DNA of 64,000 bases. Origin: Arundinibacter roseus. GTDB lineage: Bacteria; Bacteroidota; Bacteroidia; Cytophagales; Spirosomataceae. Made by a program: the position numbers and the translations under genes. Of the stretch, positions 1 through 64,000 are shown piece after piece. The notes beneath the pieces were generated by a model. It saw nothing but the letters and a program-made list of their open reading frames with translations, was not told the DNA's origin and ran no database searches. Every line of letters begins with the position of its first letter. The stretch's first letter is position 1. The stretch spans positions 496,001-560,000 of the forward strand of contig NZ_SMJU01000002.1 of NCBI RefSeq assembly GCF_004348825.1, given 5' to 3'.

Positions 1-609
1 AATTGCGGTAGCCTTTGCGGCGTCGGGTGTAAATGTAAAATTGTGAAGCTTGTCGGCGCTGATAAACCAATCGGCTTTTTTGCCTTTCAGAAGATTTTTA
101 TATACCATCTCTACCAATACACTGTTTTTGGGGCCAATGAAATCAGCTGAGCGGGCTATCAACACGTCCAAATCGGAATGCGCCATTTCGTGTAGCAGCA
201 ATGTGGCAATTTCCTGCCGCACAGCTCCTTTTTTACTCACAGACCGCATCGGTGTTTCCTCAGTCATACGCCCCAGAAAATCAGGGTCGTACATATAAAT
301 ATTATCAAAGAAAACCAGGCGCGCGTTGTGTTTTTTGCAGGAAGTAATCACACTTTTGATGAATGGCGGCCAAAGCTGTTGCCAGGATTTGGCGCTATAC
401 TCAAAGCCAATAGTGACATACACAACGGCAGAACCGGAGACTGCCCGGTCTACCTGTTTGGGGTCCGAAAGTTTGGCAGGGAAAAGCTCGTCATCAGCGT
501 TTACTTTTTTTGGAGTTCGGCCAACTAATCGGATATGATTGGTGTACTTGGGCAGTTCTTTGGCGAGTTCGAAGCCAATCGAACCCCCAGCGCCTAATAT
601 CGTTTGCAT
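1..609 (-). CDS. NAD-dependent epimerase/dehydratase (3' end cut by window)
   Basis: This frame is open from the left edge and reads leftwards, so the C-terminus is missing; 203 codons are visible. It starts with MQTILGAGGSIG, the glycine-rich Rossmann loop of extended short-chain dehydrogenases, within the first residues as the family expects. Later segments (VGRTPK, FFDNIYMYDP, ARSADFIGP) fit NAD(P)-dependent nucleoside-diphosphate-sugar epimerases. An in-frame ATG at 639 would add ten residues (MATTTDNYST); the start at 609 puts the Rossmann strand at the N-terminus and is preferred. The classical YxxxK catalytic pair is not obvious in YMYDPDF, so the chemistry is uncertain. Substrate unknown. 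Confidence 0.85.
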   Translation of the reverse strand, partial: MQTILGAGGSIGFELAKELPKYTNHIRLVGRTPKKVNADDELFPAKLSDPKQVDRAVSGSAVVYVTIGFEYSAKSWQQLWPPFIKSVITSCKKHNARLVFFDNIYMYDPDFLGRMTEETPMRSVSKKGAVRQEIATLLLHEMAHSDLDVLIARSADFIGPKNSVLVEMVYKNLLKGKKADWFISADKLHNFTFTPDAAKATAI

Positions 610-706
610 CGTTGAGTAATTATCCGTAGTAGTGGCCATAAATGTACATATTTATGTTTAATTATAATAAAAATGTAATCATTTCAGGGAATTCGTGTAC
701 GAGAAG

Positions 707-1204
707 TTAGATCATTTTTTGTAAAATATAATCGTTCATGAAGAATCCCTCGCCAATTGGAATATCTTCTCTATCTACAACTGTAAATCCATTTTTCTTA
801 TAAAAATCAATTGCTTTATTTTGTCTATTTACGTTGAGAATCAAGGAATTGCAATTATTTTGTATTGAAATTTCAGTTATTGAAGCGATGAGCTTTTGAC
901 CGATGCCCTGTCCCTGAATATCTGGGAGAATGTAAATTTTGTGAATTTTTGTTTGAGGTAAATTCTTGTAAAATAATTCATAAGAGATAAAACCGAGGAG
1001 TTCTGAATCATTTTGTGCTACCAAAAATATATTGTTTTTTGTATCCACTTGTTCTTTAATTGAACCCAAAGAATACATCATTTCGAGCATAAAATACAGT
1101 TGTTTTTCGGACAAAATGGACCCAAAAGTAGCGGGCCATGTTCGGTAGGCTATGTCCCGAATGATCGGATAATCAGCAGGAGTAGCAGGGCGAATTGATA
1201 TCAT
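707..1204 (-). CDS. GNAT family N-acetyltransferase
   Basis: This 165-aa protein starts MISIRPATPADYPIIRDIA, the usual GNAT N-terminal strand and helix. It holds the acetyl-CoA-binding motif A as LPDIQGQGIGQKLI (QxxGxG), then a C-terminal NxxAIDFYKKNGF segment typical of GNAT motif B. It transfers an acetyl group from acetyl-CoA to an amine of unknown identity. Length is normal for the family and no signal peptide is visible, so it should be cytoplasmic. It is a single gene between the epimerase and the large fusion protein; nothing in the context reveals the acceptor. Confidence 0.92.
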   Translation of the reverse strand: MISIRPATPADYPIIRDIAYRTWPATFGSILSEKQLYFMLEMMYSLGSIKEQVDTKNNIFLVAQNDSELLGFISYELFYKNLPQTKIHKIYILPDIQGQGIGQKLIASITEISIQNNCNSLILNVNRQNKAIDFYKKNGFTVVDREDIPIGEGFFMNDYILQKMI

Positions 1205-1267
1205 AACAGTACTTGAAACCTCTTTTTGTTGATCATTAATTGGAACTGAAATCTACACAAATGAAAA

Positions 1268-1345
1268 TTGATTTTATAAAAAAAAGAACGTTCTGTTTTT
1301 ATAAAATCAAGGGAGTTTCCCGGAAAATATAAAAACAAAACGTTC
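1268..1345. repeat. Nested inverted repeats between GNAT gene and large fusion gene
   Basis: Two overlapping palindromes are visible. Positions 1268-1282 and 1296-1310 are perfect 15-bp inverted arms around an inner AGAACGTTCT palindrome. Positions 1286-1303 and 1328-1345 are 18-bp inverted arms with one mismatch (TATAAAAACARAACGTTC in opposite directions), enclosing a small GGGA/TCCC hairpin. The pairings are mutually exclusive because both use 1296-1303. The element lies just after the stop of the leftward gene ending at 1367, so it may act as a terminator, but the AT-rich arms and double architecture are unusual for one. Confidence 0.6.
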
Positions 1346-1366
1346 GGTAGCGTTGGATTTTTGATC

Positions 1367-4300
1367 CTATCTGATTGCCTCGGTTGTTCTTAAATAGGCG
1401 ACAAGGTTTAGAATTTCGGTATCGCTCAACGACTCAAATAATCCGGTTGGCATCATGGACGCCGGTGTTACTTCCCGCGATTGAATATCGGTTTTATTTA
1501 GGATCACTGCTTCTTGACCTACTACCCGCAACGTAAGCTGCCGATCGGTCTCTTTGGCTACATTCCCAACGTGCGTACGTCCATCGCGGGTGGTTACGAC
1601 CACCATTTTATAATCATCCTGAATTTCTCCACCAGGATCCAGGATATTGCTTAACAAATAGTCTACATTCGTTCGGTTGGAGCCCGTTATGTCGGGACCA
1701 AGTGTGCCTCCTTCTCCATACATTTTGTGACAGGGTCCGCAGGTATTCTGAAAAATCTGTTTTCCCTGTCTTGGATTGGCGGTCGAAAGGTTTTTTTCGG
1801 TTAGGAGTTTTTTGTATGAAATGTAGGCTGTTTGGTTAAATGCAACGTGGTCAATTGGGCCCCAAACCTCCACAAAGCCACTGCCAACTACCCGGCGCAG
1901 CTGATTTGCGACGTAGGGCGGTACATCTTTTTTTGCAATCGTTTTTCCGGCAAGTGCTTTTGTCAGTAACCATCCGTAGGCAGGTCGTGACGCCAACGTT
2001 TGAATCGCTTCGCGTTTTTCAGCAGCGTTCAGCGTGGGGTATTTATCCAAAAGCAATTTTCCAAAAGCCTCCCGATCATAACTAGCCATCGCCCGAATCG
2101 CTTCGATTCTGAGGGTTGACTCCTGAAAAAGAGAAGGTAACTCAGCGGCCAATTCGGGGCGTTGTCGGGCGCTCAGGTTTTGGAGTGCTTTGAGTCGTTG
2201 ATCTGTCGGAGCAGTTTTGTTTTTGAGGGTAATTATCTGTTTACGAGCCGCTTCGGAATCACCAAAATGCGCCGACAATTCTCGGGCAATCTCCGCTGAC
2301 TTGTTGTTTTGTTTGGCAAGATTTGCCTGGACCGGTTTCCAGTTAATGGGTGGAGAAACATCATAACGCCCTTCCAGCGCATCGCGCATGCCTTCCAGCA
2401 GGTGCAGCTGATTGGGCTGATTTTTGCTAATGGCAGCTACCACAAGTTCGGTTTTCTCAGCATCGACAAGCCGTCGGGCAATAAACTGACTGAGCATCGG
2501 AATCTTACTTTGGGAGGCCAAAGTCAAGGCTCGGGCCGGATTTTTGATTAGTAATGGTTCTATTCCAAACCAAATCATTTTTGGTAAATTATGATCTTGG
2601 GCATCTTCGGCATGCGTTACCAATCCTTCGGCAATGGACCACCTCGATTTTTCATCAACCCGGGTAAGTGCCGAAGCTAAGTACAGGCGAACAACAGGCG
2701 AAGCATCCTGCCGGGCCAAAGTAGAAAACTGCGAAAATGCCTCAGGATTTGCAGCCCGGTCTTCACACAAGAATTGAATTGCCCAGCTACGTACATAGGG
2801 ATCCCGGTCAGCAAGTGCTTTCTGTAAATCGTTTGCTGTGAGGCCTTTGGTTATATGCAATGCCCAAAATGCCCGAAGTCGCCAGTCGGGATTGGTCTCT
2901 TTCGCAAAAAGAGTATGTAGGGCCTGATGAGTTGTTGCTTGTAGAGTATTTTTTGCTGCCCGGGCCTGCAAAAGTAAACGTGCCCGGCGCGCATGCCATT
3001 CGCTTGGGCTTGTTTGAAGGGCTACTAATTCCTGATCCGAAAATGCAGAAAGATTGGCATAGCGATTGGGCCAGGATTTGGCAGCAGAATTTTTTGGCAT
3101 GATTCTGAAAATACGGCCCGTTTCCCGATTCACTACCTCCGAACCACAAATGTCGGCATCGTGCCAATCGAGCACATACAGGCCGCCTTCCGGGCCAACT
3201 TCCATACTGAAACCAACCCATTGTGCATTGTTGGCCATCATAAAATCTTCACCATGATGGGATGTAAAACCAGAACCTTTGGGCACGAGTACATCTGAAA
3301 GCACGGCGTGCTCGTGAATATTGGCCATGAAAATTTTACCTTTTTCAGACCCAGGAAATGCATCAGACTGATAGATACGTGCGCCACCATGTGCCGAACG
3401 GTGGCTGTGATCGGCAATAGTTTTTATATCATTATATACATACGGATTGAAATGTTGTCCACCCTGCCGATGGTAAATTCCGCCCGGAATCACATGCCAC
3501 AGGTGAGGAATGACGCAGGCCGTGATGAAAAGCTGCCCTTTGGCATCGTGGTCAATGCCCCAGGGGTTGCTGAATCCATGCGCCACTACTTCAAAAATTT
3601 CTTTCGTGGGATGATACCGCCAAACACCACCGTTAATTTCGGTTCCTTCACCTTCCAGAATATCTTCGGGAAATGGGTCTTTGTGCGAGTATAACCTGCC
3701 TTTGCCGTTTGGTTTTCTGACTTTCGATGGCGTAGCAAATCCCTGCAAGCCATACAGCCAGCCATCGGGTCCCCAATGCAGGCTGTTGAGGGTTTCGTGC
3801 CGGTCGCGTATGCCCCAACCCGTAAGCTTTACCTCAATTGCGTCCAAATCAGCTTTGTCATCGTGATTGCGATCAGGAATAAAAAGTAAATTGGGGGGAG
3901 CGCCTACATAAACTCCATCAAAACCAACGGCCAAAGCAGCCGGAAAAGCAATGCCTTCCATAAATACTTTGCGTGAATCGGCCACGCCATCCTGATCTGT
4001 ATCTTCCAGTATGACAATGCGGCTATCTCCTGAATTAGAAAACCCCTTCCCCCGATCTTCATAATCGCGGTTTTCAGCTACCCAAAGCCGGCCACGGTCG
4101 TCCCAGCAAAATGCCATAGGTTGCGTAATCATGGGTTCACCAGCCCAGGCATTTACCTGAAAACCCTCTTTTATGGTCATAGCGGCTACGGCTTCTTCGG
4201 GATTCAGGAATCGGGCGTCGCGGCCTTCTTTTCGAGCTAAGTCCCACAGGACAGCCGTAGAATAGGTAGAATTATTGCCTGTATAATTCCCCCAGGTTTT

Positions 4301-5200
4301 AGTCATTTCTACATCATTCAATTCGCCGGTATATACCACCAACTGATGCCGAACCAAATCCATACTGCCTTTGGGGATACTCAAATCTGTCAGGCGTTGC
4401 CGCACGGGACCCAGGCCAAGTTGCCCATCTACCCGCCAATGTTGCGGATAGCCTTTGTTGGTTGGGTGGTCAAAAATGGCGATATGCACCAAATCGTCGC
4501 GGCCTTCTACCTGCATTCCCACATCGGCCCACATGGCGCGCTGACCTTCGGCTTTTTCGTTACGCTGCCGGGCGGCATTCATGACTTCACCTTTGATTCC
4601 GGGTTTCCAGGGCATGCGTAAAAACAACCCGCCATAGTCATATTTTCCAATTGTTACATCTACGCGGGCTTCTCCGTTCCATTCCAGATCCAAAAAATAC
4701 TTTCCGTCTTTTTCCAGCATCGACCAGGTTTGGGTTTCGGTTAGAACAGCTTTTCCTTCGGCATCCAGCAAATCATACACCGTTTGCCATTTTACCTCGG
4801 TTCCTTTTTCCTCCAAAACCGTAAGCGACACCCGCCGCCAGTAATCACCCTGTGGATTATGAAAATAGTCACGGCCATTTACACGCGTATAGCCCCAATA
4901 AAGGCCCGTCTGATGCTTATGGTGGCCGGGGCTGTACTCGGTTAAAATGCCTTTGCCATCGGGTGCAACAATCGGGTGTAGGTACGGGCGAAAGTCGGCT
5001 TTGGCAATTTGAGTTAACATGGGAGTTTTTTCTCCGGCGCGGAAAATTTCCAGTTTTCCTGTTGCGGTATCGGCCTGTATGTGCAGAACCGTTTCTTTGA
5101 AAATGGAGGTATTTTTATTCGAATTCGTTAAGAATAGAGGCGAAAAACTCAGTTGAAAAAAAAGAAGCGTTAGGATGCTGGTAGTAAATCGTAGGTACAT
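1367..5200 (-). CDS. Secreted PmoA-like / membrane-bound dehydrogenase / HEAT / cytochrome c fusion
   Basis: From the ATG at 5200 (MYLRFTTSILTLLFF, a signal peptide) the product is 1277 aa; an upstream in-frame start at 5236 only adds residues before the signal. Rough domain order: a PmoA-like (DUF6807) domain at 40-330; a PVC-type membrane-bound dehydrogenase beta-propeller at 350-700, with calcium-loop-like DTDQDGVADS and DRNHDDKAD; a HEAT-like helical region at 740-1080; and a C-terminal cytochrome c domain with one haem site CGPCH (first Cys near residue 1154) and a likely axial Met in ASMMPTG. Such proteins are periplasmic or surface-exposed and are thought to act in oxidation of carbohydrates; the substrate is unknown. 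The gene stands alone. Homologues often lack the PmoA-like part, so this is a fusion. Confidence 0.88.
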   Translation of the reverse strand: MYLRFTTSILTLLFFQLSFSPLFLTNSNKNTSIFKETVLHIQADTATGKLEIFRAGEKTPMLTQIAKADFRPYLHPIVAPDGKGILTEYSPGHHKHQTGLYWGYTRVNGRDYFHNPQGDYWRRVSLTVLEEKGTEVKWQTVYDLLDAEGKAVLTETQTWSMLEKDGKYFLDLEWNGEARVDVTIGKYDYGGLFLRMPWKPGIKGEVMNAARQRNEKAEGQRAMWADVGMQVEGRDDLVHIAIFDHPTNKGYPQHWRVDGQLGLGPVRQRLTDLSIPKGSMDLVRHQLVVYTGELNDVEMTKTWGNYTGNNSTYSTAVLWDLARKEGRDARFLNPEEAVAAMTIKEGFQVNAWAGEPMITQPMAFCWDDRGRLWVAENRDYEDRGKGFSNSGDSRIVILEDTDQDGVADSRKVFMEGIAFPAALAVGFDGVYVGAPPNLLFIPDRNHDDKADLDAIEVKLTGWGIRDRHETLNSLHWGPDGWLYGLQGFATPSKVRKPNGKGRLYSHKDPFPEDILEGEGTEINGGVWRYHPTKEIFEVVAHGFSNPWGIDHDAKGQLFITACVIPHLWHVIPGGIYHRQGGQHFNPYVYNDIKTIADHSHRSAHGGARIYQSDAFPGSEKGKIFMANIHEHAVLSDVLVPKGSGFTSHHGEDFMMANNAQWVGFSMEVGPEGGLYVLDWHDADICGSEVVNRETGRIFRIMPKNSAAKSWPNRYANLSAFSDQELVALQTSPSEWHARRARLLLQARAAKNTLQATTHQALHTLFAKETNPDWRLRAFWALHITKGLTANDLQKALADRDPYVRSWAIQFLCEDRAANPEAFSQFSTLARQDASPVVRLYLASALTRVDEKSRWSIAEGLVTHAEDAQDHNLPKMIWFGIEPLLIKNPARALTLASQSKIPMLSQFIARRLVDAEKTELVVAAISKNQPNQLHLLEGMRDALEGRYDVSPPINWKPVQANLAKQNNKSAEIARELSAHFGDSEAARKQIITLKNKTAPTDQRLKALQNLSARQRPELAAELPSLFQESTLRIEAIRAMASYDREAFGKLLLDKYPTLNAAEKREAIQTLASRPAYGWLLTKALAGKTIAKKDVPPYVANQLRRVVGSGFVEVWGPIDHVAFNQTAYISYKKLLTEKNLSTANPRQGKQIFQNTCGPCHKMYGEGGTLGPDITGSNRTNVDYLLSNILDPGGEIQDDYKMVVVTTRDGRTHVGNVAKETDRQLTLRVVGQEAVILNKTDIQSREVTPASMMPTGLFESLSDTEILNLVAYLRTTEAIR

Positions 5201-5311
5201 AATTGAGTGCGTTTGTAAGCTAAACCTTATAATCAAAAAAGTGCTGGGTTTTATGTATTTACCTATGGCTTAATGCGCTACAAATGGTTTTACTTTTTTA
5301 TTTAAAAATAG

Positions 5312-5342
5312 AATAAAAAAAGCTTCCGAACAGTCGGAAGCT
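5312..5342 (-). terminator. Rho-independent terminator after the Pro/Glu-rich gene
   Basis: A perfect 9-bp stem AGCTTCCGA / TCGGAAGCT with a 4-nt loop lies at 5321-5342. On the minus strand it is followed by a run of seven T's. It lies 18 bp past the stop of the small leftward gene. Confidence 0.88.
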
Positions 5343-5360
5343 CAAAGGTATGTGTGTAAG

Positions 5361-5612
5361 TTAAAGTAGGGGCTCGTCCAGATACTGCCCCGGTAGGGGA
5401 TCAGGATCAAGTTCGGGAATGCCCGGATCTACCGGCTCGTACTCAGGCACCGGATCAAATGGTGGAGTTTCAGGCTCGGGTGGTATAATTGGCGGGTTTT
5501 CCTCCGGTGCGATGGGTTCCGGTATTTCAGGTTGATTAGGCAAAATCGGATTTTCGACTGGATTTTGCGGTGACCCGATTTCGTCGGGTCCGATATTGGT
5601 TTGAGTACTCAT
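5361..5612 (-). CDS. Small Pro/Glu-rich, strongly acidic protein of unknown function
   Basis: The 83-aa product has about 25 prolines, 12 Glu and 6 Asp, and no Lys or Arg at all. It is built of loosely repeated PEPE/DPxP units with no hydrophobic segment, so it should be an extended, disordered, highly negative chain. No family is recognised. It is supported as a real gene by its ATG start, the coding-like amino-acid bias, and its own terminator at 5312-5342. Low-complexity sequence can arise without selection, so confidence is moderate. It could be an extended linker-like or cation-binding peptide; this is speculation. Confidence 0.6.
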   Translation of the reverse strand: MSTQTNIGPDEIGSPQNPVENPILPNQPEIPEPIAPEENPPIIPPEPETPPFDPVPEYEPVDPGIPELDPDPLPGQYLDEPLL

Positions 5613-5736
5613 ATGGATTGCGGTTTAGTACATAAAAATATCATGAGAATGACTGATAACAGCACTAAAAGAAACGTGCCTTTTATTCCTGAAAAAAAAT
5701 GAAACCCAAACAGGATATTTTTTGATCGTTCTCTGA

Positions 5737-6456
5737 TTAACTAGATATTTGGAATTTCCAACGTTCTCCACTTTCCCAGGCTGTGGCAGAATTTCCGTAG
5801 GCAGAATAGCCTTTGGCACTTTTCAATAGAAGAGCCAAATGCATCAGATTGTAGGTCATGAATGTAGTGTTTCGATTTGTAAAGTCATTTCCTGCAGCCT
5901 TCGCTTCTTCATCAAGATAACTTGGGCCGGGACCAACTTCACCGACCCAGCCACAGTCTGCCTGCGGTGGAATGGAGTATCCCAGATGCTGCAATGCATA
6001 TAAAATTCCCATGGAACAGTGTTTGATACCATCTTCGTTTCCTGTTACGACGCATCCGCCTACTTTGCCATAATAAATATATTGTCCTTTTTTGTTGGTC
6101 ATAGCGCTCATGGCGTACATTCGTTCGAGCAGGCGCGAGGCTACCGACGACTTTTCACCCAGCCAAATGGGCGTTCCAATAATGAGAATATCTGCTTTCA
6201 TCACCGTATCAAACAGATCGGGCCATGAATCTGTCTGTATCCCGCCGGGCTCCTGCGTCATATCAGGCTGAATACCTGGTGGAAGGTCCATATCTACCAC
6301 CCGAATGAGCTGGGTTTTGACACCTTCTCTTTCCATTAGTGCACGGGACACCTCCATTAAACCTTCGGTATGGCTTTTTGTGGGAGATTTTTTAAGTGAA
6401 CAATTTAAATACAGTGCGCGCAGATTGCTAAAATTGGAGGTTGGTTTTTCGGTCAT
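5737..6456 (-). CDS. Flavodoxin-fold NADPH-dependent FMN reductase family protein
   Basis: This 239-aa cytoplasmic protein has LRALYLNCSLKKSPTKSHT near the N-terminus, the phosphate-binding loop of flavodoxin-like NAD(P)H:FMN reductases. ADILIIGTPIWLGEKSS is the second flavin-contact segment, and GKVGGCVVTGNEDG the third. It would bind FMN and pass electrons from NAD(P)H to flavin or a quinone-like acceptor. The C-terminal 50 residues extend beyond the core fold. It is monocistronic, with 137 bp separating it from the DUF5916 gene behind it. The physiological acceptor cannot be read from the sequence. Confidence 0.88.
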   Translation of the reverse strand: MTEKPTSNFSNLRALYLNCSLKKSPTKSHTEGLMEVSRALMEREGVKTQLIRVVDMDLPPGIQPDMTQEPGGIQTDSWPDLFDTVMKADILIIGTPIWLGEKSSVASRLLERMYAMSAMTNKKGQYIYYGKVGGCVVTGNEDGIKHCSMGILYALQHLGYSIPPQADCGWVGEVGPGPSYLDEEAKAAGNDFTNRNTTFMTYNLMHLALLLKSAKGYSAYGNSATAWESGERWKFQISS

Positions 6457-6593
6457 TGGTTTGTTTTTGGGATGAAGAACATTTATTTACCCAAAAAACT
6501 TTATGCCAAAACCAAATAAAACTACCTCGGAACAAGTTACTTATCAAGGCGAAATGTATAACAGTATTACAATTTAGAATTCTCATTCATAAA

Positions 6594-8828
6594 CTACAAA
6601 TTGAACCAATAGGTCAATTTGGCTACCAATACTCGATTTTTTACCATAAAATTATCCGAAAAATAATTATCAGAATACACCAGAAAAAAGTCTGAAACAG
6701 GCCGGAAGCGCCACTGCAACCGACTGTTAATGTTGACATTATTTGTAAGATTATTGTATTGAAAAAAGGTAGTCCAGAATAGACTTTTGGAAAAAGTAAC
6801 ATCTGCACGAGGGCCGATCAGAAACAAGTTGCCTTGTCCTTCGGAGGATGTGACGCGACTCAGGCCGTAATTCAGCGTGAGTGTGCCGTAGGGCTGAAAA
6901 CGATAAATCAATGCGCCGGTCAAACTGGCTATGCTACCATTAAAATTTTGACCAACTACCCCCTGCATTTCCAAAGAGATTTTCTTGCGACGATCTGAAA
7001 TAAAATCAAAACGAGCCTGCGTGTAGCGGTAGTCGGTACCTTGTCGAAGCGGACGATTGCCACTCCGGGTAGGGTCAAAATCTGCCAGCAGAATGGTGTA
7101 GGTATGAGCCACCTGCCAGACGAGTGTAGCGCTGCTCTGAAACGTAACGTCACCAATGAGCCCAAAGGCCTGATCTGTCAAACCAGAGTTGAACTTGCGG
7201 TATTCTTCGTAGCTCGTGCCTAAGCTAAATCGGTTGACGATTCGGTTGCCGGGATAAAAATTTAGCTGAAAGCGGGGATTGACCCTGAATACATTTCGAC
7301 GGGGCACCACGCCAACTTCGGCTTCAAAGTTTTCACCGATGTAGTAATGGTTCCACACAAATTGGTAGCGGTACATATTGCGCGTAAGCGAAGCGCCCGT
7401 ACTTAGCTTGCCCGAGCCGACAGCCGGACTAAATGCCTGATGGTAATAAAGCTTTCCGAGCCATCGGTTATCTGGTGAAGCCATATTATATTCCAAACCT
7501 GCCACGCGGTTATATCGATTTTGGGAAACAGTTGGGTTAAAAACCTCTTTGTTTATAAAAAGCGCCGTGATATTGGACCGGCTAAAAACCTTTTGCTGCA
7601 CTACTGCTACCGTGGTATTGGCATCCGAAATCCCGCGCTCGGCATCGCGGGCGGTTTGTACATTGAGCAACCCGATACGCAGATTGTTACTTACTTTGCC
7701 ATTAAGTCGGAGTCCCGACAAAATCCGGATGGGTGTGTAGGTGCCGGTGGTGGTGTCAAGTTCGAGACCAACCCGGCGGGAGTAGAAGGGTGTAAAATTC
7801 TGATTTCCAAGGCCTGATAAGTACGTCTCCTGACTGCCAAAGGTTCCGAAAAGGTCGGAGTTTTCCAGAAAAAATTGTCGTTGTTCGGGAAAGGAAAGTG
7901 AAATATCAAACCGGGTCAGATTTTGAATTTGTCGGTCGGCTTCAACGGTCGAAAAGTCAGGATTAATGGTAGCATCCAGAATTAGGCCAGGCGTAATGCC
8001 CACTTTTAAATCTGCCCCAATCGAATTCTGTGGAGATCGACCTTTGGGTTCTTTCAAAAAATCAGTGGCCTGACCGGCCCGGACATAAGGTATTACCGCA
8101 AGGTTCATTCCCGGTTTTTTCAGGGGCTTCTCAAACTCCATCGGACCGGTAAAGGCCAGATTAAAAAATAGTTGATTTTGCGGAATCCGCACCCAGCTCG
8201 ACTGTTCGTTGGTCTGTGAATCAAATCGGTAGCACATAAAATTCCAGGCGGCACTACCTTCCATGTACCGCACCGTCCGAAACGGAATCTTCACCTCGGT
8301 AGTCCAGTAGGTATCATATATTTTTGAATCGCCTTCCCACTTATTATCCCAGAAAGTATTGAAAAACTGCGTGTCTGAGCCACCATTGGAAATAAGCGCT
8401 TCCCGCATGACGCCAAAGGGATTCATACCAAATAGAAAAGCATTGGTTTTGTCCTGAAAAGTGTCAAAAATAAAACTAATGTTATCGTTTCCTGTGGCAC
8501 GGTAGTCACGCCGGAAGGAGGGAACAATAAATTTATTTCCGGTTGTATAGCACTTGGCAGCTACATACAGGAAATTCTCATCGTAGGTCATGTATAGCTC
8601 CGTCCGGTTTTGTGCACGAATAGAGTCAAGCGGGAAATACTGCCAAAATTGATCCGTTACCTGGTAATTTGCCCATTCATTCTCATCCATTTTTCCATCA
8701 ATTATAAGTGGGGAGCTCGTAGCCTTTAACCTAAGAGAAGGCGTAGGGTAGGGGTCTTGGGCGACTGCCGATTTGGGGAGCAACCAACTAATAAAAAGTA
8801 CTGAAAGTGCGCATAGAGAATTTTTCAT
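6594..8828 (-). CDS. DUF5916 outer-membrane barrel with N-terminal CBM9-like domain
   Basis: The 744-aa product has a signal peptide (LFISWLLPKSAVAQ). Residues about 30-220 form a carbohydrate-binding-family-9-like domain: DGKMDENEWA, then YDENFLYVAAKCY and DNISFIFDTFQD. The remainder is a DUF5916 region rich in alternating hydrophobic strands that ends in LTYWFNL, a typical outer-membrane beta-barrel C-terminus with terminal aromatic/hydrophobic residues. It likely sits in the outer membrane; DUF5916 members are linked to carbohydrate or polymer handling but have no settled function. A candidate -7 element lies at 8906-8913. It is divergently arranged with a lipoprotein whose own domain resembles the same CBM9-like fold. 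Confidence 0.9.
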   Translation of the reverse strand: MKNSLCALSVLFISWLLPKSAVAQDPYPTPSLRLKATSSPLIIDGKMDENEWANYQVTDQFWQYFPLDSIRAQNRTELYMTYDENFLYVAAKCYTTGNKFIVPSFRRDYRATGNDNISFIFDTFQDKTNAFLFGMNPFGVMREALISNGGSDTQFFNTFWDNKWEGDSKIYDTYWTTEVKIPFRTVRYMEGSAAWNFMCYRFDSQTNEQSSWVRIPQNQLFFNLAFTGPMEFEKPLKKPGMNLAVIPYVRAGQATDFLKEPKGRSPQNSIGADLKVGITPGLILDATINPDFSTVEADRQIQNLTRFDISLSFPEQRQFFLENSDLFGTFGSQETYLSGLGNQNFTPFYSRRVGLELDTTTGTYTPIRILSGLRLNGKVSNNLRIGLLNVQTARDAERGISDANTTVAVVQQKVFSRSNITALFINKEVFNPTVSQNRYNRVAGLEYNMASPDNRWLGKLYYHQAFSPAVGSGKLSTGASLTRNMYRYQFVWNHYYIGENFEAEVGVVPRRNVFRVNPRFQLNFYPGNRIVNRFSLGTSYEEYRKFNSGLTDQAFGLIGDVTFQSSATLVWQVAHTYTILLADFDPTRSGNRPLRQGTDYRYTQARFDFISDRRKKISLEMQGVVGQNFNGSIASLTGALIYRFQPYGTLTLNYGLSRVTSSEGQGNLFLIGPRADVTFSKSLFWTTFFQYNNLTNNVNINSRLQWRFRPVSDFFLVYSDNYFSDNFMVKNRVLVAKLTYWFNL

Positions 8829-8905
8829 TCAGGCTCGATTAGGTAAGAATATAAGTAGGAGAAAGCTCGCAATTTTTTGTCAGGAGGGTAATCTGAGAAT
8901 CGTTG

Positions 8906-8913
8906 CAAAGGTA
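8906..8913 (-). promoter_or_regulatory. Candidate Bacteroidota -7 element for the DUF5916 gene
   Basis: The minus strand reads TACCTTTG, which matches the TAnnTTTG consensus recognised by the Bacteroidota housekeeping sigma factor. It would give a leader of about 70 nt. No clear -33 TTG is seen at the right distance. Confidence 0.4.
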
Positions 8914-9022
8914 AAATAGAAAAGCAGGCAGGGATAGGAAAAAAGATAGAATTGCAACAATTTCTTCCAAAAAACAGTACGCAAATGTGCAAGTCATCGT
9001 TTTGAAAATAAAGATTTAGCCC

Positions 9023-9811
9023 ATGATAAAATTTGAGGTAAAAAAATGGATTGCTTTGTTCCTGCTCTTTGGTGTTGCAGCAGGTTGTTCTTCAACTAAA
9101 ACGGTGCCTTATACGTCCAAATGGAATGCCCCATTTACGTATGTAGACGAGGCCGCTCCTGATCAACAAGACCCCCGCTCGCGGTTGCGGTATGGAGTTA
9201 TTAATGATGATTCTTTTCTGTACATTACCCTGAAAACCCGTGATCCGAGAACGGTGGAAAACATCCTGACTAGTGGATTGCGGCTGTCGTTTACACCTCA
9301 TACAAAACCACGTAGTTCTTTTTCGCTGCTGTTTCCGGTCGTTAGCCGCGATGACCGTCGGGCACTCCGCAAAATGGATATTGATTTACCTACGAGTCTC
9401 GGTCTGAGCCGGATGCTGGAAGCGTTTAATAAAGAAGCTCTCTGGAAAGATCGGGCCGGAGAGCGGTTCGTTAACCTGGTTACTACCGAAACCGGCATGC
9501 GCTGTACGATTTCTCTGGATGAAAATCAGGAACTAACTCAGCAATATACCATCCCGTTTGCCTTGTTGGGCGTGGATGCCCGGCAAGCTTCTGTGTTGGA
9601 TATTGGCATAAAAACCGAAGGTACATCCGGTCAGTCGGGTGTATCGCCCCGCATAAGTGTTGGTATGGGCGGCATGGGTGGTTTTGGTATGGGCGGTGGC
9701 GGGGTTGGCATCGGAATGGGCAACGGCAACCGAACTGTCGATGACCGAGCCGTGGATATTCGTCTGCAGGTAGCGCTTGCTAAAAATAGTTTTAGCCAGG
9801 ATTTACGGTAA
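9023..9811 (+). CDS. Lipoprotein with CBM9/DOMON-like domain and Gly/Met-rich tail
   Basis: The 262-aa protein starts with a lipoprotein signal (ALFLLFGVAAGC, lipobox AAGC), so it should be lipid-anchored. Residues 30-200 contain WNAPFTYVDEA and RYGVINDDSFLYITLKT. This resembles the expose-to-ligand strand pattern of the DUF5916 N-terminal domain encoded divergently. Near residues 205-240 is an unusual run of GMGG/GMGGGG repeats, a flexible low-complexity loop, before a short C-terminal strand. No named family is recognised. The divergent arrangement suggests joint work with the DUF5916 barrel; that is inference only. Confidence 0.8.
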   Translation: MIKFEVKKWIALFLLFGVAAGCSSTKTVPYTSKWNAPFTYVDEAAPDQQDPRSRLRYGVINDDSFLYITLKTRDPRTVENILTSGLRLSFTPHTKPRSSFSLLFPVVSRDDRRALRKMDIDLPTSLGLSRMLEAFNKEALWKDRAGERFVNLVTTETGMRCTISLDENQELTQQYTIPFALLGVDARQASVLDIGIKTEGTSGQSGVSPRISVGMGGMGGFGMGGGGVGIGMGNGNRTVDDRAVDIRLQVALAKNSFSQDLR

Positions 9812-9814
9812 ATG

Positions 9815-9860
9815 CAATCCTTCAACGGGCAGTTGAACTGTCCGTTGAAGGATTGTTTCT
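9815..9860 (+). terminator. Rho-independent terminator after the lipoprotein gene
   Basis: A 14-bp perfect stem CAATCCTTCAACGG / CCGTTGAAGGATTG can be extended through a G-U pair into an inner CAGTT/AACTG. It is followed by TTTCT. It starts 3 bp after the stop codon. Confidence 0.88.
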
Positions 9861-9886
9861 AAAAAACATGTAGCTGGCAAAAACGC

Positions 9887-12800
9887 TTATTCAGGTTGCA
9901 AAAGTTGTTGCAACTCAATGAGTGAATACTCGGTGATCAGTTTCAGACGTTCGTACCCTTTTCTGATTTCGTCAATCGAGGAACCGGATGCGCCTTGAAA
10001 TTCAATTAGTTTCAAAAGTCCGTTTTCCTGAATACCCATCATGGCATAGGACGATTTTAACTTGTGAGCTACGTCCTTAATGGTAGCGTGCTCGGCACTT
10101 TGAATAGCTTTTTCCATAATACCCATTTCGATGGGAGCCTGCTCAAGGAAAAGCTCAATCATTTCCTGTTCAAATTCTTTGCTGTCATCCGAAATTTGTT
10201 TCAGATAGGTCAGGTCCACGAATGGACCGCTGGGGTTGATAGATGCTTCTTGCATTTCGTGTAAAGGTATTGCCAAATCTACAATTTTATTGAACAATTC
10301 GGATGGAGAAAAAGGTTTTGGAATGTATTCATTCATGCCTACGGCAAGACATTTATCCCGCTCTCCGACAAGTGAGTGTGCGGTCATCGCAATAATCGGC
10401 ACATTACTGCGGAGTATATTCCGAATAGCCTCAGTGGCCTGATATCCATCCATTTCGGGCATTTGCAGATCCATTAACACCAAATCATACTCCACATTTC
10501 GGATTTTTTCTACCGCAATTTTTCCGTTCTCTGCGAGCTCCGGTACAAAACCAAAATTGCTCAATACCTTCATAGCGAGCCGCTGATTGAGTACATTGTC
10601 TTCTACTAACAGGATTTTTAGTTTCGAATCGCTCGTCAAAACCTTGGGCGCATGTTCACTTTTACGTTTAATCTGCGTAGTTGCCTTTTTTAGAGGCAAT
10701 TTAAAAATAAAAGTAGATCCTTCATTCGGTTTACTCTCGACCCAAAGTGTTCCTTTTTGTAGCTCAATTAACAACTTTGAAATGCTTAATCCCAGCCCCG
10801 TGCCGCCATACTTTCGGGTAGTATCGGTATCTGCCTGCGTGAAACGTTCAAAAATACTTTCCAGTTTTTCAGCCGGAATACCAATACCTGTATCTTTTAT
10901 GCTAAACAGAAAAGTGTGCTCAGTTTCCGTTTCCTGCAAAAGATCGACTTGTAGATGTACAGTTCCATTTTCAGTAAATTTCAGGGCGTTGTTTACCAGA
11001 TTTAATAGAATTTGGTTGAGTCGGGTTGGATCCCCAACCACCTGCTCGGGCAATCGTTCATCGAGCGTATAGTCCAAATCCAGATTTTTTTCCGAAGCTT
11101 TTTGACTTAGAATTGCCTTGATATTCTTTACGAGTTCTTTCAGGTCAAACGGTATCTCTTCAATCGTCAAATGACCGGATTCGATTTTTGACAAATCCAG
11201 AATATCGTTGATAATACCCATCAGGTTTTCAGCTGCCATGTGAATACTCTGCGTGAAATCCTGCTGATCCTGAGAAAGTTCGGTGTCTTTAAGTAGATTC
11301 GAAAACCCGATGATGGCATTCATGGGTGTTCTGATTTCATGGCTCATATTGGCCAGAAAAATATCTTTCGCACGTGCGTTGCGCTCGGCTGTTTCTTTGG
11401 ATTTGTGCAGCTCTTTTTCAATCTCAATGCGTTTGGTCAGATCGGCTCCGTTTCCAATTACATACTGTGTTCCATCCATAAACTCCGAAAGCACATTGGT
11501 ATACATCCATGTTTTCTCGATTCCGTGCTTGTCAATTACCTGCATTAACCCTTTGCTGCTTCCCGTAGTTTTGATTTGTCTGAGATATAATTGAATATCA
11601 GGATGGTATTTGGGTTGAATTATATCAAATAAACTCCTTTTTTTAAATTCACTCATTGTGTAGCCCAACAGTTCCACACCGGCAGGATTAACGCTTAAAA
11701 AATTTCCTTCGAGATCGTGTGTACACATCAGACTGGGAGAATTTTCAAAAAATACCCGGTGCCGACGTTCGCTGATTTGTAACTGAATTTCGGTTGCTTT
11801 TCGCTCACTAATATCTTTTGCTATAACTAAATAGCCGGTTGTTTCTCTATCGGTATTTTCAAGGCGAGAAATCGAGATTTCAGCTGCGAGCTGACTGCCA
11901 TTTTTTCTCAGGAAAGTAAATTCATCCGTATAGGCTGCTCCCGAGGTAGTTCGGGTTGTTAAGGCTTCAAAAGCAGAATGAAGAGGTAGTCCGTGCGAAC
12001 TATTTAGAGCATCCATCAGCTGGGAAATCTCCCTGGGTTCGAAGAAATCAATGATATGCAGGCTATGTATTACTTCCGAGGGTTTATACCCCAGCATTTG
12101 CTGTGCGCCCTTATTGAAAGTCGTGATGAGCCCTTCGATGTTGGTCGAAATAATGGAATAGTCTGTTCCGTTCAGGATTTTCTTCTGAAATTCCGAAACA
12201 TCGCGGAGTACTCTCTGAATGCGGGTAAATGCCGTCGTATCGCGCCCAATGGCGTAAATACTGTCTTTATTTTCATCCAGAGTGGCTAGCCACTGAATGT
12301 ATTTATAGTCTCCGCGTGAAGTTTTGAACCGGGTCGTAATGTTCAAAGGATTACCGGTTTCAACCAGTTCTTTGACCTTACCTGCTGTTTTTTCTACCTC
12401 CTCGGGATGGATAAAGCTGTAAAATGTATTCTCTTTCAAGATGGAATGCGACCACCCCAATACCCGTTGAAACGCAGGATTAATCTTACGAAAATAGCCG
12501 TCCGCACCAGCAATGCAGATCAAATCCTGAGATTCAAGAAATAGAGTTTCGTAATTTTGAAGTTTCAGACGTTCCTTGCGGGATACAATATTTGCAACTA
12601 CCTCCTCCGCCAGCATGGATAAAACAGTCCGTTGGTCAGAGCTTAGCTTGTGTGGAACGTGGTCAATGACACAAAGAGAACCGAGGGCAAAGCCGTTTGG
12701 ATCAATAAGTGGCACACCCGCATAAAAACGAACGTGTGGCGGGCCCTGTACCAGTGGATTGTTCCTGAACCGATCATCTTCCCAGGCATCAGTAACTTCA

Positions 12801-13060
12801 AATAAATTGTCGCCAAGTATGGCGTATTGACAAAAAGAATCTTTGCGGGGTGTAAACTCCTCATCCAGGCCAACTTTGGACTTGAACCATTGCCTGTCTT
12901 CATCCAGCAGGGTTACCAGCGAAATAGGCATGCCACACACGATTGATGCTACTTTGGTCAGCCGATCAAATTCTTCTTCGGGCAGGGTGTCCAATATAGT
13001 ATAATCTTTCAAAGCCTTTAAGCGATTTTGTTCGTTTGCAGGCACAGGTAGATTAGCCAT
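9887..13060 (-). CDS. Hybrid sensor histidine kinase (GAF-PAS-PAS-PAS-HisKA-HATPase-REC-HPt)
   Basis: This 1057-aa soluble kinase has no membrane segment. Domain order: GAF (about 20-165, SLVTLLDEDRQWFKSKVG); three PAS domains (about 170-555); HisKA with phospho-acceptor His574 in MSHEIRTPMN; HATPase with an N box (NLVNNALKF), G1 (DTGIGI) and G2 (GTGLGL); a receiver with Asp864 in LMDLQMPEMDG; and a C-terminal HPt with His999 in AHKLKSS. It thus holds a complete His-Asp-His phosphorelay and should pass phosphate to a separate regulator not encoded next to it. GAF plus triple PAS suggest a small-molecule or redox input. Its promoter candidate is at 13093-13100. Confidence 0.95.
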   Translation of the reverse strand: MANLPVPANEQNRLKALKDYTILDTLPEEEFDRLTKVASIVCGMPISLVTLLDEDRQWFKSKVGLDEEFTPRKDSFCQYAILGDNLFEVTDAWEDDRFRNNPLVQGPPHVRFYAGVPLIDPNGFALGSLCVIDHVPHKLSSDQRTVLSMLAEEVVANIVSRKERLKLQNYETLFLESQDLICIAGADGYFRKINPAFQRVLGWSHSILKENTFYSFIHPEEVEKTAGKVKELVETGNPLNITTRFKTSRGDYKYIQWLATLDENKDSIYAIGRDTTAFTRIQRVLRDVSEFQKKILNGTDYSIISTNIEGLITTFNKGAQQMLGYKPSEVIHSLHIIDFFEPREISQLMDALNSSHGLPLHSAFEALTTRTTSGAAYTDEFTFLRKNGSQLAAEISISRLENTDRETTGYLVIAKDISERKATEIQLQISERRHRVFFENSPSLMCTHDLEGNFLSVNPAGVELLGYTMSEFKKRSLFDIIQPKYHPDIQLYLRQIKTTGSSKGLMQVIDKHGIEKTWMYTNVLSEFMDGTQYVIGNGADLTKRIEIEKELHKSKETAERNARAKDIFLANMSHEIRTPMNAIIGFSNLLKDTELSQDQQDFTQSIHMAAENLMGIINDILDLSKIESGHLTIEEIPFDLKELVKNIKAILSQKASEKNLDLDYTLDERLPEQVVGDPTRLNQILLNLVNNALKFTENGTVHLQVDLLQETETEHTFLFSIKDTGIGIPAEKLESIFERFTQADTDTTRKYGGTGLGLSISKLLIELQKGTLWVESKPNEGSTFIFKLPLKKATTQIKRKSEHAPKVLTSDSKLKILLVEDNVLNQRLAMKVLSNFGFVPELAENGKIAVEKIRNVEYDLVLMDLQMPEMDGYQATEAIRNILRSNVPIIAMTAHSLVGERDKCLAVGMNEYIPKPFSPSELFNKIVDLAIPLHEMQEASINPSGPFVDLTYLKQISDDSKEFEQEMIELFLEQAPIEMGIMEKAIQSAEHATIKDVAHKLKSSYAMMGIQENGLLKLIEFQGASGSSIDEIRKGYERLKLITEYSLIELQQLLQPE

Positions 13061-13450
13061 TTAGTAGTCAAGTGGGTTAAAAGATTGTATGGCAAATATA
13101 CAAATAGCTATTCTGTAAATTTGTGTTACAATAAAAATCTGGGAATTATATAACCAAAAGTAGGTTATAATTTAGATAATTTGGTGAAAAAACCGCTAAC
13201 AGATTGACAAAATTAGGTGGGGATTGCGTCAAATGGGGACTGTGGTTTTTACGTTTGCAGGGAGGAGTAAAACAAAAATACTCAAATTTTCGTATTCGTG
13301 TCACGTTTTGAGCCACTTTTCCCCAAAATCCAAATGGAGATTTAAGTATACAAATTTAAGTTTATTATGGTTATAAAAAACCTCGAAATAAAATATAAAG
13401 AGAAAGAGTAGGAGAAGGGAAACAGGGAGCGGCTTGGATAGTCGGAAACC
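13061..13450. other. Intergenic region upstream of the hybrid kinase
   Basis: About 390 bp without a supportable gene. The left part carries the candidate kinase promoter. The rest is A/T-rich and shows no convincing open frame, tRNA or strong hairpin until the cold-shock terminator at its right edge. Confidence 0.6.
13093..13100 (-). promoter_or_regulatory. Candidate -7 element for the hybrid kinase gene
   Basis: The minus strand reads TATATTTG (TAnnTTTG consensus), 33 bp upstream of the start codon. A -33 box is not clear. Confidence 0.4.
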
Positions 13451-13476
13451 AAAAAAAGCACACCCGAGGGTGTGCT
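13451..13476 (-). terminator. Rho-independent terminator after the cold-shock gene
   Basis: The stem AGCACACCC / GGGTGTGCT is perfect over 9 bp around a GA dinucleotide (in practice an 8-bp stem with a 4-nt loop). On the minus strand it is followed by six to seven T's. It lies 26 bp past the cold-shock stop codon. Confidence 0.88.
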
Positions 13477-13501
13477 TTTCGAAATGATCTATGGGGTTCG
13501 A

Positions 13502-13693
13502 TCAGATAACTTTTACGTTAACTGCGTTTAATCCTTTTTTGCCATTTTCTACTTCGTAAGACACTTTGTCATTTTCGCGGATATCGTCAGCTAGACCTGA
13601 TACGTGTACGAAAATGTCCTGATCACCATTGGATGGGGAGATGAAACCAAATCCTTTGGTATCATTGAAAAATTTTACTGTTCCTTCTTGCAT
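13502..13693 (-). CDS. Cold-shock domain protein (CspA family)
   Basis: The 63-aa product starts MQEGTVKFFNDTKGFGFISP and has both RNA-binding motifs: RNP1 as KGFGFI and RNP2 as DIFVHV. It binds single-stranded RNA or DNA and melts RNA secondary structure. A longer frame from 13738 adds 15 residues with no family similarity, so the start at 13693 is chosen. The 5' side is a long A/T-rich stretch, as expected for cold-shock messages that carry extended leaders. Monocistronic, with a strong terminator at 13451-13476. Confidence 0.95.
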   Translation of the reverse strand: MQEGTVKFFNDTKGFGFISPSNGDQDIFVHVSGLADDIRENDKVSYEVENGKKGLNAVNVKVI

Positions 13694-14101
13694 TGTATTG
13701 ATTTGTATAAATAAAAACTGAGTACAAAGGAACAGCATTGTCTGCTGGAATCCTAATGTATTTAAAAGTATTAACCATTTATTTACTCAGAGTTTACTTT
13801 TTATAGCCTTTGGGGCTTCCTATGGCACTTTTTAGTTATGAAAATTTTTAGAGAAATTCCAATTCCTGATCCCTGTTTTATGGATTTACATTTTGTGAGC
13901 GATCTGACGGAACCACCTACCTGATTATTCAAAAAAAACAGAGCTGTACTTGGATTGTGAATATATTCCCCACTATTCAGATTTGCTTCCAAAATGTGTA
14001 GATATTTTATGTAGTTTTTGTAGAAACTCCCCGTCATCGGTGCCTGGTATTGACTTTGTAGGAGTGCTGGAAACTACTTTTCACTCTAACCATACAATAC
14101 A
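13694..14101. other. Intergenic region between cold-shock gene and small membrane-protein gene
   Basis: About 408 bp that must hold the divergent promoters of the cold-shock gene and the 54-aa membrane protein, and probably the cold-shock 5' leader. Short open frames exist on both strands (for example 13801-14037 minus), but none shows recognisable protein features. Confidence 0.5.
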
Positions 14102-14266
14102 ATGGGAAATCTGTTATATACGATTGCCGTGATTTTAATAATCCTTTGGCTGATCGGTTACTTTGGTTTTGCCAGTTTTGGGCTTGGTAACATTATTCAT
14201 ATTCTATTGGTCATTGCGGTCATCGCCGTTATTCTACGTCTGATTCGTGGAGATCGGGTGGTGTAG
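14102..14266 (+). CDS. Small membrane protein, lmo0937 family
   Basis: A 54-aa protein starting MGNLLYTIAVILIILWLIGY and ending LRLIRGDRVV. Two hydrophobic helices (about 4-24 and 30-46) are joined by a short GFASFGLGN turn, with a basic C-terminus. This fits the small two-helix lmo0937-type membrane protein family, which is widespread, of unknown function and often stress-linked. Start and stop are unambiguous, and a strong hairpin follows at 14286-14328. Confidence 0.85.
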   Translation: MGNLLYTIAVILIILWLIGYFGFASFGLGNIIHILLVIAVIAVILRLIRGDRVV

Positions 14267-14285
14267 CAACGCTAATTGAACAAAC

Positions 14286-14328
14286 AAAACAGCCGATGCA
14301 CTCCGAGAAGAGAAGCACCGGCTGTTTT
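14286..14328. terminator. Bidirectional terminator between convergent genes
   Basis: A 10-bp perfect stem AAAACAGCCG / CGGCTGTTTT with a 23-nt loop. It is T-rich on the plus-strand exit (GCTGTTTT) and also on the minus-strand exit (GTTTTGTTTG). It sits between the 54-aa gene (plus) and the permease-peptidase gene (minus), and can serve both. Confidence 0.8.
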
Positions 14329-14350
14329 GGTAAGTAGTCAGGTGAAAGCG

Positions 14351-17300
14351 TTAAAGAACGGGGCCTTCGGTCACCGTTTTTGTATTGTCATCGGGATGGC
14401 GATCCACCAATTTATTGATGGGGTCCACGCCTGCTTTTACAGGCTTTCCATTGACCACAATTTTGACCGTATTTTCCTTGCTCGTTACTTTATGTTTTTT
14501 CAGGTAGAGCAATTTATCTTCTCCATCTTTACCTTTCGTATAGATGCCTACGTCATACCACTGCGTATTGAGTGGCATAGGTTTTTCGTTTCCGGCGCTG
14601 TCGGCTCTGAAAATCTCTGAGGTAAATTTAACGGTTACTTCATATTGATTGTTACTTTTTTTGACATAGCTCGCGTCCGTGGTTTTGTTTTCGTAAAGGG
14701 TAATATGCTCAAACCAGTCGTCAATCAGGAATTTTAGCGAATCGGGCGTTTCTGCTCGGAAATAGCTTATCAAATCGCGGCTTGTCGGGTAGCGTTTGTG
14801 CTTAGAGTCCGGACCGGGATATTGCCATTCTGCCAGAAAGTTTTTCAATGCCCGGTTTACGTTTTCTTCCCCAATGTAATCCTGCAAACCAAACATTATA
14901 ACCGAACCTTTGCGGTAATGAATGTACGCCTGTCCTTCGGTGAGGGCCATCGGTTGCTCTTTTTTACGCTCCATAGCTCGTCCCTGCAAGTAGCTGTTCA
15001 TTTCGTATTTCAGAAACTTTTGCATCAACTCAGGCGCTATCGTCTGTTTCATGACCATTAGTGCCGAATACTGCGACTGCGATTCTGAGAGCATGGCATT
15101 CCCCTTCACACTTGCTTCGGGTACCTGATGTCCCCACCATTGGTGCGCTACTTCGTGCGCCGTTACGTAGTAGGGCATATCCAGGTCTTCTTCCGGATCA
15201 CTTATTTTTTGAATAAAACCGATGCCTTCCGAAAACGGTACTGTATTCGCAAACGACTGCGCAAAGGAAGCGTACCTTGGAAACTCCATGATTCGCATCT
15301 GCCGGAACTGGTACGGGCTGAAATTTTTTGAGTAATAATCCAGCGATTTCTTCATGGAAGCCATCATTTTATCCAGATTGTACTCGTGGCCTTTGTTGTA
15401 ATAAATTTCCAGCTTTACAGTTTCACCCGAAGTGTTTTTCCAGGTATCACGCAGTACTTCATAGCGGGCTGACACGATGGCGTAGAAATTGACCATCGGG
15501 ACGTCCATTGCGTAGTGAAAATATTTCCGGCCTTTTTCTGTCCATTCTTTTTGCAAATACCCCGGCGCTATCGCTATCTGATCGGCCTCGGTACCAATGA
15601 CCATCTGAAACCGGATGTAATCGGCATCATCGCCAAACAGACTTTGACTCAATCCGCGCGGATCGGTCTGCTCCATCATGCGTTCTTTCTCGGGCAATTT
15701 ATACTTCCTGCGCAAATCATCGCTTCCAAGTTCTACCTCGGCAGCGTAGCCAAGCGACGGAAAGTAGGAATTGTTAAAGAATGTACCATTCTGTACAACG
15801 TCCGTGTTACCCATGCCGGCAGTGAATCCTTCGGTGGTAAAATTGACTTTAAATTCAATTTTGAGCGAATCGCCGGCTGCAAGTGGTTTGGCCAGGGTGT
15901 AGATAGTGTAGCCAAAGTCCTTCCAGGTCTGTTTGATTTTGGCCTCGCCGCTGCTAAACCGCAGGTAATCCGTTTCTACTTTTTGCTGATAATTTTCCTG
16001 AATATGAATCTCAGCAATCGGTTCCTGCGTTTTGTTTTTTACCCAATAAAAACCTTCGGCCATAAAATCCCTCTGAGATGGATACAACTCCACTTTCAAA
16101 TTTGATTCTACAATTTTGGGCTGAGGAAAATGCTCATATTTCTTTAACGTTTTTTCATAATCTACCGAGAGCTGCTCCTGTTCTTCCTGCGTACGGTACG
16201 TATTGATTTTGTTTGTATTGTAGTACACAAAAAATCCAGTTCCTCCAAAAAGCACCACAGAAGCCAGTAAGCCTATCAGAATAGGACGCGAAAGTCGATA
16301 ACGAGTCAGGCTCACACGGGTTTTCATCAGTGTATCGGTGCCCCGAACCGCAAACAAAACAGCCATCACAAACAGCAGCGCTACAAACCCAAACCAATAG
16401 AGCTTTAAATACGAGAAACGCGTAAAAAAATGTCCGTATCGGTTCATGTCGGAGTAGTCGCCCAAACTGCCGCTATTGAACATAAACAGCGGGTGCTGAA
16501 TGCCCATTGCCCCAATCGTGAAGGTGATGATGAAGAAAACGAACATCAGTGAGTAGCCCACAAATTTGTTGTTGGACATCACCTGCACAAAAAACGAAAG
16601 CAAGGTATAGGCAATCAGGAAAAACAGGGTGGAGGTAAAAAGGCTTTTCAGGTAAAGCCCAATTTCGTAATTATAGTAACCCAAAGCCGTTTGTACGCCC
16701 ATTCCGACTAAAATAAGGATGAGTAAAAGAGCGCAGTATACCAGAATTAAGCCAACAAATTTGGCCGTGAGATTAACCCAATCGGGCACCGGCAGGGCGT
16801 CCATGATGAGATTCATATTGACTGCCCGCTCCCGCCAGATAATTTCGCCTGAATAAAAAATAGTGATTATCAGAAAGAAAAGATCAAATTCATTAAGCAG
16901 ATTAAGTACGTTGGCTGTGATAGGGTAGGAACTCGTTCCGTACATGTCGTCAAAATAAAACGAGCTGACAATAAGGTTGATGAGCCCCACAGCGACAATC
17001 CCTACAAACGGTACATCTTTAACAATCATTCGTGCGTAAAATGTAGCTTGCTGCCACAACATGCCCGCATAACTGCCGGCATTTAATACCTGCTTTACAA
17101 TCGGGATTTGAATGGTTTGAGGGTTGAAACTGGTTTTTTCAGCTACAATAGCTTTGGCTTTGCGCCATCCTTTGCGCACTACGCTGAAACTGAATCCAAA
17201 GTAAGTGCCAAGTAATATAAGGCCGGAAATACCCAACCAAAGCAACCGATTGTATAGAATAACTCCCTCCAAAGGTACCATTTGGGTATTCTTCTGAGCC

Positions 17301-17998
17301 GGTGACCAGTATTCGGTATAAATCTGGAAGGCCCGGAATCCGAAAGGATCGAGCATAGCGGCCAGCGTTTTGTTATCAATATCTTCAAGAATCGTATCGG
17401 CAATTTGGTACAAAACAAGTAGCACAATTCCCTGAACATAAATTACAATCGTCTGACGGCTAAGTGTTCCGGCAGCAAAGTAGAGCGCCGCCTGAATGAA
17501 AAGATTGGTGAGCCCAAGCGTTAGAAAAGGCTGAATAAAATACCAAAATCGAAAGGGCAGCATTTCTTTGGCAGCCCAGGACGGCTCCCAGGGCAGGCTC
17601 TTGCCGGTTGCAAAGCCCAGCATAAATGCAATCCATACGGCGCTGAATACGAGGATAGTAACAATGAATGAGCCAAAAAAACGCCCGAACAAATAGGCGA
17701 ATTTTGAGACAGGTGTAGTAAAGAGCAGCGAATCGGTTTTGTGGTCAAAGTCCCGCAGTACAGGCACGCCCATGATTGCTGACGTTATGAACGTAAGGGC
17801 GAAGGTCATAATGACCGTCATAAATGCCAGATTATAAGGAGAATTCTCCTTGATCTGTCCGCCTGCAACGCCCCCAATGACAACATATTTGGACGTAACG
17901 GCAAAAAAGCAAAGAAGAAAAATGATGGCAAAATATAGGTAGGTGGCAGGTCGCTTTTTGCGATAGGCCAACTCAAAGCGTAAAATTTCTTTTAGCAT
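14351..17998 (-). CDS. ABC transporter permease fused to M1 family aminopeptidase
   Basis: The 1215-aa product has a membrane half (about 1-590) with some twelve hydrophobic helices in two ABC-2-like blocks, and a C-terminal M1 metallopeptidase (about 640-1190). The zinc site is HEVAHQWWGH with His948, Glu949 and His952; the third ligand is probably Glu972 in AMLSES. That gives 19 residues between the second His and Glu, one more than the usual 18. YRKGSVIMFG carries the conserved catalytic Tyr region. It lies 73 bp behind its ATPase gene and forms a two-gene operon with it. The peptidase domain should be outside the cytoplasmic membrane. The substrate, perhaps a peptide, is unknown. Confidence 0.93.
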   Translation of the reverse strand: MLKEILRFELAYRKKRPATYLYFAIIFLLCFFAVTSKYVVIGGVAGGQIKENSPYNLAFMTVIMTFALTFITSAIMGVPVLRDFDHKTDSLLFTTPVSKFAYLFGRFFGSFIVTILVFSAVWIAFMLGFATGKSLPWEPSWAAKEMLPFRFWYFIQPFLTLGLTNLFIQAALYFAAGTLSRQTIVIYVQGIVLLVLYQIADTILEDIDNKTLAAMLDPFGFRAFQIYTEYWSPAQKNTQMVPLEGVILYNRLLWLGISGLILLGTYFGFSFSVVRKGWRKAKAIVAEKTSFNPQTIQIPIVKQVLNAGSYAGMLWQQATFYARMIVKDVPFVGIVAVGLINLIVSSFYFDDMYGTSSYPITANVLNLLNEFDLFFLIITIFYSGEIIWRERAVNMNLIMDALPVPDWVNLTAKFVGLILVYCALLLILILVGMGVQTALGYYNYEIGLYLKSLFTSTLFFLIAYTLLSFFVQVMSNNKFVGYSLMFVFFIITFTIGAMGIQHPLFMFNSGSLGDYSDMNRYGHFFTRFSYLKLYWFGFVALLFVMAVLFAVRGTDTLMKTRVSLTRYRLSRPILIGLLASVVLFGGTGFFVYYNTNKINTYRTQEEQEQLSVDYEKTLKKYEHFPQPKIVESNLKVELYPSQRDFMAEGFYWVKNKTQEPIAEIHIQENYQQKVETDYLRFSSGEAKIKQTWKDFGYTIYTLAKPLAAGDSLKIEFKVNFTTEGFTAGMGNTDVVQNGTFFNNSYFPSLGYAAEVELGSDDLRRKYKLPEKERMMEQTDPRGLSQSLFGDDADYIRFQMVIGTEADQIAIAPGYLQKEWTEKGRKYFHYAMDVPMVNFYAIVSARYEVLRDTWKNTSGETVKLEIYYNKGHEYNLDKMMASMKKSLDYYSKNFSPYQFRQMRIMEFPRYASFAQSFANTVPFSEGIGFIQKISDPEEDLDMPYYVTAHEVAHQWWGHQVPEASVKGNAMLSESQSQYSALMVMKQTIAPELMQKFLKYEMNSYLQGRAMERKKEQPMALTEGQAYIHYRKGSVIMFGLQDYIGEENVNRALKNFLAEWQYPGPDSKHKRYPTSRDLISYFRAETPDSLKFLIDDWFEHITLYENKTTDASYVKKSNNQYEVTVKFTSEIFRADSAGNEKPMPLNTQWYDVGIYTKGKDGEDKLLYLKKHKVTSKENTVKIVVNGKPVKAGVDPINKLVDRHPDDNTKTVTEGPVL

Positions 17999-18071
17999 GG
18001 GTGTTTTGAATTAAGAAGAGTGAACAAAGGCTGAATTTTTGTAAAGGATAGGACCTTCAAGTTATATTCAG

Positions 18072-18956
18072 CTATGCGTCAACGGCCTGTTTACCAAATA
18101 TATAAGAAAAATATACATCTTCCAGATCCCCTTCTATGGGCTCAAAGCCGAGTCCTGGGTTTTCGTCAGCCAAAATATGAATCACCGGCATACCACCTAC
18201 GAGTTTTTCCGAAATTACCGTTTGTGTAGCCCGAAGCTCTTCCAGTTCGCTTTTGGGTACACGCTTTTCCCAGATTTTCCCTTCAATTTCTCCCAGTGCT
18301 TTCTTTGGACTTCCTTTATACAAAACCTGACCTTTGTTAATAATTGCCATGTCAGAACACAATTCCTTTACATCATCCACGATGTGCGTAGAGAGAATCA
18401 CGATGGTATTTTCGCCGATTTCGCTTAGCAAATTCAGAAAACGATTGCGTTCGGCGGGGTCGAGGCCGGCAGTTGGTTCGTCTACGATAATCAGTTTTGG
18501 ATTGGCCAGCAACGCTTGTGCAATGCCAAAACGCTGTTTCATCCCTCCGGAATAACCACCCAGATTTTTCTTGCGTGCATCGTACAGATTGGTTTTTTGC
18601 AACAAGGCTTTTACTACATCTTTTCGCTCACTTCGGTTGGTAATGCCTTTCAAAACGGCTAAATGACTGAGCAGGGTTTCGGCATCTATTTTTGGATAAA
18701 CTCCAAATTCCTGCGGCAGGTACCCGAGCGTTTTACGCACTTCATCTTTTTGAGTCAGTACGTTGATATCTCCCAATTGAATAGTACCACTGTCGGGTTC
18801 TTGTAAGGTTGCAAGTGTCCGCATGAGCGACGATTTGCCGGCACCGTTGGGGCCTAACAGTCCAAACATGCCCTGACGGATCGTCAGACTGACATCCTGC
18901 AATGCCTGTACTCCGTTGGGATACGTCTTGCTTAGGTTTTGAATTTGTAATTCCAT
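18072..18956 (-). CDS. ABC transporter ATP-binding protein
   Basis: A 294-aa ATPase with Walker A (GLLGPNGAGKSS), Q-loop region (LGYLPQEFGVYP), signature GYSGGMKQR, Walker B with DEPTAGLDP, and the switch His in STHIVDD. The C-terminal 80 residues are an extension common in ABC-2 exporters. It is the first gene of the operon with the permease-aminopeptidase fusion, and should power it at the inner membrane. Confidence 0.94.
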   Translation of the reverse strand: MELQIQNLSKTYPNGVQALQDVSLTIRQGMFGLLGPNGAGKSSLMRTLATLQEPDSGTIQLGDINVLTQKDEVRKTLGYLPQEFGVYPKIDAETLLSHLAVLKGITNRSERKDVVKALLQKTNLYDARKKNLGGYSGGMKQRFGIAQALLANPKLIIVDEPTAGLDPAERNRFLNLLSEIGENTIVILSTHIVDDVKELCSDMAIINKGQVLYKGSPKKALGEIEGKIWEKRVPKSELEELRATQTVISEKLVGGMPVIHILADENPGLGFEPIEGDLEDVYFSYIFGKQAVDA

Positions 18957-19201
18957 AGAGTAGGTGAGATTAAGTGAGTTTTTGAATCTTGAAACAAGAT
19001 ACCGAATCAGTGATCAATTGACAATCAGATTTGATTAACCCTTGCTAAAAAAGGATGAATGGCGAGAGTTTGCCTTTAATTCAAACAGAAACCAGTTGTA
19101 AAATAGCCAATCACTAGGTTGATAAAGGGGCGTTTGAGGCTCTACCTCTGAATTTGAGGAATTTAATAGTAAGCCAATTAAAAGTAAGGCTTTAAGCTTT
19201 T

Positions 19202-19981
19202 ATGAAAAATTTGAAACAAAGACTAAAACACGGAGAAACCCTACATGGATGTTGGCTCAATTTGGGTAGTCCGCTTACTGCCGAAATTGTTGGACTTTCT
19301 GGTTTTGACTGGGTGTTAATCGACCTTGAACACGGGGCCGGTACCGAAAAAGATGTACTCGCCCAATTGCAGGCGTTGGAACATACCTCTACAAGCGCGC
19401 TCGTGCGGGTTGAAAGTTCAGAAAGTCAGCGTATTCATCGTGTGCTCGATATGGGAGCGGAGGGAATTATGTGCCCCAAAATAAATAATCCGGACGAAGC
19501 CCGTAAGGTAATCAGCGGTTTGCATTACCCTCCACACGGCAATCGGGGAGTTGCCAAAATGGTTCGGGCGAGTCAGTTTGGGGTCAATTTTGATGCGTAT
19601 TACCAAGCTGCCCCGGATACTATTCTAGGAATCGTGCAAATCGAAACGGCAGAGGCGCTTAATCATCTGGATGAAATTGCCGCAATTGATGGGGTAGATG
19701 TCCTGTTTATTGGTCCGGCCGATTTGACAATGGAACTTGGGGTTTTTGGTCAATTTGATCACCCCATGTTTCGGGAAGCGGTTCAAAATATCGTTCAGGC
19801 TGCTCAGAAAGCAGGCAAAGCAACCGGGATATTATTCTTTAATCCAACTGACTACAAACGCTATCATGCAGACGGTATCCGGTTTTTGGCTTGTGGTGCC
19901 GATGCTACTTTTGTCGCAGATGGCGCTCGGGCTATAGCGGGGCGGTTGAAGGCTTTTAGAGATGAAGGCTCACAGGGCTGA
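19202..19981 (+). CDS. HpcH/HpaI family class II aldolase (aldarate-cleavage candidate)
   Basis: This 259-aa enzyme matches the HpcH/HpaI/GarL fold. Visible catalytic positions are His44 in DLEHG, Arg69 in LVRV, Gln146 and Glu148 in VQIETAEA, and Asp174 in GPADLTMELG; they correspond to HpaI His45, Arg70, Gln147, Glu149 and Asp175. It makes or breaks C-C bonds of 2-keto-4-hydroxy acids using a divalent metal; GarL-type members split 5-keto-4-deoxy-glucarate into pyruvate and tartronate semialdehyde. The neighbouring glucarate-dehydratase-like gene and GntP permease support that role. The last codons (SQG, stop) fall inside a REP-like repeat. Confidence 0.92.
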   Translation: MKNLKQRLKHGETLHGCWLNLGSPLTAEIVGLSGFDWVLIDLEHGAGTEKDVLAQLQALEHTSTSALVRVESSESQRIHRVLDMGAEGIMCPKINNPDEARKVISGLHYPPHGNRGVAKMVRASQFGVNFDAYYQAAPDTILGIVQIETAEALNHLDEIAAIDGVDVLFIGPADLTMELGVFGQFDHPMFREAVQNIVQAAQKAGKATGILFFNPTDYKRYHADGIRFLACGADATFVADGARAIAGRLKAFRDEGSQG

Positions 19982-20035
19982 ACCTTTATCCACAGGGCTG
20001 CACCTTGTGCTGATTGATTTCGCCCTTTTAGGGCT
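19970..20035. repeat. REP-like palindromic repeat between aldolase and permease genes
   Basis: Two direct CACAGGGCTG units lie at 19971-19980 and 19991-20000. The second forms a hairpin with CCTTGTG (19991-19997 against 20003-20009). A second hairpin GCCCT / AGGGC is at 20022-20034. A 13-bp core (TCACAGGGCTGAA, 19970-19982) recurs in opposite orientation at 21544-21557 beyond the permease. The first unit overlaps the aldolase stop codon. This looks like a dispersed intergenic palindromic element rather than a terminator, since no T-run follows. Confidence 0.65.
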
Positions 20036-20086
20036 GAGGGGATTTTAGTAGTTATATTTTGGTGAATTTACATTCAGGTTTTGCTC

Positions 20087-21535
20087 ATGACTGATCCGCT
20101 TTTTATTTTACTCATTGGTGTTTTTCTGGTTGTGGGCGGAATCATTGGACTGAAATTACACCCGTTTCTGGCGTTGATTATGGGGGCGTTGGTGGTCGCT
20201 TTTCTTACTCCGGCTGATGCCGTTGAACAGTTTGGCCTTTCCAAAGGTCTTAGCGTTGAGGCCGCCAATGCGCTTTCCCGGAAAAGTATCGGCGAACGTT
20301 TGGCCACCGAATTCGGAAATACCTGCGCCCGCATCGGAATTCTGATCGTGATGGCAGCCATCATCGGTAAAAGTCTCCTGGAAAGCGGTGCCGCCGAACG
20401 GATCATTCGCTCCTTGCTCCGACTATTCGGAATTGAACAGGCACCCGCGGCCTTTCTGGTGAGCAGTTTTTTTCTGGGAATCCCGGTATTTTTCGATACT
20501 GTGATTTTTCTAATGATGCCTTTGGTAAAAGCCATGACACTTCGTCTTGGCAAAAACTACCTCCTGCTCGTGATGTGCATCATGGCCGGAGCAGCCATGG
20601 CCAATTCGCTGGTACCACCTGCACCCGGCCCGCTTTTTCTCATTAGCGAAATGCATATTCCGATTGGATTAATGATGATAGCTGGTGCCATTGTAGGACT
20701 TTTTACAATTACCTCCGGTTATTTTTTTTCAAAATGGGCGAATCAAAAATGGCCAATCGAAATTCGGGATTCGCTCGATGCACGCCTGGAAGATATACGA
20801 ATCGTGGCTGCACGGGAGGATAAAGAACTGCCCTCATTGGGTTTATCACTTTTACCAGTACTTATTCCGTTAAGTTTTATTTGCGCGGATACCGCTCTTA
20901 GTGCCTTGGCCAAAGCAGGTATTGCGCCACTAGGTACATCCGATTATGCACAAGGCTTCCTTGCTCCTGTGTCTTTTTTTGGGGATAAAAATATTGCCCT
21001 TATTTCCGGGGCAATCGTCGCACTTCTGGTATTGATTAGTCAGAAGAAAACCAACAAAGAGGCTTTTGCGGCATTTGTTCAGGCCGCATTGCTCAGCGCT
21101 GGTGGCATTATATTGATCACCGCTGCAGGTGGTGCATTTGGCGGAATGCTTCAGCAAACGGGCATCAGTTTGCGAATCGCCGGCCTCACGGCTGGCTATC
21201 AAATGGCTCTTATTCCTCTGGCATTCTTAATCTCTGCCGTCATTCGCACAGCGCAGGGTTCGGCCACGGTAGCGCTTATTACCGTTTCAGGGATTTTGTC
21301 AGGTATGGCCGATACTGCAAATCTCGGCTTTCATCCGGTGTACCTTGGACTAGCAATTGGGTGTGGCTCAAAGCTCGTGCCCTGGATGAATGATTCCGGT
21401 TTCTGGATTATCTGTAAACTCAGCAATCTGACCGAACGCGAAGCCCTCAAAACCATTACACCACTCCTGGCTGTCATGGGATTAACAGGTTTAATCGTCA
21501 TTATGATTGGTGCAAAACTTTTTCCTTTGATTTAA
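20087..21535 (+). CDS. GntP family permease (gluconate/aldarate:H+ symporter type)
   Basis: The 482-aa membrane protein has about 12-14 helices and the GntP-type motifs FFDTVIFLMMPLVKAM and PPAPGPLFL. It imports hydroxy-acids such as gluconate with protons. The frame is open from a TTG at 20081, but the ATG at 20087 (MTDPLFILLIGVFLVVGG) fits the family better. It sits between an aldolase and a glucarate-dehydratase-like gene in one orientation, with gaps of 105 and 39 bp, so the natural substrate is probably glucarate, galactarate or a related acid; the usual glucarate carrier in enterobacteria is of MFS type, so this would be an alternative route. Confidence 0.93.
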   Translation: MTDPLFILLIGVFLVVGGIIGLKLHPFLALIMGALVVAFLTPADAVEQFGLSKGLSVEAANALSRKSIGERLATEFGNTCARIGILIVMAAIIGKSLLESGAAERIIRSLLRLFGIEQAPAAFLVSSFFLGIPVFFDTVIFLMMPLVKAMTLRLGKNYLLLVMCIMAGAAMANSLVPPAPGPLFLISEMHIPIGLMMIAGAIVGLFTITSGYFFSKWANQKWPIEIRDSLDARLEDIRIVAAREDKELPSLGLSLLPVLIPLSFICADTALSALAKAGIAPLGTSDYAQGFLAPVSFFGDKNIALISGAIVALLVLISQKKTNKEAFAAFVQAALLSAGGIILITAAGGAFGGMLQQTGISLRIAGLTAGYQMALIPLAFLISAVIRTAQGSATVALITVSGILSGMADTANLGFHPVYLGLAIGCGSKLVPWMNDSGFWIICKLSNLTEREALKTITPLLAVMGLTGLIVIMIGAKLFPLI

Positions 21536-21543
21536 AAAAAACA

Positions 21544-21557
21544 TTCAGCCCTGTGAA
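21544..21557. repeat. Inverted core copy of the REP-like repeat
   Basis: TTCAGCCCTGTGAA, 18 bp before the dehydratase start codon. It is the reverse complement of the 13-bp core at 19970-19982, so the permease gene is flanked by the same core in opposite orientations. Confidence 0.6.
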
Positions 21558-21574
21558 TAAAAGGGTGATAAATT

Positions 21575-22879
21575 ATGAAAAAAAAAACAGGCCCACGCAT
21601 CAAAGAAATGCACATTACCCCCATTGCCGTAACGGATCCACCTTTACTAAATGCGGCAGGGTTACACGCTCCCTATGCACTCCGTACAATCGTTGAACTG
21701 ATTACGGACGACGGCATTTCGGGACTAAGCGAAATTCCCGGGACCAGCGCCATAGATGCTGCGCTATACGAAGCCCGACCGCTTTTGATAGGGAAAGACA
21801 TTTTTCAGCTAAATGAAATCCGACAGATTCTTGTCAGTCATTTTGGTACAGAATCTATGGCAAACCGCGGGGCCACGCCCTGGGATCAACGTAAACTAGT
21901 CCATATTTTCAGCGCCGTAGAAGTGGCGTGTCTTGACATTATGGGTAAGGTAGTTGGTCGTCCGGTAGTTGATTTGCTGGGTGGGAAAATGCGTGATTTC
22001 GTACCTTTTTCGGCATATCTTTTCTATAAATATGAAGGTGCTGGCGGCGAACTGGCTTTTGATACTGACCCCAATGCAAGTGGCTGGGCTGCTGCCCGAC
22101 AGGCAAGCGGACTTACACCCGACGAAATCGTAACTCAGGCCAAAGCTATGTGTCAGGAGTTTGGTTTTCAGTCTATTAAACTGAAAGGTGGCGTTTTTGA
22201 GCCCCGTCAGGAAGTTGATGCTATTTTTGCTTTACGGGAAGCTTTCGGGCCGGATGTTCCCCTGCGGATTGACCCCAACGCACTTTGGGAGGTAGGAACA
22301 GCCATAAAATACGGAAAAGAAATGGAGTCAGTTCTGGAATATCTGGAAGACCCCGTTCGCGGACAGGTAAACATGGCGCAGGTCAGGAAAGCCCTCAAAA
22401 CGCCACTTGCGACGAATATGTGTACTACGTCTTTTGAGGACATTCCCCACAGCATTGCACTTGGTTCAGAAGATATTATCCTGAGTGATCACCATTTTTG
22501 GGGCGGTTTGCGTGCGTCCATGAATCTGGTAAGCGTTTGCGAAACGTTTGGCCGGGGCCTTTCCATGCATTCCAACAGCCACGTTGGCATTTCACTCGCA
22601 GCGATGGTACATTTGGGAGCGGCATTGCCTACGTTACCCTACGCACTCGACACACACTATCCGTGGCAATCAGAAGAGGTACTAGTGGGAGGAAGAATAA
22701 AATTTGAAAATGGGGCCGTGGAAGTACCAAAGGAGCCCGGTTTGGGGGTTGAACTTGACCGTGAGGCCCTGGCTCGCCTGCATAAGAACTATATATCCTG
22801 TGGCCTTACCCAACGGGATGATCTGGTAGAAATGCGAAAAGTAGTACCTGACTGGGAATTTAAGTTGGTACGTTGGTGA
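21575..22879 (+). CDS. Enolase-superfamily glucarate-dehydratase-like enzyme
   Basis: A 434-aa member of the enolase superfamily. Lys202-x-Lys204 (IKLKGG) is the general base pair. Asp233 (RIDPNA) and Glu258 (LEDP) are likely Mg2+ ligands, SDHHFWGG holds a further ligand region, and HSNSHVGIS carries the catalytic His segment of glucarate dehydratases. The reaction would be dehydration of D-glucarate (or a similar aldarate) to 5-keto-4-deoxy-glucarate in the cytoplasm. It closes the aldolase-permease-dehydratase cassette. Tartronate-semialdehyde reductase and glycerate kinase, needed to finish the pathway, are not in this window. A related acid-sugar substrate is possible. Confidence 0.9.
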   Translation: MKKKTGPRIKEMHITPIAVTDPPLLNAAGLHAPYALRTIVELITDDGISGLSEIPGTSAIDAALYEARPLLIGKDIFQLNEIRQILVSHFGTESMANRGATPWDQRKLVHIFSAVEVACLDIMGKVVGRPVVDLLGGKMRDFVPFSAYLFYKYEGAGGELAFDTDPNASGWAAARQASGLTPDEIVTQAKAMCQEFGFQSIKLKGGVFEPRQEVDAIFALREAFGPDVPLRIDPNALWEVGTAIKYGKEMESVLEYLEDPVRGQVNMAQVRKALKTPLATNMCTTSFEDIPHSIALGSEDIILSDHHFWGGLRASMNLVSVCETFGRGLSMHSNSHVGISLAAMVHLGAALPTLPYALDTHYPWQSEEVLVGGRIKFENGAVEVPKEPGLGVELDREALARLHKNYISCGLTQRDDLVEMRKVVPDWEFKLVRW

Positions 22880-22885
22880 GATTTT

Positions 22886-23602
22886 TCAGGAAAAACGATC
22901 CCGAATCCGAAAGCGAAGGAGTCCCCAAAGGACCAGATAAAGTGTCCCCAGCAGCAGACCAAATTCAACACTGAGTAAAATGGCCGTGCGGTTGAAGGCA
23001 CTTTCGATAATATTTGGAAGCAGGTTTTGGGGATTATGCAAAATATCCCAACTATTCCATCGCTGAATCCGGCCTAAAAAAACTCCAAAACCACCCAAAG
23101 GAAAACTCGCCAGTAATAGAACAGTACCCGTTGAGTTGGAATACGTTCGGTTCCAGGTCTGATGAAACCAATACAGCGAAACCAACCCATTGATCAGGCT
23201 TATTTGGGCGTAATAAAACAGCATAATTACATCGTGCCAGGTAAGATTACTGCCGTAGTCAACTGATAAATGCACCAAATCAGTAATCATGTATGGTGCG
23301 TTAGGAAAAAAAATGAGCCAAACAATACTCAAAATGGCAATCCAAACGGGAAGTTTCCCGAAACGCTTGGAGATGGTTTGAGCAATAAAAGAAAGCAATA
23401 GAGGAATCCAGCTTAGAAACAGGTTCCAGTCCAAAGAAAAGTCAACGGCTTCGCTAAATTGAATTCGGATAAAATGAAACGTCAGCGCCAGAAGGCTGAG
23501 AACCGAGAGAAGCAATAGCGGAAAAAGTCCCTCCAAAGTAAGAATTGGAGGATCAGATATACTTAATCGATAGTGCCGCCACCAGGCTAAAATCCGTTTC
23601 AA
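22886..23602 (-). CDS. DUF1361 domain membrane protein
   Basis: A 238-aa inner-membrane protein with about seven hydrophobic segments. The motif FFPNAPYMITDLVHL is characteristic of DUF1361. A short basic N-terminus (MKRILAWWRHYRLS) precedes the first helix. Function is unknown across the family. The end lies 6 bp from the convergent dehydratase stop, with only a small TTTTTC/GAAAAA hairpin between them. Confidence 0.88.
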   Translation of the reverse strand: MKRILAWWRHYRLSISDPPILTLEGLFPLLLLSVLSLLALTFHFIRIQFSEAVDFSLDWNLFLSWIPLLLSFIAQTISKRFGKLPVWIAILSIVWLIFFPNAPYMITDLVHLSVDYGSNLTWHDVIMLFYYAQISLINGLVSLYWFHQTWNRTYSNSTGTVLLLASFPLGGFGVFLGRIQRWNSWDILHNPQNLLPNIIESAFNRTAILLSVEFGLLLGTLYLVLWGLLRFRIRDRFS

Positions 23603-23749
23603 ATGTTGTTGCTATTAAGGGGGTATGAGTTACTAGTAAACAACGAAGGTCTGACTTTTGATTTGAAAAAACCAAAAACCCTCGTTTAGTGCTATAAAAA
23701 AATTGAATAACTCTACTTTGAAAGCATTTTTCCAGCCCTTAACTATCTA

Positions 23750-25102
23750 TTACTGACCAGATTCAGGGGATTGATTTGGGGTTTCAGCCGGACTTTTACG
23801 CTTATTTCTGGGCTTGCGTCGGCGTTTTTTCTCTCCTTCGGCAGTTGCCGATGTTGCAGCTTTGGGCGCTTCTGCCGGTTTTGCTGCGGCAGGTTGTGCT
23901 TTGCGGGTGGAATTTCCGGCGCGTTTGGGCCGGTCGCCGGAAGGGCGACGACTCGAAAAGACCGGTGCAGGCCCTAAACCAACGGCTTCGGTAATTGACT
24001 GTTTTTCGACCACCCGTTCAAGCAGGCGTTCGATACCCAAAATACCCCGCTGATCACTTTCGGTAACAAATGTAATGGCAGTTCCTTTGGATTCAGCGCG
24101 CGCTGTACGGCCAATCCGGTGGACATAATCTTCCGGATCGCGCGGCACGTCGTAATTTACTACGTGGCTGAGGTTGTCAATATCTATTCCGCGGGAAAGT
24201 ACGTCGGTTGCTACCAAAATCGGGAACGTACGATTTTTGAAATCACGTAAAACAATTTCCCGTTCGGATTGCTCAGAATCAGACGATATACCTTCGGCTT
24301 TGAAACCTTTTCTGCGCAAAGCCCGAACGATAGAGTCTACCGAAGAGCGACGAGAGGTAAAAAGAACGAGACTTGGATTGTTGGCTTGTTTGAGCAAATG
24401 AATCAGCAGTGGTAGTTTCTGATGCTCCGTAGCCATATAAAACTGTTGGTCAATACCGACCGCCGGCTTTGACACAGAAAGCCGTATTTCTTCTGGTTCG
24501 GTCAGGATGCGCCGGGCTAATTCAGCAATTTTTGGCGGCATAGTGGCCGAAAACATAAGCGTTTGGCGCTCCGTAGGCACCAATTTTAAAATTGCCAGAA
24601 TATCTCCCAGAAAACCCATATCGAGCATTCGGTCGGCTTCATCGAGGATCAAGTGCCTGATATTTCCAAAATTTACATAGCCAAGTTGCATGTGTGCCAT
24701 CAATCGGCCCGGGGTGGCAATAATAATATCGGCACCTTCGGTGAGGGCTTTGCGTTGCTGATCCCACTCGGGTCCTTTGGTACCGCCATAAATGGCAATA
24801 CTCGTGGCATTGCAAAAATAACCCAAACCCTGCACCTGCTCATCGATCTGCTGCGCCAGCTCGCGCGTAGGCACAATAATCAGCGTCGTGACTTTGTCCT
24901 GCGGATTTTGGGTAATGTAGTCAAGCGTTGGGATAAGGTAAGCTGCTGTTTTTCCGGTGCCGGTTTGGGCACAGGCAATCAGATCTTTGCCATTAAGAAT
25001 ATGGGGAATAGCCAACTCCTGAATAGGCGTAGGCTGTCGGAAGTTCATGGCATCCACGGCATTTAGAATGTCATCGTGGAGTGCGAGGTCAGAGAATAAC
25101 AA
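23750..25102 (-). CDS. DEAD-box RNA helicase, RhlE-type, TTG start
   Basis: A 450-aa helicase with Q motif FRQPTPIQE, motif I AQTGTGKT, motif II DEAD (LILDEADRMLDMGF), motif III SAT and motif VI HRIGRTAR. After the two RecA-like domains comes a basic, Ala/Pro/Lys-rich tail (RRRKPRNKRKS) typical of RhlE-like proteins for RNA contact. An in-frame TGA lies two codons upstream, so translation must start at TTG 25102 (FSDLALHDDIL, which supplies the conserved Phe of the Q-motif region) or lose that region at the next ATG. It unwinds RNA in ribosome assembly or mRNA decay. Confidence 0.93.
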   Translation of the reverse strand: MLFSDLALHDDILNAVDAMNFRQPTPIQELAIPHILNGKDLIACAQTGTGKTAAYLIPTLDYITQNPQDKVTTLIIVPTRELAQQIDEQVQGLGYFCNATSIAIYGGTKGPEWDQQRKALTEGADIIIATPGRLMAHMQLGYVNFGNIRHLILDEADRMLDMGFLGDILAILKLVPTERQTLMFSATMPPKIAELARRILTEPEEIRLSVSKPAVGIDQQFYMATEHQKLPLLIHLLKQANNPSLVLFTSRRSSVDSIVRALRRKGFKAEGISSDSEQSEREIVLRDFKNRTFPILVATDVLSRGIDIDNLSHVVNYDVPRDPEDYVHRIGRTARAESKGTAITFVTESDQRGILGIERLLERVVEKQSITEAVGLGPAPVFSSRRPSGDRPKRAGNSTRKAQPAAAKPAEAPKAATSATAEGEKKRRRKPRNKRKSPAETPNQSPESGQ

Positions 25103-25264
25103 GGTTCAGTAAAAGTTTTAGATACCTACTGACCTTTTTTCCCGGCCAGTAAACCGCTAGATTAAAAATATTTACAAATATAACGTAAAATTGACACTTC
25201 CGTTCAACTGCTACCAAAAGGCCCCATTACTGTGCTCTCGGGAGTGTTTTTACGAAATTTGCCA

Positions 25265-26806
25265 TTAACCAGTCAGATGAATTCCGGCATTTCCTGCAAA
25301 TTGTAAATTCCCCTGCATGTGTACATTTCTGACTGTGACCGATTGTAATACCTGTACCGTATGTCCCGGATTGATTCTGACATATTCGGTTGAAAGCGGC
25401 GGGCGTCCGGCTGTCCAAATCGTCGGGTCGGTCCAATAACCTGAGGCGATGGTTTCAATATGATCAGAAAAGAGGGTGAGCGTATTGAAATTATTGAACA
25501 AAAAAGTGTCCGTTTTTGTGGTTTCTGTTCCAAACCAATCGTTCAGGATGTCTGCATAAACACGTCGAAAATCAATTTGCATCGCAATATCCCGGTAGTT
25601 TTCCCAGGGCAGTGGCGCCACCGGCAGCAAGCCGTTGGTCAGGTCGGGGTTGTGACCTACAACCTGTTTTTTGATAGAAGAACCGAAGACAAACATCGGT
25701 GCGGCAACCCCATGATCCGTGCCTTTGGAAGCATTGGAAGTGGCCCGGCGACCAAAGTCCGAGAAGGTCATACCCACCACTTTGTCTTCAATGCCTTGTA
25801 GCTGAATGTCCTGCTGAAAAGAACTGATAGCAGCTGATAATTTCCCAAGCAACACGGCATGTTCCCCTTCCGTTGAATTAGAGTTAGTTACCTGCCCGGC
25901 ATGCGTATCAAATCCACTGAGAGAGACAAAATAAATTTTGGTTTTTAATCCGCCATGAATAAGCCTTGCCACAATTTTTAGTTGCTCGGCCAGCGAGTTA
26001 TTGTCGGTTCCAGGCGGATACGCTGCCATATTGGTGCCTAAATCGGCGGCCTGTTTAATTTCGCCCGCATAGCCAATAGACAAAATTTGCTGCTTGCGGA
26101 TATGCGCAATGAGGTCGCCGGCATCGCAGCAGGGAAGTTCGTTGGTCGAGGCTGAAAACTCCGGGCTCACCAATTGGTAAAAACTGTTGGGATCGCTGAT
26201 GGCAATACCCATCGACTGCTGAGTTCCGAGCAGCGTAGGTGAGGTGAGGTAGCCAATCTGAATGGCAAGCGGATCTTCCATCACCTCATTTGGAAAATCT
26301 GCCGGGTAACCCTGAAACCGATCTTCCAGATAGCGGCCCGCCCAACCCGTGGTTTCGGTCTGATCTGCATCTACGGCAGTCATTAGTATATCCGTAGAGC
26401 GAAAATGCGACTGACTTGGATTGGGGTAGGAGACGGAGTGAATGATGGAAAGTTTACCTTCGTTGTATAAATTTCGAAGCCCGCTCATAGCGGGATGAAA
26501 ACCCGTAACGTCGTTGCCGGCCAAAGGCAGAATCTCTTCTTCAGGAATGGCAATATTGCTTCGCAGGGCCTGATAGGTTCCATATTGATCGCGGGGAATG
26601 ACCGTATTTAATCCATCGTTACCCCCGTTGAGGTAGACAATGACCAATATCCGATCGTTGAAAGCGGCCGTGGTATGTTTGAGCGCTTTGACGAGCGCTG
26701 AGTTTTTCCCCAGCGCTTTCAGCGAAAAACCGTCTACCTCAATAGGCAGTAGCAGGGAGTTGGCCGCAAGAGTGGAGGCTGCCGCCAGAAAATCTCTACG
26801 TTTCAT
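25265..26806 (-). CDS. DUF1501 exported protein with C-terminal G8-like extension
   Basis: A 513-aa protein with twin-Arg-like start MKRRDFLAAASTLAANS and the DUF1501 core (YLNGGNDGLNTVIPRD, FDTHAGQ, SDFGRRATSN, GTDHGVAAP), an alkaline-phosphatase-superfamily fold. The last 60-70 residues (SGYWTDPTIWTAGRPP, then INPGHTV) resemble the start of a G8-type surface beta-domain but stop early, so it may be truncated or a shortened module. It follows DUF1800 by 47 bp in one operon; this pair is widespread and exported, of unknown function. Confidence 0.92.
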   Translation of the reverse strand: MKRRDFLAAASTLAANSLLLPIEVDGFSLKALGKNSALVKALKHTTAAFNDRILVIVYLNGGNDGLNTVIPRDQYGTYQALRSNIAIPEEEILPLAGNDVTGFHPAMSGLRNLYNEGKLSIIHSVSYPNPSQSHFRSTDILMTAVDADQTETTGWAGRYLEDRFQGYPADFPNEVMEDPLAIQIGYLTSPTLLGTQQSMGIAISDPNSFYQLVSPEFSASTNELPCCDAGDLIAHIRKQQILSIGYAGEIKQAADLGTNMAAYPPGTDNNSLAEQLKIVARLIHGGLKTKIYFVSLSGFDTHAGQVTNSNSTEGEHAVLLGKLSAAISSFQQDIQLQGIEDKVVGMTFSDFGRRATSNASKGTDHGVAAPMFVFGSSIKKQVVGHNPDLTNGLLPVAPLPWENYRDIAMQIDFRRVYADILNDWFGTETTKTDTFLFNNFNTLTLFSDHIETIASGYWTDPTIWTAGRPPLSTEYVRINPGHTVQVLQSVTVRNVHMQGNLQFAGNAGIHLTG

Positions 26807-26853
26807 AACAGGCTATTGAAGGGTTGGGTAGTATTGAAAAAGATATGTTCAAA

Positions 26854-28488
26854 TTAAAAAACGTGGTATTCGGCCATACGAAGCAGGTAGCGCATGAGCG
26901 ATCGGGTACGCCATAAAATGGTATTTTGCCGATCCGTACTGGAAGGATTGCTGCGGTAGGCGTTCCACTCAAATTGCCACGTCACGCGGCTGTACCCCAT
27001 CATCATGATGGTATCGGTCAAAAATTCTATTTGTGACGGAAAAAGCTCGGTGGCAAAAAGGTCTTTTACAAAATTTGCCACCACGGTTTCACAGGTTATA
27101 GCCGGTGTGCCCGGTACATCTGCAAAATTTGGTTGAAGGGCAGTTACTCTGGCCAATACATCAACCCCAAGTTTGTATCCGGGTTTCACTTCAAACCACC
27201 GCCAAATCAACGCATCGGTAAACTGACTACGTAGAGCAATAGTCGTAGTATTCATCCAGTTTTTGGTATAACCCGTCTGAAAATAAGCATCATATCCAAA
27301 AACAGTAGGTTGATCGAGGCATTCCATTTGCATGTCGGTGCTGTTCCAATGCAGGAAATCCATCAATTTGCGAAACGCCTGATAGTCGGTCGTTGGGTCC
27401 GGAATAGGTTGCTCAAAAAAGCGGAGAGAGCCGAGCATAAGTTCTGCCGGAGATTTGATGAGTGATCCACGATTGCTTTCCTGAAAGAAAATCTGACTTG
27501 TCAGGAGTTTTTCGACTACCGGCATAATGGCAAAGTTATTTCCGGGACTCTTAAAAAAATTAGCCAAAGGGATTATTACCTGATCTTCAATTTCCTGCGT
27601 AACTGCGGCGTTCACGTACCATCGGTAGAGTTTCCGGCAAATGAACTTAGGTGTTTCGGGATGTGCAAGAAGCATATCCACCAAATCGTTCAGTTCATCG
27701 TCACCGGCAGTACTTCCAGACCTTCCTGTTAAAACTGCATTTCCATAGTAGGAAGAAAATTGTTTATTGTCCGAATCGTGTTTATCAGACCGAAAAATGC
27801 TAGTAAAACTCGTACTTCCCTGCTGCCAGTAGTTGGTATATTTCCAGCCGGTTAGCACGCGGGCGGCGGCTTTTACGTCCTCCTCAGTATAGGTATCATT
27901 TCCTGCGAAATCTTTATTTCCTACTGTAAACAACTCCTGCAATTCCCGGGCATAATTTTCATTGGGACTATCTTTTTCATTGTCATGCCCATTGAGATAC
28001 CGCAGCATTGCCGGATCTTTTGTGATTTCAACTACAAATGTTCGAAAGTTACCCAATGCCTGCGCGCGAATGAGTCGCAGGTAGCGATCCAGGTAGCGAT
28101 AGTCGTCTACGACGGTGCGCGTAGTAACAAAATGATTCTGCCAAAAGAGCGCCAGTTTATCCAATAGCGAAACGGGTACGTCCTGCCGGGCCATTTGTCC
28201 TGCCCACCAAAATTTTATGTAGGTCCCAAACCAGAAGTTTCGGTCGCTGTTAAAAGGCTTATCAAGGAAAGGCTGCCCCGCCAAAGGCTGCGAACTGTCC
28301 AATTCAACCGGAGGCGGAGGATTTGTCACAAAGCTTTGATTAGCAATCAATTGTTGAACTGCCTGAGTTGCCGTGAGCCCGGTAAATTGGGTGATTTCGT
28401 TTGGCGTTGGGCCAAAAGTAGCCCGTCGAAGCAAGTGCGAAGCCTGCGCGGTGGTAAGTGGTTCGGTATACGTTGAGAGGTAGGGCAT
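26854..28488 (-). CDS. DUF1800 domain protein
   Basis: A 544-aa protein with the family start LLRRATFGPTPNEI, the central FWQNHFVT and YARELQELFTVG, and AARVLTGW. DUF1800 proteins are nearly always encoded beside DUF1501 as here, and the pair is thought to work together in the periplasm or on the surface. No classic signal peptide is seen at the N-terminus (MPYLSTYTEPLTTAQ), which is unusual for a supposed exported partner. A palindrome lies at 28516-28535 just upstream. Confidence 0.92.
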   Translation of the reverse strand: MPYLSTYTEPLTTAQASHLLRRATFGPTPNEITQFTGLTATQAVQQLIANQSFVTNPPPPVELDSSQPLAGQPFLDKPFNSDRNFWFGTYIKFWWAGQMARQDVPVSLLDKLALFWQNHFVTTRTVVDDYRYLDRYLRLIRAQALGNFRTFVVEITKDPAMLRYLNGHDNEKDSPNENYARELQELFTVGNKDFAGNDTYTEEDVKAAARVLTGWKYTNYWQQGSTSFTSIFRSDKHDSDNKQFSSYYGNAVLTGRSGSTAGDDELNDLVDMLLAHPETPKFICRKLYRWYVNAAVTQEIEDQVIIPLANFFKSPGNNFAIMPVVEKLLTSQIFFQESNRGSLIKSPAELMLGSLRFFEQPIPDPTTDYQAFRKLMDFLHWNSTDMQMECLDQPTVFGYDAYFQTGYTKNWMNTTTIALRSQFTDALIWRWFEVKPGYKLGVDVLARVTALQPNFADVPGTPAITCETVVANFVKDLFATELFPSQIEFLTDTIMMMGYSRVTWQFEWNAYRSNPSSTDRQNTILWRTRSLMRYLLRMAEYHVF

Positions 28489-28905
28489 TAAAAGTTGAGT
28501 CAGGTTTTGATCCTACCGGGCTATTGAATAGCCGGTTGGCCTGCTAAGTTCGTCGTTTGTGCGTGTAACTCAAAATGTTTTTTGGCGGGGAGAGCTTCGG
28601 TGTGAATTAAAATATTCACGAAAAGATTATTGTAAAAATGTAGAACACAGATTTACAATTAAAAAAATCCAGATTATTTAAAACTAAAATATTTCAAAAG
28701 TTATGCTGTACTTGGAGATGGAAATGAAAACACAGATCGCGTCCAAATGCCTGAATGCATTGGCTGGCACGTTATTTTTATAACAAACTCACGAGGCAGG
28801 CAAACCCACAAACGTGAGGGAGGTCAGAGCGTATGCGGTGCGGTAGTTGCCTGCCACTTTCCTGAAAATCAAGTACAAACAATCAGAACCCTCACCGGTG
28901 TCCGC
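28489..28905. other. Divergent intergenic region with competing hairpins
   Basis: About 417 bp between DUF1800 (minus) and the Mla permease (plus). It holds a palindrome CCGGGCTATTGAATAGCCGG (28516-28535, one-base bulge) and two mutually exclusive stems near the plus-strand gene: CTCACG/CGTGAG (28788-28818) and GGCAGGCAA/TTGCCTGCC (28795-28855). An open frame reads in from 28747 but shows no family similarity; it is treated as leader. Confidence 0.5.
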
Positions 28906-29691
28906 ATGAGTTCAAGTGCTAACAAACCTGTTATATCCAAAAAAATCGATAGTCATTTGCTGTCCCTTTACGAAGCGTTTCATTTTATGGGACGTTTTTT
29001 TCGGGAAGTGGTCAGAGGACCCTTTGAATTTCAGGAATTGGTACGGCAGTGCTATCAAATCGGCTACCGATCACTACCCCTGATTTCGCTCACCGGGTTC
29101 ATCACCGGCATGGTATTTACCAAACAGTCAAGGCCTTCGCTCATGGAATTTGGCGCTACTTCGTGGTTGCCTTCTCTTGTTTCAATCGCCATCGTTCGCG
29201 CCCTTGCACCGCTTATTACGTCGCTCATCAGTGCAGGACGGGTAGGATCGAGTATTGGAGCTGAGTTAGGTTCCATGCGTGTTACCGAACAAATTGATGC
29301 CATGGAAGTTTCGGCAGTCAATCCATTTCGTTTTCTGGTAGTCACGCGCGTTCTTGCCACTACCATCAGCATTCCTATCCTGTCATTTTATTGTGCAATC
29401 GTGGGCCTTATGGGCTCATTTCTGGACGTAGCTCTTAACGAAGAAACCAATATTGTAGCATTTTTTGAAAGTGCTTTTGAACAAATAACTTTTCTGGATA
29501 TTGGCTCGGCGCTTGTCAAAGCGGTAGCCTACGGATTTACGATTGGAATGGTTGGCTGCTACAAAGGATACAACGCCGGGCAGGGTACACAAGGCGTTGG
29601 ACGGGCGGCAAACACGTCGGTGGTATTGTCGATGTTCCTGATTTTTCTTGAAGAAGTAGCCATTGTACAGGTCACAAACTGGATTAGATAA
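28906..29691 (+). CDS. MlaE-family ABC transporter permease
   Basis: This 261-aa inner-membrane permease has five or so helices and the MlaE-type segments ISLTGFITGMVFTKQ, RALAPLITSLISAGRVGSS and IGAELGSMRVTEQIDAM. The longer frame from 28747 adds 53 residues of junk-like sequence, so ATG 28906 (MSSSANKPVISKK) is preferred. With the ATPase and MCE genes that follow it forms a phospholipid-transport system between the membranes. The stop is 2 bp from the next start, indicating a single operon. Confidence 0.93.
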   Translation: MSSSANKPVISKKIDSHLLSLYEAFHFMGRFFREVVRGPFEFQELVRQCYQIGYRSLPLISLTGFITGMVFTKQSRPSLMEFGATSWLPSLVSIAIVRALAPLITSLISAGRVGSSIGAELGSMRVTEQIDAMEVSAVNPFRFLVVTRVLATTISIPILSFYCAIVGLMGSFLDVALNEETNIVAFFESAFEQITFLDIGSALVKAVAYGFTIGMVGCYKGYNAGQGTQGVGRAANTSVVLSMFLIFLEEVAIVQVTNWIR

Positions 29692-29693
29692 GC

Positions 29694-30491
29694 ATGATTG
29701 ATAAGTCAACACAGCCCGAAAGCAGTTTGCCTGCCAACACGGAAATGGCTATTTCCATTCGGGAATTATATAAATCGTTTGGTGATTTGCACGTACTTCG
29801 AGGCGTAGATTTGGATGTTCCGAAAGGTAAAAACGTGGTTGTTTTGGGGCGTTCGGGAACAGGAAAATCAGTTTTGATAAAAATTATCTCGGGTTTGCTC
29901 ACTGCTGACCGGGGGATTGTGAAAGTACTCGGCACGGAAGTCAGTCGGCTGAATGAAAAACAATGGCGGGAACTGCGGCTCAAAATCGGTTTTTCCTTTC
30001 AAAACAGTGCCCTTTATGACAGCATGACGGTGCGCGAAAACCTGGAATTTCCACTTGTTAGAAATGTGAAAAATCTAAGCCGCGCCGAAATCAATAAATC
30101 CGTGGAAGAAGTACTGGACTCGGTGGGTTTGTTGCGAACCATTAACCAAATGCCTTCCGAGCTTTCGGGCGGACAGCGGAAGCGGATCGGAATTGCCCGC
30201 ACGCTAATTATGAATCCTGAAATCATGCTTTATGACGAACCAACCGCTGGGCTTGACCCAACGACCTGCATTGAAATCAACGAATTAATCAATGAGGTGA
30301 AAGAACGCTATCATACAAGTTCTATTTTGATAACCCACGATCTGACCTGCGCCAAAATGACGGGCGATAAACTGGCGATGTTGCTTGATGGAAAATTTGT
30401 GCGGCAGGGAACGTTTGACGAAGTTTTTGCTTCCGATGAGGAACAGATCCGCAGTTTTTACAACTATAATTTTACTGAAAATAAAGTCTAA
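29694..30491 (+). CDS. MlaF-family ABC transporter ATP-binding protein
   Basis: A 265-aa ATPase with Walker A GRSGTGKS (52-59), signature LSGGQRKR, Walker B MLYDEPTAGLDP and switch His in ITHDL. It powers lipid transport by the MlaE-like permease encoded just before it. It begins 2 bp after the permease stop. Confidence 0.94.
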   Translation: MIDKSTQPESSLPANTEMAISIRELYKSFGDLHVLRGVDLDVPKGKNVVVLGRSGTGKSVLIKIISGLLTADRGIVKVLGTEVSRLNEKQWRELRLKIGFSFQNSALYDSMTVRENLEFPLVRNVKNLSRAEINKSVEEVLDSVGLLRTINQMPSELSGGQRKRIGIARTLIMNPEIMLYDEPTAGLDPTTCIEINELINEVKERYHTSSILITHDLTCAKMTGDKLAMLLDGKFVRQGTFDEVFASDEEQIRSFYNYNFTENKV

Positions 30492-30556
30492 ACGCTGAAT
30501 AGATTTTTTTCAAACTAACGAGTATTCCAGGAAAGCTTTTAACTGATACCAACTAT

Positions 30557-31594
30557 ATGAGTGCAACTCCAAATCCTCAAAGACGGGCCGTAATGGTCGG
30601 ACTATTTGTCTTAATTGGCCTGATAATTTTCATCGCCGGTATTTTGACTATAGGTTCTATGCGCAAATCATTTGTTTCAAAAATAACCACTCATTCTGTT
30701 TTTGATGATGTCAATGGATTGCAGGCTGGCAATAATATCTGGTTTTCGGGAGTCAAGGTAGGAACGGTGAAGGAAATTCGCTTTTCGGGCACATCGCAGG
30801 TGGAAGTAGTGATGAACATTGAAGAAAAATCAAGACAGTATATCCGCAAAGATGCTACCGTGAAAATCAGTTCGGATGGCCTTATTGGCAATAAAATCAT
30901 TGTCATCTCGGGAGGAACTCCAAAAGCTGAGCCTATCGAAGAAGGCGACGAACTTACCGTTGAGCGCGAGGATAGTCAGCAGGATATTATGAATACGTTG
31001 CAGGCTAATAACAAAAACATTCTGGCAATAACGACTGATTTTAAGGAGATTAGCAGGAAAATAGCCAAAGGTGAAGGTTCGGTCGGAAAGCTGCTTGCTG
31101 ACGAGCAACTTTACAAAAGCCTTGAAACAACAATGACAAGCCTGCAAAAATCAGCGGTTCAGGCGCAAAATCTTACCGTTTCGCTGAATACCTATGCAGC
31201 TAAATTGAATCAGAAAGGCGGACTCGCCAACGATGTAGTTACGGACACGATCATCATGCATCAGGTGCGGCTGGCGGTTTCTGAACTTAACCAAACAGCC
31301 AACACGGCACGCGCGTTGGTGAGCGGGTTGCAAAAAACTACGGAAGAAGTTTCAGCAAGTCTTACAACCGATACCAATAGCCCGGTGGGCGTGATGTTGA
31401 ATGACGAAACAACAGCGACGACCATCAAAAGCACTGTCAAAAATCTGGAAAGTAGCTCGCAAAAATTGAATGAAAGCATGGAAGCGCTGCAAAACAACTT
31501 TTTGCTTCGTGGGTTTTTTCGTAAAAAAGAAAAAAGGGAAGCCAAAGAAGTTCGGGTAAAAGCCGATTCAATTAAACTTGACGTGGTTCAATAA
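30557..31594 (+). CDS. MlaD/MCE family lipid-transport protein
   Basis: A 345-aa protein with one N-terminal membrane helix (VGLFVLIGLIIFIAGILTIG) and the MCE domain (VFDDVNGLQAGNNIWFSGVKVG, here quoted as separate parts VFDDVNGL and GVKVGTVKEI). A long alpha-helical, possibly coiled-coil C-terminal region follows (about 150-345). It forms the periplasmic substrate-channel part of the Mla-type transporter. Ends 3 bp before the stop of the convergent gene. Confidence 0.93.
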   Translation: MSATPNPQRRAVMVGLFVLIGLIIFIAGILTIGSMRKSFVSKITTHSVFDDVNGLQAGNNIWFSGVKVGTVKEIRFSGTSQVEVVMNIEEKSRQYIRKDATVKISSDGLIGNKIIVISGGTPKAEPIEEGDELTVEREDSQQDIMNTLQANNKNILAITTDFKEISRKIAKGEGSVGKLLADEQLYKSLETTMTSLQKSAVQAQNLTVSLNTYAAKLNQKGGLANDVVTDTIIMHQVRLAVSELNQTANTARALVSGLQKTTEEVSASLTTDTNSPVGVMLNDETTATTIKSTVKNLESSSQKLNESMEALQNNFLLRGFFRKKEKREAKEVRVKADSIKLDVVQ

Positions 31595-31597
31595 TTG

Positions 31598-32881
31598 TCA
31601 GGTTTTACGTTTTTTCTTCTTGGCCGAGGGAAAAAGTATGTTGTTCAAAATAAGTCGGTAGCCCGGCGAATGTGGATAAAGGTTCAAATCGGTGGTCATA
31701 CGGTGCCCGCCTCGTCGGCCTTCGGGGTCGTGGCCGCCATAGAATGTCCATTGCCCGCGACCAATTTCTCCATAGAGATACCGGTCTGAGGATTTGCTTT
31801 GACCCATGACGAGCACATTGGGTTTGACAGTTTTTTTGTTAAAAGCCGAGGTTTGCCCGCTAAATTCCCGGATCTGATACTCATGATTCTGCACGAGCAT
31901 AGAGGGAATAATATCCCACTTGGCGGAAAAATCGAACAGCGAAAAAACGTCGTCTGATTGCCCGTAGCCGTAACTTCCGAGCGAGGCATTGATGTCCGAA
32001 AACCACATGCCGCCGTAGCCGTCTTCGAGTTGAAGGTTAAAGTTTTCAAAAGCAAACGTTCGGCTAAAATCAAGTTTTGACTGCGCGCCGGGTTCGATTC
32101 CATCGCCGTCAAATTGCGCATCAACTATATCCACTCCTTCGGCTGCCAAAGCAATGTCAAAGGTTTCGGCTCCTGAGCACATGGCAAACAGGTAGCCACC
32201 TCCGGCACAAAACTCTTTGATTCGCTTGGCGACTTCCAGCTTCATGTGTGATAGTTTTTTGTATCCATATTTCTCAGCAATTGCCTCCTGCGCCCGCAAA
32301 TCTTCCTGTGACATGCGGCGCATGCTGCGGCCAAACTGCCCCGTAAAATCTTCGTGATGCAGGTGCAGCCAGTCAAATTCGGCCAAATCGCCATCCAATA
32401 TCTCAGCGTCATACACCACTTCATACGGAATTTCGGCATAGTTCAGCGCAAGCAAAACAGCATCGTTGTTTTCAAAACTTGCCGGACTAATTTTTATGGG
32501 AGAATAGACTGCAATACGGGCGGCGGTGTGCAATTTCACAGCGTCCATATTAACCTCAGGTACTGCAATTTGTGCCAAAATTTTACCGGTTTGAGCATCC
32601 GAAACTACTTCATAGGAGACTCCCCGAACCCGACATTCTTTTTCTATGGTCGATACGTACCGAATCAGGTAGCTGCCGCCGCGGTAGTTGAGCAGCCAAT
32701 CCAGATCAAGACCTTCTTTCAAAACCGAGTAGGCAATACCGTAGGCTTTCAGGTGGTTGGCCTGCCGATCGTCCATCGGGATCAGGATAAAATTGGCTTT
32801 TGCACCAAAAGCACCTGACAAAAGGAGAATCGTCGCGTATCTCCACAAGCTTTTTCCAAAGATTCTCTTCCAGTTTTTCAT
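31598..32881 (-). CDS. Exported glutamine-amidotransferase-like protein (often misnamed asparagine synthetase B)
   Basis: The 427-aa product has an N-terminal export signal (SLWRYATILLLSGAFGAKA) and a central GGGYLFAMCSGAETFDIAL. There Cys235 sits in a nucleophile-elbow-like turn of the class I amidotransferase/ThuA type fold. YGGHDPEGR near the C-terminus could supply a His. Proteins of this type in Cytophagales carry the label asparagine synthetase B, but no synthetase domain is visible. It probably acts outside the cytoplasm; substrate unknown. A poly-Lys/Arg tail (KKKKRKT) ends the protein. Confidence 0.72.
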   Translation of the reverse strand: MKNWKRIFGKSLWRYATILLLSGAFGAKANFILIPMDDRQANHLKAYGIAYSVLKEGLDLDWLLNYRGGSYLIRYVSTIEKECRVRGVSYEVVSDAQTGKILAQIAVPEVNMDAVKLHTAARIAVYSPIKISPASFENNDAVLLALNYAEIPYEVVYDAEILDGDLAEFDWLHLHHEDFTGQFGRSMRRMSQEDLRAQEAIAEKYGYKKLSHMKLEVAKRIKEFCAGGGYLFAMCSGAETFDIALAAEGVDIVDAQFDGDGIEPGAQSKLDFSRTFAFENFNLQLEDGYGGMWFSDINASLGSYGYGQSDDVFSLFDFSAKWDIIPSMLVQNHEYQIREFSGQTSAFNKKTVKPNVLVMGQSKSSDRYLYGEIGRGQWTFYGGHDPEGRRGGHRMTTDLNLYPHSPGYRLILNNILFPSAKKKKRKT

Positions 32882-33063
32882 AAAGGTTTAGCTAAAAGTC
32901 AGGGTTCAGAATATGCCGCAACCCGGAATTGTAAGTGTTTCATCCTCAATCAAATCTAATTAATCTTTTTCATGAAATCAAGATGTAAATCTGCGTAACT
33001 ATTTCAACTTTCGTTTTTATCTTGCCCGCTGATTTATACCTCAGTCAATACAGAATTTTTATC

Positions 33064-34347
33064 ATGCAACGAACCCTCAAATACTTGTTAGTGCTTCTAT
33101 GTGGCCTCCGAATTTCAAATCTTTCAGCAGAGCGCGTGTCTGTTCCGATTGGTGGAAACTCATGGGTAGAAGCTGGAATCACCGAAAAAATTTCCGCCGA
33201 TGGGCTTTCCGAATGGTCTGAAAAGCAAGCCATTCTAACCACATGGGTGCGTTTTTCGGAACCTGCTACTTTTAAGCTTTACCTGACCGGCAAAAGCAAC
33301 TCAAAGAGCACGATTCGAGTGACCATAGCAGGAAAAAGTCAGGAGGTAGAATGGGTGCAAAATGCTGAAAATGAAATTTTTACAGGAAAATGGGGCGTTA
33401 AAAATTCGGGTTATGTAAAGATTGAATTACAGGGACTTTCAAGGAGTGACAGCATTTTTGGAATGCCCCATGCCTGGATTCTGGAAGGTGAAGAGCTTTC
33501 AAACAAACTTTCATTTGTAAAAAATAATGAAGGCAATTTTTTTTACTGGGGCAGGCGCGGCCCGTCTGTTCACCTGAATTATGCAGTCCCGGCAAAAATG
33601 GATTCCGTAGAATGGTTTTACAACGAATTGACCGTACCGCCTACGCAGGATGTAGTCGGTTCGTATTTTATGGCCAATGGATTTGCAGAAGGGTACTTTG
33701 GTATGCAGGTTAATTCGGACAGCGAACGCAGAATTTTATTTTCCGTTTGGAGCCCGTTTAGTACCGACGACCCCAACGCAATACCGGATGATCAGAAAAT
33801 CAGACGATTAAAGAAAGGTGACGCGGTTTATACGGGAGAATTCGGGAACGAAGGATCGGGAGGACAGAGCTACCTGAAATTTCCCTGGAAAGCCGGAAAG
33901 ACCTATAAATTTTTGTTGCATGGCGCACCTTCCGGCGACAGTACTACCACGTACACGGCCTATTTCTTTGCCCCGGAAGTAAATCAATGGCAGCTCATTG
34001 CGAGTTTCAAACGGCCCCGTACGCATACGTATCTGGCTCGCCTGCATTCGTTTCTTGAAAATTTTATACCAGAAACAGGTCAGAAGTCGCGGCGGGTTTA
34101 CTTTGGTAATCAGTGGATTCGGACGTCGGACGGACTTTGGACGGAGATTTCCGCCGCTAAATTTTCAGCGGACAATACCGCCCGCAAAGGGTATCGGATG
34201 GACTATGCCGGAGGAAGCGAAGGGCGACAGTTTTATTTGCAAAACTGTGGCTTTTTCAGCGACCCGACACCTATTGGCATTCCGTTGCAGCGTCTGCCTG
34301 CGGCAAGTCCACCCGATATTGACTTTGAAAAATTACCTGGCAACTAA
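33064..34347 (+). CDS. Exported DUF3472 (with DUF5077-like N-terminal domain) protein
   Basis: A 427-aa protein with a signal peptide (TLKYLLVLLCGLRISNLSA). The N-terminal half (about 25-150) is a beta-sandwich-like DUF5077 region. The C-terminal half carries DUF3472 features such as FWSPFSTD-type SVWSPFSTDDPN, GGQSYLKFPWKAGKTYKFL and FFSDP. Such proteins are found in polysaccharide-rich Bacteroidota loci and may bind glycans. A TTG-led frame opens at 33022, but the ATG at 33064 directly precedes the signal peptide. Confidence 0.86.
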   Translation: MQRTLKYLLVLLCGLRISNLSAERVSVPIGGNSWVEAGITEKISADGLSEWSEKQAILTTWVRFSEPATFKLYLTGKSNSKSTIRVTIAGKSQEVEWVQNAENEIFTGKWGVKNSGYVKIELQGLSRSDSIFGMPHAWILEGEELSNKLSFVKNNEGNFFYWGRRGPSVHLNYAVPAKMDSVEWFYNELTVPPTQDVVGSYFMANGFAEGYFGMQVNSDSERRILFSVWSPFSTDDPNAIPDDQKIRRLKKGDAVYTGEFGNEGSGGQSYLKFPWKAGKTYKFLLHGAPSGDSTTTYTAYFFAPEVNQWQLIASFKRPRTHTYLARLHSFLENFIPETGQKSRRVYFGNQWIRTSDGLWTEISAAKFSADNTARKGYRMDYAGGSEGRQFYLQNCGFFSDPTPIGIPLQRLPAASPPDIDFEKLPGN

Positions 34348-34349
34348 GA

Positions 34350-35960
34350 TTAATGTGCTGTTCCTGTAAGCCGTGCTTCGTCCAAATCCAGTTGAGCGGC
34401 TTGTTTGCGGAGCATTTCATCCGAAAATAATTTTTCGGCACGGAGTACCGCGAGTTCTTCCCGCTGAATCTGAATAAGTTCTTTGGTGACGTGATGAAAA
34501 ACGCTCAGTTCTTCCAGATTTGATTCGGCACATTCCAGCGAATCTAGTTTTTGACGGGTAAGCGCCAAATCGTTTTCGAGCTGCGTTTTGAGATTGGCTA
34601 CGAGTTCATTATCTGCCAGATTTACCTCATGTTTTTCAGTAAGCACTTGTAATGCCGCTTGTTTCAGTCGAATTTGAATGCCTGCTTCCTGCTCTTCCTC
34701 GGGCGCAATGTCGTCTATTTCCTTAATATCCAGCCACTTCAATAAAAATGGCAACGCAAGTCCCTGTCCGACCAGGGTCACGAGAATGACAATAAATGTG
34801 ATGAAAAGAATGGTGTTTCGTTGGGGGAAAGCTTCATTGGTTGTCAAAACCAACGGAATGGAGAAAGCGGCGGCGAGCGAAACTACGCCCCGCATAGCGG
34901 CAAAACTGATGACAAATGCTCCTTTCCAGCCCGGATTTTTTTCATTTTCCCGAATAGATTTAAACAAATATCTTGGCAAAAAAGCATTGATGTACGTCCA
35001 TACAAAGCGAATGCCAATGGTCAATGCCGAAATCAGCAAGCCGTATTTGATCACCTCTCCTTTGGAAACTCCCTGCAAACCGTTCACGATGACGGGCAGT
35101 TCAAGACCAATTAAAATGAAAACTGTTCCGTTGATAAGGAAAATCACGGTATTCCAAACCCCGTGCGATTGCAGCCGGGACTGAAATGTGAGAATTCGGT
35201 GTGAGCGATAGGACAGAAATAGCCCACCGCTGACCACTGCCATTACGCCTGAAAAATGAAAATGTTCAGCACCGATGTACATCACGTAAGGAGTAAGGAG
35301 CGTCAGCGCGGTATCAATGTTGGGATTGGTCGGTAAGTATTTGTGAATGAGGTACATTAACATCGCCACGGCTAAGCCCACCACAATGCCCATTCCGGCC
35401 AACAGGAAAAAGTCAGTCACAGCTTTCTGCATGATGAATTGCCCGGTCAGAATGGCGGCAAGGGCAAATTTGAAAACAATCAAACTTGATGCATCATTCA
35501 CCAGACTCTCGCCTTCCAGAATTGTAAGCAATCGCTTGGGGATTTGCGTCCCTTTTAACACGGAGGTAGCCGCCACAGCGTCTGGCGGAGAAATTATACC
35601 ACCCAACAAAAAGCCCAAAGCCAGGGTAAAACCCGGAATCATGGCTTCGGAAACAAACGCAATGACCGTGGAGGTGATAAATACCAACCCGAAGGCAAGC
35701 AAACTAATAGGGCGCTTCCATTTCCAGAAATCATGCCAGGACGTAAACCACGCAGCTTCGTACAAAATTGGCGGCAGGAAAATAAGGAAAACCAGCTCCG
35801 GGTCGATTTGAATGTAAGGAATGCCGGGAATAAAACTAATCAGCAAACCCGCAATGACCAGAAAAATAGGATAGGAGATTTTGAGACTTTGTCCCAGCAT
35901 GACCAGCAACAAAACGGCCAACAGCATGGAAACAATCAGGAGAAGGTATTCGTGAATCAT
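34350..35960 (-). CDS. CPA1-type Na+/H+ antiporter
   Basis: A 536-aa protein with about 12 membrane helices in the first 400 residues. The ion-binding region reads GGIISPPDAVAATSVLKG (the PDAVAA form of the CPA1 ND motif), with FVISFAAMRGVVSLAAAF in a later helix. The C-terminal 120 residues are charged and coiled-coil-like (LEEL/QLDLDEA), presumably a cytoplasmic regulatory tail. It exchanges Na+ (or K+) for H+ at the inner membrane. It ends 2 bp from the convergent DUF3472 stop. Confidence 0.92.
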   Translation of the reverse strand: MIHEYLLLIVSMLLAVLLLVMLGQSLKISYPIFLVIAGLLISFIPGIPYIQIDPELVFLIFLPPILYEAAWFTSWHDFWKWKRPISLLAFGLVFITSTVIAFVSEAMIPGFTLALGFLLGGIISPPDAVAATSVLKGTQIPKRLLTILEGESLVNDASSLIVFKFALAAILTGQFIMQKAVTDFFLLAGMGIVVGLAVAMLMYLIHKYLPTNPNIDTALTLLTPYVMYIGAEHFHFSGVMAVVSGGLFLSYRSHRILTFQSRLQSHGVWNTVIFLINGTVFILIGLELPVIVNGLQGVSKGEVIKYGLLISALTIGIRFVWTYINAFLPRYLFKSIRENEKNPGWKGAFVISFAAMRGVVSLAAAFSIPLVLTTNEAFPQRNTILFITFIVILVTLVGQGLALPFLLKWLDIKEIDDIAPEEEQEAGIQIRLKQAALQVLTEKHEVNLADNELVANLKTQLENDLALTRQKLDSLECAESNLEELSVFHHVTKELIQIQREELAVLRAEKLFSDEMLRKQAAQLDLDEARLTGTAH

Positions 35961-36062
35961 AACGTTGAGTAAATGGATTGAATAGATTATTAGCTCTAAA
36001 AATAGCTAAATCCTTCTTATTTCAGCAACTTTTTAGCTCCTGCAAATCAACTATTGCCATTT

Positions 36063-36833
36063 TTAAATGGTTGTGCCGCCATCAGCCGTAAACACCGTGC
36101 CTGTGCAGTAGCCCGAAGCTGATGAGGCCAGGTAAAGCGCCATACCCGCAATTTCTTCGACCGTTCCCATGCGGGCAATCGGTAGCCGTTTGGTGAAGCG
36201 ATCCAGCGTTTTTTGATCTTCCCAAAGCGCCTGACTGAATTTGGTTTTGATCAGGCCCGGACAAATGGCGTTCACCCGAATGCCGTCGGCGCCCAGTTCT
36301 TTGGCCAATACCTTGGTGAGCATATTCAGAGAAGCTTTGGAAACGCTGTACATGCCCAAACCGGGATCGGGTGTGAGGGCGGCAATACTGCTGATATTAA
36401 TGATACTTCCGCCTCCGCGACTTTTCATAGACTCGTGAACAAGCTTTGTGAGTTCCCAGGGCGCTTTTACGTTTATCTGCATGATCTTTTCAAAGGCACT
36501 TTCCGGAAATTCGAGCGTGGGGCCGTAGTGCGGATTGGCCGCGGCATTGTTGACCAAAATGTCAACACCCCCATACATTTCAACGGTTTTTTCTACCAGA
36601 TTTTTCAATTGCCCGCTGTCGCCTACGTGCGCGGCAATTGCTGTTACCTCGCCGCCAGTTTGTTTAATTTCTTCGGCAAGCGCTTCAAGATCAGCCTGTT
36701 TGCGGCTGCTAATCACGACTTTGGCGCCGGCATCTGCCAAAAACCGGGCGATGGATTCACCAATGCCTTTGCTGGCTCCGGTGATGATGGCCACTTTATT
36801 CTCTAATCCAAAATGTTTTTCCAATAAGGTCAT
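36063..36833 (-). CDS. SDR family NAD(P)-dependent oxidoreductase
   Basis: A 256-aa classical short-chain dehydrogenase: cofactor loop TGASKGIG (18-25), NNAA at 95-98, Ser148/149, Tyr162 and Lys166 in YSVSKAS, and a C-terminal CTGTVFTADGG. It oxidises or reduces an alcohol/ketone with NAD(P). Substrate unknown. It precedes the Gfo/Idh gene product by 110 bp in the same direction and could be co-transcribed. Confidence 0.93.
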   Translation of the reverse strand: MTLLEKHFGLENKVAIITGASKGIGESIARFLADAGAKVVISSRKQADLEALAEEIKQTGGEVTAIAAHVGDSGQLKNLVEKTVEMYGGVDILVNNAAANPHYGPTLEFPESAFEKIMQINVKAPWELTKLVHESMKSRGGGSIINISSIAALTPDPGLGMYSVSKASLNMLTKVLAKELGADGIRVNAICPGLIKTKFSQALWEDQKTLDRFTKRLPIARMGTVEEIAGMALYLASSASGYCTGTVFTADGGTTI

Positions 36834-36942
36834 TTGCGTTTTTAGTTTGAGGATGATTTGGTTTATGAAAAATTAAAAATAATCAGTTGTTAATTGTGTT
36901 ATAACTTCCTAAATGAAACGTAACTCCTTAATAGTTAAAGAA

Positions 36943-37920
36943 CTAAGAAGTAATCCATTCCAAAATATGATTCGCCCGTGCGCCTGTTTCACCACTGCTC
37001 GGGCAAGCTCCTTTACCTAAAAGCTCGGCGACGATCGTTTCAATCAGCGGTTGCTGTACATGCTCAGGATACGGGATTTCAAAGGTTTGAGCACCGTCGA
37101 CATTTTCAAGGTGAATAGTAAATTTTTCAAAAAATGAGAAGGTAATTTTCCCTTCCGTACCAAGTAAAGTCGTTTGATCTAAACGTTGGCTTTTTGCCCC
37201 GGTAAAGCACCAACTCCCCGTACCAACGACCCCTGATTCAAATTCAAAAGCCGCTGCTACTACATCATCCGCAGCATACAACCCGGCCTGATTGCGCGAA
37301 ATTCCGGTGGCGTAGGAGACAGGTCCGAGGGCATATTCCAGAAAATCAAATTGATGAGAAGCCAGGTCATGAAAATGTCCTCCGCCCGAAATTGTCGGAT
37401 CTACCCGCCAACGTGGTTTGGCATCGGGGCCGGTTTCTTCCACATACGGCGGCCAATGCAATGTAATATGAACGCTGCGCAGCTCGCCAATTGCTTTTGA
37501 ATCAATTAGTTCCTTTACTTTTATGAAGTAGGGCAATTCCCGGCGATAGTACGCCACAAAAAGCGGTGTGCCGGTTTCGGCACTGACCCGCACCATCTCG
37601 TCACATTCGGCTGCCGTACGAGCCATGGGTTTTTCGACGTATACCGGTTTGCCCAAACGTAGTGCTTTGAGCGTATACTCATGATGCGAATCGGGCGGAG
37701 TGGCGATATAAATGGCGTTGATTTCCGGATCATTCAGAAGCTCGTCGGCATCTGCATACCACTTTGGAACTCCGTGGCGCTGCGCATAATCTGCCGCCTT
37801 TTCGGCGTCCCGCCTCATGACGGCCACGAGTTCAGAACCAGGAATTTTTGAAAAAGCCGGACCACTTTTCTTTTCCGTTACATCACCACAGCCGATGATG
37901 CCCCACTTAATTTTTTGCAT
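36943..37920 (-). CDS. Gfo/Idh/MocA family oxidoreductase
   Basis: A 325-aa enzyme starting MQKIKWGIIGCGDVTEKK: the Rossmann loop GCGDV at the very N-terminus argues for ATG 37920 over the longer frame from 37956. YVEKPMA is the EKP motif with the catalytic Lys. The central GGGHFHDLASHQFD carries the conserved His pair. It uses NAD(P) on a sugar or inositol-like substrate. Same strand and just upstream of the SDR gene. Confidence 0.92.
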   Translation of the reverse strand: MQKIKWGIIGCGDVTEKKSGPAFSKIPGSELVAVMRRDAEKAADYAQRHGVPKWYADADELLNDPEINAIYIATPPDSHHEYTLKALRLGKPVYVEKPMARTAAECDEMVRVSAETGTPLFVAYYRRELPYFIKVKELIDSKAIGELRSVHITLHWPPYVEETGPDAKPRWRVDPTISGGGHFHDLASHQFDFLEYALGPVSYATGISRNQAGLYAADDVVAAAFEFESGVVGTGSWCFTGAKSQRLDQTTLLGTEGKITFSFFEKFTIHLENVDGAQTFEIPYPEHVQQPLIETIVAELLGKGACPSSGETGARANHILEWITS

Positions 37921-38125
37921 AATTTCAGGAATGTTATACGTATGGTAAGCCGCCACAAGGATTTAGTTGAACGATGGAAATAGAAGGCAACAGCGCCAAA
38001 AAACTCATCGTTTGCTTCATTTTATCCTGTAAACTTCAATTTTGAAGGCTTAAAGTACAAAAAAACTTTCCAGAACGCAGGAAAAATTAGAAGACAAAAG
38101 GTAACCGAAACTCGCGAAGAGGTAT

Positions 38126-38159
38126 AAAAAAAGCATACAACTCAAAGAGAATTGTATGC
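38126..38159 (-). terminator. Rho-independent terminator after the redoxin-like gene
   Basis: An 8-bp stem GCATACAA / TTGTATGC plus an inner CTC/GAG pairing. On the minus strand it is followed by seven T's (38126-38132). It lies 25 bp past the redoxin-like stop codon. Confidence 0.85.
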
Positions 38160-38184
38160 CAAAAAAGATTTATTGATTTGTAAA

Positions 38185-38814
38185 TCAGGCGTACCGGAGT
38201 TGGTTTTGATTGATTGTGTCGGCATATAAGGCTTCCTGAAAGGCCGCATCGTCCCAACTGAATTCAAAATCGCGGTCTAGCGCCGCAAAGCTGAATGTTT
38301 CCTGAGAATTAATGATAAAAACAGCAGGCGTTGTAACATCCCCGTTGATTCCCGGCACGCGATCCCATACCGGATTTTGGGCATCATACGCTCCAAATAA
38401 ACGGGCAATTCGGTTGTTTTCATCGTAGGCCATCGTAAACTGAATATTCAGCTTACTTGTCCACTTAGCCAGGGCAGATGGATTTTGCTGCGTAAGCACC
38501 AAAAATTCGGCTCCGGTTTTCTCTACGGAGGCGTTCATTTCAGAAAATTTCTCAATCATTTTGGCCGTATACGTTTCACCCCATCCTTCACAAAAAAATG
38601 CCAGAACCAGAGGCCGTTTGAGAAGTTCACTGCTTTGAATCCAGCCAGCGGGTTTAGACTTTCCTGTGGGGCAAACCATGTTTTGGGGATACAACGCAAA
38701 GCGCGGGGCCTTTTGGCCAACACTGAATACATGCGATTTTGAGCGTGTTGCGGGGCGGGGACGAAGAGAAATCGAATGTACAATTCCTTCTTCATCAATG
38801 ATTTCGTACAACAT
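38185..38814 (-). CDS. Redoxin-fold protein without the canonical redox cysteines
   Basis: The 209-aa product has the AhpC/TSA-thioredoxin-like fold: FSVGQKAPRFALYP, then PLVLAFFCEGWGETY where CxxC or the peroxidatic cysteine is normally found. The only cysteines there are Cys48 and Cys75; neither sits in CxxC, and the expected peroxidatic position is Tyr82. TTPAVFIIN carries the cis-Pro loop. It may be a non-catalytic or noncanonical redoxin, but a misaligned peroxidatic Cys75 is possible. A candidate promoter lies at 38855-38862. Confidence 0.82.
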   Translation of the reverse strand: MLYEIIDEEGIVHSISLRPRPATRSKSHVFSVGQKAPRFALYPQNMVCPTGKSKPAGWIQSSELLKRPLVLAFFCEGWGETYTAKMIEKFSEMNASVEKTGAEFLVLTQQNPSALAKWTSKLNIQFTMAYDENNRIARLFGAYDAQNPVWDRVPGINGDVTTPAVFIINSQETFSFAALDRDFEFSWDDAAFQEALYADTINQNQLRYA

Positions 38815-38854
38815 ACGTAAAAATGATTGAGTGGTTAATTACTTTTTGAGTATG

Positions 38855-38862
38855 CAAATATA
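38855..38862 (-). promoter_or_regulatory. Candidate -7 element for the redoxin-like gene
   Basis: The minus strand reads TATATTTG (TAnnTTTG), about 41 bp upstream of the start codon. No clear -33 element. Confidence 0.4.
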
Positions 38863-39000
38863 TAAACTCTATCGAAATGATAGACTAAATTGTTAATAAA
38901 TTCTTCATTATATTAAAATTGCAGGTGTTTTTCGTATTGTTAAACAGGAGGAACTCTCCCTTTTATCACAAAAAATACCTCTACATTGCAAAATCGGTTC

Positions 39001-39008
39001 TATTTTTG
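39001..39008 (+). promoter_or_regulatory. Candidate -7 element for the small-protein/symporter operon
   Basis: TATTTTTG matches TAnnTTTG and lies 41 bp before the start of the 49-aa gene. The -33 box is not obvious. Confidence 0.42.
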
Positions 39009-39048
39009 TTGAACAGCCCTTGAAGAACACACAAAACCTGCCCAAAGA

Positions 39049-39198
39049 ATGCGTGCTAAACCCCGATCTATACAGACTCCCGAACAGGAAGGACTTCCTC
39101 CTTTTGTTAAATCCTGGCCACAGATGTACGGCCTGATTCTGGGCGTTCTGGTAGCTATGATTGTCTTTTTTTACGCCTTTATGATTCACTTTCAATGA
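39049..39198 (+). CDS. 49-aa single-helix membrane protein coupled to symporter
   Basis: The small protein starts MRAKPRSIQTPEQEG, has a short cytosolic-looking N-terminus with PPFVKSWPQMY, then one hydrophobic helix (YGLILGVLVAMIVFFYAF) and ends MIHFQ. Its stop TGA overlaps the symporter start in ATGA, a hallmark of translational coupling. I do not recognise a named family, but small single-helix proteins directly before a sodium:solute symporter recur in Bacteroidota, so it may be an accessory subunit or stabiliser. Confidence 0.8.
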   Translation: MRAKPRSIQTPEQEGLPPFVKSWPQMYGLILGVLVAMIVFFYAFMIHFQ

Positions 39199-40886
39199 GC
39201 TATCTGGACTGGATCGTATTGGGTCTTTCCCTTTCATTTATAGTAGGTTACGGAATATATCGTAGCTGGGAAAACAAAAATATTGAGTCGTACCTGCTGG
39301 CCAATCAGTCGCTGCCCTGGTACCATGTAACATTATCGCTGATGGCAACTCAGGCGAGCGCCATTACGTTTTTATCTGCCCCGGGACAAGCCTATACCGA
39401 CGGCATGCGCTTCGTTCAGTTTTACTTTGGTTTGCCGTTGGCGATGGTTGTGCTGTGCATTACGTTTGTGCCAAAATTTCATAAACTCAAAGTTTTTACC
39501 GCCTACGAATTTCTGGAAGGACGATTTGATCTGCGTACACGCAGCCTGACGGCCGGGCTGTTTTTGCTGCAACGCGGATTGTCTACCGGGCTTTCGATTT
39601 ACGCACCTTCCATTATACTTTCGGCTATTTTGGGCTGGGACATCACCTGGACCAACATCATTTCGGGTGGTTTGGTCATGCTCTACACGGTTACGGGAGG
39701 CGCACGCGCGGTTTCGCATACGCATTTGCAGCAAATGGGAATTGTTACGTTGGGGATGGTCATTGCCGGAGTTACAGTTGTGAAGCTTCTTCCTGACGAT
39801 GTTTCATTTACTGATGCCATTCACGTAGCAGGAAAAATGGGTAAAACCAATCTGATCGATTTCACCTTTGATTTAAATAACCGCTACAACGTGTGGTCGG
39901 GAATAATCGGCGGATTTTTTCTGCAACTTTCCTATTTCGGCACCGACCAATCGCAGGTGGGACGTTATCTGACGGGTAGTTCCATTGGCAACAGCCGCCT
40001 GGGACTTGCCATGAACGGTCTGCTGAAAATCCCGATGCAGTTTCTGATTTTACTCGTAGGTGTTCTTGTTTTTGCTTTTTACCAATTCACTACGCCACCG
40101 TTGTTTTTCAATCAGGTGCAGGTAGAGAAAGTGATGAGCAGCCAATATGCTGCTGAGTATCAAAAGCTTGAAGATAAGCATGCCCAAATTCAAAGTCAGA
40201 AAAGACCGCACGTACTGGCACTTTCGGCAGCACTTGATACCGACGATGAGGCTGGAATTGCCCGCGAAAGAGACGTATTGGGTGCCACTGAGTCCGAAGT
40301 GCAGCAGGTTCGTAAAGAAGCTCAGGCGCTTATCTCGAAGGCAAATGGTCAGGATACCAACGATGTCAACTACATTTTTCTTCGCTTCGTCATTGACTAC
40401 CTCCCCGCCGGCCTCGTCGGTTTGCTGATTGCGGTCATTCTGCTCGCGTCGATGGGCTCGGTAGCAGCAGCGTATAATTCGCTGGCGTCCACCACGGTAA
40501 TTGATGTCTACAAACGAATGGTCAAAACTGACGGCACACCCGAGCATTACGTGCGGGTGTCGCGCTGGACTACGTTCGGTTGGGGTATTTTTTGCATCAT
40601 TGTGGCGCAGTATGCCAGCCGATTGGGTAGTATGATTGAGGCAGTTAATGTGCTGGGTTCTTTGTTTTACGGGGTAATCTTAGGAGTTTTTCTGGTAGCT
40701 TTTTATTTCAAATCCATCGGCAGCAGGGCCGTTTTCTGGGGCGCGGTTATCGGTGAGGTTTTTGTCTTTGCGAGCTATATTTATGAGCTTACGGCCTTTT
40801 TATGGCTAAATCTCATTGGGTGTGTGCTCGTCATATTTATTGCCTGGCTCCTTGAAAAAGTCTGGCCGCAACCTGTAAAAGCCTAA
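39195..40886 (+). CDS. Sodium:solute symporter (SSS family)
   Basis: A 563-aa membrane protein with about 13-14 helices. SSS features: LSLMATQASAITFLSAPGQAY (helix 1 region, substrate and sodium site; given here in part as QASAITFLSAPGQ), LSYFGTDQSQVGRYL, and ASMGSVAAAYNSLAST. A hydrophilic loop at about 310-385 (ESEVQQVRKEAQ) is longer than usual and partly helical. It imports an unknown solute with Na+. It overlaps the 49-aa gene by 4 nt and ends at a strong terminator. Confidence 0.94.
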   Translation: MSYLDWIVLGLSLSFIVGYGIYRSWENKNIESYLLANQSLPWYHVTLSLMATQASAITFLSAPGQAYTDGMRFVQFYFGLPLAMVVLCITFVPKFHKLKVFTAYEFLEGRFDLRTRSLTAGLFLLQRGLSTGLSIYAPSIILSAILGWDITWTNIISGGLVMLYTVTGGARAVSHTHLQQMGIVTLGMVIAGVTVVKLLPDDVSFTDAIHVAGKMGKTNLIDFTFDLNNRYNVWSGIIGGFFLQLSYFGTDQSQVGRYLTGSSIGNSRLGLAMNGLLKIPMQFLILLVGVLVFAFYQFTTPPLFFNQVQVEKVMSSQYAAEYQKLEDKHAQIQSQKRPHVLALSAALDTDDEAGIARERDVLGATESEVQQVRKEAQALISKANGQDTNDVNYIFLRFVIDYLPAGLVGLLIAVILLASMGSVAAAYNSLASTTVIDVYKRMVKTDGTPEHYVRVSRWTTFGWGIFCIIVAQYASRLGSMIEAVNVLGSLFYGVILGVFLVAFYFKSIGSRAVFWGAVIGEVFVFASYIYELTAFLWLNLIGCVLVIFIAWLLEKVWPQPVKA

Positions 40887-40893
40887 CGAATGA

Positions 40894-40926
40894 AACGCCT
40901 GCCGACTCCTGGCAGGCGTTTTTTTT
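40894..40926 (+). terminator. Rho-independent terminator after the symporter
   Basis: A 10-bp perfect stem AACGCCTGCC / GGCAGGCGTT with a 7-nt loop, followed by at least six T's. It lies 8 bp after the symporter stop. Confidence 0.93.
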
Positions 40927-41017
40927 GCAACGGATCATTTGCTCCATGGCATGCTTCTTATGGAACTCAGGAGAGAAATCACCACAATTTCTCAAAGGAA
41001 CTATTTCTCCTGCACCT

Positions 41018-41539
41018 ATGGAAACTACGCAATTATCAAGAAACACGAATACATCAAAGATCGATTGTATACGAACAGTTACGTTTACCATCAATGGCCA
41101 ATCAACTCAGCTTCAACTGCCTCCGTGGGTTAGTTTGCTGGATGCCCTGCGTCATCATCTGCATCTGACCGGCACCAAAAAAGGCTGCGATCATGGTCAG
41201 TGCGGCGCTTGTACGGTTATGTGCGACGGCAAACGGATTCTGAGTTGCCTCACCCTGGCCGTCTCTAAAGATCAATCTTCTATTACGACCATAGAAGGCA
41301 TTGCCGACAACGGGGAGTTGCATCCATTGCAGAAAGCATTTATTGAATATGATGCTTTTCAATGCGGCTACTGTACGCCGGGGCAAATTTGTAGTGCGGT
41401 AGGAATGATGCAGGAAGGGAAAGCCCAAAATAGGGCAGAGGTTCAGGAGCTTATGAGTGGAAATCTTTGTCGATGCGGAGCAAATTCACAAATAATTGAC
41501 GCGATTATGGAAGTCTATATCCCTGAAACACATGAATAA
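41018..41539 (+). CDS. Molybdenum hydroxylase [2Fe-2S] subunit (PaoA/XdhC-like small subunit)
   Basis: A 173-aa iron-sulfur protein with a plant-type [2Fe-2S] site (Cys57, Cys62, Cys65, Cys77; GCDHGQCGACTV) and a second site (Cys116, Cys119, Cys151, Cys153; CGYCTPGQIC and LCRCG). It carries electrons from the molybdenum centre to FAD. Start at 41018 (METTQLSRNTNT) is preferred over the frame from 40925, whose extra residues overlap a terminator. No Tat signal is visible, unlike periplasmic E. coli PaoA, so the complex is probably cytoplasmic. It overlaps the next gene by 8 nt. Confidence 0.94.
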   Translation: METTQLSRNTNTSKIDCIRTVTFTINGQSTQLQLPPWVSLLDALRHHLHLTGTKKGCDHGQCGACTVMCDGKRILSCLTLAVSKDQSSITTIEGIADNGELHPLQKAFIEYDAFQCGYCTPGQICSAVGMMQEGKAQNRAEVQELMSGNLCRCGANSQIIDAIMEVYIPETHE

Positions 41540-42554
41540 TTTCACCTACACCAAAGCCCAATCCACAGAGGAAGCGGTGGCAGGGCTTGCCAAAAATTCG
41601 CAGGCGGAACTACTTGCCGGAGGCACCAATCTGATTGATTTGATGAAGTATAATCTTCAACACGCCGAACATTTGATTGATATAAATCACGTACAGGGAT
41701 GTCAGACAATTGAAGAAAACAGCGCCGGAGGGATACGTCTCGGAGCTCTCGTGACCAATGCCGACACGGCCTATCACCCACTGATCGGACAGCGGTATCC
41801 TTTGCTTTCAAAGGCTATTTTGGCGGGAGCGTCGGCCCAAATCCGAAACATGGCTACCAATGGCGGCAATCTCCTGCAACGTACCCGTTGCTACTATTTT
41901 TACGATGCCCACGCCCCATGTAACAAGCGAGAGCCAGGAACCGGCTGCTCAGCGCTGGAAGGCTACAACCGCATTATGGCGATTTTGGGCACAAGCCCAC
42001 AGTGTATTGCCGTTTTCCCTTCCGATATGTGTGTTGCTCTTGCGGCGCTGGAAGCTGTGGTGCGTGTAAAAGGTCCGGCGGGTGAAAGAGTCATTAATTT
42101 TGAAGATTTTCATCGGCTTCCTGCCGATACTCCGCACCTTGATAACTCGTTGCAGGCCGGAGAAATGATCACGGGTATTGACTTGCCCGAAGAAGGTTTT
42201 GAGCAAAATTACTCGTATCTCAAACTTCGCGATCGAAATTCTTATTCCTTCGCACTTGTCTCGGTAGCAACCGGATTAAAACTTTCGGGAGATCGGATTG
42301 ATCTTGCACGAATTGCCCTGGGCGGTGTAGCCCACAAACCCTGGCGTGTGAAGGAAGCCGAAGAGTTTTTAAAAGGAAAAACTGCTTCACCCGAAAATTT
42401 CACCAAAGCCGCTGACCTGATCCTGGAAGGTGCCGTCGGATTCACACACAACGCATTTAAAATTGAGCTGGCAAAGCGAGCGATTGTCCGAAATGGAATA
42501 ATGGCGTTGAATCCTTCTGAAACGCAACGGCCTGGTGCACAGCCTTCGCTCTAA
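41532..42554 (+). CDS. Molybdenum hydroxylase FAD subunit with [4Fe-4S] site (PaoB-like)
   Basis: A 340-aa FAD-binding subunit: LLAGGTNLIDLMK (FAD loop) and NMATNGGNLLQRTRC. Four cysteines at 120, 130, 139 and 158 (RTRCYYF, APCNKREPGTGC, SPQC) match the [4Fe-4S] site found in PaoB-type aldehyde oxidoreductases and absent from most xanthine dehydrogenase FAD subunits. It receives electrons from the [2Fe-2S] subunit. ATG 41532 is chosen as the start (MNNFTYTKAQ); it overlaps the upstream stop. Confidence 0.93.
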   Translation: MNNFTYTKAQSTEEAVAGLAKNSQAELLAGGTNLIDLMKYNLQHAEHLIDINHVQGCQTIEENSAGGIRLGALVTNADTAYHPLIGQRYPLLSKAILAGASAQIRNMATNGGNLLQRTRCYYFYDAHAPCNKREPGTGCSALEGYNRIMAILGTSPQCIAVFPSDMCVALAALEAVVRVKGPAGERVINFEDFHRLPADTPHLDNSLQAGEMITGIDLPEEGFEQNYSYLKLRDRNSYSFALVSVATGLKLSGDRIDLARIALGGVAHKPWRVKEAEEFLKGKTASPENFTKAADLILEGAVGFTHNAFKIELAKRAIVRNGIMALNPSETQRPGAQPSL

Positions 42555-42573
42555 ACATTTGACTTCTGAACGT

Positions 42574-44820
42574 ATGGAAACTATCAATCAAAAACAGCAG
42601 GGAAAAGCCCTTAGCCGGCTGGAAGGAGCACTCAAAGTCACAGGTGCGGCTCAGTATGCCGGTGAGTATTCGGCGCCGGATTTGCTGTATGGCCATGTAG
42701 TAAACAGCACGATTCCAAAAGGTAAAATCCAAAAGATTTATACAGAAGAAATTCTAAAATTACCCGGAATAATTGAGATTTTTACTCATGAAAATCGTCC
42801 TTCACTTGCCTGGTTTAATTTCCAGTATAGCGACATGGACGCTCCGCCGGGATCGCCGTTTCGTCCGTTGCATGATGCTGAAATAAAATACTATGGCCAA
42901 CCCGTAGCATTGGTGGTAGCCGAGAGCTTTGAAGAAGCACGATTTGCCGCTTCTGTGTTGAAAATTGACTACGAAAAAGAAGCCTTTACCACGAATTTTA
43001 CCAATCAGCTGGACGACGCACGTGCTCCGAAACGAGGGTTTGCCACCCTCCTGAAACCCCTGCCGCCAAAACCCAAAGGGGATTTTGACAAAGCTTTTGA
43101 CGAAAGCCCCGTGCAAGTTTCAGCCGATGATTACTACCACGGAACGGAACATCATAATCCGATGGAAATGCACGCGACCACCACAATGTTTGAGGGGGAG
43201 GGCAAATTAACCATCTATGACAAAACCCAGGGAACCGTCAATAGTCAATTGTATGTAGCCAATGTCTTTGGACTGTCATTCAAAGATGTACGAGTAATTG
43301 CACCGTATGTAGGTGGCGCATTTGGGTCAGGACTTCAGCCTCAATATCAATTGTTTATGTCTGTAATGGCCGCGCTGGAATTGAAACGTTCGGTGCGGGT
43401 CACTCTGACTCGCGCCCAAATGTATACGTTTGGGCACCGCCCGCCGACCTTGCAGCAAATCAAAGTTGCTGCCGAAATGGACGGAAAAATTACGGCTTTA
43501 CACCATAAGGCAACAGCCGAAACTTCCCGGTTTGAAGACTATACCGAAGTGGTGGTCAATTGGGGGAATATTCTCTATCCTGTCGAAAACACAAAGCTTG
43601 ACTATGAACTTGTACCCGTGGATGTGTACAGCCCGCTTGACATGCGTGCTCCCGGTGGTAGTACAGGACTGCATCCGCTGGAATGTGCGCTCGACGAACT
43701 TGCCTACGAGTTAAAAATGGATCCACTGGACCTGCGCCTGAAAAATTATGCCGAACAGGATGATTCGGAAAACCGTCCGTTTTCCAGCAAAGAATTGAAG
43801 GAATGCTACCTGCAGGGAGCCGAAAAATTTGGTTGGTACAATCGTAGTCCGCAGCCACGCAGCATGCGCAGGGGCAACCGGTTGGTGGGCTACGGCATGG
43901 CAACCGGCATTTGGGAAAGCATGACTTTACCCGCCAAAGCCGAAGCTACCCTTACCAAAGAAGGTAAGTTTAGGGTACGTAGCGCTGTTACTGACATCGG
44001 GACGGGTACTTTGACGGTTATGACGCAAATTGCCGCAGATGCTCTGGGGGTAGGGCTGGACGAGGTAGAATTTGAGTACGGAGATAGCAAAATGCCATTT
44101 GCACCAATTCAGGGCGGTTCGTATACCGTATCTACGGTAGGTTCGGCAGTAGTGGCTGCATGTCAGGCTTTGCGAAAAAGATTATTGAAAATCGCTCAAA
44201 AAGCCAACGGAAGTCTGTTTGAAACTGCTTCTGAGTCGAAGGTTTCGCTTACCAATGGACATCTGAGCCTGAGCGAGAAACCAGATGTAGCTGTTTCGTT
44301 TCAGGAATTATTGACAGTTTCAGGCAAGAGAATGATCAAAGCGTCAAAAACGAATATTCCAAATCCTCTAACGCTGAAAAAGTACACCCGCGCTGCGCAT
44401 AGCGCCGCTTTTGTTGAAGTTGAGGTTGATGAAGAATTAGGTGTTATAAATGTTACAAGAGCGCTCACCGCCGTGGCCGCTGGAACAATCGTGAATCCTA
44501 AAACCGCTCGAAGTCAGATTGTGGGCGGCATGGTTTGGGGGATTAGTAAGGCTCTGCGGGAAGAAACGATTACGGACCACCGTCTGGGAAGATACATGAA
44601 TCCAAACCTGGCCGAATATCATATTCCGGTACACGCCGACATTCATGATCTGGACGTGATTTTTGTAGAGGAAAAAGATGATATTGTCAATCCTTTGGGT
44701 AGCAAAGGATTGGGTGAAATTGGCATTGTAGCCTTGCCGCCGGCAATCGCAAATGCCGTCTTTCATGCCACAGGCAAACGAATCCATCAATTACCCATTC
44801 ACTTCGACATGCTTTTGTAA
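42574..44820 (+). CDS. Molybdenum hydroxylase molybdopterin subunit (PaoC-like)
   Basis: The 748-aa catalytic subunit: VTGAAQYAGEY near the N-terminus, YVGGAFGSGLQPQ for molybdopterin contact, the DMRAPGGSTGLHPLECALDE region (shown here as DMRAPGGSTG), and catalytic Glu715 in KGLGEIG. It oxidises an aldehyde or heteroaromatic carbon using water and needs molybdopterin (cytosine dinucleotide in Pao-like enzymes). The start at 42574 (METINQKQQGKALSR) is preferred over an upstream GTG. No XdhC/PaoD-type maturation factor is encoded next to it, so maturation must come from elsewhere. Confidence 0.93.
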   Translation: METINQKQQGKALSRLEGALKVTGAAQYAGEYSAPDLLYGHVVNSTIPKGKIQKIYTEEILKLPGIIEIFTHENRPSLAWFNFQYSDMDAPPGSPFRPLHDAEIKYYGQPVALVVAESFEEARFAASVLKIDYEKEAFTTNFTNQLDDARAPKRGFATLLKPLPPKPKGDFDKAFDESPVQVSADDYYHGTEHHNPMEMHATTTMFEGEGKLTIYDKTQGTVNSQLYVANVFGLSFKDVRVIAPYVGGAFGSGLQPQYQLFMSVMAALELKRSVRVTLTRAQMYTFGHRPPTLQQIKVAAEMDGKITALHHKATAETSRFEDYTEVVVNWGNILYPVENTKLDYELVPVDVYSPLDMRAPGGSTGLHPLECALDELAYELKMDPLDLRLKNYAEQDDSENRPFSSKELKECYLQGAEKFGWYNRSPQPRSMRRGNRLVGYGMATGIWESMTLPAKAEATLTKEGKFRVRSAVTDIGTGTLTVMTQIAADALGVGLDEVEFEYGDSKMPFAPIQGGSYTVSTVGSAVVAACQALRKRLLKIAQKANGSLFETASESKVSLTNGHLSLSEKPDVAVSFQELLTVSGKRMIKASKTNIPNPLTLKKYTRAAHSAAFVEVEVDEELGVINVTRALTAVAAGTIVNPKTARSQIVGGMVWGISKALREETITDHRLGRYMNPNLAEYHIPVHADIHDLDVIFVEEKDDIVNPLGSKGLGEIGIVALPPAIANAVFHATGKRIHQLPIHFDMLL

Positions 44821-44921
44821 CTAAAAGTTTTATAAAATAATTGATTGACAGCTGATGTGTAAAGTTTAGTAGAACAGAGGAAATTTGAAGAAGTAGTATT
44901 TTTTAAATAATTTTTTTAATT

Positions 44922-44955
44922 AAAAGCAAGAGAAAAAATAATCTCTTGCTTTTTT
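44922..44955 (+). terminator. Rho-independent terminator after the molybdenum hydroxylase operon
   Basis: A 12-bp perfect stem AAAAGCAAGAGA / TCTCTTGCTTTT with an 8-nt loop, followed by TT. It lies about 100 bp past the last stop codon. Confidence 0.88.
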
Positions 44956-45106
44956 ATTGTAGAAAGAAACTAAACATCCGAACTTGTGCTTTAACAACTA
45001 TTACGGTCGTAAGTGTCCATCAGTTAAAGATGCAAAAAGCCTTATTAATATAGTTTAAAGGGCTTTTCAGGCACATTATGTACGGTACTCACCGGTTCAC
45101 TGTCAC

Positions 45107-46450
45107 ATGAGAATACAACTTTTCCTCTGTTGCTTTTGGCTAATCAGCATTTCTTCTGGTCAGGCGCAACAAACTTCATCCAATACTTCCGCGGACTCGT
45201 TGACCCTGGAAGAATGTATTACCTACGCACTCAATCATCAACCCGAAATCAGGCAATTGCAGCTTGATGAACAAATTGTGGACCGAATGATCAAAAGTCG
45301 GTTGGCTGATTGGTACCCGCAACTGAACCTGAACTTTTCTCTCCAACATTTCTTACAGCTTCCAGTAATCATTTTGCCCGATTTCACCAATCCAAATGGC
45401 CCTCGACGGGAAGTTCAAACGGGCGTGCAGAATACTTCCACCGGGGCTTTTTCATTGACTCAGACCCTGTTCAATCGCGACGTTTTGCTCGCCAATCGCA
45501 CGTCGAGAGACGTGCTTCGGCAAGTGACTCAGAATACAGAAAATTTGAAGATTAACCTTACTGTTGATGTCAGCAAAGCTTTTTTTGATTTACTGCTGAC
45601 GATTCAGCAGCAGGATATTCTACAAGCTCAAATTGGCCGTTTAGAGCGTAATCTGAAAGATACCTTCAATCAGTTTCAAGGGGGAATTGTAGATAAAACA
45701 GACTACAAGCGAGCCACAATTGCCCTCAATAACGCCCGGGTTCAATTGCGCCAGGTGCAGGAGCAGGCCCGCGCGGGTGAAGCAGTTTTGAAAAATCGGA
45801 TGGGTTTCCCCGTAGAAGAACCGCTACGTTTGTCGCACAGCAGCACCCGTCTCGAAGCGGAGGCTTATTTGGACACGATGCAGATGGTTCGGTACGAAAA
45901 CCGAATTGAATTTCAACTCCTTCAAACCCGGCAGCAACTGTTGAAATCTCAAATTGACTATGAGCGGTGGAGTCGCCTGCCCACGGTTTCGGCATTTTTG
46001 AATTATAATTTGGTGTACCAAAATCAGGAATTTCGTCAGCTATATTCCCAATCTTTCCCCAATTCGCTCTTTGGACTCACGCTTGCCTATCCTATTTTTC
46101 AGGGTGGAAAACGTTTACACACTATGAAAATTGCCGAGTTGCAATTGGAGCGTTCCAACTCCGAAGTACAGGGATTGCGTAATGCCATTTCTTCTGAATA
46201 CATACAGGCATTGGCTTATTACAAAGCAGAGTGGGTTAATTATCAGGCGCTTAAAGAAAACGTTGAGCTTGCCCGCGAGGTGTATGACGTCATTGAACTT
46301 CAATATAAATCGGGTGTAAAAACCTATCTTGAAGTTATTATAGCCCAAACCGATTTGCGAACCGCAGAATTGACGTATGCCAATGCGCTGTATCAGGTAA
46401 TCAGTCGGAAATTGGATGTCGAAAGAGCCTTAGGTACAATAGATTATTAA
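45107..46450 (+). CDS. TolC family outer-membrane efflux protein
   Basis: A 447-aa protein with signal peptide (FLCCFWLISISSGQAQ) and the TolC repeats: SLTLEECITYALNHQPEIRQ (given as LEECITYALNHQPEI), DYKRATIALNNARVQL and TDLRTAELTYANAL. It forms the trimeric outer-membrane duct of the RND pump encoded by the next two genes. An imperfect inverted repeat (AAAAGCC...GGCTTTT, 45035-45067) lies upstream and might be a regulator site. Confidence 0.94.
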   Translation: MRIQLFLCCFWLISISSGQAQQTSSNTSADSLTLEECITYALNHQPEIRQLQLDEQIVDRMIKSRLADWYPQLNLNFSLQHFLQLPVIILPDFTNPNGPRREVQTGVQNTSTGAFSLTQTLFNRDVLLANRTSRDVLRQVTQNTENLKINLTVDVSKAFFDLLLTIQQQDILQAQIGRLERNLKDTFNQFQGGIVDKTDYKRATIALNNARVQLRQVQEQARAGEAVLKNRMGFPVEEPLRLSHSSTRLEAEAYLDTMQMVRYENRIEFQLLQTRQQLLKSQIDYERWSRLPTVSAFLNYNLVYQNQEFRQLYSQSFPNSLFGLTLAYPIFQGGKRLHTMKIAELQLERSNSEVQGLRNAISSEYIQALAYYKAEWVNYQALKENVELAREVYDVIELQYKSGVKTYLEVIIAQTDLRTAELTYANALYQVISRKLDVERALGTIDY

Positions 46451-46483
46451 GCGTGAATAGAAAAGATGTTAACTAATAGATTT

Positions 46484-47617
46484 ATGAAAAAAAACCTCTA
46501 TCCCTCAGCTGCTCTGAGCCTTCCACTTCTGTATGTGCTGATGGCTTGTGGTGGTTCACCTGAAAAACCCCAACAGCAGCAGGCTCCGGCTGCCATTCCG
46601 GTAGCTACTTTTCGGGTAGAGCAGGGCCTTGCGGTTTCGTATGACGAATACCCGGCGACAGTTCAGCCACTCAAAGTGGTAGAAATCAGGGCAATGGCAA
46701 GTGGCTACGTAACTGGGATGTATTTTTCGGATGGTCAGCAGGTTCGGAAAGGACAAAGGCTGTATCAGATCGATCAGCAGCAAACGCAGGCATCGGTTGA
46801 TCAGGCCGTGGCTGCCCTTAATGTGGCTGAATCTAACGAGCGTTTGGCTCAAAAGGAAGCTGATCGTTATATTGAACTTGATAAAAACGAAGCAATTGCG
46901 AAGCAGTTGCTCGACAATGCACTGGCACGCCTGGAAACCGCCAAATTGCAGGTACAGGCGGCGAGAGCATCCGTGCAGCAGCTCCGTTCGGGGCTAAGTT
47001 ACACGACGGTCAATGCTCCGATTTCGGGCACAATCGGGATTTCTCAGGTTCAGATGGGCGGCCTGGTCATGAGCAATCAGACCTTGCTTAATACACTTTC
47101 TACGGATGACCCGATGGCCGTTGATTTTTCGGTGGATCAAAAAGAAATTTCTCGGTTTTCGAGCTTGCTGAAAAAAGGGAACGTGGCTGATTCTACCTTT
47201 TTACTAGCCCTCCCGGATGGCAGCGTGTATCCGCAAACGGGCAGAATTGAGCTGATTGACCGGTCTGTCGATACTCAAACGGGAACCATCAAAACCCGGC
47301 TTGTTTTTCCAAACGCAAACGGTTTGCTTAAAGCCGGAATGACCGTGCAGGTACGGGTAAAAAGCTCAACGAGCGGTAGTTCGTTGCTGATTCCCCAAAA
47401 AGCGCTGGTAGAGCAAATGGGGGAGTATTTTGTGTACGTAGTCAAAGGAGATAGCGTGCAGCAGCAGCAAGTCAAAACCGGAACGCTCGTCAACGACCGA
47501 ATCGTGATTCAGGAAGGCCTTACGGAAGGGACGGAGGTTGTTACCGAAGGAATTCAAAAACTCAAAAACGGAGCCAAAGTACAAGTTACCTCGGTTGGTG
47601 CTACAACAGTACGCTAG
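46484..47617 (+). CDS. RND efflux periplasmic adaptor, lipoprotein
   Basis: A 377-aa membrane-fusion protein. From ATG 46484 (MKKNLYPSAALSLPL) the lipobox VLMAC gives a lipid-modified Cys around residue 22; a start at 46466 is possible but less compact. Core signatures: YPATVQPLKVVEIRA, the biotinyl-lipoyl-like GYVTGMYFSDGQQVRKGQ, a long hairpin (AALNVAESNERLAQKEADRY), then TVNAPISGTIG. It joins the TolC and the RND permease. Gap to the permease start is 22 bp. Confidence 0.93.
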   Translation: MKKNLYPSAALSLPLLYVLMACGGSPEKPQQQQAPAAIPVATFRVEQGLAVSYDEYPATVQPLKVVEIRAMASGYVTGMYFSDGQQVRKGQRLYQIDQQQTQASVDQAVAALNVAESNERLAQKEADRYIELDKNEAIAKQLLDNALARLETAKLQVQAARASVQQLRSGLSYTTVNAPISGTIGISQVQMGGLVMSNQTLLNTLSTDDPMAVDFSVDQKEISRFSSLLKKGNVADSTFLLALPDGSVYPQTGRIELIDRSVDTQTGTIKTRLVFPNANGLLKAGMTVQVRVKSSTSGSSLLIPQKALVEQMGEYFVYVVKGDSVQQQQVKTGTLVNDRIVIQEGLTEGTEVVTEGIQKLKNGAKVQVTSVGATTVR

Positions 47618-47639
47618 GCCTACACTTTAACAAAAAACC

Positions 47640-50600
47640 ATGTTTGCAAATAGATTTATCAACCGACCCATCCTGGCAATTGTCATTTCGCTGGTGATAT
47701 TGCTGGTTGGTGTGCTCGCTATTATCAATTTGCCCATCAGCCAATATCCTGATATTACGCCGCCAACGGTTCAAATCACCGGAACCTATACCGGTGCAGA
47801 TGCATCAACCGTGGAGCAAACGGTGACTACGCCCATTGAGACACAGGTCAACGGAACGCCCGGCATGAGCTATGTGTCGAGTACAAGTACCAACGATGGC
47901 CGGACGTCGATCAGTGCGGTTTTTGAAGTTGGGACCAATGTGGACATTGCCGCTCTTGATCTGCAAAACCGGGTGAGCGTGGCAGCACCGCAGCTTCCGA
48001 GTGAAGTTACCCGCCTTGGTTTGACGGTTCGTAAACGGAATCCGAGCATTCTGATGCTTGTGGCGTTGTATTCTCCGAACGAAACGCATGGCGTTAATTT
48101 TATGAACAATTACGCCAATATTTATATCAAAGACGCTCTTTTGCGGGTAAAAGGCGTTGGTGATATTTTTAGCCGTGCCGACGATTTCAGTATGCGGGTG
48201 TGGATGCAACCCGACAAAATGGCCCAACTTGGGCTGACTTCTGCGGAGGTGGTGTCGGCTTTGCAGGAACAGAATTTACAGGTAGCGGTAGGTTCAATAG
48301 GAGCGCCACCGCAAAATTCCGCTCAGGCATTTGAGTATACCGTTTTTACCAATTCCCGCCTGACTTCCGCCGAAGAATTTGGCGAGGTAATCGTCCGAAC
48401 CCGCCCCGACGATGGCTCTTTGGTATACCTGAAAGATGTTGCCCGAATTGAACTTGGCAAGTTTAGCTATTCCAGTAATTCATTTGTTGATGGCAAACGG
48501 GCTAGTTATCTGCTGGTGTACGAAGCGCCGGGAAGCAACAGCCTCGAAACGGCTCAGGGCGTGTATGACGCTATGGTTCAGCTCAAAAAGTCGTTTCCCA
48601 ACGATCTTGATTACATTGTTCCTTTTGAGGCCGTTTCAGTAGTGAAAGTGTCTATTGATGAGGTAGTTAAAACTTTATTTGAAGCGCTTTTGCTGGTTGT
48701 ACTCGTAGTTTTTCTGTTTTTGCAAAGCTGGCGTGCGACGCTCATTCCTTTGTTGGCCATTCCGGTTTCTATTGTCGGAACGTTCATTTTCTTCATTCCT
48801 CTCGGTTTTACCATCAACACGCTCACGATGTTTGGCTTTGTGCTGGCGATTGGTATCGTGGTTGATGATGCGATTGTGGTGGTCGAAGCCGTTCAACATT
48901 ACATTGACGAAGAAGGACTTTCGGCCAAAGATGCCACCCGAAAAGCCATGAAGGATATTTCGGGTCCGGTGATTGCTATTGCCCTGATTTTAGCAGCGGT
49001 TTTTGTACCAGTGGGGTTTATTCCCGGAATCGTCGGGCGGCTGTACCAGCAATTTGCCATTACCATCGCCATTTCTGTGCTACTATCAGCCTTTGTGGCC
49101 CTTACACTCACGCCGGCGCTTTGCGCTATGTTGTTGCGTCCGATGAAACTGGATGAGAATTCTCGCGGGCTCAATCGCTTTTTTTATAAATTCAATACCT
49201 GGTTTGCTCGGGTAACAAATGGTTATTCATCAGCAGTGAAGAGCTCGATTCGTAAGGCTCCGCTCGTTTTGATCGGCCTTATTTGTCTTTATTTGGGTAC
49301 CGGATTTCTGTTTTCCACCAAACCCACCGGATTTATTCCGATGGAAGACAGCGGACGGTTATTTGTTACCTACGAACTTCCCGAAGCAGCTTCCACAACC
49401 CGAAGCATCGAAACGCTGGATTCTCTCATGAAAATTCTTGACGATACGCCGGGCATCGATCATTATGCAGGTTTGGGTGGGTTGAATGTAGTAACCTTTG
49501 CTTCCAAGTCAAACAGCGGGACGATCTTTTGTCAGCTCGACGACTGGAAAGACCGCAAAGCCGATTCCCTGACCGTGGATGGTTTAGCGGCATCAATCCG
49601 GCGGAAAGTGGCTGGTTTAAAAGAAGCCAATGTGGTCGTCATAACACCGCCTGCTATTCCGGGTTTGGGGCGAACGGGTGGTTTTAGTTTTGTGTTGGAA
49701 CAGCGCGAAAGCAACGACGACATTCGTCAGTTTGAACAAGTTGTCAAAAATTTCACGGCCGCAGCCAATCAGCGACCCGAAATTACCGGTGCATTTTCTT
49801 TCTTTACTGCCCGCACGCCCGGCTACCAACTCACGGTAGACCGCGCCCGCGTGAAGCAATTGGGCGTCTCTCTTTCAGATGTGTACAGTACGTTGCAAAC
49901 TTATTTGGGTAGTCGATATGTAAATGACTTTACCATTTATGGTCGAAATTTCAGGGTAGTGGCGCAGGCCGATACCAATTACCGCGCAAATATTGCAGAA
50001 TTGGGAAAATATCATGTACGCAATCAGGCCGGACAAATGGTTCCAATCAGCGCGCTGGTTTCCCATAAAATAGTTGAAAGTGCTCCCCTGATTTCACATT
50101 ATAATTTATTCCGGTCAACGGAAATTAACGGAAATCCTGCGCCCGGATACAGTAGTGGCGAGGCCATTGATGCTCTGCGCGAAGTGGCCGAAGAAGTACT
50201 TCCGGTAGGATATGGCTATGAATTTACCGGACTGAGCCTAGAAGAAATCAACGCAGGTACGAGTACCGTGTATATTTTCGGATTGTCTATTTTGTTTGTA
50301 TTCCTCTTTTTGGCGGCTTTGTACGAAAGTTGGTCGGTGCCGTTTGCGGTCTTGTTGGCCGTGCCGATTGGTGCGTTCGGTGCCATAGTAACGTTGAGTC
50401 TTTTTAAAGATTTAACTAATAATATTTATGCGCAAATTGGTCTGCTAACGCTCATTGGACTTGCCGCAAAAAATGCTATTCTTATTGTAGAGTTCGCCAA
50501 AGAACGGGTCGATCACGGAGAATCAATCTGGGACGCTACGCTTGAAGCGGTCAAATTACGCCTGCGGCCCATCATCATGACTTCTTTGGCGTTTATTCTG

Positions 50601-50810
50601 GGAGTTTTACCCCTTGCTTTTTCAAAGGGAGCCGGAGCTGCCGCCCGTACCACCATTGGCTGGACAGTACTTGGCGGGATGGTTGCGGCTACGCTATTGG
50701 CCATTTTTGTAGTTCCGGTTCTGTTTGCAAGTATTGGGAAAATAGCCTACGGAAGGAAAGATATTCACGAAGCTGGACCTGCAATCGAAAATCCGGCCGC
50801 TTCTGAGTAG
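47640..50810 (+). CDS. RND efflux transporter permease (HAE1 family)
   Basis: A 1056-aa inner-membrane pump with 12 helices and two large periplasmic loops. Helix 4 carries the proton-relay Asp pair (GIVVDDAIVVVEAV). LPISQYPDITPPTVQI follows helix 1 and fits AcrB/MexB-type HAE1 pumps. It expels hydrophobic or amphipathic compounds using the proton gradient. Last gene of the tolC-adaptor-permease operon. No regulator gene is adjacent. Confidence 0.95.
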   Translation: MFANRFINRPILAIVISLVILLVGVLAIINLPISQYPDITPPTVQITGTYTGADASTVEQTVTTPIETQVNGTPGMSYVSSTSTNDGRTSISAVFEVGTNVDIAALDLQNRVSVAAPQLPSEVTRLGLTVRKRNPSILMLVALYSPNETHGVNFMNNYANIYIKDALLRVKGVGDIFSRADDFSMRVWMQPDKMAQLGLTSAEVVSALQEQNLQVAVGSIGAPPQNSAQAFEYTVFTNSRLTSAEEFGEVIVRTRPDDGSLVYLKDVARIELGKFSYSSNSFVDGKRASYLLVYEAPGSNSLETAQGVYDAMVQLKKSFPNDLDYIVPFEAVSVVKVSIDEVVKTLFEALLLVVLVVFLFLQSWRATLIPLLAIPVSIVGTFIFFIPLGFTINTLTMFGFVLAIGIVVDDAIVVVEAVQHYIDEEGLSAKDATRKAMKDISGPVIAIALILAAVFVPVGFIPGIVGRLYQQFAITIAISVLLSAFVALTLTPALCAMLLRPMKLDENSRGLNRFFYKFNTWFARVTNGYSSAVKSSIRKAPLVLIGLICLYLGTGFLFSTKPTGFIPMEDSGRLFVTYELPEAASTTRSIETLDSLMKILDDTPGIDHYAGLGGLNVVTFASKSNSGTIFCQLDDWKDRKADSLTVDGLAASIRRKVAGLKEANVVVITPPAIPGLGRTGGFSFVLEQRESNDDIRQFEQVVKNFTAAANQRPEITGAFSFFTARTPGYQLTVDRARVKQLGVSLSDVYSTLQTYLGSRYVNDFTIYGRNFRVVAQADTNYRANIAELGKYHVRNQAGQMVPISALVSHKIVESAPLISHYNLFRSTEINGNPAPGYSSGEAIDALREVAEEVLPVGYGYEFTGLSLEEINAGTSTVYIFGLSILFVFLFLAALYESWSVPFAVLLAVPIGAFGAIVTLSLFKDLTNNIYAQIGLLTLIGLAAKNAILIVEFAKERVDHGESIWDATLEAVKLRLRPIIMTSLAFILGVLPLAFSKGAGAAARTTIGWTVLGGMVAATLLAIFVVPVLFASIGKIAYGRKDIHEAGPAIENPAASE

Positions 50811-50820
50811 AAAAATCAGG

Positions 50821-50905
50821 GGTAGTTGGCAAAAAAACAACTACCTCTAATACGGATGATAATTATTGATAGAACGCCCGGAGGCTATTTGCTTTCGGGC
50901 GTTTT
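50821..50905 (+). terminator. Tandem hairpins after the RND operon
   Basis: The first hairpin is GGTAGTTG / CAACTACC (50821-50845, loop of A's). The second is AACGCCCG / CGGGCGTT (50873-50903) followed by TT. Together they likely end the RND operon, though neither has a long T-run. Confidence 0.6.
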
Positions 50906-51018
50906 GCTGGTTTAAGCATCTTGGAAATTATTCCTACCGATGAAGGATAAATACGGATACAAATGGACTTTCATTACCAGAAATGAATTTTATCCAAAAC
51001 TACTAAAACCCTGATTCC

Positions 51019-52320
51019 ATGAAAAATCGCTCCTTTTGGGTGCAGATTGCCCTTGTCTTTATCTTTCTGACTTCCGTAAATGCGCAGCCCGTCGAGCGGT
51101 TAGTGAAGGTACTTGTAGCCCCGGACCATGTGGATTGGACGTATCGAACGGGTGAAAAAGTTCGGTTTACCGTTCAGGTTATAAAAAGCGGTAATCTGGT
51201 AAAGAATGCCACCGTTCGTTATGAAATCGGGCCCGAAAAGATGCCCGCAACGACCAAAGAAGCCAAAACTCTGCCTTCGGGAAGTATCATGCTGGACGGC
51301 GGAACGCTTCAAACTCCGGGCTTCGTGCGCTGTGTGGTCGTCGCCACAGTCGACGGTGTCGAGTATCGCGGACTGGGAGCGGCTGGCTTTGAGCCAGAAA
51401 AGATTCAGCCTACCGTAGCAGATCCTGCCGATTTTGATCAGTTTTGGAGCGATGCAAAGGCTGGTCTCGCCAAAATTCCGATGGACGCACGCATGACGCT
51501 ACTGCCCGAGCGTTGCACCGAAACCGTTAATGTATATCACGTCAATTTGCAAAATCACCAAAATTCGCGATTGTACGGTATTTTGAGCATGCCAAAAAAA
51601 GCGGGCAAGTATCCTGCTCTTCTCCACGTACCTGGCGCAGGTGTTCGGCCTTACTTTGGCGATATTGCCAATGCGGAAAAAGGGGTTATTACGCTGCAAA
51701 TCGGGATTCACGGCGTCCCGGTCACGATGGATTTATCCGTGTATAACGACCTGCGGGCGGGTGCGCTGGAAAATTATATGAATTACAATCTGGATAATAA
51801 AGATAAATACTACTATAAACGCGTCTATTTGGGCTGCCTTCGTGCAAACGATTTCCTTGTAAGTTTGCCCGAATTTGATGGGACCAACCTGGCCGTAACG
51901 GGCGGTAGTCAGGGCGGTGCGTTGTCGATTGTTACTGCCGCTCTCGATTCCAGAGTAAAATGGCTGGGGGCGTTTTATCCGGCATTGAGTGATATGACGG
52001 GCTATTTGTCTAACCGGGCGGGCGGTTGGCCGCACTATTTTTCGGCCAATAGTCGGGCAGTAAACGAGAAAAAGGAAAAACTGGAAACGGTAGGCTACTA
52101 TGATGTCGTAAATTTTGCGCGCCGGGTGAAAATTCCCGGACAATATTCCTGGGGATTCAACGACGAGACCTGTCCACCAACCTCTATGTACGCAGCGTAT
52201 AACGTCATTTCGTCGAAAAAGGACTTGTTTTTGGCGCACGATACAGGACATTGGACCTATCCCGAACAGCGGGATACGATGACCGAATGGCTATTGGCGC
52301 GCTTAAAAGGCGGCAACTAA
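51019..52320 (+). CDS. Exported acetylxylan-esterase-family (AXE1) hydrolase
   Basis: A 433-aa protein with a signal peptide (FWVQIALVFIFLTSVNAQ), an N-terminal beta-domain (about 25-130), then the AXE1-type alpha/beta hydrolase. The triad is Ser297 in GGSQGG, Asp382 in WGFNDETCPP and His411 in DTGHWTY. It removes acetyl groups from esters such as acetylated xylan or antibiotics. It is single and not part of a polysaccharide-utilisation locus here, so the natural substrate is open. Confidence 0.92.
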   Translation: MKNRSFWVQIALVFIFLTSVNAQPVERLVKVLVAPDHVDWTYRTGEKVRFTVQVIKSGNLVKNATVRYEIGPEKMPATTKEAKTLPSGSIMLDGGTLQTPGFVRCVVVATVDGVEYRGLGAAGFEPEKIQPTVADPADFDQFWSDAKAGLAKIPMDARMTLLPERCTETVNVYHVNLQNHQNSRLYGILSMPKKAGKYPALLHVPGAGVRPYFGDIANAEKGVITLQIGIHGVPVTMDLSVYNDLRAGALENYMNYNLDNKDKYYYKRVYLGCLRANDFLVSLPEFDGTNLAVTGGSQGGALSIVTAALDSRVKWLGAFYPALSDMTGYLSNRAGGWPHYFSANSRAVNEKKEKLETVGYYDVVNFARRVKIPGQYSWGFNDETCPPTSMYAAYNVISSKKDLFLAHDTGHWTYPEQRDTMTEWLLARLKGGN

Positions 52321-52361
52321 GTCGTAGAATAGTAACCGGCCACAATTTGTTCCAAAAAACT

Positions 52362-52410
52362 CAGACCCTGACCTTTCTCACAAGCTGAGAAAAGTCAGGG
52401 TCTGGTTTTT
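52362..52410. terminator. Bidirectional terminator that contains the response-regulator stop codon
   Basis: An 11-bp stem CAGACCCTGAC / GTCAGGGTCTG continues into TTTCTCA / TGAGAAA across a one-base mismatch (18 bp in all), with a 5-nt loop. TTTTT follows on the plus strand, and a run of six T's (minus-strand TTTTTT opposite 52353-52358) lies on the other exit. The minus-strand response regulator's TGA (52395-52397) is inside the stem, so the hairpin overlaps coding sequence. Confidence 0.9.
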
Positions 52411-52820
52411 AAAGGAAGATGTTTTCCCTGATAAATATCGAGAAAAATTTGTTGGCTTAGCGGTTTGGTACAGTACATGATCGTTGGATAAATCTTGCGG
52501 GCCTTTTCAAAATCGTACATGGAAGTTGAAAGAATTACCACCTTCGTGTCTATACGTAGTTCAGGGCTGAGTGCATTGTAGCACGCCAAAAATTCGAGGC
52601 CATTCATACGCGGCATGTTAATATCGAGCAGAATTACATCGGGTTTTTGAAAACGGGCAGAATCAGTAGTCAAAAAATAATTTCGGGCTTCTTCTCCATT
52701 CTCAGCAACGATAATTTGGGGATCAATGCCGCTTTCCTCGATGACCAGTTTGTGCAAAAAAATATCATCAGGATCATCATCCACTAGCAGGACGCAGCTC
52801 CTTTTGTCGTTCGTAATCAT
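52395..52820 (-). CDS. Single-domain response regulator paired with the ethylene-receptor-like kinase
   Basis: A 141-aa receiver-only protein: acidic pair VDDDPDD (14-19), phospho-acceptor Asp66 in LLDINMPRMNG, Ser/Thr near STSMYDF, and Lys in CTKPLS. Rcp1-like, with no DNA-binding domain. ATG 52820 (MITNDKRSCVLLVDDD) is the start; the gene overlaps the kinase by 44 nt, so the two are co-translated. It should accept phosphate from the kinase encoded directly before it; its output partner is unknown. Confidence 0.94.
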   Translation of the reverse strand: MITNDKRSCVLLVDDDPDDIFLHKLVIEESGIDPQIIVAENGEEARNYFLTTDSARFQKPDVILLDINMPRMNGLEFLACYNALSPELRIDTKVVILSTSMYDFEKARKIYPTIMYCTKPLSQQIFLDIYQGKHLPLKTRP

Positions 52821-53943
52821 GAATGGTTTCCAGATTTTCGGGGAGTGAAAAGAAGAAGTCGCTTCCTTTTCCCGGTTCACTTTTTAACCAAATTTTACCA
52901 CTATAAGTTTCAATAATTTTCTTGCAGGTAGCAAGTCCAATACCCGTTCCCGGATATTCGTTTCGGTGGTGCAGGCGTTGAAAAACGAGGAATATTTTTT
53001 GATGATAGAGTTCGTCTATGCCAATGCCGTTGTCATGTATTCGGAAATACCATTCTTTGTGGTGAGCCTGTGCAGAAATATAAATACGTGGAGGAATATC
53101 TTTTCGCCGGTATTTTATGGCATTTGAAATAAGGTTTTGAAAAACCCGCTTGATGTCCGAGCGTGAAATGCGAAGGGTAGGCATCGTTCCAACCTGAATC
53201 ACCGCGCCACTTTCGTTTATTTCCTGCCGTAGTTCTTCCATTGCCTCTCCAACGATTTCCTGAATGGAGGTTTCGGCCAAATCCTGCCCAATGCCCGCCT
53301 GTGAAAATTCAAGGAGATCATTGATCAGCTGTCGCATGCGATTGGCCGAGTTTGAAGTGGTTTTTAGAATTTTTCTACCAGTTTCGTCGAGTTGCGCTTC
53401 GTACTTGCTTTCCAGCAAACCCAGATAGCCTTCAATCGTTTTAAGGGGTGATTGAAGGTCATGAGAGGCTACATAAGCAAATTGCTTTAACTCTTCATTG
53501 GAACGTTCCAGCGCTTGTAAAGCCTTTTGCCGGTACCTGATTTCGTACTCATATTCCTGGGAAGTTCGTAGCCCCACGGCATCATCAAAGTACTTGATCA
53601 GCGCAATCACCGTAGCGATTGACACAAGTCCGGTCAGGAATCGCACGATTGCACTGATGCGGTATACGGGGACCCAAAACATCAGCGCATCGAGTAAATG
53701 TGTAAGTCCGCAAAGTAAAATGAATGCCCCGAAAAGCCAGAATACACCTTTAAGCGGAATACCTTGTTTGACAAAAATAAACCGTAGTAGAATCAGCGGT
53801 ATACACATGTAGGCCATCCAAATCATTAGATCTGAGCCAATATATAGCCATCCGTGAAAATCGGACCATGTGCCGCAATGCCACCGCGGAGGCCAATCGG
53901 AAGTACCGCCAAGGTTTGAAAAGAAATCAAGGACCTCATTCAT
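52777..53943 (-). CDS. Membrane histidine kinase with ethylene-receptor-like sensor domain
   Basis: A 388-aa kinase with three N-terminal membrane helices (about 34-56, 66-88, 94-117). Asp38, Tyr45, Pro49, Ile75, Cys78 and His82 (YIGSDLMIWMAYMCIP and FILLCGLTH) coincide, at a constant +13, with ETR1 Asp25, Tyr32, Pro36, Ile62, Cys65 and His69, where Cys65/His69 bind the copper that holds ethylene. Helix 3 (LTGLVSIATVIAL) also aligns with ETR1 LTAVVSCATALML. Then a short helix linker leads to HisKA with His161 (ASHDLQSPL) and HATPase (NLISNAIKY, DNGIGI, GTGIGLATC). No GAF domain is present, unlike ETR1. Ethylene binding itself is inferred. Confidence 0.93.
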   Translation of the reverse strand: MNEVLDFFSNLGGTSDWPPRWHCGTWSDFHGWLYIGSDLMIWMAYMCIPLILLRFIFVKQGIPLKGVFWLFGAFILLCGLTHLLDALMFWVPVYRISAIVRFLTGLVSIATVIALIKYFDDAVGLRTSQEYEYEIRYRQKALQALERSNEELKQFAYVASHDLQSPLKTIEGYLGLLESKYEAQLDETGRKILKTTSNSANRMRQLINDLLEFSQAGIGQDLAETSIQEIVGEAMEELRQEINESGAVIQVGTMPTLRISRSDIKRVFQNLISNAIKYRRKDIPPRIYISAQAHHKEWYFRIHDNGIGIDELYHQKIFLVFQRLHHRNEYPGTGIGLATCKKIIETYSGKIWLKSEPGKGSDFFFSLPENLETIHDYERQKELRPASG

Positions 53944-54142
53944 AGGTATTAGAAAAAAGGTGTAGTTGGAAGCAGGCCAAATGAAATTTTTGTCTAAATA
54001 AAGTTAAATATAGCAGGTTATTTAAAGCTACTAGTGGATTTTTAATTGATTTTTTGCTTGTTCACCAAATCAGATGCAGCAATCCGTTTTTCTCGAAAAA
54101 TGCGTATAAATTAATTCAATTAAAAAATAAAAAAATGGATAC

Positions 54143-54171
54143 AAAAAAAGCCCGCTGACGAATCAGCGGGC
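54143..54171 (-). terminator. Rho-independent terminator after the DUF2911 gene
   Basis: A 9-bp perfect stem GCCCGCTGA / TCAGCGGGC with a CGAA-type 4-nt loop. The minus strand continues into seven T's (54143-54149). It lies 24 bp past the DUF2911 stop codon. Confidence 0.92.
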
Positions 54172-54194
54172 CCGGTGCCGAAGCAACAAATAAC

Positions 54195-55100
54195 TTATTT
54201 TTTCTTTCCTTTCAGGTTTTTAACTGCGCTTGTAGCCGCCGCAGGCAGCATCGCCTGCCAGCCTTTCAAACCGTTTTCGATTTGGGGTTTCATAAATCCA
54301 AAGGCACTATCATTCGATGATTGTCCCAAAGCCAACGCTTTTTGTGCAAGCGGAACAGCCTCAGCAACCTTACCCATTTTCGCCAAAATTTGAGCTTTTA
54401 GCCACAGGTTGCGGAAATTTTCCCCCAATCCAATTGATTTATCGGCTAATGCAAGCGCTTTGGGTAAATCTTTCCCCTTGCTGAGCATGTAGTTCGCAGC
54501 AGTTTGCAGGGTTGCAGGATCTTCTGGTTTTTCTGAAACTGCCTTATCCATAGCAGCCATCGTGTTTTCGGTAGTCATTACCGTAATCTTAACAGGTACA
54601 TTGACAGAAGCCCACCCTACATTTAAAACCGAGGTACTGTCGGTAATGTCAGAAAATGAAATAGTAAATGATTCTGCAAAGGGAGCGGAAGCAGGTGCGG
54701 CCATCACGCGTGCTACATCTTCTGATTCTTTGTAGTCAGCTGTACCTCCCTGATTGAAATTCTTGTTCAGAATGAGGGTCCACTCACCGCCGTTTGGAAC
54801 TGAGAATAGCGCATATTTACCCGCAGGAACGAGTTTGCCACCAAACATAAAGTCAGTGCTTGCCTGCAAAGTAGTAGCCATATTGGCGCCCGTACGCCAT
54901 ACCTGACCGTAAGGAACAAGAGTGCTGTCACCAAAAATAGTACGTCCTTTTACAGCCGGACGTGAGTAAACTACCGTAAAGTCAGTAACGCCAACGGTCT
55001 GCATGAGGGTAGCAGCCGGACTTGCCTGAGGGGTGCGCTGCGCCAGTGAGGTGCCAGCAATGGCTAACGCCAGGGCAAAAGATAAATAGTACTTTTTCAT
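54195..55100 (-). CDS. DUF2911 exported protein
   Basis: A 301-aa protein with signal peptide (FALALAIAGTSLAQ) starting at ATG 55100; the frame extends to 55184 but lacks a signal there. The DUF2911 core reads SRPAVKGRTIFGDSTLVPYG and VPAGKYALFSVPNGGEW (split here into shorter parts). A helical, TPR-like C-terminal part (about 190-290; ALADKSIGLGENFRNLW, MGKVAEAVPLAQKAL) follows. Function unknown; periplasmic or surface. Confidence 0.9.
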   Translation of the reverse strand: MKKYYLSFALALAIAGTSLAQRTPQASPAATLMQTVGVTDFTVVYSRPAVKGRTIFGDSTLVPYGQVWRTGANMATTLQASTDFMFGGKLVPAGKYALFSVPNGGEWTLILNKNFNQGGTADYKESEDVARVMAAPASAPFAESFTISFSDITDSTSVLNVGWASVNVPVKITVMTTENTMAAMDKAVSEKPEDPATLQTAANYMLSKGKDLPKALALADKSIGLGENFRNLWLKAQILAKMGKVAEAVPLAQKALALGQSSNDSAFGFMKPQIENGLKGWQAMLPAAATSAVKNLKGKKK

Positions 55101-55178
55101 ACACAGGTTTTTTGATTCTAAATTGAACTCTTCAACTTTGGGTAAAATTAGAACTAAAAATAGTAAAAGCCTACTGTT

Positions 55179-55718
55179 ATGCACCGTCAGGATTTGTTAC
55201 AATTGTTACAAAATTATCACCCAAAAGATGAAAACGAGCGGAAAATGGTGTTGGAAACGCAGGTGTTTGTTCAGCAAAATTCTCTTTGTTTTGAGCGTAG
55301 TTTACCGTCAGGACACGTTACGGCTTCGGCTTGGGTAATATCGCCGGATCTACAGCAGGTACTGCTCATGCATCACAAGAAGCTGGATCGATGGTTTCAG
55401 CCTGGCGGCCACTGCGATGGCGACCCGGATGTACGACGAGTAGCATTGAAAGAAACCGAAGAAGAAACCGGGGCGTTCGGACAACTTGTTGGAAATGAAA
55501 TATTTGATGTAGATGTTCACCTGATTCCGGCCAATGCAAAGGAAGCGGCTCACTTTCACTATGATATTCGGTTTTTGGTAGTGGCTGATCCTGCTACAAA
55601 GCCGGCTGCCAATGCCGAATCAAAAGAAGTACGCTGGGTGTCGATGTCCGACGTACCTTATTATAATTCTTCTGAATCAATTCTTCGAATGCAGCGTAAA
55701 ATCCTGGCTAGTGTTTAA
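55179..55718 (+). CDS. NUDIX hydrolase
   Basis: A 179-aa enzyme with a Nudix box variant: GGHCDGDPDVRRVALKETEEETG, where the usual REUxEE is KETEEE (quoted here as two segments GGHCDGDPDV and ALKETEEETG). It would hydrolyse a nucleoside diphosphate linked to another moiety; the Nudix box supplies Mg2+-binding glutamates. Substrate unknown. It starts divergently from DUF2911 and its last 11 bp overlap the convergent subtilase gene. Confidence 0.9.
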   Translation: MHRQDLLQLLQNYHPKDENERKMVLETQVFVQQNSLCFERSLPSGHVTASAWVISPDLQQVLLMHHKKLDRWFQPGGHCDGDPDVRRVALKETEEETGAFGQLVGNEIFDVDVHLIPANAKEAAHFHYDIRFLVVADPATKPAANAESKEVRWVSMSDVPYYNSSESILRMQRKILASV

Positions 55719-57357
55719 GGAATTTCAGCGCTTTGATCTCCTTATTCATTGTGATTTTCAGAATATAAGTCCCGGCAGGCAAGGCGCTTACCGGAATTTG
55801 AACTGTAGGAACGGTCGTTAGCGCGTGGGATTGAACCATTGTACCTGTGGGTGTGTACAATTGAAGTAAAGCCATAGTAGAAACCGGTCCAAAATGAAGT
55901 GAAACATAATCTTCCACTGGGTTTGGATAAATTTCAATGTGCTCAACCAAAGAGGGTTCCAGGCCTAGTGGCGTATATTCGGTTTGAATAGTTTCCTCAG
56001 CAATTTGAATCGTTGGGACTCCGAACCCAAGCAGATTGTCAGGATTAGCGGCCTGATGCCCCGCCCGACGAATAATTTGAATCAATTCCTGCGTCCGCAA
56101 AAAAGGATAGGCCTGCCACAGCAGCGCTGCAAAACCGGCAATTTGAGGCGTAGCAAAAGAAGTACCACTTCCGGTAGAGACCGTACCCAGACCGAGATTG
56201 TTGCCAATGACTGTTCCGGCACCCATGGCGGCCACATCAGGTTTTAATCTTCCATCTGCGGTGGGACCCACCGAGCTGAATGGCGCGTAGCTACGATTCG
56301 AAAAAGTAGCGCCAACTGTCAAAATAGAATCAGCATCGGCGGGTGCCGTGATGAATTTCCACGGATCATTTCCGGAATTTCCTGCCGCGTTGACCACCAA
56401 CATTCCCGTGCGTGCGGCCTGTTGAGCTGCACGCGTAACCAATGCTGTTTTGCCGTCCATGTCGGCATAGGAATAATCATAAATAGGGTTATCAAATTGA
56501 TTGTAGCCCAACGAGCACGAGAGGATGTCAGCACCCACGCTGTCGGCACGCTCAGCGGCCATCAGCCAGGTGGCTTCTTCATACGGCGTTTCTGAATATT
56601 CATTTTCGCTTCGATACAAGGCAAAATCGGCCTCAAAAGCAGCGCCAACCATAGTACCGGGCTGATTGGCCGCAATGGTGGACAGGCAGTTCAGCCCGTG
56701 GAAGTGATCGTCGAAAACATCGCTTTCACGCGAAATAAAGTCGTAGGTATCAATAATTTGTTTGTTATCAAAAAGATGCCTGATGTACTGAACTTCATTG
56801 CCGCGTGAAAAACCGGCATCGAGCACGGCAATTAAAATTCCCTTGCCCCGAATACCTTTTTCATGGATTTGGGGAATGCCGAGCAGGTTTAACTGCGTGA
56901 GCATTCGTCCATGATCGATGGTTTCCTGCGTACCAAATTTTTGTTGCACCGCTCCCAAACGCCCAATTCCGGCTGTTTGAGAAGTTGCAAGCGGTAGGTC
57001 TCTTTCGATTGACTTAAAAAAAGGAAGCGCTTTAATAGCTGTAAGTTGGCTATCGGTTGCTTCCAGTAGCGCAGCATTGAGCCAACGGCTGGTGAAAAGT
57101 ACTTTTGCCCCGGTTTGCCGGACCGCCTCCGTGTACCCGGGATTGACGGGAAGGTCTGAGGTTGTAATGGAAATTCCCTGACGGGCACGGCGTTCGATGG
57201 CCCTTGGTGATAAAAAAGCTTCGGGAGAAGTAGTGGAAAATGGGCTGTTTGATTTATTTGAAAACAGAACTAAATAACGCGGAATTTCCTGCGCCCAAAG
57301 CAAGCAGGGACTGAGAAAAAAAAATCCAAACGCGATTAAAACTATACTTTTTCTCAT
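55708..57357 (-). CDS. S8 (subtilisin-like) protease with T9SS-type C-terminal domain
   Basis: A 549-aa exported protease: signal peptide (SIVLIAFGFFFLSPCLLWAQ), a propeptide-like part to about 160, then a catalytic triad Asp180 (AVLDAG), His220 (FHGLNCLS), and Ser400 (GTSFATP), with the oxyanion Asn327 in AAGNSGN. The last 75 residues (IEIYPNPVEDYVSLHF, then GTYILKITMN and KALKFLKH) form the type-A sorting domain of type IX secretion. It should reach the outer surface or medium. It overlaps its upstream lipoprotein by 4 nt (ATGA). Confidence 0.94.
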   Translation of the reverse strand: MRKSIVLIAFGFFFLSPCLLWAQEIPRYLVLFSNKSNSPFSTTSPEAFLSPRAIERRARQGISITTSDLPVNPGYTEAVRQTGAKVLFTSRWLNAALLEATDSQLTAIKALPFFKSIERDLPLATSQTAGIGRLGAVQQKFGTQETIDHGRMLTQLNLLGIPQIHEKGIRGKGILIAVLDAGFSRGNEVQYIRHLFDNKQIIDTYDFISRESDVFDDHFHGLNCLSTIAANQPGTMVGAAFEADFALYRSENEYSETPYEEATWLMAAERADSVGADILSCSLGYNQFDNPIYDYSYADMDGKTALVTRAAQQAARTGMLVVNAAGNSGNDPWKFITAPADADSILTVGATFSNRSYAPFSSVGPTADGRLKPDVAAMGAGTVIGNNLGLGTVSTGSGTSFATPQIAGFAALLWQAYPFLRTQELIQIIRRAGHQAANPDNLLGFGVPTIQIAEETIQTEYTPLGLEPSLVEHIEIYPNPVEDYVSLHFGPVSTMALLQLYTPTGTMVQSHALTTVPTVQIPVSALPAGTYILKITMNKEIKALKFLKH

Positions 57358-58070
57358 TTACCGTAAGAAATTAATGTACTGATTTTTGTAAATCCACTTT
57401 CGATGATGCCTTTTCCAACGCAGTCGGGAGTGCTGCAATAGCGAAGGTTTTTCTGTTCTTTCTGAACTAACCCAAGGGAGGCGGCGTAGACTTCTTTACT
57501 TTTTTGCAAAGAAACCAAGGTTGAATCGTTCTGTTGTATAACGGTGAGACTAAGGGGAAATGTTTCCTTTGTGGTTGAAAAAGGCGTTTCCATCACCGTG
57601 ATTTCAAAGGCTTGTTCGCCCAGTAAATTGTAGCGATTACCGTCCCATATAAGGTCTTTTTTTACTGGAAATTCAAGAACTACCCGACTAATGCCCTCCT
57701 CATGAACAACTACTCGCTGCTCAGATTTCCAAACATTTAGTACCTGATTTACCACTCCTGTACCAGTTTCATTTACCACTGAACGCTCTATCTGATAAAC
57801 GTCCTGTTCTTTTGCGTTGGTATATTTTCCGGTAATCAGTTCCTTTTGCGTGTACGTCAGGACTTGCGGGTCAGCGCCTACGGCGTATTGGGTTTCGGTT
57901 ACTTCATATATTCGATACCTTCCAATTTCCAGCGGAAAATAGTCGATTTCTTTTTCTGCCATAAGTGGAGTTTCTGGCTGACAGCCCAAACAGAACATGA
58001 TACAGGCGGCAGTTAAAAGCTTTTTTAAAGGAAATCTTTCAAAGAGAAGATATGTCAAATTCCTTTTCAT
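57354..58070 (-). CDS. Lipoprotein of unknown function
   Basis: A 238-aa protein with a basic N-terminus and a lipobox (CLGC, Cys near 30). The rest is strand-rich (FPLEIGRYRIYEV, KKDLIWDGNRYN). No family is recognised. It overlaps both neighbours by 4 nt (ATGA at each end) and so lies within a tightly coupled operon between a glutamate-synthase-like enzyme and a subtilase, suggesting a shared role that cannot be named. Confidence 0.82.
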   Translation of the reverse strand: MKRNLTYLLFERFPLKKLLTAACIMFCLGCQPETPLMAEKEIDYFPLEIGRYRIYEVTETQYAVGADPQVLTYTQKELITGKYTNAKEQDVYQIERSVVNETGTGVVNQVLNVWKSEQRVVVHEEGISRVVLEFPVKKDLIWDGNRYNLLGEQAFEITVMETPFSTTKETFPLSLTVIQQNDSTLVSLQKSKEVYAASLGLVQKEQKNLRYCSTPDCVGKGIIESGFTKISTLISYGK

Positions 58071-59665
58071 GCTATTTTCTGGCCTCCCTGTTCTGGACGT
58101 ACTGCGTTTCCTGAACCGCCTAAATATGCACAGGTAATCAAAGGATCAAATCCTGAATAAGGTACTTCATCTTTAGCGTAGTTATACACGGATAGCAGTG
58201 GTAATGTGTGGTTATTATCACCCATTGCTACTTCTACGTCATCCATTGTAAACTGACACGGATGCTCATACCCGGCAGCATGGGTGATTTCGATGATTTC
58301 CTTCGTGATTGTCTTCATGTAATTATAAAAACGTTCACTTTTTAACGTGGGGTCAAGTCCGGCCTGTAACCACGGATTATTGGTGGCAACGCCGGTTGGG
58401 CAGCGATTGGTATGACAGATTTGTGCCTGAATACAACCAATCGACAGCATTGCTTCCCGGGCGATATTTACAATATCTGCTCCCATGGCAAACGCCATAA
58501 TGGCATGCGCAGGCAATCCGAGCTTTCCGGAGCCAATGAAGGTTATTTTTTCGGTTAAATGTCTTTTTTGAAAAAGAGTATAGACTTTACTAAATCCGTG
58601 CACCCAGGGCAAAGCCACGTGATCCGCAAAGGCAGGTGGTGCGGCTCCGGTGCCGCCTTCGCCGCCGTCAATGGCAATAAAATCTGGGCCTTTGCCTGTG
58701 AGTGCCATGAGGTCAGCCAGTTCTTCCCAAAGATCGAGTTTGCCCACTGCGGCCTTTATTCCTACAGGCAGGCCGGTTGCCTCAGCGATTTCTTCGATGA
58801 AGTCAATCATCCCCTGAACACCCGTAAAGGCACTATGATAGGCAGGAGAAACCACATCCTTTCCGAGAGGTACATGACGAATCGCCGCAATTTCGGCAGT
58901 AATTTTACTGCCGGGCAGCAATCCACCCTTGCCCGGTTTGGCGCCTTGTGACAATTTTAGTTCGATCATCCGTACAAATGGATTCTGCTGCGTCATCTGC
59001 ACGAGTTTTTCAAGCACAAAATTGCCGTCATCATCTCTTACACCAAAATAGGCGGTTCCCATATTGAACACAACATCCGCCCCAAAGGAATGATAGGGTG
59101 AAAGCCCACCTTCGCCTGTATTATGGAAATTTCCAAATTTCAAAGAACCCTTATTCAACGCTTCAACCGCATTTGCTGAAAGTGATCCGTAGCTCATTGC
59201 GCTGATATTGACCACCGAACGAGGCCGATAGGGGCGGCGACGTCCGTGCGCCAAACCGATAACTTTGGCCGCCGGAAGCAGGTAGTGGTTGAGATGCGTA
59301 GTGTTATGAATGTGATGTGGATGAGTCTTGGGAAGTCTCGTGGGAAACAGCGCAGGTTTTATGAAAATATAGCCTGCTTCGTGCATATTCTGATCCGTGC
59401 CAAAACCCTGATAGTTATTCTCTTTTTTGGAAGAAGCATAAATCCAGGAGCGCTGCCGCCGATTGAAGGGCAGTTCTTCGCGGTTATTGGCCACAATATA
59501 TTGCCGCAACTCCGGGCCAATTTTCTCAATCATGTACCGAAGGTGTCCGACTAATGGGAAATTGTGTTGAATCGTATGCTTTTTCTGAAGCATATCCCGC
59601 ATAGCCAAAACGAGCAATAAAACCAATACATATACCCACCAGGGTAGGGAGAGAAGCACTTGCAT
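58067..59665 (-). CDS. Membrane-anchored FMN/Fe-S glutamate-synthase-like oxidoreductase
   Basis: A 532-aa protein with one N-terminal helix (WWVYVLVLLLVLAM) and the GltB central/FMN domain: NISAMSYGSLSANAVEALN, AIDGGEGGTGAAP, and GCIQAQICHTNRCPTGVAT with three Cys that would hold a [3Fe-4S] cluster. It lacks the amidotransferase and C-terminal GXGXG domains of true glutamate synthase, so it probably performs another FMN-dependent redox reaction. First gene of a three-gene, 4-nt-overlap operon. Confidence 0.92.
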   Translation of the reverse strand: MQVLLSLPWWVYVLVLLLVLAMRDMLQKKHTIQHNFPLVGHLRYMIEKIGPELRQYIVANNREELPFNRRQRSWIYASSKKENNYQGFGTDQNMHEAGYIFIKPALFPTRLPKTHPHHIHNTTHLNHYLLPAAKVIGLAHGRRRPYRPRSVVNISAMSYGSLSANAVEALNKGSLKFGNFHNTGEGGLSPYHSFGADVVFNMGTAYFGVRDDDGNFVLEKLVQMTQQNPFVRMIELKLSQGAKPGKGGLLPGSKITAEIAAIRHVPLGKDVVSPAYHSAFTGVQGMIDFIEEIAEATGLPVGIKAAVGKLDLWEELADLMALTGKGPDFIAIDGGEGGTGAAPPAFADHVALPWVHGFSKVYTLFQKRHLTEKITFIGSGKLGLPAHAIMAFAMGADIVNIAREAMLSIGCIQAQICHTNRCPTGVATNNPWLQAGLDPTLKSERFYNYMKTITKEIIEITHAAGYEHPCQFTMDDVEVAMGDNNHTLPLLSVYNYAKDEVPYSGFDPLITCAYLGGSGNAVRPEQGGQKIA

Positions 59666-59719
59666 GTCGAAATGAGGGTTAACAGTCAGATTTTGACTTT
59701 AAAAATCCTAAGAATAGAT

Positions 59720-60964
59720 TCAGGACAATTCGAGTTCTTCCAGCGTCGTAATAAGTCCTAAGTGTTCCCAGAAAGTTGGGTAAGACTTTACGACCACGCC
59801 GGGTTCTTCGATCAAAATGGGCTGAATCATCCCGACTGGGGCAAAGGCCATCGCCATGCGGTGGTCGTCGTAAGTATGAATGGACGGCGTAGTTTCGGCA
59901 GAGATAGTCTGTACTCGCGTAACTTCGTAGCGATGATTGGTTTCCACCTCTTTGAGTTCAGCTCCCAGCTTTTTCAATTCCTCTTGCAGGGCAAAAATGC
60001 GATCGGTCTCTTTGATTTTGAGGCTTTCAACACCAGTCATGGACAATTCAATATTTTTCATGGCACAGCAAACAGCTACGGTTTGAGCCAAATCCGGGCA
60101 GTTGGTAAAATCCCAGCCGATGGAAGGAGCCGTGGTAGTTTTTTCAAGTAAAACGCCTCGCTTCGTAAAGGTACTTCTAACGCCCAAATGCTCCATTATA
60201 TCTACTATGGCGCTATCGCCCTGTAACGATTCTTCTTTCAGACCCAGCAATTCAATCTCAGCATCTTCTGCCAGAGCAACAATGCTGTACCAGTAACTAG
60301 CGCCCGACCAGTCGGATTCAATGGCATAGGGCTGAGGCTGATAGTTTTGATGAGAAACCGAAAGTCTTTTTGCGGTCCAGTCTGCCTGAACTTCCACGCC
60401 AAAAGCCGCCATTTGTTCAATAGTCATTTCAATATACGGACGTGAACCAATTTCTCCTACAAGTTCAATATGCAGGCCATCGGGCAGGAGAGGCGCCACC
60501 ATCAGGAGCGCAGAAATATACTGACTGCTTACATCACCTCTGATTTGCAGCGTATTAACCCCTGAATATGAAAAACCATTGAGCATAATCGGTGGATAAC
60601 CGACCGTTTTCTGGTATTCAATAGAAGCGCCGAGTTGCCGCAAAGCATCTACCAGAAGCGCTATGGGGCGTTCGCACATGCGTGGGGTGCCGGTCATTAT
60701 TTTTTTTTGTCCGGTAATCGCAAAATAGGCGGTCAGAAAACGCATCGTGGTTCCTGCATCAATAACATCTGCGATTTCCTCCTGCGCATGCAGCAGCCGT
60801 TGCATGGTTTGACTGTCGCGGGCTTCTGAAATATTGGTCAACTCGCTTTTGAAATGGGTCAAGGCATGTAAAATCAGCGCGCGGTTGCATTCACTTTTGG
60901 AAGCAGCGAGTTTTATTTCGGCTTTAACCGGAGATTTGGGAGGTTGTACGAGAATGGCGTTCAC
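59720..60964 (-). CDS. aroA: 3-phosphoshikimate 1-carboxyvinyltransferase (EPSP synthase)
   Basis: The enzyme joins shikimate-3-phosphate and PEP, the sixth step of the shikimate pathway. Motifs: LAASKSECNRALI (Lys, Ser, Arg of the substrate site), DAGTTMRFL, GTPRMCERPI, SDWSGASYW (catalytic Asp), KIKETDR and DDHRMAMAF. The frame stays open to 61090 but no ATG suits the family start; a GTG at 60964 (NAILVQPPKSPVKAE) gives 414 aa, close to normal length, while the 42 extra residues look non-coding. Confidence 0.93.
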   Translation of the reverse strand: MNAILVQPPKSPVKAEIKLAASKSECNRALILHALTHFKSELTNISEARDSQTMQRLLHAQEEIADVIDAGTTMRFLTAYFAITGQKKIMTGTPRMCERPIALLVDALRQLGASIEYQKTVGYPPIMLNGFSYSGVNTLQIRGDVSSQYISALLMVAPLLPDGLHIELVGEIGSRPYIEMTIEQMAAFGVEVQADWTAKRLSVSHQNYQPQPYAIESDWSGASYWYSIVALAEDAEIELLGLKEESLQGDSAIVDIMEHLGVRSTFTKRGVLLEKTTTAPSIGWDFTNCPDLAQTVAVCCAMKNIELSMTGVESLKIKETDRIFALQEELKKLGAELKEVETNHRYEVTRVQTISAETTPSIHTYDDHRMAMAFAPVGMIQPILIEEPGVVVKSYPTFWEHLGLITTLEELELS

Positions 60965-61094
60965 TGTAAAATAAGGTCTAGATTCAAACACATAACAGGT
61001 AGCCTTTACCAAAGCAAAGGCCGAAAAAGTAGGCCGAAAGGTACAAAAAAATCGCCGTTCTGAACGACTCCGCAGGTAGTTTGGCAGCAAGTGG

Positions 61095-61706
61095 CTAGTA
61101 GGTTTGCAGCACCCGTATCCGATTTGCGCCCTTCATTTTAATTGTAGAAAAGCTGATTTTATAAAAAACAAAGCCGGCAGCCATCATGCTTCCACCCACA
61201 AGGAGTGTCTGACGGTCGGTAGTAAATCGCTGATTGTCAATGCCTCTATTAAAAAAATCAGCACCAATGTAAGTGAGTCCGGCAAGCGGAAGCAGAAAAG
61301 CACCCTCAGTGATCCAGGGAATGCGGCGAAAGGTTTTTACTTTATGAATATCCCGAAGCATCACTTCGCGGTATTCCATTTTTCCGGCAGCTTCGTTGAT
61401 TAACACAAAGGTGAAACTACTATCAGAAACGCTGTAAATTTCTTCTTCAAAACGTGTAGACTCGCCTCTGAGCGTAAAACGGATGTTATCTCCCGGAAAA
61501 AAACGCTGCCTATGATAGCCCCCGACCATCGTTGAGGCATCAAGAATCAGGTAGTTCTGATCGGCTTTCAGGAAAACCCGGTTGTTTTGATTTTGCTTCA
61601 AAAACAGCTCTTCACTCGAAAGTGCCTTTGCCGGGTCATAGTGATCCTGTGCAAAAAGTGGAGTAAAAGAAAGTATGAAGAGCGAAAAAATCAGATAATT
61701 TCTCAT
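61095..61706 (-). CDS. Exported or membrane-associated protein of unknown function
   Basis: The 203-aa protein starts at ATG 61706 with a signal peptide (YLIFSLFILSFTPLFAQ); an upstream frame from 61754 adds only 16 residues. The middle is beta-rich (RFEEEIYSVSDSSFTFVLI, shown in part as DSSFTFVLI), and two hydrophobic segments near the C-terminus (LLPLAGLTYIGADFF, LVGGSMMAAGFVFY) may be membrane helices. Family not recognised. It lies upstream of aroA in the same direction; a weak hairpin with a T-run sits between them. Confidence 0.75.
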   Translation of the reverse strand: MRNYLIFSLFILSFTPLFAQDHYDPAKALSSEELFLKQNQNNRVFLKADQNYLILDASTMVGGYHRQRFFPGDNIRFTLRGESTRFEEEIYSVSDSSFTFVLINEAAGKMEYREVMLRDIHKVKTFRRIPWITEGAFLLPLAGLTYIGADFFNRGIDNQRFTTDRQTLLVGGSMMAAGFVFYKISFSTIKMKGANRIRVLQTY

Positions 61707-61784
61707 GGTCAAAAGGGTATTAATAGTCTGAATTGACAAGGTAAAAAAAGCCAATTGGTACTATTAAGGCCCGATTGCTGAGTT

Positions 61785-62399
61785 TTACGCCTGTTCTTCG
61801 GCCTGAGCTTTTACAGAAACCCCGCCCGAAACAATCATTTTCATTATGTCAGTACTTGATGCATTCAGTAGCGTAACATTGCCGATAGGAACGATGAACA
61901 GCTCTCCCGAAAACGCGTATGAATGTGGCATATACACTGCAATATAATCTTTAATGTGCAAATGACTGAGATCTGTTTGGGTAATAAATCCTAGTTTTTT
62001 AATATCAGATTCCCGATTTACAGTTACTAACACCGGTTGATTGAATTTTTTCTTGTCACCAACAAATGCCGAAATCAGATCTTTGATGGAATAGTAAATA
62101 ATACTTACCAGTGGAATTTTCCGCATAATACTTTCACTGAATTTAAAGAAAGATTGCGGAACAACCGTCGAAAAGAAAAAGCCCAAAAGAATAATACCTG
62201 ACAAAATAATGATCATGCCAAGTCCGGGGAAATAGACCGATTTCTTATTGGAGATTGGAATAGAAATGGGTAAAATACTATCAAGAGATTCTATGCCGGT
62301 CCAGATAATCAGGATCGTAAAATAAATCGGAGCAACAAGAATCAGCCCCCGGACAAAATAACTCAGGATTCGTTTCAGGAAGGTATTTTTGATTTCCAT
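61785..62399 (-). CDS. DUF502 membrane protein
   Basis: A 204-aa protein with two N-terminal helices (GLILVAPIYFTILIIWTGI and LGMIIILSGIILLGFFFSTVV) and the DUF502 features KIPLVSIIYYSIKDLI and MPHSYAFSGELFIVP. Probably an inner-membrane protein of unknown function with a cytosolic C-terminal domain. It follows the DUF4139 gene by 36 bp. Confidence 0.9.
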   Translation of the reverse strand: MEIKNTFLKRILSYFVRGLILVAPIYFTILIIWTGIESLDSILPISIPISNKKSVYFPGLGMIIILSGIILLGFFFSTVVPQSFFKFSESIMRKIPLVSIIYYSIKDLISAFVGDKKKFNQPVLVTVNRESDIKKLGFITQTDLSHLHIKDYIAVYMPHSYAFSGELFIVPIGNVTLLNASSTDIMKMIVSGGVSVKAQAEEQA

Positions 62400-62435
62400 G
62401 GATTCAGGTACGTACGACCTGTTTGTTTGAATTTA

Positions 62436-64000
62436 TTAATAGGTAATTATTCTCCCTTTGGGGTATTTTATTTCGTATCGAAACTCAACCGTACGGCTTT
62501 CATTGGCTTTCAGTGAAAGTTTCCAGGTCAATCGACCCGTTTCGGAAGTATAGGTAGCACCAGTAGACTCTTCCAGTTTTACTTCGATGTCGCTATTCGT
62601 CGAAACCGGGATTTGATCTTCCAGAGTAATAGTTGCGGCTTCATTTTTCGTGTTTCTGATTGTAACGCGGTAAGCGACGGTTTCCCGAACCTGATTTCCC
62701 AAAATTCTGGTAGCCGTAAAGTCCTTCATGCGCTCCCGTTTTATAATTATTTTTTTATCCCGCCCCAGCGAAAGGTTCAAGGTGTCGGCAGTATTTTGAG
62801 TCAGTAACTGCGTTTCACCTACGTAGGTTCCTTGAAAATAGACATTTGCCTGACCGTTTAATAAATTGTATTTTTCCCAGTCGGTAATTGTCCCAATCAA
62901 AAAGGCGTCCGGGTCAAGTTTTGGAATCGCAAAGTGCCGATACGTGGCTGCAACTTCATGCTGCGCGATGTCTACCACCTGTCCTGAACCATTGGATGGA
63001 ATCGTGTAAGGAAGGGCTATTTCAAATGAAACCGATAAATCATTGGTGTTCATTTGGGTAAACGAAGCAGACGTAATCAATTCGACTTCGGGTACAGACA
63101 TGTCCATCTTTATGCTTTGTTCCGAACTATTCATTGCGGCAGTTGGCGCCGCGGTGCGCATGCGTTCCTTTCGCATAACAACGGGTTGCTCAAATTGCAC
63201 AAACTGAGTGCCAAGTTCCGGCTTTGTGCCGTTGAGCGACGGGTTAGAGGTAGATAGCGTCAGTTTGATCGCCTCCCAGTTTTGTCCTGTATTCTGATAC
63301 ACATTGGCTTTATAAGCAAGCGAAACCGGACTTTGCGTGTCTTTCACACGGACGTCATACACGGGCATCCATCCTGCATCTGCAACCACGTAAGAAACTT
63401 CGAGTTGGAGAGACGTGCGGGCGGTTGCGCTCAGATTTACCAGAATTTGTCCCGTAGGCTGATTCCGTCGGTTCTGCCAGTCGGCCAGCTGATTTTTAAT
63501 GTTATTTTCCCGTTCTTTCAGTCGATTTATGGTGTCCTTTATTTGGAGTTGCCGGGTGCCGATATCTGCAAGGCGTTCCCGATAGAAATCAGCCAATGCC
63601 TTCAAATCAGCGACTTTTACACCCGCAGCCGTGCCGCCAGCCTGTTTATTTGCTACGATCAACGCGCGTTCTTCGTCAAGCGCGGTGAGGGTAATCAAGT
63701 TTACCGCCAGTTGATTTTGAACAATTTTCAGAGAATCTTCCATCCGAATGATTCCTGCCGGACGTTGGGCTCTTTGCAGGTAGTCGCGTTCAAAACGAAC
63801 GCCTTTAATGATGGCCCCGCCAGTACCGCGCACCTCAATACTACCCGGATCAATACTCAGGGGAATATTGTCCAGAATTACACGTTGTTCCCCGGCTTGA
63901 AGAGTTGCTTTGGCGGTTGCCGTCAGCTGTGCCCGGTTGAGAAAAACCGTCGCATGAGTTAATGTAGTACTAATAATCTGCTCGTTTGGCGTTTGAGCGA
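62436..64000 (-). CDS. DUF4139 (mucoidy inhibitor MuiA family) protein, 5' end cut by window
   Basis: The frame is open from the right edge; the visible part starts AQTPNEQIISTTLTHATVFL, likely just after a signal-peptide cleavage site. The N-terminal DUF4140-type domain (VFLNRAQLTATAKATLQAGE, PLSIDPGSIEVRG) is followed by a coiled-coil (DFYRERLADIGTRQLQIKD, INRLKERENNIK) and the DUF4139 C-terminal beta-domain (VSYVVADAGWMPVYDVRV, LEDQIPVSTNSDIEV). It should be exported; function unknown. An ATG at 63833 exists inside the gene but is not the true start. Confidence 0.9.
   Translation of the reverse strand, partial: AQTPNEQIISTTLTHATVFLNRAQLTATAKATLQAGEQRVILDNIPLSIDPGSIEVRGTGGAIIKGVRFERDYLQRAQRPAGIIRMEDSLKIVQNQLAVNLITLTALDEERALIVANKQAGGTAAGVKVADLKALADFYRERLADIGTRQLQIKDTINRLKERENNIKNQLADWQNRRNQPTGQILVNLSATARTSLQLEVSYVVADAGWMPVYDVRVKDTQSPVSLAYKANVYQNTGQNWEAIKLTLSTSNPSLNGTKPELGTQFVQFEQPVVMRKERMRTAAPTAAMNSSEQSIKMDMSVPEVELITSASFTQMNTNDLSVSFEIALPYTIPSNGSGQVVDIAQHEVAATYRHFAIPKLDPDAFLIGTITDWEKYNLLNGQANVYFQGTYVGETQLLTQNTADTLNLSLGRDKKIIIKRERMKDFTATRILGNQVRETVAYRVTIRNTKNEAATITLEDQIPVSTNSDIEVKLEESTGATYTSETGRLTWKLSLKANESRTVEFRYEIKYPKGRIITY

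Follow-up and report, generated by a model that had tools for sequence, protein, structure and literature searches.

Single-helix accessory subunits of SLC5-type transporters are known from the human SGLT2 (SLC5A2)-MAP17 (PDZK1IP1) pair, in which the role of the small protein is still debated and the two proteins are encoded by separate genes, in contrast to the single operon of the bacterial pair described here. Other small membrane proteins encoded beside sodium:solute symporter (SSS) genes include DUF4212/TIGR03647, DUF485 (YjcH) and DUF997 (YhdT), all of which are about 80-100 aa long and have two helices. The model NF045580 (symport_access), whose full name is presumably symporter small accessory protein, is also very small (33 positions) and is linked to symporters by its name. 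The symporter SiaT is not known to have a small partner. As a kind of protein, the single-helix companion of an SSS transporter is already known. A report on SGLT2 (PMC10803289) describes the single helix of MAP17 as binding TM13 of the transporter, and MAP17 together with the bundle domain (TM1, TM2, TM6 and TM7) as the immobile part of SGLT2, that is, a fixed scaffold.

Here, we analyzed a stretch of 64,000 nt from Arundinibacter roseus (the whole of which is called the window) and loci related to it, and suggest that a 49-aa protein encoded in it is an accessory subunit of this SSS symporter clade, a reading to which we assign a probability of about 0.8 and in which binding is inferred from comparative sequence analysis. 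The features are listed in Table 1. The original prediction of a 49-aa membrane frame coupled by ATGA to a sodium:solute symporter was confirmed by open reading frame coordinates, profile matches and hydrophobicity. A strong terminator lies 3' of the symporter gene (the 50-base stretch from position 40886 folds at -24.6 kcal/mol), and thus the two genes appear to form a unit of their own in the A. roseus genome; the gene 5' of the small frame is on the opposite strand. On the other hand, the candidate promoter that the two genes had been proposed to share was not supported, as neither type of scan gave anything above chance: a sigma-70 scan upstream found one site compared with a mean of 3.4 in shuffled sequence, and no strong pair of Bacteroidota-type elements (TTTG / TAnnTTTG) was present within 235 bases upstream. 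Past the terminator (window positions 40925-44820), the translations resemble a three-part xanthine-dehydrogenase-type enzyme with 2Fe-2S, FAD and molybdenum subunits.

Table 1. Features of the A. roseus locus (GCF_004348825.1, contig NZ_SMJU01000002.1, positions 496,001-560,000 of the forward strand), given in window coordinates, and of the deacetylase gene found in related loci (last line, locus coordinates)
Feature	Position	Strand	Remark or basis
Small single-helix membrane protein, 49 aa	39049..39198	+	ATG 39049 to TGA 39198; conserved upstream of symporters
ATGA, symporter start overlapping the stop of the small frame	39195..39198	+	Same overlap in 218/314 pairs
Sodium:solute symporter (SSS/SLC5 fold), 563 aa	39195..40886	+	ATG 39195 to TAA 40886; profiles and model
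Symporter TM2 (residues 73-98), candidate contact helix (74, 82, 85)	39411..39488	+	Couplings, suggestive only
Symporter periplasmic loop EL3, residues 213-220, including G213 and 218	39831..39854	+	Covariation, relaxation
Symporter TM7 (residues 264-296), candidate contact helix	39984..40082	+	Couplings and relaxation, suggestive only
Intrinsic terminator, stem CGCCTGCC / GGCAGGCG then T run	40896..40926 (about)	+	Folding energy
Secreted-looking PIG-L-type deacetylase gene, 840 aa	L079 2900-5419; also loci L101-L180	- (L079)	Precedes small gene and symporter

The larger protein matched both Pfam SSF PF00474 (114.4 bits, cut-off 22.8; E 7.5e-33) and NCBIfam TIGR00813 (202 bits, cut-off 184; E 1.6e-59). 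Its AlphaFold2 model (pLDDT 85.2, pTM 0.83) aligned end to end with SiaT, SMCT1, NIS and SGLT (Z 27 to 45.7), which corresponds to the LeuT-type SSS fold. Helix numbers and topology used below follow the helices of this model in the SGLT scheme, and the in/out assignment is the one that we take to be general for the fold. SiaT (5nv9, 5nva) was the closest solved structure (Z 45.7, 24% identity over 466 residues), but differs by lacking a stretch of about 90 residues (about 297-390; window 40083-40364), which is inserted between TM7 and TM8 of the A. roseus protein, forms two long helices rich in charge and is predicted, from the assumed topology, to be periplasmic. The alignment with SGLT2 stopped at residue 552-554; hence the symporter has no counterpart of TM13, which is the helix bound by MAP17 according to the SGLT2 report.

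To characterize the distribution of the small gene, we searched for it in front of SSS genes of relatives, as the original prediction had proposed. Among the first 48 orthologous loci, a small homologue was located just upstream of the symporter in 43; the model used for these loci was built from 25 small frames and also detected loci outside that set. In the larger collection (388 fetched loci with a symporter, 340 of them distinct and 339 with at least 150 bases of upstream sequence), the small frame was conserved just upstream in 314 of the 339 distinct orthologues, mostly from Bacteroidota, which is the opposite of the outcome that would have spoken against the prediction. The first, non-iterated model had found it in 263 of 304 loci. 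Given this conservation and a best score of only 9.0 bits on the reverse strand (threshold 18), chance occurrence of the frame is excluded. Named records with the symporter came from Dyadobacter, Spirosoma, Pedobacter, Sphingobacterium, Chitinophaga, Mucilaginibacter and Pontibacter, and, outside these genera, from Ignavibacteriales and one record labelled Thermoanaerobaculia (the label being that of a metagenome bin). The small frame was present in 78 of the 80 loci of this named-record set.

We also examined an even sample of the phylum (392 Bacteroidota genomes; E <= 1e-80 for the symporter and E <= 1e-3 for the small gene). The symporter occurred in 154 genomes and the small gene in 83, the latter being an underestimate of the pairs because diverged copies score low and many of them are recovered by the iterated model. 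All but one of the 83 genomes (the exception was G215) also carried the symporter, and 80 of 85 small-gene matches were directly upstream of it. The A. roseus genome contained a single match to the small family compared with 16 symporter matches. Two further arrangements were observed. One genome (G468) has two copies of the small gene-symporter pair (L191 and L226) near both ends of one contig, and one of its symporter copies contains an in-frame TAG. In another genome (G544), an additional, weaker small-gene homologue (C3:2549676-2549792; E 1.6e-5) is present, next to which no symporter was matched.

The small protein consists of a variable N-terminus, an invariant W23-x3-Y27 motif and a hydrophobic helix at about residues 28-48, which is its only hydrophobic stretch (best 19-residue Kyte-Doolittle mean 2.69, from residue 28) and distinguishes it from DUF4212, DUF485 and DUF997. 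The median length of its homologues was 40 aa (n=279), and W23 and Y27 were found in 99% and 100%, respectively, of the distinct sequences (n=253). Conservation along the helix showed a periodicity that peaked at 100 degrees (p 4e-4, 5000 shuffles), suggesting a single buried helix face, and the conserved face comprises W23, Y27, V30, L34, I38, F41, T/M45 and F48. At the DNA level, median pairwise dN/dS was 0.22 (60 of 136 pairs computable), and identity at the three codon positions was 0.65, 0.77 and 0.42, third positions being the least conserved. Judged from these substitution patterns, the small frame evolves as a protein-coding gene. It could be argued that translation of the frame merely sets the expression of the symporter and that the peptide itself is functionless, considering that the ATGA overlap is common to 218 of the 314 homologous pairs. 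However, the constraint on amino acids (dN/dS about 0.22), the invariant Trp and Tyr and the conserved helix face all argue against such a leader, as do the covariation and the unlinked copies described below, and we regard it as the least plausible of the explanations considered here.

Pfam and NCBIfam scans of the A. roseus small protein gave no family match, and full scans of 35 homologues (alignment A1) and 50 core segments (alignment A3) against both libraries returned only weak unrelated matches. Thus, this is a conserved family of about 40 aa for which neither of the two main model libraries, Pfam and NCBIfam, contains a model. No paper describing the small protein-symporter pair was found in a search of the open-licence literature, and no plasmid record carrying an annotation of the pair was matched. 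It might be asked whether the protein is a diverged member of a small-partner family that has been modelled already, such as NF045580, TIGR03647/DUF4212, DUF485 or a similar one, since the setting implied by its name and the size class (a 33-position model) are shared with symport_access. This is very improbable: none of the 35 A1 members and none of the 50 A3 segments matched any of these families, including DUF997. For NF045580 (curated cut-off 35 bits), the absence of matches holds at E 0.1 for the A1 members and at E 0.01 for the A3 segments; among 14 control genomes this model matched only Methanosarcina acetivorans, and it had no match in the A. roseus genome. Pfam includes a MAP17 model, and a sequence relation to MAP17 was likewise not detectable when A1 and A3 were scanned against Pfam.

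Genomes in which the two genes are separated provide additional information. In 22 genomes with a symporter but no adjacent small frame, the small gene was identified elsewhere in seven. One of these (G137) was rejected as a detached copy because the assembly is split there: 92 bases separate the start of the symporter from a contig end, and the small gene is located at the end of another contig. In the remaining six genomes (G039, G058, G164, G616, G449 and G214), the small gene is unlinked but kept, which makes a pure leader role hard to sustain and points to action of the small gene product in trans, apart from the position of the symporter, as far as gene arrangement can tell. In G214, about 15 kb separate the detached gene (L397) from the symporter, and the detached gene adjoins, on the opposite strand, one that resembles a DASS-type symporter gene; G224, a genome of the same genus, has a weak small-gene match likewise about 15 kb away.

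The neighbourhood of the pair often includes a third gene. In most Bacteroidota, the pair is preceded by a PIG-L-type deacetylase gene (840 aa in G039, PF02585): of 77 distinct loci whose upstream sequence reaches at least 2.5 kb, 57 have such a gene terminating no more than 1 kb before the symporter. The order PIG-L, small gene, symporter is probably the old one. This linkage raises the question of whether the small protein instead partners the secreted deacetylase or anchors it in the membrane, the symporter being a third member. The fact that four of the six detached small genes (those of G039, G058, G164 and G616) follow a PIG-L gene leaves room for such a partnership. However, the two PIG-L homologues of A. 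roseus are on contigs other than that of the window while the small gene is still beside the symporter, and residue 44 of the small protein covaries with residue 218 of the symporter. Overall, a primary association with the deacetylase appears quite unlikely. Based on the linked deacetylase, we would guess that the symporter substrate is an amino sugar or a derivative.

The covariation was identified by a mean-field coupling analysis of 253 paired sequences (effective number 203). Of the 13,237 couplings between the two proteins, none was as strong as that of small-protein residue 44 with symporter residue 218 (z 14), and just one long-range coupling within the symporter itself would be stronger. 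When small proteins were permuted inside symporter clades (33-43% of rows being unmoved), the 12 permutations gave scores of 1.02-2.11 compared with the observed 2.88, and only this pair exceeded the within-clade null, TM2 and the other weaker couplings being inside its range. With Phe44, symporter residue 218 was non-Met in 137 cases and Met in 2, whereas with Ile, Leu, Val or Met at position 44 it was Met in 76 and non-Met in 38. By parsimony, Met218 was gained 18 times, in 17 cases on a branch where position 44 was Ile, Leu, Val or Met (p 3.4e-6 without correction; about 0.045 after multiplication by 13,237 pairs). The association persisted in a hold-out set of 56 later pairs that were <90% identical to the first set (15, 11, 4 and 26; Fisher p 6.5e-4, phylogeny uncorrected). 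It should be noted that these covariation tests correct for phylogeny only in part. Using all 309 pairs, the top 50 couplings included 7 in TM2 (expected 2.1), 9 in EL3 (3.5) and 6 in TM7 (2.2). In a band test, the p values were 0.0075 for TM7 and 0.072 for TM2 before correction, and 0.235 and 0.14, respectively, after it. The direction of this coupling-derived TM2/TM7 interface fits the expected topology, but is non-significant after correction, and the interface is regarded as no more than suggestive.

A different line of evidence came from symporters without a small partner in the searched stretch (about 17 distinct sequences), which imply that the small protein is dispensable in some lineages. 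Among 114 conserved columns, the most relaxed in this set was G213 of EL3, which is five residues before position 218 in the same loop: Gly was present in 7 of 17 partner-less symporters versus 303 of 309 partnered ones. In TM7, F283 and M281 were the second and fifth most relaxed columns. A relaxation test of EL3 and TM7 gave p 0.013, a value for regions picked after the coupling result was known. The set is small (n=17), includes related sequences, and has two members that may hold a diverged small frame (L048 and L304, with weak candidate frames missed by the model). No fusion or extra helix that might replace the small protein was seen in the 17 sequences.

Taken together, conservation next to the symporter over nearly all of the phylum Bacteroidota, the 44-218 covariation, the loss of G213 when the partner is missing and the retention of unlinked copies support the small accessory subunit that was originally predicted, its binding to the symporter being inferred. 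In the mechanism that we propose, coupled translation would supply the subunit just before the symporter is made. The helix would insert with its N-terminus inside and its C-terminus outside, which would bring W-x3-Y to the cytoplasmic interface; the conserved face of the helix may pack on the immobile bundle side, at TM2 and TM7, and its periplasmic end, at residue 44, may touch EL3 around residue 218. Since both covariation and relaxation point to the bundle side and the loop above it, we favour a role as a scaffold that stabilizes the bundle domain or serves in its assembly, similar to that proposed for MAP17 in SGLT2. This choice of a scaffold over a regulator is the least certain step, with the odds leaning only slightly towards it. 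A regulatory subunit would also bind the symporter, but would throttle or gate it, as small transporter inhibitors do, rather than stabilize it, and all the evidence of association (linkage, covariation and relaxation) fits it equally well. Nevertheless, near-constant presence and co-translation argue for a structural part, as a regulator would be expected to be lost or separately controlled more often, and a purely regulatory role is considered unlikely.

The accessory subunit reading is best compared with MAP17. Both are single-helix proteins associated with symporters that share one fold. According to the SGLT2 report, MAP17 moves with the bundle domain, and the candidate contacts of the small protein (TM2 and TM7) are on the bundle side as well. 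No sequence relation between the two was detectable in the Pfam scans, and the best reading is that the small protein is MAP17-like by role and not homologous. A broader proposal, which we put forward tentatively and at somewhat less than even odds, is that the Bacteroidota have a MAP17 of their own, namely a phylum-wide two-polypeptide SSS class in which the separate helix replaces the C-terminal helix of SGLTs and which descends from an ancestral three-gene uptake unit that included a secreted PIG-L-type deacetylase. If this is true, a separate single helix sits on the bundle domain where SGLTs carry the C-terminal helix that is bound by MAP17. An independent bacterial case of an accessory helix, which is phylum-wide and traceable by covariation, would offer a simple system for asking what a helix of this kind does, and studies that express this symporter clade alone may miss a subunit.
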